A stretch of DNA of 32,368 nucleotides from Bernardetiaceae bacterium (GTDB lineage: Bacteria; Bacteroidota; Bacteroidia; Cytophagales; Bernardetiaceae). The stretch covers positions 1-32,368 of the forward strand of contig JAFIER010000084.1 of assembly GCA_020832465.1 (NCBI GenBank), read 5' to 3'. The position numbers were made by a program, and so were the translations under genes. This document shows, piece by piece, positions 1 through 32,368 of this stretch (position 1 is its first letter; every line of letters starts with the position of its first letter). The notes below the pieces were generated by a model. That model was given only the letters and a program-made list of their open reading frames with translations. It did no database searches and had not been told where the DNA came from.

Positions 1-124
1 CAAGCCGAGTATTAAGTGAAATAAGCATGTGAAAAATAAAAAAGGGAATATGGGCGCAATCCTGCGATGCATAGCTGGTCTCTACGCTTAAATTTTTGCT
101 TTTAAGATTGTGTGCAATTGTCTT

Positions 125-1225
125 TTAGCGACAGTATTTTCTATACATTTCTTGCGCTTTGGTAATTTCAGTTGCGGCTACCTGCCAGTGCTGACAGGCT
201 TGGTTAGTGTTTTGATTAGCTTCGAAGGCGTGCAATCCTCTATAATAGTGATAAGCAGCATCTTCAAGACCGAAAAATTTTACACGTCCGAGGTTAAAAT
301 CCATTTTATCATAATCTTGAAGCCCATAGTAGGCAGCGGCGCGCCCTAAGTAAGCAGCAGGGACATCTTCATAGACATCGATGATGTTGTCGTAATAAGC
401 AATAGCTTCTTGAAAATCCTTGAGTTCGGAGAGGTAAATATCAGCAATGCGCAAGCTAATGCTCACTCGCGCAGGGTCTAAAGTAAGCACTTTTTCAAAA
501 TCTTTGATAGCCCCGGCATAATTACGCAAAGCTAAATGCGCCTCAGCACGTAACTGATAAAGTGCAGAATTTTCAGGCTCAAGCGTAATAGCACGGCTCA
601 GGTAAGAAATTGCCTTTTTATAATTCTGCATATCGCTACTATAAATTTCTGCACCTAAGATTAAAGCATTGATATTGTTTTTATTCTGATCGAGCGAAAT
701 ATCTAAGTACTCTATGGCATCTGCTATATCGCCTGCTTCATAAGCCTCTTGAGCGTGTTTAAAATTGCTATCAGAGCCGATACGCATCATAAAAACACCT
801 ATAAAAGCTGCAAATATCATAACTACAGCAACAATCAGCAGGGCGAGCTTGGTCTCTTTTGTGAGTAAAGGTTCGGGCTTAGGCGGCGGAGTTTCTCGTT
901 TTTGGTAATTAGGTGGCGGTTCATAGCGATACTGACGGCTGCGGTAATTGCTGCCCTCTTCATAACCAGTGTAAGTATATTTTGAGTAGTCTTGTTTGGC
1001 GCGGGACTGCTCCTGGTTTTGTCTTCTAAAGTCATAACTACTACGGCTATCCATTTTAGAGAGAATTTGATAGGCTTCGTTAATCAGCTTAAACTGCTCC
1101 TCTGCTTCTGGATTCTTGGGGTTACGGTCGGGGTGATACCGCAATGCCATTTTTTTGTAAGCTTTACGAATTTCCTCGGTCGTGGCCTCTTCATTGATAC
1201 CCAATATTTGATAATAATTTTTCAT
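125..1225 (-). CDS. Membrane-anchored J-domain protein with TPR repeats
   Basis: The protein is predicted to recruit and stimulate a DnaK/Hsp70 chaperone at the membrane and to hold partners through TPR repeats. It opens with a complete J-domain (residues 1-60) carrying the HPD signature at 31-33. A basic, proline-rich linker follows, then one hydrophobic helix at about 127-147 (LALLIVAVVMIFAAFIGVFM), then about 200 residues of helical repeats of TPR type (for example ALYQLRAEAHLALRNYAGAI). I chose the ATG at 1225 because the J-domain starts directly there; the frame stays open to a GTG at 1273, but those 16 residues precede the domain and look untranslated. The J-TM-TPR order suggests a cytosolic or membrane-face co-chaperone. 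The substrate is unknown. The gene stands alone, about 105 bases upstream of the methyltransferase stop. Confidence 0.88.
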   Translation of the reverse strand: MKNYYQILGINEEATTEEIRKAYKKMALRYHPDRNPKNPEAEEQFKLINEAYQILSKMDSRSSYDFRRQNQEQSRAKQDYSKYTYTGYEEGSNYRSRQYRYEPPPNYQKRETPPPKPEPLLTKETKLALLIVAVVMIFAAFIGVFMMRIGSDSNFKHAQEAYEAGDIADAIEYLDISLDQNKNNINALILGAEIYSSDMQNYKKAISYLSRAITLEPENSALYQLRAEAHLALRNYAGAIKDFEKVLTLDPARVSISLRIADIYLSELKDFQEAIAYYDNIIDVYEDVPAAYLGRAAAYYGLQDYDKMDFNLGRVKFFGLEDAAYHYYRGLHAFEANQNTNQACQHWQVAATEITKAQEMYRKYCR

Positions 1226-1292
1226 AAAATGCGCTATTTGTATATAAGAAAGAAGTAGCAAATTAAAAAACACTGAATACTGACTTATTAAA

Positions 1293-1327
1293 ACCGCCTA
1301 CTAGCTCTACCCAGAGCTTTAGGTAGT
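1293..1327 (-). terminator. Possible terminator after the methyltransferase gene
   Basis: Read leftward, a hairpin with AGCTCT/AGAGCT arms (1303-1308 and 1313-1318), extended by outer CTAC/GTAG pairing, lies just past the methyltransferase stop and is followed by GGTTTTAAT. The T-run is short, so termination is only inferred. It also marks one edge of the restriction-modification island. Confidence 0.35.
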
Positions 1328-1330
1328 ATT

Positions 1331-2137
1331 TTATATAGCGAACAGCTTTGATTGCTTTTTGAACTCTTCAATTCTGTTCCGTGCTAATTCACAATATTCT
1401 TTACTCATATCAATTCCAATGTATTCACGACCTAATTGCAATGCTGAAATACATGTTGTCCCACTTCCGTTCATGGGGTCAAGCACTAAATCCCCTTTAT
1501 TTGTCCAAGACTTAATATGGTCCCTTGCTAATGCACAAGGAAATGGAGCAGGGTGTCCTTTTGCCTCTTGATCCTCTGCTTTTTTTCCTACGACATATTC
1601 CCAAATATTTCCTTTAATTTTTTTATTTTTTACAGGTTTAGCCATTTTTTCTCTTTTCTGTTCGCCTTTGGAATAATTTTTATAAGTTGTTCCATTAAGT
1701 TCTAAACCAGCATGCAAACAATCTACCTTAATTGGGTTATGAGTTTTTACTGATCCTTTGCTAAAAACAAACATATACTCAAAAATACCATTGTATCGCT
1801 TTCTATAAATTTGAGGAATTGGATTAGTTTTTTGAAAAATCATAGTGTCGTGTAAGTTAAAACCAACTTCCATGAAATATAATGCCTGCTTAAAACTCGT
1901 TCCTGTTTCACTTCCTTGAATAGTTGCATCATTCACCACCCAAACGACTATACCACCGTTTTTTGTTACCCTAAATAATTCTTTTGCAATATCCTCGAAA
2001 GGAAAAACAAAACCTTTATATATTCTTAAATTATCATAAGGTGGAGAAGTTAGCGTAAGATCGATAGAATTTTCCTCAAATTGTTGCATTACGTCAACAC
2101 AGTTTCCTTCAATTATTTTGTTCTTGTACTTATCCAT
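1331..2137 (-). CDS. Type II DNA methyltransferase, beta class (partner of a HindIII-like enzyme)
   Basis: This is a 268-residue S-adenosylmethionine-dependent DNA methyltransferase that should protect host DNA from the endonuclease encoded just upstream. The catalytic motif IV, TSPPYDN, lies near the N-terminus (30-36). The AdoMet-binding motif I, DPMNGSGTT (220-228), is near the C-terminus, preceded by a motif X-like HPAPFP segment. This IV-then-X/I order defines the beta class. The gene starts 7 bases after the endonuclease stop, so the two are almost certainly co-transcribed and may be translationally coupled. The SPPY form of motif IV is most common in N4-cytosine enzymes, whereas M.HindIII is known to make N6-adenine, so the modified base is uncertain. 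The gene looks more AT-rich than its neighbours, in keeping with horizontal acquisition. Confidence 0.9.
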   Translation of the reverse strand: MDKYKNKIIEGNCVDVMQQFEENSIDLTLTSPPYDNLRIYKGFVFPFEDIAKELFRVTKNGGIVVWVVNDATIQGSETGTSFKQALYFMEVGFNLHDTMIFQKTNPIPQIYRKRYNGIFEYMFVFSKGSVKTHNPIKVDCLHAGLELNGTTYKNYSKGEQKREKMAKPVKNKKIKGNIWEYVVGKKAEDQEAKGHPAPFPCALARDHIKSWTNKGDLVLDPMNGSGTTCISALQLGREYIGIDMSKEYCELARNRIEEFKKQSKLFAI

Positions 2138-2144
2138 TGATTTT

Positions 2145-3059
2145 TTATTTTACTTCAAGTAATCCGTTATCTGAAACATTTTTGATTGTTCTAATTTTAC
2201 TTTCTATTTTATTTGCTTTTAAAAGCTCCATTATAGCTTCTTCATGTGACATTCTCATAACCTTTTCTCGCTCAGAAGCCAGAAACTTCAATGCTTCCAC
2301 TTTTGCAATTTCGATTGACTCTATTGCTGCCTTTTTTTCATCTTGCCAAAGTTCAAATATAGATTTAGAGTAATCTAAAATTGTTTTATTAACTCCTAAC
2401 CAATAGTCAACCGCACTCTTAGAAGGATTTAGAGCAGGAATAGTTTTAAAAATCTCATATAATAAGCTTTCTGGTTTAGAACTGCTTATTTCATTTGCAT
2501 AGCGCACTAAAAGAGCTAAGTGAGAATATGTGAAAACACAAACATTTCTAGTTATCGCTTGTTGGTAAATTTGACTATTTCTACTCGGTAGTTGATAAAT
2601 AGGACAAACCACCATGGCATAAGGTTTTCCGTGCTTCCATCTGTCCATCGCCTGAACTTTAAAATCCTTTTGATTTTTGGCTGTTCTGCTTAATCTGAAT
2701 GCTTTTGCATCAGCGACAAAACTAAAATCTTCACCAAAACCCTCTACATCGGCAACATCGGCTCGTTCAGCTATGACAAAACTTTTTAGTCCAATTGCTT
2801 TATAGGCAAATGAAAGTAAAACATCTGTATATTTTGAGTACTGTTTTTCTTGGCTTGTGTCGTGTCCATACGATTCAGGAATATTTCCACATAGTCTTAA
2901 ATGGTCTAAAAGACAAGATGCTCCATTATTAGTCAACTCCTTTGATAATTCTTCTTCTATAATTCGAGAATTAGAGGCAAAGATTCCATCTATTTTGTCA
3001 ATTTTATCAATCCAAGTATTCCTTCTCGCAATCGCTCTATCAGATATTATTTTTGCCAT
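2145..3059 (-). CDS. HindIII-family type II restriction endonuclease
   Basis: This 304-residue protein matches the HindIII family as I remember it. The block ADAKAFRLSRTAKNQKDFK (116-134) is almost identical to the catalytic region of HindIII, and the preceding TSQEKQYSK segment (68-76) also aligns. The expected PD-(D/E)xK residues are present as D104, D117 and K119. HindIII cuts A^AGCTT; the same or a related site is inferred here, not shown. The gene lies 42 bases downstream of the YgjP-like peptidase gene and 7 bases upstream of the methyltransferase gene, all leftward. Placing the endonuclease before the methyltransferase raises the question of how the host survives first entry; no controller (C) protein gene is visible. 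The reading frame is intact and near the family's usual length of about 300. Confidence 0.92.
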   Translation of the reverse strand: MAKIISDRAIARRNTWIDKIDKIDGIFASNSRIIEEELSKELTNNGASCLLDHLRLCGNIPESYGHDTSQEKQYSKYTDVLLSFAYKAIGLKSFVIAERADVADVEGFGEDFSFVADAKAFRLSRTAKNQKDFKVQAMDRWKHGKPYAMVVCPIYQLPSRNSQIYQQAITRNVCVFTYSHLALLVRYANEISSSKPESLLYEIFKTIPALNPSKSAVDYWLGVNKTILDYSKSIFELWQDEKKAAIESIEIAKVEALKFLASEREKVMRMSHEEAIMELLKANKIESKIRTIKNVSDNGLLEVK

Positions 3060-3100
3060 GTTCTAATTTATAATTGGTAACTAAATTCCCTTCAATCTAC

Positions 3101-3817
3101 TTAATACAGCACGGTCGAGTAATGACGCAATTCTTTATCTAATACTTTTGCGCCGGGCAATACTTTTTCTAAAAGATTCCAAAAATCCTCACTGTGATTT
3201 TTTTCTACCGTATGACAAAGCTCATGCCAAATCACGTAATCAATAAGTCTATCGGGCAAACGCATCAAGTGTAAACTCAAGTTGATGTTATTCTCACTCG
3301 AGCAACTCCCCCAGCGTGTCGTGCTTTTTCGGATTGTTACATTATTATAATGAAATTTTGCCTTTTTAGCAAATTTTGCCAAGCGTTTTGGAAGCTCACA
3401 TTTAGCCTCCCACCGCCAAACCTCCTCAAGTGCTTGCCTAATGCTTTGCTGGTAACTCATCTGACGAATATCGCTACCCAAAGGATAATAAACCCAAACC
3501 TTAAAATCATGAATTTCTATGCGAAAGACTTCGCCTTGTTGCTGGATTTGAAGGCTATGAGTCCGAGTTTTAAAAGCAGTATGCTCCTCGAATATAGTAT
3601 TACGATTCGTAAAATCTGACTGGACTTTATGCAATCCCTCCTGAATCCACTGCTTTTTACTTTCCAAAAAAGCAAGCACCTGCACACGGGAAGTACCCTC
3701 AGGCATAGATAATCTAATTTTATCTGGCGGGCTGACCCGCAGGTTAAAGCGTCTGATACGACGGCTGCGCACCAATTCTATTTTACCAATTTCTGATATC
3801 TCAATATATTCTGACAT
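3101..3817 (-). CDS. YgjP-like zinc metallopeptidase-fold protein (DUF45/COG1451)
   Basis: A 238-residue protein of the YgjP/DUF45 group, which has a zincin fold. The zinc site is clear: HELCH at 198-202 with the third histidine at 208 in EKNHSEDFW, and the family signature RWGSCS at 168-173. Its substrate is not firmly established; COG1451 has been labelled a UTP pyrophosphatase, while the fold predicts a peptidase. It is the first gene of a leftward three-gene block followed by the endonuclease and methyltransferase. Members of this family often sit beside restriction genes, notably type I hsdR, so the position here may be more than chance. It could equally be the resident gene next to which the R-M pair was inserted. 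The ATG at 3817 gives a normal N-terminus. Confidence 0.85.
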   Translation of the reverse strand: MSEYIEISEIGKIELVRSRRIRRFNLRVSPPDKIRLSMPEGTSRVQVLAFLESKKQWIQEGLHKVQSDFTNRNTIFEEHTAFKTRTHSLQIQQQGEVFRIEIHDFKVWVYYPLGSDIRQMSYQQSIRQALEEVWRWEAKCELPKRLAKFAKKAKFHYNNVTIRKSTTRWGSCSSENNINLSLHLMRLPDRLIDYVIWHELCHTVEKNHSEDFWNLLEKVLPGAKVLDKELRHYSTVLY

Positions 3818-3894
3818 GAATTAAACACTTGAGTAAATAAAAGAGTGATGGGCAGTAGCATAGACTTGAGTCTGTGCCCTGCTTCAATATAACG

Positions 3895-4842
3895 CTAATC
3901 TTCTAAATTATGTTCTTGAATAAAGTAGAGTGGTCGTTTGCGTACATCATTATTGATTCTGCTAATATACTCACCCAAAATTCCGATACTGATGAGCTGT
4001 ACTCCTCCTAAGAACATAATCCCGGTCATTAAAGAAGCCCAGCCTCTTTCGTAGTTGATAGGGTCGTAATAGCGTACATAAAAAGAGTACAAAATCATAA
4101 AAAAGGCTACGCCAGAGACAAAAAAACCTGTAAGTGTAACAAATTTAATCGGTACATTAGAGAAGCCTGTAATGCCATTAAGCGCAAAAGAAATCATTTT
4201 TTTATAGGTATAGCCCGTTTTACCCGCATGGCGTTTGGCACGTTCGTATTCTATAAAAGTTTGCTTATAACCAATCCAAGCAATTTGCCCTCGTAAAAAT
4301 TTATTTGTCTCGGGCATACGGCGCAAGGCCTCAGCTACTTTGCGGTGTATGATTCTAAAATCTCCCGTATCTACGGGAATGCTAAAAGAAGTCATACGTG
4401 CAAGCAAACGATAAAAAATCTTAGCCGTAAATTTTTTCATAAAACTTTCACCCTCGCGAGATTTTCGCTTTGCATAGACTACTTCATAGCCCCTTTGTAA
4501 TTTTTCGTACATCGGTGCAATAAGCTCAGGAGGGTCTTGCAAATCGCCATCAATAATCACCACAGCCTCGCCCTTCGTATAATCAATACCCGCACTAACC
4601 GCATTTTGATGACCAAAATTACGACTCAGATTGATATAGCGAACTTTAGCATCAGCCTCTGCCAAACTTTTTATAATTTCCATAGAGCGATCGCTACTCC
4701 CATCGTTTACAAAAATAAACTCATGAGAAGGCGTAATATCGCTAATTACCTTTTTTAGCCGTTCATAAAGCGGGAGCAAATTGCCCTCCTCATTATAAAT
4801 GGGAACGATAACAGATATATCTATAATTATTTGTGTATCCAT
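3895..4842 (-). CDS. Family 2 glycosyltransferase, GtrB/DPM1-like
   Basis: A 315-residue inverting glycosyltransferase that probably transfers a sugar from a nucleotide donor to polyprenyl phosphate on the cytoplasmic face of the inner membrane. The GT-A domain covers about residues 8-230, with the nucleotide site FVNDGSSDRS (44-53) and the metal/donor motif DGDLQDPP (98-105). Two C-terminal transmembrane helices, at about 233-257 and 270-292, end in GILGEYISR, a common feature of the bactoprenol glucosyltransferase group. The lipid-linked sugar would feed glycosylation of surface polymers or proteins, but no flippase or acceptor gene is adjacent. The intergenic stretch at 4843-4967 carries a near-perfect palindrome. 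Confidence 0.9.
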   Translation of the reverse strand: MDTQIIIDISVIVPIYNEEGNLLPLYERLKKVISDITPSHEFIFVNDGSSDRSMEIIKSLAEADAKVRYINLSRNFGHQNAVSAGIDYTKGEAVVIIDGDLQDPPELIAPMYEKLQRGYEVVYAKRKSREGESFMKKFTAKIFYRLLARMTSFSIPVDTGDFRIIHRKVAEALRRMPETNKFLRGQIAWIGYKQTFIEYERAKRHAGKTGYTYKKMISFALNGITGFSNVPIKFVTLTGFFVSGVAFFMILYSFYVRYYDPINYERGWASLMTGIMFLGGVQLISIGILGEYISRINNDVRKRPLYFIQEHNLED

Positions 4843-4926
4843 AATAATTGCTAAAAATACGATTAAAAGGCAAAATACGGCTTTTCCTTTGCTTTTTCAA
4901 AACTAAAAGCGATAAAACCCGCAAAC

Positions 4927-4945
4927 AACGTGATATTATCACGTT
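4927..4945. repeat. Perfect 9+1+9 palindrome AACGTGATA-T-TATCACGTT
   Basis: This lies between the glycosyltransferase start and the photolyase-family stop. Its right arm TATCACGTTT recurs as the left terminal arm of the 91-bp element at 12791-12881, and its left arm matches that element's right arm. It therefore looks like the right end of such an element joined to the left end of another. It could also be an operator for the gene to its left. Confidence 0.6.
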
Positions 4946-4967
4946 TGAATATGTAATTTTCTATGCT

Positions 4968-6386
4968 TTAAAATTCTTGTTGTTTTCTCTTTTCCCAAAG
5001 TAATATTTTCGCCTTCTGACTGGCTTCTTTGATGTCTATAATCGGTGCGGGATAATCTTTTCCGATATAACAATGATAAAAAGCTTGGTCGAGCTGGCTC
5101 ATTTTATAGGGTTCTTGTGCAAGGCCTACGGGTAGATTTCGAAGCTCTGGAATCCATTTTTTTATAAAAACAGCTTCCGGGTCGTTGTCTTTAGCTTGTT
5201 TGATAGGGTTATACATACGAATTGTGTGCATGCCCGTAACGCCTGCCTGCATTTGAAATTGAGCGTAGTGAATGCCTGGCTCATAGTCTAAAAATTGCGA
5301 AGCTAAAAAGTGAGCGCCGAGTTGCCAAGGTTGCCAAAGTTGGTGGGTCAGAAAAGAGACCAACATAGCACGCATTCGAAAATTGAGGTAGCCCGTTTCG
5401 CATAAGCAACGCATAGCCGCATCTACAAGCGGGTAGCCCGTTTTTCCTTCTTTCCAAGCGCGCAACCATTTTTCATTTTTGGGTTGCTCAAGTGTCTCGA
5501 AACGAGGGGCTTGGGCTTGGGTCTCGAGGCTGGTATCCTGCTCAAAACGCTGCATAAAATGACATCTCCATTGCAACCTTGAACGAAACTGCTTAAGGTT
5601 TTTAGGGTATTTTGTCTTTGTTTTTTCTTTTTGATAGGCTTGATACACCTGCCTTGTGCTGAGGTTTCCCCACGCTAAATAGGGAGATATACGGCTACAA
5701 GAACTCCTTGCCGCTTCGGCTTTTGAAATATGCTGCATATACATTTTTACACCCTTTTGAAAAAATCTTTTCAAGTATCTGGAAGCGTTTTCTTCACCAG
5801 GCGGTTGCCAATGTTTTGGATAAAATTTTAGGGATTTCATCGTAGCATAATCAAAAAGAAAGGGCACTGGCACTTCGCAATGCGCTACTTTGAGCGCGCT
5901 CAAATCGGGCTGTTGCTGTGGCGATTGCATACGCGCTATCCACGTCTGCTGCCAATCTTTTTTGCCTTTGTAAGGTCTTACAATACCGTTACTGGGGTAT
6001 TCTTGCCAATCAATTTTACGAGTTTTGAGCCACTGCGCAATCTCTAAGTCTCTTTTATAGGAGAGTGTAATGCCCGTCTCTTGATGCGAATAGACTTTTT
6101 GAATATCAAAATTTTCGTACAAATATTCAAAAACAGCCTCTGCTTCCTCGTAAAAAATATAAAGTGTATGCCCCGCTTTTTCTAAGTTTTTTTGCATTTC
6201 CAAAAGACTGTGATAAGCAAAAAGCCAATGCCTGATGCCCCAATCGGGGTGAGCCTTGAGTGAAGGCTCAAAAATATAAATGGGTAGCAACGGCAACCCT
6301 GTCTCAATCGCTTCTTTGAGCGGTTGATGGTCTGTGAGCCGAAGGTCGCGCTTCCACCAAAGAATATTTACTTTTTTATCGGGCAT
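4968..6386 (-). CDS. Cryptochrome/photolyase-family flavoprotein
   Basis: A 472-residue protein of the photolyase/cryptochrome family, which repairs UV-induced pyrimidine dimers with blue light or acts as a light sensor, using FAD. The N-terminal Rossmann-like antenna domain opens with the family signature WWKRDLRLTDH (10-20). The helical FAD-binding domain contains SRISPYLAWGNLSTRQVY (231-248) and GYPLVDAAMRCLCETGYLNF (317-336). Where class I enzymes have an N-GG-WQW segment contacting the dimer, this protein has IHYAQFQMQAGVTG (372-385), followed by IRMYNPIKQ. I believe a comparable variant occurs in Bacteroidota, but repair activity cannot be assumed. The gene follows rluA in the same direction across a 63-base gap that holds a 17-bp repeat. 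Confidence 0.88.
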   Translation of the reverse strand: MPDKKVNILWWKRDLRLTDHQPLKEAIETGLPLLPIYIFEPSLKAHPDWGIRHWLFAYHSLLEMQKNLEKAGHTLYIFYEEAEAVFEYLYENFDIQKVYSHQETGITLSYKRDLEIAQWLKTRKIDWQEYPSNGIVRPYKGKKDWQQTWIARMQSPQQQPDLSALKVAHCEVPVPFLFDYATMKSLKFYPKHWQPPGEENASRYLKRFFQKGVKMYMQHISKAEAARSSCSRISPYLAWGNLSTRQVYQAYQKEKTKTKYPKNLKQFRSRLQWRCHFMQRFEQDTSLETQAQAPRFETLEQPKNEKWLRAWKEGKTGYPLVDAAMRCLCETGYLNFRMRAMLVSFLTHQLWQPWQLGAHFLASQFLDYEPGIHYAQFQMQAGVTGMHTIRMYNPIKQAKDNDPEAVFIKKWIPELRNLPVGLAQEPYKMSQLDQAFYHCYIGKDYPAPIIDIKEASQKAKILLWEKRKQQEF

Positions 6387-6406
6387 AAAATTTTGTACTA
6401 TGACAG

Positions 6407-6423
6407 AACTGACAGCACGGAAA
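6407..6423. repeat. 17-bp direct repeat, copy 1
   Basis: The sequence AACTGACAGCACGGAAA occurs here and again, identically, at 7485-7501. This copy sits about 20 bases upstream of the photolyase-family start codon and just after the rluA stop. A shared intergenic site or element fragment is possible; its function is unknown. Confidence 0.65.
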
Positions 6424-6449
6424 CTTACAAAAAGCTGTGAATGCCTTAT

Positions 6450-7187
6450 TTATCCATACAAATAAGGCAAATGTTTGTCTTTGACTTTAAAATCTTCCAA
6501 AGTCAAAAACTCTTCCCAAAATGAAGTATTGGGTAAAGCTGCCATGGCAATGACAGGCTCATCTTTAATGGGGTGTATAAAATTTACACGCCTTGCATGC
6601 AAGCAAATACTGCCATCTTCATTAGGCTTAGGAAATCCGTATTTTACATCACCACGGATAGGCGATCCAATAGTAGCAAGTTGCACCCTAATTTGATGCG
6701 AACGTCCTGTAAGTGGCATGACTTCCAATAAGTAGTGGTGGTTTATTCTACCCATTACTCTAAACCTAAGCTCGGCTTTTTGCGCACCTTCTACGGGTTC
6801 GCGAAAAGCTTGTACGGTATTATTTTCTTTGTTTTTGACGAGCCAGTGCACGAGCTTATCCTCATCTTGACGAGGGCGGCGGCGCGTAATAGCCCAATAA
6901 GTTTTCTGAATTTTTCGTTTTTTGAAAAGTTCGCTCATGCGCGAAAGCCCCTTAGAGGTTTTGGCAAGCACAAGTACGCCACTCACAGGTCTATCCAAGC
7001 GGTGTACTACACCACAGAAAACATTGCCAGGCTTTTCGTATTTGACTTTGAGGTACTCTTTTACTCGCTCTGCAATGGGCAAATCGCCCGTAATATCGCC
7101 TTGAGTTAATATACCCGGCGATTTATTGACAATAATAAGGTGATTGTCTTCGTATATGACAGAAAATCCTTTAGTTCTGATATGCAT
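6450..7187 (-). CDS. RluA-family pseudouridine synthase
   Basis: A 245-residue enzyme that isomerises uridine to pseudouridine in ribosomal or transfer RNA. The catalytic loop HRLDRPVSGVLVLAKT (62-77) is intact, with the catalytic aspartate at residue 65, and LLEVMPLTGRSHQIRVQLA is the conserved second RluA motif. There is no N-terminal S4 domain, and the length fits the short single-domain members. The target (23S rRNA or tRNA position) cannot be read from sequence alone. It is transcribed leftward upstream of the photolyase-family gene, and 386 bases of mostly repeat-bearing DNA separate it from yyaL. Confidence 0.9.
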   Translation of the reverse strand: MHIRTKGFSVIYEDNHLIIVNKSPGILTQGDITGDLPIAERVKEYLKVKYEKPGNVFCGVVHRLDRPVSGVLVLAKTSKGLSRMSELFKKRKIQKTYWAITRRRPRQDEDKLVHWLVKNKENNTVQAFREPVEGAQKAELRFRVMGRINHHYLLEVMPLTGRSHQIRVQLATIGSPIRGDVKYGFPKPNEDGSICLHARRVNFIHPIKDEPVIAMAALPNTSFWEEFLTLEDFKVKDKHLPYLYG

Positions 7188-7340
7188 GTGATATTGATAT
7201 TTTTTATTTTTTGTAAAAAATCCGTAGGCTACATCGGGTGCTATTCATATTTGTACATACTCACATAACTTACTGCCTCAAAAGCACTAAGTTTGCCAGG
7301 TTTGGTATCTCACCAAGCAAGTAATTTTGCAATAAACCGA

Positions 7341-7377
7341 CTCGCCGTGTTTGCTATCCACATCAAACACCAGCGAG
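7341..7377. repeat. GTGTTTG/CAAACAC hairpin family, copy 1
   Basis: Inner arms GTGTTTG (7347-7353) and CAAACAC (7364-7370) are flanked by CTCGC (7341-7345) and GCGAG (7373-7377), giving a 12-bp interrupted stem. The core begins GCCGTGTTTGCT, shared with the copies at 12822-12848 and 30144-30172 (the last on the opposite strand). Copies in three unrelated intergenic regions indicate a dispersed repeat and not a gene-specific terminator. Confidence 0.65.
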
Positions 7378-7484
7378 GTTTTGAAATGCACAGGGCTGTA
7401 CCCACGGATTTTCATATTTTACCCTTTTGAGGATTTTTACATGACAAATTAATTTTGAAAAACAGAAGTCTCTCCGTTTTGAGA

Positions 7485-7501
7485 AACTGACAGCACGGAA
7501 A
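7485..7501. repeat. 17-bp direct repeat, copy 2
   Basis: Identical to 6407-6423 and in the same orientation. This copy lies about 73-89 bases past the yyaL stop. Read leftward it forms part of an imperfect hairpin, TCCGT...ACGGA. Confidence 0.65.
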
Positions 7502-7573
7502 AGCTATGCTACGGCTTTATCACCTACAAAATTACGCAATTTTAGTAGAATAAAATATTATTCGAGGCTTGAG

Positions 7574-9592
7574 TTATTCTTGCATTTGCGTCCATGCCTG
7601 CTCGAGCGAATCAGCGGGCAGCCCGCAAGTGTAATTTCGGCATACATAAATCAGGGTTTTATCTTCTGAATAGCGGGCTTTAAGCAGTGGTAAGGTACTT
7701 TCTGTCTCACTTGCACAAATAATTTTATTGGGATAAAAGCGTCGATGTAGCTGCAAGGCTATTTTTTTATAATCACAACCACTGATTGCAATTTCTGCTG
7801 TTTGCCCAGCGATTTGGCTATAAAGCGATGCCCAATTAGAGAGAAAACGTGCATCTTTAGGCAATAGGGGTGCTATTTGTCGGAGCATATTCTCTGCTAT
7901 TTCGCGCCATTTAGGTTCGTCGAGCAGTAGCCCGAGTGTATAAAGATTGCGTGCCATTACGGAGTTGGAAGCGGGAATGACATTATCAAATACTTCTTTT
8001 TTGCGTGTAATGAGTGCTTCGGCATCGCTATCGGTATAAAAGAAAAACTTTTCATTACCGTCATAAAAATTTTGAAGGGCGTACTCACAAAGTTTTTTAG
8101 CGTGCTGCAGCCATTTTTCTTCAAAGCAAACTTGATAAAGTTCGGTATAGCCCTCGATAACTAAGGCATAGTCTTCCAAGAAAGCGGGCACTTTAGCTTC
8201 ACCATTTTTATAAGTGCGTAGGAGTTTGCAGTTTTGGTATAATAATTTATCTTCGATAAACGCTGCGGCTTCTTTTGCCATGCGTAACAGTAGGGACTCC
8301 CCTGTGGCGGCATAAGCCTGTGCAAAACCTTTGATAGTAAGACCGTTCCAAGCGGCGAGCATTTTATCGTCAAGTCCTGGACGCACCCTTTCGGCACGTA
8401 TAGCGAGCAGCGTTTTTTTCCAAAAATGCACTTTTTGAGTGAGTGTATCTTCATGAAGTCCTTTGGCTCGTGCCAAATAGTCTTCATCTCCGTTTCTATA
8501 CAAGATGTTGGCAGCAGCCTCTTCCCAGTTGCCCTCTTCTTCGATGTTGTAGTAGGTAGAAAAAAGTTCAAAATCTTCGGGTGAAATATGTTTGCGCAAC
8601 TCTTCGGTTTCCCATACATAGTATTTGCCCTCTTCACCTTCGCTATCGGCATCTAAGGCTGCATAAAATCCACCCTCTCGGTGCTGCATTTCGCGGGACA
8701 AAAAGGCTGCTGTTTGTAGTATAATTTCTTTAAAAAGCGGCTCTCCACTCGCTTGGTATGCCTGCGCATAAACCGAAAGAAGCTGGGCATTGTCGTAAAG
8801 CATTTTTTCAAAATGAGGGACCATCCATTCGGCATCTACGGAGTAGCGTGCAAATCCCCCACCGATTTGGTCATAAATCCCGCCCCAAGCCATTTTTTTA
8901 AGGCTAAAAACAGCATGCTCAAGGGCTTCTTTGTTTTGGGTTTGGGCATAATAGCGAAGTAAAAATTCATAAATAGAGGGCATCGGAAACTTCGGTGCTG
9001 TGCCGACTCCCCCTTGTTCTTTATCAAAATACTGCGCCAGTGTATCATACATCTGTTCGAGCATTTGAGGTTTAAAATCTCCTTCGTGCGCTTGAAGTCC
9101 GTATTTTTCACTGATATTAGCGGAAAGCACGCCCGTAATTTTATCGGCAGAGGATTCTATCTCCTGCCTAGCCTCTCTAAATGCCTTATTTGCTTTGCGC
9201 AATACGCTCGCCCAATGCGCCGTAGGGAAATAAGTACCTCCAAAAAAAGGCTTACCCGCTGGCGTGAGAAAAACATTAAGAGGCCAGCCCCCATTGACTC
9301 CCATAAGTTGCACTGCGTCCATATAAATGGCATCTACATCAGGACGCTCCTCGCGGTCGACTTTGATGCAGACATAATATTCGTTCATAATCGCCGCAAT
9401 ATCATGATCTTCAAAAGACTCCTTTTCCATCACATGACACCAATGACAAGAAGAATATCCAATGCTGACAAGCATGGGTTTATCCTCTCTTCGGGCTTTT
9501 TCAAGGGCTTCTTTTCCCCAAGGATACCAATCTACGGGGTTATGCGCATGCTGTAAAAGGTAGGGACTTGTTTCGTACTGTAATTTATTCAT
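7574..9592 (-). CDS. yyaL: Thioredoxin-fold DUF255 protein, YyaL/SPATA20 family
   Basis: A 672-residue cytosolic protein of the YyaL/SPATA20 family, close to the family's usual length. The N-terminal thioredoxin-like domain carries NPVDWYPWG (18-26) and the CxxC motif SCHWCHVME (48-56, cysteines 49 and 52). The conserved [14 protein letters not shown] and [20 protein letters not shown] blocks follow. The C-terminal two thirds resemble an (alpha/alpha)6 toroid of the kind found in glycan epimerases and unsaturated glucuronyl hydrolases, with [17 protein letters not shown] and [15 protein letters not shown]. The biochemical function is unsettled. The gene stands alone, leftward, and diverges from the lipoprotein gene at 9808. 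Large antisense open frames within it are shadows of its coding sequence. Confidence 0.9.
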
Positions 9593-9807
9593 AAATTTAT
9601 TTATACTTTTGTGGATTAAAGTTGTGCATTAAAGTGCTATTCTGAAAAAAAATAATTATTTTTAGCCTCTTAAACTAATAAGGCTTGTAAATCGTTTTGA
9701 ATAGCTTGAAATCTATCACTTTTTTTTGCATAGAAGATAAGCATCAAGCCTTTATTTTACTTAAACTACAAAAAAAAATCGTACTACTAAATTTTAATTT
9801 TCTGAAT

Positions 9808-10602
9808 ATGAAATATCATATCATTTTTTTGCTTTGCACAGCGCTTGCGCTTTTTGTATCTTGCTCATCTGGAAACGAAATGAGTAATGAAGATTGTATT
9901 AAAAACACAAAAGACTTAGATTCTCTTATCCAGCGTCTTAAGCATATCGATGATAGGCTTGACCGCGTTGCTGCCTTAGATGGTGATTTGCATAAAGACG
10001 ACGATTTGGCTAAAGCTGATGCCTTAGAAAAAATTGCACGCATAGAGCAGGAGCTTCAAAAAAGCCTAAACGATATCATCGACCTCGAGCGCGGGCTTAA
10101 AGAATCTGACAGCCGTGCTGACGAGTTAGGTGGATTGCTCGCTGCAGAGCGCAAAAAAAATATCGTTGCCAAGCAAAAAGAAATTGCAGCACTCAAAGCT
10201 AAAGTAAATGCACTTGAGCAAGAAAACGTAAACCTCAAAGACGAAGTAGCGGCTAAAGACCAAGCACTTACTGCCAAAGGTGAGACTATCGATAAGCAGC
10301 AACAAAAGCTCATAGAACTCAATCTTAAAATAGCAGAAGCTGAGAAAAAAATTCAGCAAGCTACTGAAGCGGAGGATAAAGCAAACACAACACTTATGCG
10401 TACGTATTTTAATGCAGGGAAAGAACTTCGCGAAGTAGCCGATAAAGTCAGTGGTGCGTTTGCAGGCAAAAGAAAATGCGAACTCACGCAGCAGTCTTAT
10501 GATTATTTTATCAAATCTTGGCGGCTTGGAAACCCTGATGCACAGTATGAAGTCAATGTAATGAAAACAGACAAAAAATATAGCAAGTGTTTAGAAGATT
10601 AA
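9808..10602 (+). CDS. Coiled-coil lipoprotein, unknown function
   Basis: I do not recognise a named family. From the ATG at 9808 the protein starts with a lipoprotein signal (MKYHIIFLLCTALALFVSC), with the lipidated cysteine at residue 19, so it should be membrane-anchored and periplasmic. Residues about 30-195 are highly charged with heptad-like spacing and several runs such as KQKEIAALKAKVNALEQE, predicting a long coiled coil. The last 60 residues, with cysteines in KRKCELTQQSYDYF and YSKCLED, form a small separate domain. The frame is open back to a TTG at 9697, but the signal peptide places the true start at 9808. A 120-bp MITE-like element begins 10 bases after the stop. Confidence 0.8.
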   Translation: MKYHIIFLLCTALALFVSCSSGNEMSNEDCIKNTKDLDSLIQRLKHIDDRLDRVAALDGDLHKDDDLAKADALEKIARIEQELQKSLNDIIDLERGLKESDSRADELGGLLAAERKKNIVAKQKEIAALKAKVNALEQENVNLKDEVAAKDQALTAKGETIDKQQQKLIELNLKIAEAEKKIQQATEAEDKANTTLMRTYFNAGKELREVADKVSGAFAGKRKCELTQQSYDYFIKSWRLGNPDAQYEVNVMKTDKKYSKCLED

Positions 10603-10612
10603 GCTGCTATGC

Positions 10613-10732
10613 TACTACTATACATTCGGCGACCAGAAATAACATTTCTCTGAAAAATGTTATTTCTAAGCTCATTTTTCCATAGCCTCTGGGTTTTGCA
10701 AACGCCACGCTATGGAAAAATGTATAATAGTA
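10613..10732 (+). mobile_element. 120-bp MITE-like element (most complete copy)
   Basis: The ends TACTACTATACATT (10613-10626) and AATGTATAATAGTA (10719-10732) are inverted repeats matching at 13 of 14 positions. Inside are two hairpins: AGAAATAACATTT/AAATGTTATTTCT (10635-10667), and CATTTTTCCATAGC/GCTATGGAAAAATG (10673-10686 and 10709-10722) around a GTTTTGCAAAC-like loop. Partial relatives lie at about 16530-16614, 18882-18935, 21858-21928 and 22140-22222. It encodes nothing, so any movement would depend on a transposase elsewhere. No clear target-site duplication is visible. Confidence 0.7.
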
Positions 10733-10753
10733 TGGTTCTTGATATTTCTAATT

Positions 10754-10844
10754 GGTAGTGTATAACAAGTAATGCTTAGAACTAACAGTTCTTTGAGAAC
10801 TGTTAGTTTTGAAAGACTTTGAGCATTACATCTTTAAGACTACC
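10754..10844 (+). mobile_element. 91-bp palindromic element, copy 1
   Basis: It starts GGTAGTGTATAAC and ends AAGACTACC, and the GGTAGT/ACTACC ends are inverted repeats. Nested inside are GTAATGCT/AGCATTAC arms and a perfect 13-bp hairpin, AACTAACAGTTCT-TTG-AGAACTGTTAGTT (10780-10808). The reverse complement of 16794-16887 is identical apart from three extra bases (AAC). Such identity in non-coding DNA 6 kb away implies recent copying or gene conversion. Confidence 0.75.
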
Positions 10845-10899
10845 TTCTAATTTTCAGTTATATGCTTATTTTCCATATTTTTTTGCAGTTCAAAACAAT

Positions 10900-10928
10900 T
10901 TGGCAGTAAGAATCATAAACTATTTTTG
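10900..10928 (+). promoter_or_regulatory. Bacteroidota-type promoter for the 448-residue gene
   Basis: TTG at 10900-10902, an 18-base spacer, then TATTTTTG at 10921-10928, matching TTG-N-TAnnTTTG. Transcription would start near 10934, giving a leader of about 20 bases to the ATG at 10956 or about 160 to the ATG at 11094. Confidence 0.6.
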
Positions 10929-10955
10929 CTTGAATAGGGTTTACCTTATTAAGAA

Positions 10956-12302
10956 ATGACCGAAAAGCAAACGCTTTGCCTTTATCGCAAGGCTTTAAGG
11001 TTATTAAAGCTATATCAAAAATCAATTTTCACCTTAAAAATAGTCATTGTTTTGCACGAGAAAGAACAGGATATCATCTACGAAATTTCTACAATGCGTC
11101 CGATGAGCAGTGTTTTTATAGGCAAACTCATCACAGGACTTGCATTCGCTTATAGCATGGTATGGATGCCTATGCTATTTCAGCTATTATTTGCCTTTAT
11201 TTCTGTATCTATTTTAGTGCCTCTTTTTAAAGAGTATTGGTACAAACAGATTAAAGGTATTCGGCTGACAAACGATTATTTAGATGTAACAAGAGGGGCT
11301 AATAGCGAAGTAGAACGTATTTATTTAGACGAAATTAAGCGCATTGAACTTGTAGAAAAACACAAAAATCAAATGCGTCGTCGCCGTCATAGGCGTGAGG
11401 GTGAAGTCGCTACCGTTCTTTTTGAAAGCGAGGTAGAAACAAGACACTACCACCCCGAGACAAAATGCGTCATTACAGATAAACAAGGTAGGCGCTACGA
11501 CATCGAATGTCATTTTTTCTTAGATGGCGATTTTGATGAGTTTTTGAAAGTTTTCGAACAGACTTACGCACGATTGCTCAAAGGCGACAAAACACCTTTG
11601 CAACCTAATGCAACATTACATACAGGCTTACCTAATGAAAAGGTCATTGCAAGTATGATCAAGCAGCACCCATCTGTCGAAAAAATTGCGCAAATTATTG
11701 CACAAAACAACCAGTATTTACAAGAAGATATAGACCTAAAGCACTCAATAGAGCAAAATCTACTCGAGGCTTATGAGGGCGCTTACCATCTTAGAGATAC
11801 TTTTGAGATTACAAAAATGCCTAATCCCGAGATTATCTATGAGTATAAAAAATCCAATGAAAGCAAAACTCTTTATATTCTCAAAGAAGATTATCTCGAA
11901 AAGCTCGATCCCGATACCTTAGCTATTGGAAAAAATATTATAGAGGCCTGTCATAAAAATATTAAACTCGTCGAGACACGCATTGCCTATTACCAAAAAA
12001 TAGAGCAAAAACTCGAGCAAATTAAATTTCAAATCGAGAGCCGTTTGCGATTCCAAAAACTCACAAACCGCCTCAAAAATTTGCAAGAGAGAAACACAAA
12101 CAAAAGCATCGATCAAAATATGGTTAATGTTTCTGATAATGACATAGATACGCGCGTATTGCACGAGCTTGCCGAGCTCTCGCACAAAGTGCACAACCTC
12201 GAAGACTTAGAAAACGCTGTTATCTTAAACGAGCATATTTCGCTTTTCAAAGAACATGAAGCTCCCAAAGATAACCCTGAAAAAAATGATACTTTGAGCT
12301 AA
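10956..12302 (+). CDS. Membrane protein with long helical C-terminal region, unknown function
   Basis: I do not recognise a family. The 448-residue product has a hydrophobic stretch at about 55-90 (VFIGKLITGLAFAYSMVW and LFQLLFAFISVSILVPLF), which would form one hairpin or two membrane helices. A basic region around HKNQMRRRRHRREGEVATVL (135-154) follows, and the surrounding strands resemble a PH-like or bPH domain. From about residue 220 onward it is highly charged and mostly helical, with coiled-coil character (IEQKLEQIKFQIESRLRFQK). The start is uncertain: the ATG at 10956 follows a good promoter closely, but the 46 residues before the in-frame ATG at 11094 are unremarkable. A strong hairpin terminator follows 6 bases after the stop. 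Confidence 0.7.
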   Translation: MTEKQTLCLYRKALRLLKLYQKSIFTLKIVIVLHEKEQDIIYEISTMRPMSSVFIGKLITGLAFAYSMVWMPMLFQLLFAFISVSILVPLFKEYWYKQIKGIRLTNDYLDVTRGANSEVERIYLDEIKRIELVEKHKNQMRRRRHRREGEVATVLFESEVETRHYHPETKCVITDKQGRRYDIECHFFLDGDFDEFLKVFEQTYARLLKGDKTPLQPNATLHTGLPNEKVIASMIKQHPSVEKIAQIIAQNNQYLQEDIDLKHSIEQNLLEAYEGAYHLRDTFEITKMPNPEIIYEYKKSNESKTLYILKEDYLEKLDPDTLAIGKNIIEACHKNIKLVETRIAYYQKIEQKLEQIKFQIESRLRFQKLTNRLKNLQERNTNKSIDQNMVNVSDNDIDTRVLHELAELSHKVHNLEDLENAVILNEHISLFKEHEAPKDNPEKNDTLS

Positions 12303-12308
12303 AAATTT

Positions 12309-12358
12309 AAGCCGTAGTAATAACAGCATCTAAAAAATGTTATTGCTACGGCTTTTAA
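12309..12358 (+). terminator. Hairpin terminator after the 448-residue gene
   Basis: Arms AAGCCGTAG-t-AATAACA (12309-12325) and TGTTATT-g-CTACGGCTT (12338-12354), followed by TTAATA, form a stem of 16 pairs with one internal mismatch. It begins 6 bases past the stop codon. The AATAACA/TGTTATT part resembles the dispersed hairpin family. Confidence 0.6.
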
Positions 12359-12407
12359 TACCTTAAAATATATATCAAATAACTACACACTATTAGCTTG
12401 CTTACTC

Positions 12408-12758
12408 ATGAAAATTATCGAAGATTTATGTCAAATTGAATATGTGGCAGTGCAAAATTGCCTTTATGCCAACTTAACAAAACGGCTTACCCAATCGCAA
12501 TGGGAAGTTGCTTTAGGTAAAATCAAAGTAGAAGCCGCTCATTACGAAGACCTTAAAATGCTTATAGAAGCCAGTGAATTAGAAAATATGGAAACGCTTT
12601 TTTTACCCTATTTTTTTGATATATTTGCAAGTGAAAATATCAAAAAATGTGCTGTTGTCTTAGCCAAAAAAACCGAAACAAAAACAGTGGCTAGTCGCTA
12701 CATGGAAGTTGCTTTTTTTGAAACGGAAAACGAAGCCAAAAACTGGCTATTAGGTTAA
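12408..12758 (+). CDS. Small STAS/SpoIIAA-like protein (tentative)
   Basis: The product is 116 residues with no signal peptide or membrane helix, so cytosolic. The pattern of strand, helix and a late VVLAKKTETKTVASRYM segment, followed by VAFFETENEAKNWLLG at the end, is reminiscent of SpoIIAA-like/STAS domains, in which a short protein ends with an entry such as F.....A..WL. This resemblance is weak and no motif is diagnostic. The gene lies alone between a terminator and the agmatine deiminase gene, same strand, with a 156-base gap that carries a 91-bp element. Confidence 0.6.
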   Translation: MKIIEDLCQIEYVAVQNCLYANLTKRLTQSQWEVALGKIKVEAAHYEDLKMLIEASELENMETLFLPYFFDIFASENIKKCAVVLAKKTETKTVASRYMEVAFFETENEAKNWLLG

Positions 12759-12790
12759 ACCAAAACGCAACACCTGCACATCTAATAGTT

Positions 12791-12881
12791 ATTATCACGT
12801 TTAAATAATACGAGAAAACTTGCCGTGTTTGCTGTCCCCACCAAACACTTATAAGTGGAGTAGAAAAACAAACGTGATAAT
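12791..12881. repeat. 91-bp element with 12-bp terminal inverted repeats and inner GTGTTTG hairpin
   Basis: The ends ATTATCACGTTT (12791-12802) and AAACGTGATAAT (12870-12881) are perfect inverted repeats. Nested inside are GTGTTTG (12825-12831) and CAAACAC (12842-12848), sharing the GCCGTGTTTGCT core with copies near 7344 and, on the opposite strand, 30172. It fills most of the gap before the agmatine deiminase gene, so that gene's leader or promoter may be affected. Confidence 0.65.
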
Positions 12882-12914
12882 CTTTAATTGCTTACCAATA
12901 TTTAGTTTTTCTAT

Positions 12915-13937
12915 ATGATGAATATTCGTTTCCCCGCAGAATGGGAGCCGCAGAGTGCTGTACAGCTTACACTACCACACTCAGCAACTGATTGGGCTGA
13001 TATGCTTTCAGAAGTAATGCCCTGCTTTATAGATATTATCAATGCCATTAGCCGCTTTCAAAAGGTATTGCTTGTAAGTAACGACAAAACTCAAATTATA
13101 CCGCTTTTAGAAAAACCAGAAGCTATCATTTGGGCAGAAGGCATTCCAAGTAATGATACTTGGGCACGAGACCACGCACCGCTGAGCATTGTTGTCAATC
13201 AAAATAATACCGTATTGCTCAATTTTATTTTTAATGGTTGGGGGCTTAAATTTGCTGCTTTTCACGATCATCTAATCAACGAAAAGCTCAAAGCAGAAGG
13301 TTTTTTTGGAAAAATACCTATGCAAAATATGGGCTTTGTTTTTGAAGGGGGTGCTATCGAATCTGACGGGGAGGGCACGCTTCTCACTACTGCTGCTTGT
13401 TTGCTTTCGCGTAATCGCAATCCACATTTGAATAAAACTGAAATTGAATCTTTTTTATTGGATACTTTCGGCGCTGAGCGTCTGCTATGGCTACATCACG
13501 GTGCATTAGAAGGCGATGATACTGATGCTCATATCGATACACTCGCCCGTTTTTGTGCTAAAGATACGATTGCTTACGTAGGACTTCCCCCTCAATCGGA
13601 CAGCCATTATCCCTCTCTTTTGGCAATGCAAACCGAGCTAAAAGGCTTTAGGCAACGTAATGGTGCGCCCTATCGCTTAGTGCCATTGCCTTTTCCCGAT
13701 GCCATTTATAGTGCTGAGGGGCATCGCCTACCCGCTACTTATGCCAATTTTTTGATTATCAATAACGCCCTGCTTTTGCCTATTTATAAAGTTCGTCAAG
13801 ACGAAGAAGCCATTGCCTGCCTCAAAAAAATATTCCCCGAAAGAGAAATTATTCCGATTGACTGCCGACCGCTTATCGAGCAACACGGCTCGCTACACTG
13901 CGTTACAATGCAATATCCCAAAGGTATAATAAGTTAG
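12915..13937 (+). CDS. aguA: Agmatine deiminase family protein
   Basis: A 340-residue member of the agmatine deiminase/Porphyromonas peptidylarginine deiminase family. The likely reaction is agmatine to N-carbamoylputrescine plus ammonia, a step in putrescine synthesis. The guanidine-modifying fold is shown by NDTWARDHAPL (74-84), FVFEGGAIESDGEGTLLTT, the catalytic histidine/aspartate segment DTDAHIDTLARF, and the nucleophilic cysteine in GSLHCVTMQYP (C329). There is no signal peptide, which favours the cytosolic agmatine enzyme over secreted peptidylarginine deiminases. ATG codons at 12915 and 12918 both fit. No N-carbamoylputrescine amidohydrolase gene, its usual partner, is in the window. 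A small hairpin 20 bases after the stop may end the transcript. Confidence 0.9.
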   Translation: MMNIRFPAEWEPQSAVQLTLPHSATDWADMLSEVMPCFIDIINAISRFQKVLLVSNDKTQIIPLLEKPEAIIWAEGIPSNDTWARDHAPLSIVVNQNNTVLLNFIFNGWGLKFAAFHDHLINEKLKAEGFFGKIPMQNMGFVFEGGAIESDGEGTLLTTAACLLSRNRNPHLNKTEIESFLLDTFGAERLLWLHHGALEGDDTDAHIDTLARFCAKDTIAYVGLPPQSDSHYPSLLAMQTELKGFRQRNGAPYRLVPLPFPDAIYSAEGHRLPATYANFLIINNALLLPIYKVRQDEEAIACLKKIFPEREIIPIDCRPLIEQHGSLHCVTMQYPKGIIS

Positions 13938-13957
13938 AAATCAACTTAGATAATTTC

Positions 13958-13990
13958 AGAACTAACAGTTTTTCGTAAGCTGTTAGTTCT
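13958..13990. repeat. ACTAACAG hairpin after the agmatine deiminase gene
   Basis: Perfect 11-bp arms AGAACTAACAG and CTGTTAGTTCT surround an 11-base loop. It is a divergent member of the dispersed A[C/A]TAACA hairpin family, placed 20 bases past a stop codon with no T-tract. It may stabilise or end the transcript. Confidence 0.55.
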
Positions 13991-14050
13991 TGATAATTAG
14001 CAAATTAAAGAACAGTTATTTCCAACTTATAAACTACGCCATGAAATCAC

Positions 14051-14512
14051 TTACTTTACCTCTTTGGCTTTTTTGAGCATATAAATCAAATGATTAGCAT
14101 CTTTTCGGTTGAGATACAGTATGCCTTCTACTTTGATTTTTTTCTTATCCAAACGCACGGGCTCTGCCACATAGACCTCCATGACCGTCTCCGGGCCCGC
14201 CTGTCCACAAAAAAAGCAAACTTCAAAGGGGTAGGCAGAGAGTGCAAAGTAGTTTTCACCTATTTCCATTGGTATGATATACCCCTCTATTTGTACCTTT
14301 TTTTTGTCTAAAGCCTCCACATCTGCATGAAACTCTGGGACGGATACTTTATAGCCAACATCATGATTCATTTCAGTTCTGAAATTGACTTTCGAGAGCT
14401 GTAACCAATCTATCTTTGTTGCTTTTAGCCAATCTTTTTGGGCATGTAGCTCCGTAGAAAACAAAGTATAAAAAGCACATAAAAACCCTATCAAAATAAT
14501 TCTTAACCACAT
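14051..14512 (-). CDS. Secreted DUF3299-like protein
   Basis: About 153 residues from the ATG at 14512; the frame begins two codons earlier at a TTG. A signal peptide (LRIILIGFLCAFYTLFSTELHAQ) points to export. The mature part has the DUF3299 layout: VEALDKKKVQIEGYIIPMEI, then FALSAYPFEVCFFCGQAGPE, then KKIKVEGILYLN. The CFFC pair could bind a metal or form a disulphide; the function of the family is not established to my knowledge. It lies just downstream of the outer-membrane beta-barrel gene on the same strand, with about 60 bases between, so the two may be co-transcribed. Confidence 0.75.
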   Translation of the reverse strand: MWLRIILIGFLCAFYTLFSTELHAQKDWLKATKIDWLQLSKVNFRTEMNHDVGYKVSVPEFHADVEALDKKKVQIEGYIIPMEIGENYFALSAYPFEVCFFCGQAGPETVMEVYVAEPVRLDKKKIKVEGILYLNRKDANHLIYMLKKAKEVK

Positions 14513-14570
14513 ATTCAATCTTAAAGGTAAAACTCACACTATACGAATAAAAAACACTGTGTTCAGCAAG

Positions 14571-15251
14571 CTATCTAATCGGAACCAATAGCGAAAATTT
14601 CATACTCAATACTTGGTCTCTTCTATCAGGATTTCCAAGTTCGGAGATATTATCCAGATAATCTGTAAAAGGATTAAGAAATCCCATATTGGCAGCAAAT
14701 CCAAATCCATTTTCAAAGATATAATGCCCACCTATACGGATAGGCAACATAATGGCATTGCTGTTATATATTTCTGTAAAATTGCGTGTATTGTTCTGGT
14801 CAGCAAGGGCATTTCCATTATCATCACGTGGAGTGAAGTTGAGCAGTCCGATGCCGGGTGCAATATAAAGTGTGTAGCGTTCGTGTCGTAAAAACTGTAT
14901 TCTAAGCTCTGCTTGCAAAGCGACAAAATTCGTATAAAAACTACGATTGGGTTGAGTACCCTCCAATAGTAGGGAATCAGGCATACTTGCATTAAACAAG
15001 TGATTACTTCCTTGAATGCGCCCTATGCTAAGAGAAGTAGCTGGTGCGATGAGTGCATCTTTGTTCCAAACTGCACCAATATGAAAGGTTCGCCCCCAGG
15101 AGCGAAAACGGTTTTGTAAATCACCGCGGTAGGCATCAGCACTCATACCCAATTCTAAAAAAAGTTTGGGCGGCTCCTCTTGTGCTTGCAAATGCTGTAA
15201 ACTACATAGACTGCAAATCCATACGAGAAGAAAAGTAATAATTTTTTGCAT
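14571..15251 (-). CDS. Outer-membrane beta-barrel protein
   Basis: A 226-residue protein with a clear signal peptide ending LQHLQAQ, followed by alternating hydrophobic and polar strands rich in glycine and aromatic residues (LFLELGMSADAYRGDL, YTLYIAPGIGLLNF, IGGHYIFENGFGFAANMGFL). The last strand, QVLSMKFSLLVPIR, ends close to the C-terminus as in barrels. It resembles the small PorT/OmpX-like barrels of Bacteroidota, but no specific role can be read. It is leftward, upstream of the DUF3299-like gene and downstream of the DUF4837 lipoprotein gene. Confidence 0.8.
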   Translation of the reverse strand: MQKIITFLLVWICSLCSLQHLQAQEEPPKLFLELGMSADAYRGDLQNRFRSWGRTFHIGAVWNKDALIAPATSLSIGRIQGSNHLFNASMPDSLLLEGTQPNRSFYTNFVALQAELRIQFLRHERYTLYIAPGIGLLNFTPRDDNGNALADQNNTRNFTEIYNSNAIMLPIRIGGHYIFENGFGFAANMGFLNPFTDYLDNISELGNPDRRDQVLSMKFSLLVPIR

Positions 15252-15279
15252 AATTTTGTGGGTTTATCTATTTCAAACC

Positions 15280-15313
15280 GTGCTACCATGTACCAATGGC
15301 TTAGAAGTAGCAC
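15280..15313. repeat. Hairpin between the lipoprotein and beta-barrel genes
   Basis: GTGCTAC (15280-15286) pairs with GTAGCAC (15307-15313) around a 20-base loop that is itself partly palindromic. It lies in the 113-base gap between two leftward genes and could be a weak terminator or a processing site. Confidence 0.35.
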
Positions 15314-15364
15314 CTTTATAAAACACTGATAATCAAACATTAAAATTCTATCAAATAAATTTCG

Positions 15365-16453
15365 CTACTCTTTAAACGTAAAAGTGCGCATCATGCTTTC
15401 CATTTCTCGCAAATAATCACGCTTATCAGCAGAGGGTGCATAAATAAATGCCTCTATATAATACAATCTGCTTCGGTCTGCATTCGTAAAAGCATAAGCT
15501 ACAAACGGACCGCCCATAGAGAGCGAACTCGTGCGCCATAAGGCACGCAGCTCTACGGCAAATTGATTTTTGAATGTAAAATCCCTTCTACTCGCCTCAA
15601 ATTCTGTTTGTGGTTGAATCTGGATATATGAGCCATAATCGGGGTCTCTCATATACTTCTTAGCCACAGAATCGCGAAAAGCCAATAAGGCTTCGGTCTC
15701 AAACTGTTTTTCAGATACATAAGGGCAATGCGCTACAAAAAAGTTTCTATCCATATTTTGCGATACTTGGCGTGTAAAGAAAAAACCTGTATCCTGCTCA
15801 ATGACATTCCTTGCAATCAAAAAGTCTTTGGGTATCTTGACCGTAAAGTGCTGTACTTTTTGTATTTCCTCTTCTAATAAAACTTCGATGCCCGCTTTAT
15901 ACAGATTTTTATGGGCTTTTTCGTACTCATTTTTAAGTAATATATCCCTTATTTTTTGAGTATTTTGTTTGAGGTGTCGCTCGAGGAGTGCGTCATTTTT
16001 GGCAAAAAGAAATAAAATATTCTGTCCCTTTGCGTACTGGTCGGTTTTTAGTAGCATGAATTTGCTTGTATCCTGCTCTATTTGTTGCAAACTGCTTTGA
16101 GAAAAAAACTTTTTAATGAGCCTTGATCCGTGTGTATCAGAGTTTTCAAGCGAAAGCACAAAAACAAGGGCTTGGTGTCCTTTCAAAAAATCATTAAGTT
16201 TGATAGGATCTAACCATTGCGCATTAAAAATTGGCTCTGCTTGCAACAGCCCTTCTTGGGGTGCACGAAACACCTCCCTAACCTGCTCTCCTAGGCTGTT
16301 TTTCCATTTGCTCGAATCCATGACAAGCATAATTTCGCTCCGTCCGCCTTTAGCTTTGGGTAACAAATCTTTATAAGTTTGCGGAGTGCCCGAGTCGCAG
16401 GCGATGCAAAAAATTAAAGGCAAAATATATGACAAATTTTTCAGAATGCGCAT
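15365..16453 (-). CDS. DUF4837 family lipoprotein
   Basis: A 362-residue lipoprotein of the Bacteroidota-specific DUF4837 family. The lipobox IFCIAC places the lipidated cysteine at residue 19. The family's opening block is recognisable: LPKAKGGRSEIMLVMDSSKW followed by LGEQVREVFRAPQEGL and then EPIFNAQWLDP. Conserved aromatic-rich segments continue to the C-terminal FIYAPSADKRDYLREMESMM. The function is unknown; members are predicted to be attached to the periplasmic face of a membrane. It is the first gene of the leftward run at 14051-16453. Confidence 0.85.
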   Translation of the reverse strand: MRILKNLSYILPLIFCIACDSGTPQTYKDLLPKAKGGRSEIMLVMDSSKWKNSLGEQVREVFRAPQEGLLQAEPIFNAQWLDPIKLNDFLKGHQALVFVLSLENSDTHGSRLIKKFFSQSSLQQIEQDTSKFMLLKTDQYAKGQNILFLFAKNDALLERHLKQNTQKIRDILLKNEYEKAHKNLYKAGIEVLLEEEIQKVQHFTVKIPKDFLIARNVIEQDTGFFFTRQVSQNMDRNFFVAHCPYVSEKQFETEALLAFRDSVAKKYMRDPDYGSYIQIQPQTEFEASRRDFTFKNQFAVELRALWRTSSLSMGGPFVAYAFTNADRSRLYYIEAFIYAPSADKRDYLREMESMMRTFTFKE

Positions 16454-16865
16454 AAAAATAATGGGTATGATTGAATTTTAGACTGCTATTCAAGACTTGA
16501 TCGTGTGTTCCGCCTATAATGCTTCATACTAATGTACATTCGCTAATTATAAATAACATTTCTCAAAGAAATGTTATTTATAAGCCCATTTTTCCATAGC
16601 AAAGGGCTTGCAAACTAACTATTTTGACAATAACATTATAAACATAATAACAGCAACATAAGTCTTTATTACTGTTTTTAGCATGGCCATGCTGATATGT
16701 GCATGCAGTAATCTTTTAGTATAATACATATTGTTCGCTTTAGCCACAAATTTAGGCAAAGAAATCAAATTTTCAGATTTGATTATTTTTTTGGGTAGTC
16801 TTAAAGATGTAATGCTCAAAGTCTTTCAAAACTAACAGTTCTCAAAGAACTGTTAGTTCTAAGCA
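16454..16865. other. 412-bp intergenic stretch with partial MITE and 94-bp element
   Basis: No convincing gene. It carries a truncated relative of the 120-bp element (about 16530-16614) and most of the 94-bp element (16794-16887). A 66-codon leftward frame at 16619-16819 begins at a TTG inside the element and is judged spurious. Confidence 0.65.
16530..16614 (+). mobile_element. Left part of the 120-bp element family
   Basis: It begins ACTAATGTACATTCG, like the left end at 10613, and contains a perfect 17-bp hairpin with loop CAA (16547-16583; core AATAACATTTCT). It continues AAGCCCATTTTTCCATAGC and TTGCAAAC, then loses the second arm. It is therefore truncated on the right. Confidence 0.6.
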
Positions 16866-16887
16866 TTACTTGTTGTTATACACTACC
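16794..16887 (-). mobile_element. 94-bp palindromic element, copy 2, overlapping the meaB stop
   Basis: This is the reverse complement of 10754-10844 with three additional bases and otherwise identical. The end nearest meaB contributes the final codons (VVYNNK and the TAA stop), so this end of the element is translated. Flanking sequence beyond the GGTAGT ends shows no similarity to the other copy's flanks. Confidence 0.75.
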
Positions 16888-17870
16888 TTTTTTTGATAGC
16901 CTTTAATCAGTTCTTGTGCCATTGTAATGGGGTCTTTTAATCCCTGAGCTACGAGTTTTTCTTTTTGTTTGAGTTCTTGTTTGATATAAGGGTTATTATA
17001 AAAGTTTTGTTCTAACTGTTCGCTAATCGTTTCGTGTAGCCAGCTTAGGTTTTGCTCTTGACGATTATGCTGAAAAAATCCTTTAATTTGCGTGTGCTGT
17101 TCAAACTCGGTAATCATTTTCCATATATCTTTGATCCCCGTTTGCTCTATAGCAGAGCAGGTTTTGACTTTTGGAATCCAGCCCGAGGGCGTGGGTGGAA
17201 AAAGGTGTAGCGCACTTTTATATTGGGAAGCTGCTGCTTTTGCTTTTTGCAAATTATCAGCATCAGCTTTATTGATAGCAATGGCATCAGCCATTTCCAT
17301 AATGCCGCGTTTGATGCCTTGTAGCTCGTCTCCAGCCCCTGCCAGCATCAGCAACAGAAAGAAATCTACCATATTTTTGACTAAAGTTTCGGACTGCCCC
17401 ACACCTACAGTTTCGATAATAATAGTATCAAAACCCGCTGCTTCGCAAAGTAGCATCGCCTCACGCGTCTTACGGGCTACCCCTCCAAGCGATTTGCCCG
17501 CCGCACTGGGGCGAATATAAGCATGAGGGTGGTGTGCTAATGCCTCCATGCGTGTTTTGTCGCCCAGAATGCTCCCTCGGCTAAGCTGGCTACTCGGGTC
17601 TATAGCTAAAATAGCTATCTTTTTGCCTAAAGCAGCAAGCATAAGCCCAAAACTTTCGATAAAAGTGCTCTTACCTACACCCGGCACGCCCGTAATGCCA
17701 ATACGTAGGCTATTGCCCGTGTGGGGAAGAATCTCCGCTATTAAAGCACGGCTCAGCACGGCATCACGCTCTAAATTACTCTCTATCAATGTAATAGCCC
17801 TACTCAAAACAAAACGATTGCCTTCTAAAATGCCGTCCTTATAAGCCGCTACAGATAGTCTTTCTCTCAT
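16866..17870 (-). CDS. meaB: MeaB/ArgK-type GTPase chaperone of methylmalonyl-CoA mutase
   Basis: A G3E-family GTPase that protects and reactivates adenosylcobalamin-dependent methylmalonyl-CoA mutase. The P-loop GITGVPGVGKSTF, the family block DPSSQLSRGSILGDKTRM, ETVGVGQSE and the base-recognition NKAD are all present. The ATG at 17870 gives a typical N-terminus (MRERLSVAAYKDGIL); a TTG at 17909 would add 13 hydrophobic residues and is less likely. The length (334 residues) is normal. The last residues VVYNNK and the stop codon lie inside a repeated 94-bp element, so the extreme C-terminus was probably replaced by that insertion. No mutase subunit gene is in the window. Confidence 0.9.
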   Translation of the reverse strand: MRERLSVAAYKDGILEGNRFVLSRAITLIESNLERDAVLSRALIAEILPHTGNSLRIGITGVPGVGKSTFIESFGLMLAALGKKIAILAIDPSSQLSRGSILGDKTRMEALAHHPHAYIRPSAAGKSLGGVARKTREAMLLCEAAGFDTIIIETVGVGQSETLVKNMVDFFLLLMLAGAGDELQGIKRGIMEMADAIAINKADADNLQKAKAAASQYKSALHLFPPTPSGWIPKVKTCSAIEQTGIKDIWKMITEFEQHTQIKGFFQHNRQEQNLSWLHETISEQLEQNFYNNPYIKQELKQKEKLVAQGLKDPITMAQELIKGYQKKVVYNNK

Positions 17871-17909
17871 AAATAAAATGTTTAGAATAGCTAAAAAGCT
17901 AAAATACAA

Positions 17910-18220
17910 CTTTTTTTCGGTTATAAAAAAATAAAATCGCTTTATTTAAAATCATTTTAAACAACAAAGATACATTTTGTTCATTTTCAAAAAACGATAC
18001 AAAATATGCTCAATACACTTTTGACTAACATAAAATTCGTTTTTTAAGGCATTTTTAAATTCGTTTTTCATAAATTTTCTTTTATGTATGCAAATACAAG
18101 CGAAAAAAAACAGAAACAATGCAACGTTATATTAAGTTCTTACGAATAGATAGTGTACGAAGCATTACAAACTCGTACAACATTTAAAATTTATTTCTCA
18201 GTATAAAATAAGTAAAACTT
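17910..18220. other. AT-rich divergent promoter region between meaB and the CHRD lipoprotein gene
   Basis: About 310 bases with no gene. A TATCTTTG -7 match for meaB lies at 17972-17965 on the minus strand. I see no exact TAnnTTTG for the rightward gene. Confidence 0.5.
17965..17972 (-). promoter_or_regulatory. Possible -7 element of meaB
   Basis: TATCTTTG on the minus strand, about 95 bases before the meaB ATG. A TTG lies only 15 bases further upstream, closer than the usual spacing, so this is tentative. Confidence 0.35.
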
Positions 18221-18721
18221 ATGAAGAACCCCATGTTTCAGTATTTTTGGACACTGCTCTTAGCAGGATTAATGATTTTCTCTTTTGCAAGTTGCAACAA
18301 CGACGATGACGAAGAGGTAACACCTGAACCTGATCCAGTAGAAGAGTTTACAGGTCAAGAAACGGCATATAACCTTGCAGCAGTAGCAGAGTCTGGTGTA
18401 TCAGGCACAGTTACTTTCCGTGAAAAAAGCGACGGCTCTACACAAGTTGTAATTGCACTTACAGGTACGCCAGAAGGCGGTTCGCACCCTGCTCATATTC
18501 ATGAAAATGATGTAGAGACTACAGGTGGAATTGCTGTTATGCTTACTAATGTAAATGGCGATACTGGCGAGAGCGTAACTGAAGTTACTGAAAAAGCTGA
18601 CGGTACGGCTATCACTTATGCCGAACTTATTCAGTACAACGGTTATGTAAATGTACACTTGAGCGACGACGATTTGGAAACAATCGTAGCACAAGGCAAC
18701 ATCGGCGCTAACGCAGAGTAA
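18221..18721 (+). CDS. CHRD-domain-like lipoprotein
   Basis: A 166-residue lipoprotein: a signal ending in FSFASC gives a lipidated cysteine at residue 25, followed by an acidic stretch (NNDDDEEVTPEPDPVEEF). An acidic run just after the cysteine can act as a surface-export signal in Bacteroidota, so the cell surface is possible. The rest resembles a CHRD domain: GTVTFREKSDGSTQVVIALT, then the histidine motif GSHPAHIHEND, and the closing GYVNVHLSDDDL. CHRD domains occur in extracellular proteins; the ligand is unknown and the histidines may bind a metal. A strong terminator follows 20 bases after the stop. Confidence 0.75.
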   Translation: MKNPMFQYFWTLLLAGLMIFSFASCNNDDDEEVTPEPDPVEEFTGQETAYNLAAVAESGVSGTVTFREKSDGSTQVVIALTGTPEGGSHPAHIHENDVETTGGIAVMLTNVNGDTGESVTEVTEKADGTAITYAELIQYNGYVNVHLSDDDLETIVAQGNIGANAE

Positions 18722-18741
18722 GCCCTGATATTTAGTTATTC

Positions 18742-18783
18742 AAAAAAACCTAAGTAGCTTAGAAAAGTTGCTTAGGTTTTTTT
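18742..18783 (+). terminator. Rho-independent terminator of the CHRD lipoprotein gene
   Basis: Perfect 13-bp arms AAAAAAACCTAAG and CTTAGGTTTTTTT around a 16-base loop, ending in a T-tract, 20 bases after the stop codon. Confidence 0.85.
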
Positions 18784-18881
18784 GTTTGACCAGACCTCTA
18801 AATTTTATAACAAGCTGCTTGATTTTATAGCAATCTCGGGTGTACAACAACTTGGCTAAATTAGCCCGGAAATCGATAACC

Positions 18882-18935
18882 AGAAATAACATTTCTTTGA
18901 GAAATGTTATTTCTAAGCCCATTTTTGCATAATAG
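18882..18935 (+). mobile_element. Internally deleted relative of the 120-bp element
   Basis: A perfect 15-bp hairpin with loop TTG (18882-18914) is followed by AAGCCCATTTTT and then GCATAATAGT, which resembles the right terminal repeat. The second hairpin present at 10673-10722 is missing. Confidence 0.55.
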
Positions 18936-19011
18936 TGGCATAAGTAAAAATATTTAATTTTAAGATTTATGCGCCTGTAGTAACGAAGCCCCCAGCTTCC
19001 TTGTAAGCCAG

Positions 19012-19037
19012 TTCCGAAGCTGGAGCTTCGGGCTACA
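19012..19037. repeat. CCGAAGCT-GG-AGCTTCGG repeat, copy 1
   Basis: The unit TTCCGAAGCTGGAGCTTCGG plus a short GCTACA tail recurs with a single base change at 21958-21983, same orientation. The two copies lie on either side of the 7TMR-SpoIIE gene. The upstream CTGTAG at 18975-18980 pairs with CTACAG at 19033-19038, hinting at a larger palindrome. Confidence 0.65.
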
Positions 19038-19145
19038 GCTATTAAACTTCTGCTAACTGAACTACAAAACCTTTTGTTTTAGGTTTGATAACGCAGACAC
19101 GACGTATCAGCATTCGAACCTAAGGCATTATCATACAAAATTTTA

Positions 19146-21650
19146 CTACAAACGAATCCCCATTACAACGACATCATCAGTTTGACTTTGATTGCCTTTC
19201 CACTCTTCAAAAATTTGCAATAGCTCTGCACGCTGCGCCTCTAATTCTTGCTGATGCAATTTTATGAGTAATTTTTTAAATCGTTTTTTCATAAATTTTC
19301 TGTCTTCTCCGCCTCCAAATTGGTCGGGATAGCCATCAGAAGATAAGTACAACATCGTGCCCACTTCGGGATAAGGGATTTGCTGTTGTGTAAAAGTTTT
19401 GTTTTTGTACATACGCGAAAAACCTATTGGCACTCGGTCGCCTTTATACTCCTCAAGTGCATTTTTATTAGCAACAAATAAGTTTTGATTTGCACCTACA
19501 AAATCTAATCGTTCGTTATCCCTATCTAATCGGATAAGCCCAATATCCATTCCGTCAGCAAGTCCGTTAATTTCATTGGCTTTGAGCAAAACACTCAAAC
19601 GCTCGTCGAGCTTTCGTAAAATATAGCTTATATCCTCACCGTCGTATTCTTGTGCAATCTCGTTGAGCAATGAGATGCCTAAAATCGTAACAAAAGCCGC
19701 CGAAGTGCCGTGCCCTGTGCAGTCCGCCACAGCAATAAGTGTTTGATTTTTTACTTGTTTTGCCCAGTAAAAATCACCACTTACAATGTCGCGAGGGAGA
19801 TTAAGCACAAAGGCATTTTGTGCAAAAGCTCCTATATCGGGTAGCAAAGACTGTTGAATGCGAGAGGCATAATTCAAATTATTCATAAACTGCCCGTGCT
19901 TATGGCTAATCAGTTCTTTTTGTTTTTGTACTTCGCTAATGTCGGTGGCGATGGAAATATAGTTACTTATTTTCTGCTCGGCAGTATTATCTCTAACAGC
20001 ACTGACAATGAGGTTTACCCAATAGATTTGTTTTTCTTTATTGTAAAGTTGTAGGTTATGACTTATTGTATCGTGGTGTCTCAATTCTTTTTGTAAGTTT
20101 TTAATAATTTCGCTATCCGCTTCCTGCTCTGTAAGCAGTTCAATTAAAGATTTACCGATAAGGCTTCTGGTCGTATATCCTGTAATGCGTTCGTGGCTCG
20201 GGTTTGCCCAGACAATATTGCCGTTTGCATCGGTGATAGTAATGGCATTTGTAGCTTTTTCGGCTACGAGTGAGAGTTTTCGGAGTTCGGTTTGTGTGTC
20301 TAAGAGGTTATCGTTAATGGTTTGTAACTCTTCGGCTTGCTGTCTGATTTCTTCTTCTGAGGCGACAAGGTCTTCATTTTTTTCAGATATTTCGCGAGTG
20401 CGGGCTTTTACTTTCTGTTCGAGTTCGTTTTTTGCTTTTTCTGCAATATCTAAGGCACGCTGCTGTGCTTCTTCTTTTTCTTTTCTGTACATACGGTAGC
20501 GGTCGCTTAATGCGAGCGAAAGCAATACTACTTCTATAGCTGATCCTATTTCGGCTAAATGCCAATAAATACCTGCTGTAGGTAGTACACCACTATTAGC
20601 AAGCGTAACAACCAGCCCGCCTACGATATAAAAAGACCAAGCCAGGACAAAAAAACGAGCGGCTTTATTGCCTTTGTACCACGTCCAGATTCCTACGGCG
20701 AGCAGTAGCGGCGTATGCAAGCTGATAATCCGATTGGTAAGCGATGACTGCATATCGTATAACGTATGTGCAATACCTATAAGGGCAAGCACAATCATAA
20801 AACGAAATATTTTTTTGAAAGCAGGAGCGTATTTTTTTGTATTGAGAAACTCATTGGCAAAAACAGCCGTAGAGATGACAATCAAGGACATAAACACTTT
20901 TGTAAAATATATATTCGCTACGGGAAAATCACCCCATAAATATTGAGCAGCATACCCACTCGCCCCAGAAAAAACTCCCAGCGTGCATAAAATCGTAAAA
21001 CTATAATACAAATAGCTTCTATCTTTCAAAAATAGCCAGATTACAAAATTATAGAATAGCATCACAAATAGAAGTCCGAAATATCCACCGTATAAAATGT
21101 CCGTAATGCGTTGCTCATTTTGTAATTGAATAGGGCGTTTGAAGGATAAAGGAATAGCAAAAGGACCACGTGAATGCATGCGCAGATAAAAACGCAAAGT
21201 TTCTCCTTGTTTTAACTGAATTGGATAAGCAAATCCAGCATAAGGAAGAGGACGGTAAGAAAAAGGTAAAAGATAGCCAGCACGATATTTACACGACCAA
21301 GAACCCGTTGAATCTTGTACATAGAGCTCAACTGTATCGCTAAATGTCCAGTTGTAATGTAATATCCAGTTTTCGTCAGTACTTTGATTTTGTACTTCGA
21401 AGCGCGCCCATACAGTTTCTTTAGGATACCCTAAATTGGGTATATCTTTGTCCGGACGTATAAAGCCCTCTTGCGGAAGTGCTTCTATGCTTCTAATATG
21501 CAAACTGTCTTTGTATAAATAAAAATCAGAAGTGCGAAAGTCATAACGCAAAAACGTACTATCGAGCACGATAGGCTGTGCATCTACAGCAAGTGAAAGC
21601 AAGATAAATATACAGAAAATTATGATTTGGTACAAATATTTTATCAACAT
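19146..21650 (-). CDS. 7TMR-DISM receptor with PAS and SpoIIE-type phosphatase domains
   Basis: An 834-residue membrane signalling protein. It has a signal peptide (1-24), a periplasmic 7TMR-DISMED2-like sensor (about 30-165, jelly-roll type, likely binding a carbohydrate or similar ligand), seven membrane helices (about 185-385), a coiled coil (about 390-460), a PAS domain with PAC segment (about 460-585) and a C-terminal PP2C/SpoIIE phosphatase (about 600-834). Phosphatase metal sites are visible in DIVSGDFYW, VADCTGHGTSAAF, SSDGYPDQFGG and QTDDVVVMG. The expected output is dephosphorylation of an anti-sigma antagonist or similar switch protein, but no such partner gene is adjacent. A TAGTTTTG promoter element lies just upstream, and repeats flank both sides. 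Confidence 0.9.
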   Translation of the reverse strand: MLIKYLYQIIIFCIFILLSLAVDAQPIVLDSTFLRYDFRTSDFYLYKDSLHIRSIEALPQEGFIRPDKDIPNLGYPKETVWARFEVQNQSTDENWILHYNWTFSDTVELYVQDSTGSWSCKYRAGYLLPFSYRPLPYAGFAYPIQLKQGETLRFYLRMHSRGPFAIPLSFKRPIQLQNEQRITDILYGGYFGLLFVMLFYNFVIWLFLKDRSYLYYSFTILCTLGVFSGASGYAAQYLWGDFPVANIYFTKVFMSLIVISTAVFANEFLNTKKYAPAFKKIFRFMIVLALIGIAHTLYDMQSSLTNRIISLHTPLLLAVGIWTWYKGNKAARFFVLAWSFYIVGGLVVTLANSGVLPTAGIYWHLAEIGSAIEVVLLSLALSDRYRMYRKEKEEAQQRALDIAEKAKNELEQKVKARTREISEKNEDLVASEEEIRQQAEELQTINDNLLDTQTELRKLSLVAEKATNAITITDANGNIVWANPSHERITGYTTRSLIGKSLIELLTEQEADSEIIKNLQKELRHHDTISHNLQLYNKEKQIYWVNLIVSAVRDNTAEQKISNYISIATDISEVQKQKELISHKHGQFMNNLNYASRIQQSLLPDIGAFAQNAFVLNLPRDIVSGDFYWAKQVKNQTLIAVADCTGHGTSAAFVTILGISLLNEIAQEYDGEDISYILRKLDERLSVLLKANEINGLADGMDIGLIRLDRDNERLDFVGANQNLFVANKNALEEYKGDRVPIGFSRMYKNKTFTQQQIPYPEVGTMLYLSSDGYPDQFGGGEDRKFMKKRFKKLLIKLHQQELEAQRAELLQIFEEWKGNQSQTDDVVVMGIRL

Positions 21651-21677
21651 ACTGTTATGTAAAAAATATAAAAGCTA

Positions 21678-21685
21678 CAAAACTA
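21678..21685 (-). promoter_or_regulatory. Possible -7 element of the 7TMR-SpoIIE gene
   Basis: TAGTTTTG on the minus strand, 28 bases before the start codon. I see no TTG at the usual distance upstream. Confidence 0.4.
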
Positions 21686-21857
21686 TAAAGTTCTCAAAGA
21701 AATGCACGTGGCTAACCTCTAAATAATTAATAAGTTAGGCATCAAATTAAATGTGACAATATTTATTGATAATATGCAATGTAAGAAATATTTTACCATT
21801 CAAAAAATCGTAGGAACTGTTTTCGTAAAACTTTTAAAAAAATAACATACCACTATA

Positions 21858-21928
21858 CATTTTTCCATAACGTAGGAGTTGCAAACCTCACAGGCTATGG
21901 AAAAAATGAGCTTATAAATGACATTTCT
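21858..21928 (-). mobile_element. Right part of the 120-bp element family, inverted
   Basis: CATTTTTCCATA (21858-21869) pairs with TATGGAAAAAATG (21896-21908) around a GTTGCAAAC loop. Beyond it lies a decayed half of the first hairpin (ATAAATGACATTTCT). The outer CACTATACAT matches the terminal repeat. Orientation is opposite to the copy at 10613. Confidence 0.55.
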
Positions 21929-21957
21929 TTTATTGCCGGTATTTAATATTTGTAAAC

Positions 21958-21983
21958 TTCCGAAGCTGGAGCTTCGGCCTACA
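21958..21983. repeat. CCGAAGCT-GG-AGCTTCGG repeat, copy 2
   Basis: Same unit and orientation as 19012-19037 with one difference (CCTACA in place of GCTACA). The 18-base palindrome core is identical. Confidence 0.65.
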
Positions 21984-22139
21984 TTTTTTTGAAAATTATG
22001 AGGGCTGAACCTACCTAAGCCGATTAGCTAACTTGACGTACACCCAGTAGGTTTAATTTAATGCAAATTTACTATATTTGCACTATGAATTTTTGATGGT
22101 AAGACCAAGTATATTGCTAACCAATTCGGCATTATAACT

Positions 22140-22222
22140 AATAGCTATAGAAAAATGGGCTTAGCAATAACGTTTCTTTGAGAAATGTTATTGCAGGAAG
22201 GAGAATGTTCAGTAGTATGATG
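22140..22222 (-). mobile_element. Left part of the 120-bp element family, inverted
   Basis: Read on the minus strand it begins TACTACTGAACATTC, close to the left end at 10613. It then has the hairpin GCAATAACATTTCT-CAA-AGAAACGTTATTGC (22164-22194, one G-T wobble) and AAGCCCATTTTTCTATAGC, and it lacks the second hairpin arm. Confidence 0.55.
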
Positions 22223-22325
22223 CGGTATGACTAAATTTATACAAATACTTATCGATTCACTCATTAATTTTTTTGTAGAAACAAACTTACTTGAAGCAAT
22301 ATTATTTCGGGTAGGCTAACACGAA

Positions 22326-22333
22326 TAATTTTG
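22326..22333 (+). promoter_or_regulatory. Possible -7 element of rsmI
   Basis: TAATTTTG lies 48 bases before the ATG at 22382 and overlaps the alternative TTG start at 22331, which argues for the ATG as the true start. No clear TTG partner is seen upstream. Confidence 0.4.
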
Positions 22334-22381
22334 ACAAAGTTTGAGTCTTTGTCGAAGCTAAAAAACTCAAATAGCAATTTC

Positions 22382-23095
22382 ATGCTCGATTCAACTTTAT
22401 ACCTTGTACCTACGCCTATTGGCAATTTGGGAGATATTACACTTCGCGCATTAGAAGTGCTTCGGCAAGTAGATATTATTTTAGCTGAAGATACACGCCA
22501 AACAGGCAAACTTTTGAAACATTACGAAATTCGAAAGCCCATGCAAAGCTATCACGCACATAACGAGCATCAAGTTGTAGATAAACTCGTTGAGCGACTT
22601 GCGCAGGGCGAAACCATGGCACTTGTTTCTGATGCAGGAACGCCGGCTATCTCCGACCCTGGTTTTTTGTTGGTACGCGCTGCTCATGTTGCTGGTATAA
22701 AGCTCGAGTGTTTGCCTGGTGCAACTGCATTTGTTCCTGCATTGGTAAAATCAGGACTTCCTGCAGATAAATTTGTTTTTGAAGGCTTTTTACCTCATAA
22801 AAAAGGTCGAAAAACACGTTTAAACTTACTTGCGGAAGAAGAGCGTAGTATTATTTTTTATGAATCGCCTTACCGTTTGCTCAAAACCTTAGAGCAATGT
22901 GCAGAAGTATTCGGTGCAAACCGCTTAGCTTCAGTAAGCCGTGAAATTAGTAAAATCTATGAAGAGACCCAAAACGGAAGTTTGGCATCGCTCATTACAC
23001 ATTTTAATTTGCATAAGCCTAAGGGGGAGTTTGTGGTAGTTATTGGCGGAAAAACGCAGAGCGTAGCCAAAGAAGAAGACCAAGGCATCAAATGA
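22382..23095 (+). CDS. rsmI: 16S rRNA (cytidine-1402 2'-O) methyltransferase
   Basis: A 237-residue enzyme that 2'-O-methylates C1402 in the decoding centre of 16S rRNA using S-adenosylmethionine. The tetrapyrrole-methylase fold and RsmI signatures are all present: YLVPTPIGNLGDITLRAL, LAEDTRQTGKLLKHY, SDAGTPAISDPGF, the CLPGATAFVPALVKSGLP block, and FEGFLPHKKGRKTR. The frame is open to a TTG at 22331, but the conserved N-terminus starts at the ATG at 22382. It precedes a tRNA gene that has its own promoter, so the two are probably separate units. Confidence 0.95.
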   Translation: MLDSTLYLVPTPIGNLGDITLRALEVLRQVDIILAEDTRQTGKLLKHYEIRKPMQSYHAHNEHQVVDKLVERLAQGETMALVSDAGTPAISDPGFLLVRAAHVAGIKLECLPGATAFVPALVKSGLPADKFVFEGFLPHKKGRKTRLNLLAEEERSIIFYESPYRLLKTLEQCAEVFGANRLASVSREISKIYEETQNGSLASLITHFNLHKPKGEFVVVIGGKTQSVAKEEDQGIK

Positions 23096-23185
23096 TTGAT
23101 ATTGTGCTATAGCCTGTCTTCAAGTATAGCTATCGGTGTAAATAAGCATTATTTTTGTAATTTTGAAAAAAATATATCAAAGCAC

Positions 23186-23216
23186 TTGTTTTTTACAAAA
23201 AGACTTTATACTTTTG
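23186..23216 (+). promoter_or_regulatory. Bacteroidota-type promoter of the tRNA gene
   Basis: TTG at 23186-23188, a 20-base spacer, then TACTTTTG at 23209-23216. Transcription would start about 40 bases before the mature tRNA. This is one of the clearest TTG-N-TAnnTTTG matches in the window. Confidence 0.7.
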
Positions 23217-23264
23217 CAAAAGCAATTAGGCAAGTATTTTATAATCCAACTTGTTTAAAGCTAC

Positions 23265-23338
23265 GGGCTCATAGCTCAGTTGGTTAGAGCACCTGACTCA
23301 TAATCAGGTGGTCGCAGGTTCGAGCCCTGCTGAGCCCA
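23265..23338 (+). tRNA. tRNA with CAT anticodon (elongator Met or Ile2)
   Basis: A 74-base cloverleaf. The acceptor arms GGGCTCA and TGAGCCC pair perfectly with discriminator A; the D-stem is GCTC/GAGC; the anticodon stem CCTGA/TCAGG holds the loop CTCATAA (anticodon CAT); the T-arm is GCAGG-TTCGAGC-CCTGC. CCA is not encoded. The paired first base and the lack of three G-C pairs in the anticodon stem exclude the initiator. Elongator methionine and the TilS-modified isoleucine-2 species share this anticodon; the TGGTC variable loop is compatible with either, so identity stays open. Confidence 0.95.
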
Positions 23339-23375
23339 CTATCATAACAATAAAATTAATTGGTGAAAAGAACAC

Positions 23376-23412
23376 AAAAAAACGCTTCAGTAAATTACTG
23401 AAGCGTTTTTTT
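23376..23412 (+). terminator. Rho-independent terminator after the tRNA gene
   Basis: Perfect 15-bp arms AAAAAAACGCTTCAG and CTGAAGCGTTTTTTT around a 7-base loop, 37 bases past the tRNA. It could work in both directions. Confidence 0.88.
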
Positions 23413-23438
23413 GTATCTTGTATCTATTCTTGTATCTA
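23411..23438. repeat. Short tandem TTGTATCT units
   Basis: Three imperfect copies of TTGTATCT(AT) run directly on from the terminator. A minor repeat with no evident role. The rest of the gap to 23701 shows nothing recognisable. Confidence 0.4.
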
Positions 23439-23701
23439 TGTAAACCGTAGCGGTTAAAAAACTATTAGCTTTATGGTAAGTAAGTGCTTTTTAGTGCTTA
23501 GGCTTAGAAGCGAACGCAAATTTGTATAAAAAAAGAAGTCATTCATACATGAATCTTTGCAAACTATAGTCTTATAATATGCAAAATGTATAGGTTTTTC
23601 GTAATTTTAGGCATTCATATTGCGTAAGTTAGCACTGCGGTTAGCTATTCTTTAATTGCTACCTATCCTTTAGTATTTCTACATAACCTACTATTTATCG
23701 T

Positions 23702-24112
23702 ATGAGGTGGTTTTTTATATTTGGTATTACATTATTTTATAGTCTGCTGGGTGTTGTTTTTGCATTACAATCGCAAAGTAACCCCTCAAAAGCCATCGTA
23801 GCTGATAAGTGGATATTTTTTGAGAGTAAAGATGGTGTGCAGTTTTATGTGCAGCATAAAAGTTCGCCTTTTGATACGCGCTATAATACCTTAGTTCGCT
23901 TACGCAATACCAATTCTTACGAAGTTACGGTCATGTTTACGCCCGCATTTTTTTGCGAGGATAAGGAAGAAGGAGAGGAGTATAAATATCAAAATCAAGT
24001 GCGTATCAATGTATATCCACGACACTCAGTTACCCTACTTGCTTATCGTCCCTGCCAGGGCGATATTCCCGAAAAAATAAAATTTGAACAGATACAAATA
24101 AACAAGAGGTAG
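23702..24112 (+). CDS. Small exported protein, unknown function
   Basis: A 136-residue protein I do not recognise. It starts with a hydrophobic signal-like segment (FFIFGITLFYSLLGVVFA) followed by QSQSNPSKA, suggesting export or a single N-terminal anchor. The remainder alternates beta strands (DKWIFFESKDGVQFYVQHK, TLVRLRNTNSYEVTVMFTPA) in an immunoglobulin-like pattern and has two cysteines (FFCED and RPCQG) that could form a disulphide. The monooxygenase-like gene follows 51 bases later on the same strand. Confidence 0.65.
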   Translation: MRWFFIFGITLFYSLLGVVFALQSQSNPSKAIVADKWIFFESKDGVQFYVQHKSSPFDTRYNTLVRLRNTNSYEVTVMFTPAFFCEDKEEGEEYKYQNQVRINVYPRHSVTLLAYRPCQGDIPEKIKFEQIQINKR

Positions 24113-24163
24113 CAGCGACACAAGCACTCCTTTTTCAGTGAACCCCCCAAAACTCATAGTTTT

Positions 24164-24457
24164 ATGCTCATTCGTATTGTCATTATGGAATTTGAAGCCC
24201 AATATGTAGCTGATTTTCAAGCGCACTTTGAAGCTAATAAAGAAAAAATTAGACATTTTGAAGGCTGTCATCACCTCGAACTTTGGCAAGATGCGGAAAA
24301 CCCTTGTATTTTTAGAACTTATAGCCATTGGGACTCCCCAGATGCGTTAGAGGCCTATCGCCATTCAACACTTTTTAAAGGCGTATGGCAACAAACAAAA
24401 AAATGGTTTGCCGCTTCACCGCAGGCTTTCTCTTCTTACGCAATTCATAAACTCTAA
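24164..24457 (+). CDS. ABM-type monooxygenase-like protein
   Basis: A 97-residue ferredoxin-like protein resembling antibiotic-biosynthesis-monooxygenase (ABM) domains. The order fits: an opening strand MLIRIVIMEF, a helix with FQAHFEANKEKIRHFEGC, then HLELWQDAENPCIFRTYSHW, then DALEAYRHSTLFKGVWQQTK and a final strand. Members of this fold include quinol monooxygenases and heme-degrading enzymes, and many have no known substrate. It acts in the cytosol, probably as a dimer. ATGs at 24164 and 24185 are both possible starts. Confidence 0.78.
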   Translation: MLIRIVIMEFEAQYVADFQAHFEANKEKIRHFEGCHHLELWQDAENPCIFRTYSHWDSPDALEAYRHSTLFKGVWQQTKKWFAASPQAFSSYAIHKL

Positions 24458-24507
24458 CCTCGCCTACGAACTTCTTTGGGGCAGACCGCATAAAAAGTGT
24501 TTTTTGA

Positions 24508-25167
24508 TCAATCTACTGAAATTTGTATAAATCTATCCGTGCCGCCCTCTTGGGGTATGATCTCCAGTATTTGTGCTAAAGTCATGCGCACCAATATCTG
24601 TGAGGCTTCGTTGAGGCTAATATTAGCTACTTCTGCATATTTGGGTACATCTATATAGGAGTGCGAACCTAAGTAACGTAGCAAATGTTGCTCAGCGTCT
24701 CCATACTGCAAAAGCGTACCTTCGGAGTTGAGACTTGCCTTCATAATGTATCGCATCTCGCGGCTTGCTTGCAAGCTCTTATCCGCTACACGCACATAAG
24801 CACGTCCGCGCGAAGTGCGCAAGTTATAAATCAAAAATACAGGCTTTTGCTTTGCCGCAGGTATATCAAAAACCAAAACCTCACGCTCACTTTGATAAGG
24901 AATCGGAATGCGATACAAACGGTATGCAATCTCTGGCTTAGCAAATTTTTCAATGGCACGTTGCATCAAAAATAAATGGTCATCAGGGTGCTTCAAACCA
25001 GGGATTTGTCCATCGTCAGAAACTCCAATACATAATTTCCCACCTTCGCTATTAGCAAAAGCAACCACCTCACGCATGATTTTTTGAGGGTAATAAACTT
25101 TTCTTTTAAATTCTATGTGTTGCCCCTCGCCTTGTGCGACGAGCCGTTTGAGTTCTTTAAAGGTCAT
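24508..25167 (-). CDS. AlbA_2/Schlafen-type protein
   Basis: About 219 residues from the ATG at 25167; a TTG at 25191 would add 8. The AlbA_2 (Schlafen-like) domain is clear: GEGQHIEFKRKVYYPQKIMR, then EVVAFANSEGGKLCIGVSDD and GLKHPDDHLF. Such domains bind nucleic acid, and some Schlafen relatives are RNases; bacterial members often act as regulators with a C-terminal winged helix. The C-terminus here (YIDVPKYAEVANISLNEASQ) looks like such a helix-turn-helix. It is leftward, 202 bases beyond the HEPN gene stop, with AT-rich DNA between, so membership in the same operon is uncertain. Confidence 0.82.
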   Translation of the reverse strand: MTFKELKRLVAQGEGQHIEFKRKVYYPQKIMREVVAFANSEGGKLCIGVSDDGQIPGLKHPDDHLFLMQRAIEKFAKPEIAYRLYRIPIPYQSEREVLVFDIPAAKQKPVFLIYNLRTSRGRAYVRVADKSLQASREMRYIMKASLNSEGTLLQYGDAEQHLLRYLGSHSYIDVPKYAEVANISLNEASQILVRMTLAQILEIIPQEGGTDRFIQISVD

Positions 25168-25369
25168 GGCTTTGGCGGTTCTCTGTATCAAATTTTTTTA
25201 TGCCATGATTTAACAGCAAAATAAGCAATCCTGTTTCGTTAAGGAATAATTAGCAAGCAAAAATTAAAAATTAAAATTGTAAAACGCTGATCAAAGTGCA
25301 GGTTCATGGAAAATAAGCTATATTCAAAACAACCTTAGGCATAATATTTTTTTAGAAATTTGAGGTATT

Positions 25370-26047
25370 TTAGCCAATATTGGAATAGTGAGAGGGTGGT
25401 TCTATACTGTACTTTTTTTCGAAGGCTTGGTTTAAAATGTCATTTTTCAGCCGCTCGATAAGATTGATAATCGTAATTTGAATTTCTTGATACTCCTCGA
25501 AAGAGGGATACAATCGACTGCCGTGCACCACCTTATTTCTAATCACAAGCAGTTGCTCAAGCTGCTGCCTCCGCATGATGATATCATCAGGCATATCTAA
25601 GCCAATAGCCTGCAAGATGTCTTGCAGTACATCAAACTTAAGATTCGAAGTCCTATCGACACCACTGTTAGCTGCAAATCTTTTTTCAAATGTCAGACCT
25701 TCAGTCTCTTCAATCAAGTTTATAAAAGGCTTTACTCTTTTGTGAGAAGTCTGCGTTTTGAGCTTTTCTTTATAGCATATTGCGGTAAAATTAGGTGTAA
25801 GTTCTTTGAGTAAGTAGTTTTGAGCCGCTACAAACAGCAAATAATTAAGTGTAGACTGCTTTACAAAGCCTTCCCAATGGGCGTACAAATTACTAAAGGC
25901 AGCTCGCAATAAATAGCTGTGGGCATTTTTAATCCCTCTTTTTTCTTTTTGTCTTTGCTTGATAAGCTGTAGAAAAAATGAGAGTTCTTTTTTACGCCAA
26001 CTACTTTCTTCATTTAAAGCATTTTGTAATTCCTCAACAGTTCTCAT
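25370..26047 (-). CDS. HEPN nuclease-like protein, MAE_28990/MAE_18760 type
   Basis: A 225-residue, mostly helical protein. Its C-terminal half carries RNKVVHG (170-176), the R-x4-H motif of HEPN domains, whose arginine and histidine form a metal-free RNase active site. The N-terminal part, with LLRAAFSNLYAHWEGFVKQS (46-65), matches what I recall of the MAE_28990/MAE_18760 family. HEPN proteins of this kind are RNA-cleaving toxins in toxin-antitoxin and abortive-infection systems. The gene starts 16 bases after the DUF262 gene stop on the same strand, so the two form one unit. DUF262 as the cognate regulator or sensor is inferred from position. No antitoxin of MNT-nucleotidyltransferase type is present. 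Confidence 0.82.
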   Translation of the reverse strand: MRTVEELQNALNEESSWRKKELSFFLQLIKQRQKEKRGIKNAHSYLLRAAFSNLYAHWEGFVKQSTLNYLLFVAAQNYLLKELTPNFTAICYKEKLKTQTSHKRVKPFINLIEETEGLTFEKRFAANSGVDRTSNLKFDVLQDILQAIGLDMPDDIIMRRQQLEQLLVIRNKVVHGSRLYPSFEEYQEIQITIINLIERLKNDILNQAFEKKYSIEPPSHYSNIG

Positions 26048-26063
26048 GTGGCATCATCATTTT

Positions 26064-27203
26064 TTAGTCTTTGAATATGTTATCAAAATAATTTCTACCA
26101 AAAACAATCGTATTGTAAATACGCATATTTAGGTTTTTGCCCGCACGCAGCTCATAAATTTCAGAATCGGCTTGTTTCCACATTTGGATAATCATTTGCT
26201 TGACCTCTTGTGCACTATATTTTTGCAACTGATTTAAGTGAGGAAGAAGTCCCATCGTGATAATTTCGTAAGCATATACCGCAAATCTTCCCTCAAATTT
26301 ATTCTTCTTGACATTGAAACGTCTAAAAGCATCATCGGCTAAGGCTGCTTGAAGCGTATCAAAAAGTATAACAAATTCATTTTTTTCTTTTTTATAATCT
26401 ATAGCCTGCGTTTGTGCAATTTTGACAGATTCGATATTGATAAAATCTTTGAAAGAACGTATTTTTTTGAGCGATTCGGCTTCTTTATTTTTAAAAATAA
26501 GCAAACGTATAACAAGTTCTTTATCGTACTGTTGCAACTGCTCGGCATCTGATATAACTTGTGTAACAAGCTCTTTAAAACTCTCTACTTCTGAAAGCTC
26601 GGTAAGCCACGTATGGAACTCGGGATTTTCCATAAGCAAAATAGCATTGCGTATCTCGGCTTCTGTAAGTGCCGTACCGCCTGTATTCAAACGCTGAAAA
26701 ATTTCGTATTGCGCATTTTTATCGCTTTGCCTAAGTATGATTTTGACATCTATACGGGCGCGCTTGACAAACATGCGTTGTGCCATAGTGAAGGCTTGAT
26801 TTTTATCCGTAGCAAAATCTTCACTCCACACTTTGCCCTCTAAGGAAGGTAGATATTCCGTACCGACGAGCTGCAAGGGTTCATAGCCTTCTAAAATTCC
26901 CATAAACTCAAAAATTGTAGAGAGGCGTTGCAATCCGTCAATAACCTGCCATACACCTGAGTCGTCATTTTGAAAAACAAAAATAGCAGGCAGCGGAATT
27001 CCCAACAAAATACTTTCTATCAAGCGGGACTTTTGCTCTATATTCCAACGATACAAACGTTGAAATTCAGGTTGAATAATTAACTCTTTGCCTTGATACA
27101 AACTCACCAACTCACCAATAGACATGCTCATCGCATCAGATTTTATATCGGCAATTTTGTAGTCAATTTCTTCTTGCAAACGATTGATAGTCTCGATAGC
27201 CAT
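26064..27203 (-). CDS. DUF262 (ParB/GmrS-like) NTP-dependent protein
   Basis: A 379-residue protein with an N-terminal DUF262 domain: SIGELVSLYQGKELIIQPEF (28-47), FQRLYRWN (47-54), then the signature VIDGLQRLSTIFEFM (87-101), which contains the DGxxR nucleotide-handling motif of the ParB/Srx fold. The remainder is helical, with NTGGTALTEAEIRNAILL as the second conserved block. DUF262 is the nucleotide-hydrolysing part of GmrSD and SspE anti-phage proteins, which pair it with a DUF1524 HNH nuclease; no DUF1524 motif is present here. Instead a HEPN protein gene follows 16 bases downstream. A sensor or NTPase part that controls the HEPN toxin is the likely role. It diverges from valS. Confidence 0.87.
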   Translation of the reverse strand: MAIETINRLQEEIDYKIADIKSDAMSMSIGELVSLYQGKELIIQPEFQRLYRWNIEQKSRLIESILLGIPLPAIFVFQNDDSGVWQVIDGLQRLSTIFEFMGILEGYEPLQLVGTEYLPSLEGKVWSEDFATDKNQAFTMAQRMFVKRARIDVKIILRQSDKNAQYEIFQRLNTGGTALTEAEIRNAILLMENPEFHTWLTELSEVESFKELVTQVISDAEQLQQYDKELVIRLLIFKNKEAESLKKIRSFKDFINIESVKIAQTQAIDYKKEKNEFVILFDTLQAALADDAFRRFNVKKNKFEGRFAVYAYEIITMGLLPHLNQLQKYSAQEVKQMIIQMWKQADSEIYELRAGKNLNMRIYNTIVFGRNYFDNIFKD

Positions 27204-27311
27204 AACTTAATATTTGGATTTGAAAAAAAGATATTATAAGCAGAACGCTGAGTTCTACTTTTGTTTCTGAAATCTAAGATACAAAAAAATCATTTAATAC
27301 CATAATTTTTG

Positions 27312-27319
27312 TATTTTTG
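27312..27319 (+). promoter_or_regulatory. Possible -7 element of valS
   Basis: TATTTTTG, with no TTG at the usual distance upstream. Transcription starting near 27326 would place a 21-bp perfect hairpin right at the 5' end of the valS mRNA. Confidence 0.4.
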
Positions 27320-27327
27320 CAAATTCC

Positions 27328-27372
27328 AAATCCATAACTAACAGTTCTCACAGAACTGTTAGTTATGGATTT
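27328..27372. repeat. 21-bp perfect hairpin in the valS leader
   Basis: Arms 27328-27348 and 27352-27372 are exact inverted repeats with loop CAC. The inner part is ACTAACAGTTCT, shared with copies at 10780 and 16830, while the outer AAATCCATA is unique to this site. It sits in the divergent gap between the DUF262 gene and valS, about 45 bases before the valS ATG. Confidence 0.8.
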
Positions 27373-27417
27373 GCATTCCGTTATTTAATACATTTTATCG
27401 CATAAAATGCCATTCTG

Positions 27418-30108
27418 ATGCAAGAGATAGCCAAAACCTATAATCCCGAAGAACACGAAGACAAATGGTACGCCTACTGGCTCGAGCATAAAGCCTTTGA
27501 GGCGCATGTTAATCCCAATAAAAAACCTTATACGATTGTCATTCCGCCACCCAATGTAACGGGCGTTCTGCACATGGGGCATTTGCTCAACAATACTATT
27601 CAAGATATTCTGACCCGAAGAGCACGAATGCAAGGCTATGAAGCCTGCTGGGTGCCTGGCACCGACCACGCTTCTATCGCTACAGAAGCCAAAGTTGTGC
27701 GTATGCTAAGAGAAAAAGGTATCAAAAAATCAGACCTCACCAGAGAAAAATTCCTCGAGCACGCCTGGGAATGGAAAGAAAAATACGGCGGTATTATACT
27801 CAATCAACTCCAAAAACTCGGCGCAGGTTGCGACTGGTCGCGTACAAACTTTACCCTCGACGAGCATTATTACAAAGGAGTACTCCGCACTTTTGTAGAT
27901 TTGTATCAAAAAGGATATATCTATCGAGGTTTGCGTATGATAAACTGGGATTGCGAAGCACAAACCGCCCTCTCCAACGAAGAAGTCCTTTACAAAGAGG
28001 AAGGCGAAATCTCAAAACTCTACAAAATTCAGTACGCTATCCAAAATAGCGACCGCAAACTCACAATTGCCACGACACGCCCCGAAACTATTTTAGCCGA
28101 TACGGCGATTGCTGTCAATCCCAAAGATGAGCGGTATCAGGATTTGATAGGTAAGCACGCCCTTGTGCCTTTTCTAAACCGCCCTATTCCTATCATTGCC
28201 GATGATTATGTCGACAAAGACTTTGGCACAGGCTGCTTGAAAGTTACGCCCGCCCACGACCCTAATGACTACGAAATCGGACAGCGTCATCATTTGGAAG
28301 TCATCGATATGCTCAATAACGACGGCAGCGTCAATGAAAATTGTGGCATAGAAAAATATGTAGGCAAAGACCGTTTCGCACTCCGCAAAGAAATTGTAAA
28401 AGATTTGGAAGAGGAGGGGTATCTTATCGGAACGGAGGAGATTACTAACAAAGTCGGTCGCTCGGAGCGCACCGGTTCGGTCGTAGAGCCTAAGCTTTCG
28501 TTGCAATGGTTTGTCAAGATGAAAGAAATATCGAAGCGTGCCCTCGAAGCCGTAGAGCAAGACGAGGTACAGCTTCACCCTGCAAAATTCAAAAATACGT
28601 ATCGCCATTGGATGGAAAATGTGCGTGATTGGTGTATCTCACGGCAACTTTGGTGGGGGCAGCGCATTCCAGCTTATTATTACAGTGAAGGTGAAAATGA
28701 CTTTGTCGTAGCAGCGACAGTAGAGGAGGCTCTTGAGGTCGCACGTGAAGCCACAGGCAACGCTAACTTGAAAGCTGAAGATTTGCGTCAAGACGAAGAT
28801 GTGCTCGATACGTGGGCATCTTCTTGGCTTTGGCCCCTTGAGGTTTTTAATGGCATCTCGGGTGAGAGTTTTAATGCTGAAAGTGGTAGAATTATCGAAG
28901 GCAAAAATGCAGAGTTTGATTATTTTTACCCTACGAGCGTACTCGTTACAGGTCCTGATATTTTGTTTTTCTGGGTTGCTCGTATGATTATCGCAGGCTA
29001 CGAGTACACGGGCAAAGCCCCTTTCAAAGATGTATATCTGACAGGACTTATCCGCGATAAGCTGGGCAGAAAAATGTCTAAATCCTTAGGCAACTCTCCT
29101 GATGCGCTCGAGCTGATAGAAAAATACGGGGCTGATGGGGTGCGTGTAGGTTTGTTGTTTTCGTCTCCAGCGGGCAATGATTTGCCTTTTGATGAAAAAC
29201 TTTGCGAGCAGGGGCGTAATTTTTCCAACAAAATATGGAATGCAATGCGTCTGATTATGGGCTTTGAGACCGATAGCAGCGCACCGACCGAGACGCAAGT
29301 TTTGGCTAACCAATGGTTTGAAGCCAAATTGCAGGAGGCTATTGTCCTTAGTGAAGACCATTACTCGAAGTTTCGCATTTCGGACGTGCTCCTGACATTT
29401 TACAAATTGATATGGGGGGATTTTTGTTCGCAATATTTGGAGCTTATCAAACCCGAGTATGGCAAACCCATTTCGGCAGAGGCGCAGCAGCAGGCTATCC
29501 GATTTTTAGATAATTTGATGCGCCTATTGCACCCTTTTATGCCATTTTTGAGCGAAACGCTTTGGCACACTATCGGCGAGCGCAAAGCAGGCGAAATGTT
29601 GGCACGTGCGGACTATCCCAATGCTACGGATTTCATAGCCAACGAAAATTTACTCAAAGAAAGTGAAGCCATTTTTGAGTTGATTTCTCAAATCCGCAAT
29701 ACGCGCAATAGCAAGCAAATTTCGCCTAAAGAACCGCTCGATTTGCATATCAAAACCGAAGGCAATAGGGATTTGTACAAAAAATTTATGAGTTGGATTC
29801 AGCAGCTCGGTCATATCAAGCAGGTGCATTTTTCTGATGAAAAGCCACCGCAGGCTGCCAGTTTTGTTGTGCGCAGCGATGAGTTCTCGATTCCAATGGA
29901 AAACTTTATCGATGTGGAAGCCGAGCGTGAAAACCTCGAGAAAGAACTCAAATACACCAAAGGATTTTTGCAATCCGTAAGCAAAAAGCTCAGTAACAAA
30001 GGCTTTGTCAATAATGCAGCCCCTGCTGTTGTAGAAAAAGAACAGCAGAAAAAAGCCGATGCTGAAGCCAAAATTCAAGCCTTAGAAGCAGCATTAGCAG
30101 ATTTGTAA
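27418..30108 (+). CDS. valS: Valyl-tRNA synthetase
   Basis: An 896-residue class I aminoacyl-tRNA synthetase that charges tRNA-Val with valine in the cytosol. The HIGH signature is HMGH in PPPNVTGVLHMGHLLNN (43-59), the tRNA-entry and editing region contains TIATTRPETILADTAIAV, and the KMSKS loop is GRKMSKSLGNSPDALELIEK. The anticodon-binding domain and the C-terminal coiled coil (about 830-896, ENLEKELKYTKGFLQSVSKK) complete the usual architecture, and the length is normal. No T-box leader is visible, but a perfect hairpin precedes the gene and another follows the stop by 74 bases. Confidence 0.97.
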   Translation: MQEIAKTYNPEEHEDKWYAYWLEHKAFEAHVNPNKKPYTIVIPPPNVTGVLHMGHLLNNTIQDILTRRARMQGYEACWVPGTDHASIATEAKVVRMLREKGIKKSDLTREKFLEHAWEWKEKYGGIILNQLQKLGAGCDWSRTNFTLDEHYYKGVLRTFVDLYQKGYIYRGLRMINWDCEAQTALSNEEVLYKEEGEISKLYKIQYAIQNSDRKLTIATTRPETILADTAIAVNPKDERYQDLIGKHALVPFLNRPIPIIADDYVDKDFGTGCLKVTPAHDPNDYEIGQRHHLEVIDMLNNDGSVNENCGIEKYVGKDRFALRKEIVKDLEEEGYLIGTEEITNKVGRSERTGSVVEPKLSLQWFVKMKEISKRALEAVEQDEVQLHPAKFKNTYRHWMENVRDWCISRQLWWGQRIPAYYYSEGENDFVVAATVEEALEVAREATGNANLKAEDLRQDEDVLDTWASSWLWPLEVFNGISGESFNAESGRIIEGKNAEFDYFYPTSVLVTGPDILFFWVARMIIAGYEYTGKAPFKDVYLTGLIRDKLGRKMSKSLGNSPDALELIEKYGADGVRVGLLFSSPAGNDLPFDEKLCEQGRNFSNKIWNAMRLIMGFETDSSAPTETQVLANQWFEAKLQEAIVLSEDHYSKFRISDVLLTFYKLIWGDFCSQYLELIKPEYGKPISAEAQQQAIRFLDNLMRLLHPFMPFLSETLWHTIGERKAGEMLARADYPNATDFIANENLLKESEAIFELISQIRNTRNSKQISPKEPLDLHIKTEGNRDLYKKFMSWIQQLGHIKQVHFSDEKPPQAASFVVRSDEFSIPMENFIDVEAERENLEKELKYTKGFLQSVSKKLSNKGFVNNAAPAVVEKEQQKKADAEAKIQALEAALADL

Positions 30109-30143
30109 GGTACAGCATGGGTGCATTTTAAATTAAGTGGTTT

Positions 30144-30168
30144 GTGTTTGGTGGGGGGCAGCAAACAC
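30144..30168. repeat. GTGTTTG/CAAACAC hairpin family, copy 3
   Basis: GTGTTTG (30144-30150) and CAAACAC (30162-30168) with a G-rich loop. The reverse complement reads GCCGTGTTTGCT then a C-rich stretch, matching the copies near 7344 and 12822. Confidence 0.6.
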
Positions 30169-30182
30169 GGCGTAGCGACCCG

Positions 30183-30215
30183 AGCACTAACATTTCTGTC
30201 AGAAATGTTAGTGCT
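30183..30215. repeat. ACTAACATTTCT hairpin after valS
   Basis: Perfect 15-bp arms AGCACTAACATTTCT and AGAAATGTTAGTGCT with loop GTC. The arm combines the C of one subfamily with the T of the other, linking the ACTAACAGTTCT and AATAACATTTCT groups. Confidence 0.7.
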
Positions 30216-30446
30216 AAACTTATGGCTGCGTAAATATGAATTGCAGCCTACAGCATTAGCACTCATCTGTACTCACAGTTTTTCAACCGCTGTGTGTGCT
30301 TGATTGTATTTTATTCATAAAATGCAAATGGAGGATAAAACCCTGTATAAGAGAGGATTTTAGTCTATTTGAGGTTTATTTATAGACCGGATACAGATTG
30401 CCTTGCTACAGCCTATTCCTTGATTTGTGTATAAAGTTATTTATTT

Positions 30447-30866
30447 ATGCGTTTAGCTTTGCAAATATCTCGTGGAATATGTATAACGATGATGATTTGG
30501 TTTGTTTTTGCTTGTAATGTATATCACCCTCGCAATCTTTTTACAGGATATGCTTGGTTTTTGGGTTATAATGACCAGATGGAACAGGATTTAAGCAAAA
30601 AAGAAAAACTACGTGCGATAGTAAATATGGACACAGAGGGGCTTATTACTGTAAAATGTGCTTCTGCTGACAAAAATTGCTATGAATATGAAGAGAGCAC
30701 GCACCGTCTTGTTGTGTATCAAGATGTTGCCGAGACAAAACGTATTGTATTTTTTTGGGTAGCCAAAGTTGGAGTAAGCTATTCTTTAGAAGAGGAAGTC
30801 GGAGAAGTGCGCATTATTGCATTTGAGATACTAAGTATGCCTGGTTCTTATTATGATAAGGATTGA
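30447..30866 (+). CDS. Small lipoprotein, unknown function
   Basis: A 139-residue protein I do not recognise. The N-terminus (MRLALQISRG then ICITMMIWFVFAC) fits a lipoprotein signal with the lipidated cysteine at residue 23, so it is probably membrane-anchored on the periplasmic side. Two further cysteines lie close together in VKCASADKNCYEYE, and the rest is predicted beta-rich (TEGLITVKCAS, STHRLVVYQDVAETKRIVFF). It precedes the frameshifted secreted-protein gene by about 70 bases on the same strand. Confidence 0.62.
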   Translation: MRLALQISRGICITMMIWFVFACNVYHPRNLFTGYAWFLGYNDQMEQDLSKKEKLRAIVNMDTEGLITVKCASADKNCYEYEESTHRLVVYQDVAETKRIVFFWVAKVGVSYSLEEEVGEVRIIAFEILSMPGSYYDKD

Positions 30867-30936
30867 ATGCCAAGCTAGTTTTTCGCTACCACCTATGAAA
30901 CGCTGTTTTTTTATTTGAAACTTTAATTGAATTATT

Positions 30937-32263
30937 TTGAATTTATCAAACGTTAAAATTATTTTTGCACTTTTCTTGTTTTGCTGCTATCTTCCGAGTT
31001 ATGCACAGCAAGTTTCTTTTGGCAAAGTCAGTAACACGGGAAATCATGAAGAGTTTTTGGAGGTAGTAAATTTACCTAATGGTGAATATGTGAGTGCAAG
31101 CTTAAACTATAAACTCAATCTTGCTGGTGATAAGAGCCTCGTACTTAGGCATTATAGTGAAAATGGTGAGCTTATAAAGACAAATCAAGAAGCTACACCT
31201 GAAATTCAATCAAGGACAATCCATAGCCTTAGCTAAGCTACACTTAGCAGCTGATGGTAATCTTTTGCTTTTTTACTCTGTTGATAAAGTAGGTAGCTCT
31301 TTGCGTTATAAGAATCTTGTATTTTGCAAAGTGAATGCAAGCACCCTCAAAATTGAAGGTGAGCATAAGGAGTTAGACGAAGTAGATTACTATTATGATT
31401 TTCCAGATGCAAAGCATTTTGAAATCATACCAGCCTCGCCAGATGGACGTAAAATAGCAACTATTCTAACCGCTGCTAATCGTAAATTAAAAGACCATTC
31501 TTATAAAGTTAGCGTCCTTGAGAATACGGGCAAAGTATTATGGCAGACCGAAGATAAATATTCAGAAAAGAAAGGTTTTCCGGGATATATTAAATACGGA
31601 AATCCGCTTATCAATGATAAGAGCGATATATTTGTGCCACTTTACCTTGAAAAATATACCAATTATATTCACGTTTTGCGCAAAGGCAAAGATTTAGAAG
31701 AAATTGTCATTGATATGAATATCGAAGATAAGAAACACAAAATTTTTACACCTACGCGTATCGTATTTGATAAAGAACAGAAATACCTTTATTGCCTTAC
31801 ATTTTTTGAAGAAGGTAAGCGTAAAAACTCTAAGCAAGGTTATGTTTTTTGTAAAATCAATACGCAAACGCTAAAAATAGAACAGCAAGCCAAGCACTAC
31901 CTCGAGGCCTCTCCTTTTCTAAAAGATTGGACATGCCAAATAACTCATTTGCAAATACTCGAAGATGGAAGCCTGATTGGGCATGCAGAGTCTTTTTATA
32001 GAGGATATAAAGAATTGAATCCTAATAGTACGGTAAGTACAAATTCGGTACCCATTGCTGAATTTAAAGATAGCTTTTTCTTTAGGCTTGATACCAATGG
32101 TAAGCTCATTTGGGATACAATTATAGAAAAATCGCAAGTCATAATAGGAGATCGTTTAGATATCGCACACGGCTCGGTTAGCCTTATCACTACTGATACA
32201 CACGCTTATGCTTTTATGAACTCAAATAGGCGTTGTTGCAACGTGTCGTTACCACCTCATTAA
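30937..32263 (+). pseudogene. Secreted beta-propeller-like protein gene, frameshifted
   Basis: Two overlapping frames together look like one secreted protein. The first starts at a TTG (30937), has a signal peptide (IIFALFLFCCYLPSYAQQ) and stops at 31236. The second frame reads in continuity from about 31211 as QGQSIALAKLHLAADGNLLL and runs to 32263. Removing one T near 31210 would join them as EIQ-QGQSIALAK. The product has repeated DG/N-rich beta strands (LAADGNLLLFYSV, ILEDGSLIGHAES, RLDTNGKLIWDT) like a WD40/propeller or cell-surface repeat protein. No in-frame ATG precedes the TTG because a TGA lies at 30928. The end, SNRRCCNVSLPPH, looks atypical and may be a further lesion. Confidence 0.65.
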
Positions 32264-32368
32264 ATTCTGTCTAATTTTTTAAAATTTTGATAGTTTTAGG
32301 CATTCCAATATTTGTAAAAACATTTATAATCTTACATTTTATTTTAGCTTCTGTAAGCTGATTTTTAT

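Follow-up and report, generated by a model that had tools for sequence, protein, structure and literature searches.

A probable IS1-family MITE with a REP-type hairpin core in the genome of a Bernardetiaceae bacterium

Background

REPs lying within longer repeated palindromes of shared consensus are reported for A. variabilis, T. roseum and H. neapolitanus in the available part of one study (PMC3733652). Among bacterial MITEs, MITEAba12 is described, in the portion of the article at hand, as a 113-bp element with 9-bp duplications and with ends in common with an IS, ISAba12 being coresident (PMC6382973). As for the RAYTs themselves, the accessible sections of a 2018 survey term REPs within the RAYT gene unique to subclass 2.4, and state that no REP-like sequences were found for subclass 2.1 (PMC6006769).

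Results

Two inverted copies in the window

The window, that is the whole stretch of 32,368 bp analysed from the draft genome of a Bernardetiaceae bacterium, harbors two copies of a short palindromic element in opposite orientation, with the following features (window positions):

10746..10753, no strand: left target-site duplication of copy A, TTCTAATT
10754..10844, + strand: MITE copy A, 91 bp
10754..10775, + strand: IS1-type end L of copy A, GGTAGTGTATAACAAGTAATGC, 22/22 bases identical to the end of the G023 IS1 element
10778..10810, + strand: inner REP-type hairpin of copy A, 33 nt, with 15-nt arms (1 mismatch) and a 3-nt loop
10823..10844, - strand: IS1-type end R of copy A, GGTAGTCTTAAAGATGTAATGC
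10845..10852, no strand: right target-site duplication of copy A, TTCTAATT
16786..16793, no strand: target-site duplication of copy B, TTTTTTTG
16794..16887, - strand: MITE copy B, 94 bp, with AAC duplicated
16828..16860, - strand: inner REP-type hairpin of copy B
16866..16886, - strand: 3' end of a meaB-like gene (VVYNNK-stop), its six final codons and stop supplied by copy B
16872..16877, - strand: AACAAC, the 3-bp indel, a tandem AAC duplication inside end L
16888..16895, no strand: target-site duplication of copy B, TTTTTTTG

The preliminary description had recognised a near-identical inverted pair with a 3-bp indel and unrelated flanks, and pairwise alignment bore this out: the copies agree in 91/91 columns once the 3-nt AAC (AACAAC versus AAC) is gapped, and an alignment of the two sites shows unrelated flanks outside GGTAGT...ACTACC. 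The longest inverted pair recovered by a repeat search of the window measures 81 bp, with 100% complementarity, and the strand of copy A folds far above its own shuffles (z -5.7). Each copy lies between a perfect 8-bp target duplication of its own, TTCTAATT around copy A and TTTTTTTG around copy B. The identity of the copies and these intact direct repeats uphold the earlier view that the element was very recently mobilised. The suggestion that the pair could invert the 6-kb segment between its copies is physically sound, but as each copy retains its own matching duplication pair, copies A and B have caused no net inversion since insertion. At an empty copy B site, reduced to one 8-bp repeat, the meaB-like frame would stop at a TAA directly after the repeat.

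Copy number and target duplications

The concern that these might be the only two copies in the genome was dispelled by a search with a 78-nt core, which gave 103 genome matches at up to 3 mismatches, and 0 for the reversed-pattern control. Among the 100 matches listed of these 103, 81 have 0 mismatches, 14 one and 5 two, hence at least 81 are exact. Exact 8-bp duplications flank 40 of the 52 testable copies (target A+T 82%), and duplications with one and two mismatches flank four and two others, respectively; six copies have no 8-bp duplication at up to 2 mismatches, of which by eye two have one of 7 bp and one has one of 6 bp. Ends L and R have 17/22 bases in common as terminal inverted repeats, and the unit is short and non-coding, with no room for a transposase gene in its 91 bp. 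On the core matches and the fixed-length duplications, we take the 91-bp element to be a recently amplified MITE. The assembly is a draft of 289 contigs, several of which end inside a copy, but plain segmental duplication or an assembly artefact is refuted by the 103 copies with differing flanks and copy-specific duplications, and can be set aside for practical purposes.

IS1-type ends and searches for a mobiliser

End L is identical (22/22) to the end of an element bearing InsA-like and InsB-like frames in a genome of the same order (G023), and likewise to one end of an IS1 element in G039 that encodes a transposase. It is with these IS1 elements, and not with one of its own genome, that the MITE has ends in common with an autonomous element. 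In profile searches, the G023 InsB frame matched NF033558 at 105.8 bits, and PF03400 and PF03811 were also matched in this element; its second end and its duplication were looked for and neither was found. G087 has a 1022-bp element that matches L at one end (21/22 bases) and R at the other (20/22), and that has no target duplication. IS1 elements of G005, from the same family as the host, match the ends more poorly (12-16/22). Among IS1 elements whose ends are related, L050, L105, L069 and L108 have exact 8-bp duplications, and L113 has one of 7/8. The 91-bp unit therefore has the ends and the duplication length of an IS1 derivative and encodes neither InsA nor InsB; because it is 91 bp and non-coding, we classify it on its sequence as an IS1 derivative and not as an IS.

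The MITE gave three weak matches in the plasmid collections. Those in Waddlia and Protochlamydia lie at IS1 ends and constitute an IS1 lead, the Waddlia plasmid IS1 agreeing with end R at 19 and 20 of 22 bases; the third, on an Exiguobacterium plasmid, was dropped. The phage collections searched with the MITE gave no match.

Transposases or RAYTs with matching ends had been proposed as the agents to look for. Matching ends do occur on the IS1 elements of other genomes described above, whereas three queries found no IS1 transposase in the draft host genome, and the sole RAYT found there, at C105, was ruled out as the mobiliser, its flanks carrying by eye a different repeat, ACCCTTTAGGGT. A single weak PF03400 match in the host was rejected, having stops and neighbouring genes that appear secretion- or tail-like by eye. 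Neither an IS1595 transposase (PF12762) nor a RAYT of the G118 kind (see below) was found in the host genome. A host Y1 search gave three matches, of which C51 (a 160-aa open frame) and C208 (157 aa) are taken as IS200-like from their length alone.

The inner hairpin and its kinship with RAYT loci

The inner hairpin is 33 nt long and has a 15-3-15 format. Identical copies of its 15-nt arm, AGAACTAACAGTTCT, are present both upstream of and inside a RAYT gene of the Cytophagales (G118), an association found at that gene and not in the host genome. In addition, a hairpin of the same sequence lies about 48 bp before the start codon of a decayed RAYT in G124; this and the intact G118 gene are the only RAYT loci with hairpins of exactly the inner-hairpin sequence. 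Two overlapping sets of 30 and 80 RAYT loci were used, G118 being present in both. In the wide scan, 64/80 loci have strong hairpins in the gene or up to 400 bp away, and 15-3-15 is by far the commonest format. A hairpin falls in the gene at 35/80 loci, an upper bound given the fixed window applied to most of them, and at 8/25 when real ORFs are considered (5 of the 30 loci, with no ORF by the motif used, were left out).

The arms at RAYT loci are themselves 6-3-6 palindromes: 91 distinct arms have 4.59 of 6 pairs versus 1.61 in shuffles, one arm per locus gives 4.74 of 6 (50 loci), and both main host-genome arms reach 6/6. Control hairpins away from RAYTs have 3.4 of 6 (n=17), above shuffles, in a set that may include unrecognised REPs. 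Set against shuffles, the 6-3-6 signature is strong; set against other hairpins, it is weaker. The inner hairpin occurs at high copy number, like a REP, with 59 in 272 kb or about 1000 per genome by extrapolation. The canonical REP foot GT[AG]G lies within 3 nt of the foot in 2/105 host hairpins, and in 5/136 RAYT-locus hairpins; 40 nt off, it is found at 6 of up to 136. As it is no commoner near the feet than at these offset positions, the inner hairpin is a non-canonical REP at most. The RAYT group, from its motifs NHFH, FQ, YIHxNP and SS read by eye, resembles subclass 2.1.

Other carriers of the hairpin

The inner-hairpin family is also present in two further MITE-like families of the host genome, and 39/59 sampled host hairpins lie near MITE-type sequences. 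A fourth MITE-like family, with GGGTGCAATTCATA ends, was dropped as a carrier, 1/6 of its end pairs enclosing the hairpin on recount. Composites of like architecture were found in G085, where five of the six examined are 91 bp and one is 81 bp (exact 8-bp duplications in 3/6), and in G124, where both recognised composites are 91 bp with no exact duplication. Assuming that GATGTAATGC and CAAGTAATGC denote one end each, the hairpin in these two genomes adjoins the opposite end. Another G124 MITE with very similar ends has a different 15-3-15 hairpin inside, and a hairpin-bearing MITE of GGACTTACGCA type is present in G147. Outside the MITE, 16/105 host hairpins run on into longer palindromes by at least 5 bp, versus about 3 expected from shuffled flanks. 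Pairs in the first 8 flanking positions are hardly raised (2.82 versus 2.58, sd 0.16) despite this excess of long extensions, so insertion of hairpins into loops is true of a minority at best.

Discussion

We propose, with a probability of roughly 0.86, that the element is a non-autonomous IS1-family MITE with a REP hairpin core. The recent burst would be the work of an IS1 transposase (DDE) that bound to the ends in trans and mobilised the 91-bp unit as a whole; this enzyme may afterwards have been lost, or lie outside the assembly. The hairpin would have entered an older IS1 MITE, probably via RAYT action and perhaps where the MITE palindrome forms a single-stranded loop. Fusions of this kind appear to have arisen repeatedly, given the hairpin at the other end in G085 and G124 and the G124 MITE with a different 15-3-15 hairpin.

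The element had been described as "MITE or REP-like". The first term fits the whole unit, with its inverted repeats, 8-bp duplications, 103 copies and ends shared with IS1 elsewhere, and the second fits the inner 33-nt hairpin. Because movement by a RAYT or another Y1 enzyme is not known to generate target duplications, REP-like is wrong for the unit as a whole. The same observation weighs on the proposal that all 91 bp form a REP or REPIN, i.e. a RAYT-mobilised double-footed palindrome that has GTAG at one end and CTAC at the other: a REPIN should have no target duplication, and 40/52 copies have one of 8 bp. GTAG and CTAC are present within GGTAGT...ACTACC and the unit folds strongly; the available part of the survey attributes long double-foot REPs to RAYT subclass 2.4 (PMC6006769). 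However, related ends are found at the borders of IS1 elements about 0.8-1 kb long that have DDE transposase frames, and the only RAYT found in the host is flanked by the other repeat. This proposal is largely refuted by the duplications and we consider it very improbable.

It is also conceivable, if unlikely, that the inner hairpin is a transcription terminator or insulator selected by the host, its likeness to RAYT hairpins reflecting a shared stem preference. Four of the five G008 hairpins inspected by eye are followed by T runs, and the 16/105 host hairpins extending into longer palindromes would agree with such a role. However, TTTT starts within 2 nt of either foot in just 4/105 host hairpins, families across the order share the hairpin sequence and not structure alone, copies of the identical arm are clustered at one G118 RAYT gene, one of them inside it, and 39/59 sampled host hairpins lie near MITE-type sequences.

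Returning to the IS1 MITE with a REP core, a broader idea, which we put forward tentatively and regard as somewhat against the odds, is that RAYT hairpins are a swappable cassette that unrelated MITEs (IS1 type, at least two other host kinds, and GGACTTACGCA type in G147) have acquired time and again at their centre. Two unrelated enzymes could then work on one element, with the ends served by a DDE transposase and the core by a RAYT, and the REP family could go on spreading and outlive its lost RAYT.

The element would fuse two kinds of mobile DNA, IS1 ends and a REP centre, in one very short unit, and would make the encounter of two transposition systems on a single short DNA accessible to testing. 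Many host REPs appear to ride in MITEs, a route of dispersal for which a resident RAYT is not needed. Moreover, the hairpins suggest a REP format for a RAYT group, 15-3-15 with palindromic arms and without the GTAG foot.

Comparison with known systems

The element resembles the IS1 family (InsA/InsB) and IS-derived bacterial MITEs in its GGT-starting inverted ends, 8-bp duplications and AT-rich targets, and the latter also in being short, non-coding and movable in trans only. It differs from them in that no resident transposase was found, and in its RAYT-type hairpin interior, its 91-bp length and its roughly 100 copies. MITEAba12 is likewise a short bacterial MITE with duplications and IS-shared ends; in the portion of that article at hand, however, ISAba12 is coresident, the ISs have ends GGCTTTGTTGC... 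and no REP core is described (PMC6382973). With the REPs and REPtrons of RAYT (TnpA-REP), the hairpin shares a short palindrome in very many copies and cognates beside and inside the G118 RAYT gene, whereas it has no GT[AG]G foot, is a 33-nt 15-3-15 structure with palindromic arms, and is enclosed in duplication-bearing MITEs. Finally, as in the REPs of PMC3733652, a hairpin lies within a longer palindrome of shared consensus; the available part of that study gives a consensus for those palindromes but mentions neither a target duplication nor a transposon family, whereas the outer palindrome here is an IS1-type MITE with duplications.

Structure and insertion sites of the two copies

The 91-bp unit is a composite, an IS1-type MITE enclosing a REP-type hairpin, as seen from its structure, copy number, duplications and ends and from the kinship of its hairpin. 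The features of the window that concern the two copies are the following.

10754-10844, plus strand: copy A, 91 bp
16794-16887, minus strand: copy B, 94 bp
16866-16886, minus strand: final residues VVYNNK and the stop codon of a meaB-like gene (PF03308), read from copy B
12915-13937: gene of the Porphyromonas-type peptidyl-arginine deiminase family (PF04371), between the copies

An alignment of both sites bears out the near-identity and unrelated flanks reported in the preliminary description: every base is identical except for AAC versus AACAAC, and the similarity is confined to GGTAGT...ACTACC, with none beyond. A repeat search also finds this to be the longest inverted pair in the window. 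Both copies are bordered by a target-site duplication, TTCTAATT on the left and right of copy A and TTTTTTTG on either side of copy B, and copy B is inserted where the meaB-like gene has its stop codon.

It had been proposed that the pair could promote inversion of the 6-kb segment between them. Recombination between the copies would mix the flanking octamers; all four are unmixed, so no odd number of such inversions, and no net inversion, has occurred since insertion. Inversion may occur in a fraction of cells.

Copy number and age

Far from being limited to two copies, the 78-nt core has 103 matches at three mismatches or fewer in the 4.6-Mb genome (289 contigs), 48 forward and 55 reverse, and a control pattern has none at that threshold. 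Among the 100 of these matches listed, 81 have no mismatch, 14 have one and five have two. We gathered 57 distinct copies, five of them without a recognizable left end; the remaining 52 could be tested for duplication. The 8-bp duplication is exact in 40/52, with one mismatch in four, two mismatches in two and three or more in six, of which by eye two are 7-bp repeats and one is a 6-bp repeat. A+T makes up 82% of the duplications, A being more frequent on the left side and T on the right. The AAC duplication is found in one of the 52 copies, namely copy B. Since the copies are alike and their duplications intact, a recent burst is indicated, in agreement with the recent mobilization initially proposed.

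One copy (locus L060, 253-366) carries a 23-bp internal tandem duplication within an intact 8-bp target duplication. Four loci (L052, L056, L059 and L065) hold half elements, in which the left end and hairpin are followed by unrelated sequence, without the right end.

IS1 identity of the ends

Searched against plasmids, the 91-mer gave three weak matches (E 0.2-0.7), two of which adjoin annotated IS1-family transposase genes (Waddlia chondrophila pWc and Protochlamydia naegleriophila pPNK). The Waddlia match is the end of an 833-bp element with an exact 8-bp duplication. Among 148 sampled genomes of the order, 17, including the studied one, match the 91-mer at E<=0.01; some of the matches involve an end, others the hairpin. 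In genome G023, 24/24 bases of end L recur at the terminus of an element that has InsA-like (166 aa) and InsB-like (195 aa) frames and is assigned to IS1 by NCBIfam and Pfam; end pairing found no second end for this element. Comparable elements occur in G087 (1022 bp, both ends, without duplication), G141 (1044 bp, exact 8-bp duplication) and G124 (961 bp, duplication 7/8), and G122 and G136 harbor MITEs with these ends but without this hairpin.

The search for transposases with matching ends succeeded in G023 but not in the studied genome. The IS1 model NF033558 is found in 9/11 genomes of the family and has no match in the studied genome, where PF03400 and the InsB protein of G023 as queries gave no credible match either. 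Of 80 22-mers starting with GGTAGT in 240 kb of this genome, two score 22/22 against a MITE end, probably representing a MITE copy, and the next best scores 18. The IS1 transposase is likely absent from the genome; a draft assembly can lose an IS.

The hairpin core and its RAYT kinship

The central 33 nt of the MITE form a 15-3-15 hairpin. There are 59 hairpins of this kind, with main arms AGAAATAACATTTCT and AGAACTAACAGTTCT, in 272 kb of the genome, or about 1000 per genome by extrapolation from a sample (the window and twenty 12-kb pieces) drawn nearly entirely from contigs with known MITE copies. Of the 59 hairpins, 39 have sequence characteristic of MITE-like families no more than 140 nt away, and the other 20 do not. 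Some REP-type hairpins lie inside longer palindromes made up of the local sequence (window 27325-27375; L134 8590-8644; L137 6221-6273), as if inserted into the loop of older hairpins. In G008 (L299-L302), hairpins of the same family are followed by T runs, resembling intrinsic terminators.

An arm identical to that of the MITE hairpin is present in G118, upstream of and inside a RAYT-related gene (235-aa open frame), where all seven matches of that genome to the 91-mer are located (6 of 10 candidates scored). The gene matches the NCBIfam REP-associated tyrosine transposase at 44.9 bits, under the cut-off of 80; a profile of ten relatives has a match to 4er8, a TnpA-REP chain of solved structure (E 5e-6), and both the HUH and the tyrosine motif are conserved. 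In G124 there is a decayed RAYT that shares 66% identity with the G118 one across residues 4-44; a member of this hairpin family lies about 48 bp ahead of its start codon. Of 25 related RAYT loci of the order, 17 carry their own hairpins, either inside the gene or no more than 500 bp from it, and in a wider scan 64 of the 80 RAYT loci listed have them in the gene or within 400 bp. Hairpin density is 1.50 per kb at RAYT loci, compared with 0.17 per kb at other loci from the order. The arms of loop-3 hairpins at 50 RAYT loci are themselves 6-3-6 palindromes; RAYT-locus hairpins show no enrichment of a GT[AG]G foot (5/136 versus 6 at control distance). The sole RAYT found in the studied genome (L100, contig C105; NF047646, 88.3 bits) is surrounded by copies of a different palindrome, ACCCTTTAGGGT.

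Composites in other genomes and other families

The IS1-REP chimera is not the only one of its kind. Composites of exactly 91 bp are located as follows.

Window, 10754-10844
G085: L283-L286 and L288
G124: L289 and L290

Of six composites examined in G085, five measure 91 bp and the sixth 81 bp, and 3/6 are flanked by an exact 8-bp duplication; both composites recognized in G124 are 91 bp, without exact duplication. The hairpin lies 2 nt from the GATGTAATGC end in G085 and G124 and 2 nt from the CAAGTAATGC end in the studied genome. That three genomes share the length of 91 bp, despite the hairpin being on different sides, hints at a possible length constraint. An 89-bp IS1-type MITE of G124 (L107, 1328-1416) has ends very close to those of our MITE and a 15-3-15 hairpin of different sequence, an apparent cassette swap. 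G147 contains the unit GGACTTACGCATTTTT-hairpin-AAAAATGCGTAAGTCC.

Two MITE-like families of the studied genome regularly enclose a REP-type hairpin (a few of the end pairs counted overlap). The CATACTACTATACATT-end family, with members mostly of 120-125 bp, encloses it in 19/19 end pairs (9-bp duplications in 4/19), and the GGGTGTACG-end family in 11/12 (8-bp duplications in 6/12). The GGGTGCAATTCATA family does so in just 1/6.

Window 10611-10734, 16527-16600 and 22144-22217: copies or parts of the CATACTACTATACATT-end family
L121 8567-8668 and L064 185-373 (reverse-complement numbering): a third family bounded by GGGTGTACGACAACTTTGC / GGGTGTACGTCAAGTTGG, 8-bp duplications 6/12, hairpin 11/12

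Possible mechanism and comparison with known elements

The 91-bp unit would have been moved in trans by an IS1 transposase, and its hairpin would derive from RAYT activity, perhaps entering a MITE palindrome at its exposed loop. In 16/105 hairpins the pairing continues for at least 5 bp into a longer palindrome, with about 3 expected, an excess pointing weakly to such a loop insertion; pairing over the first eight flanking positions is hardly raised. In our searches of open-licence papers, no title or abstract beginning described a REP core enclosed in an IS1 MITE, and the arrangement may be novel. REPs within RAYT genes are already known from subclass 2.4 (PMC6006769), and REPs inside longer palindromes have also been published (PMC3733652).
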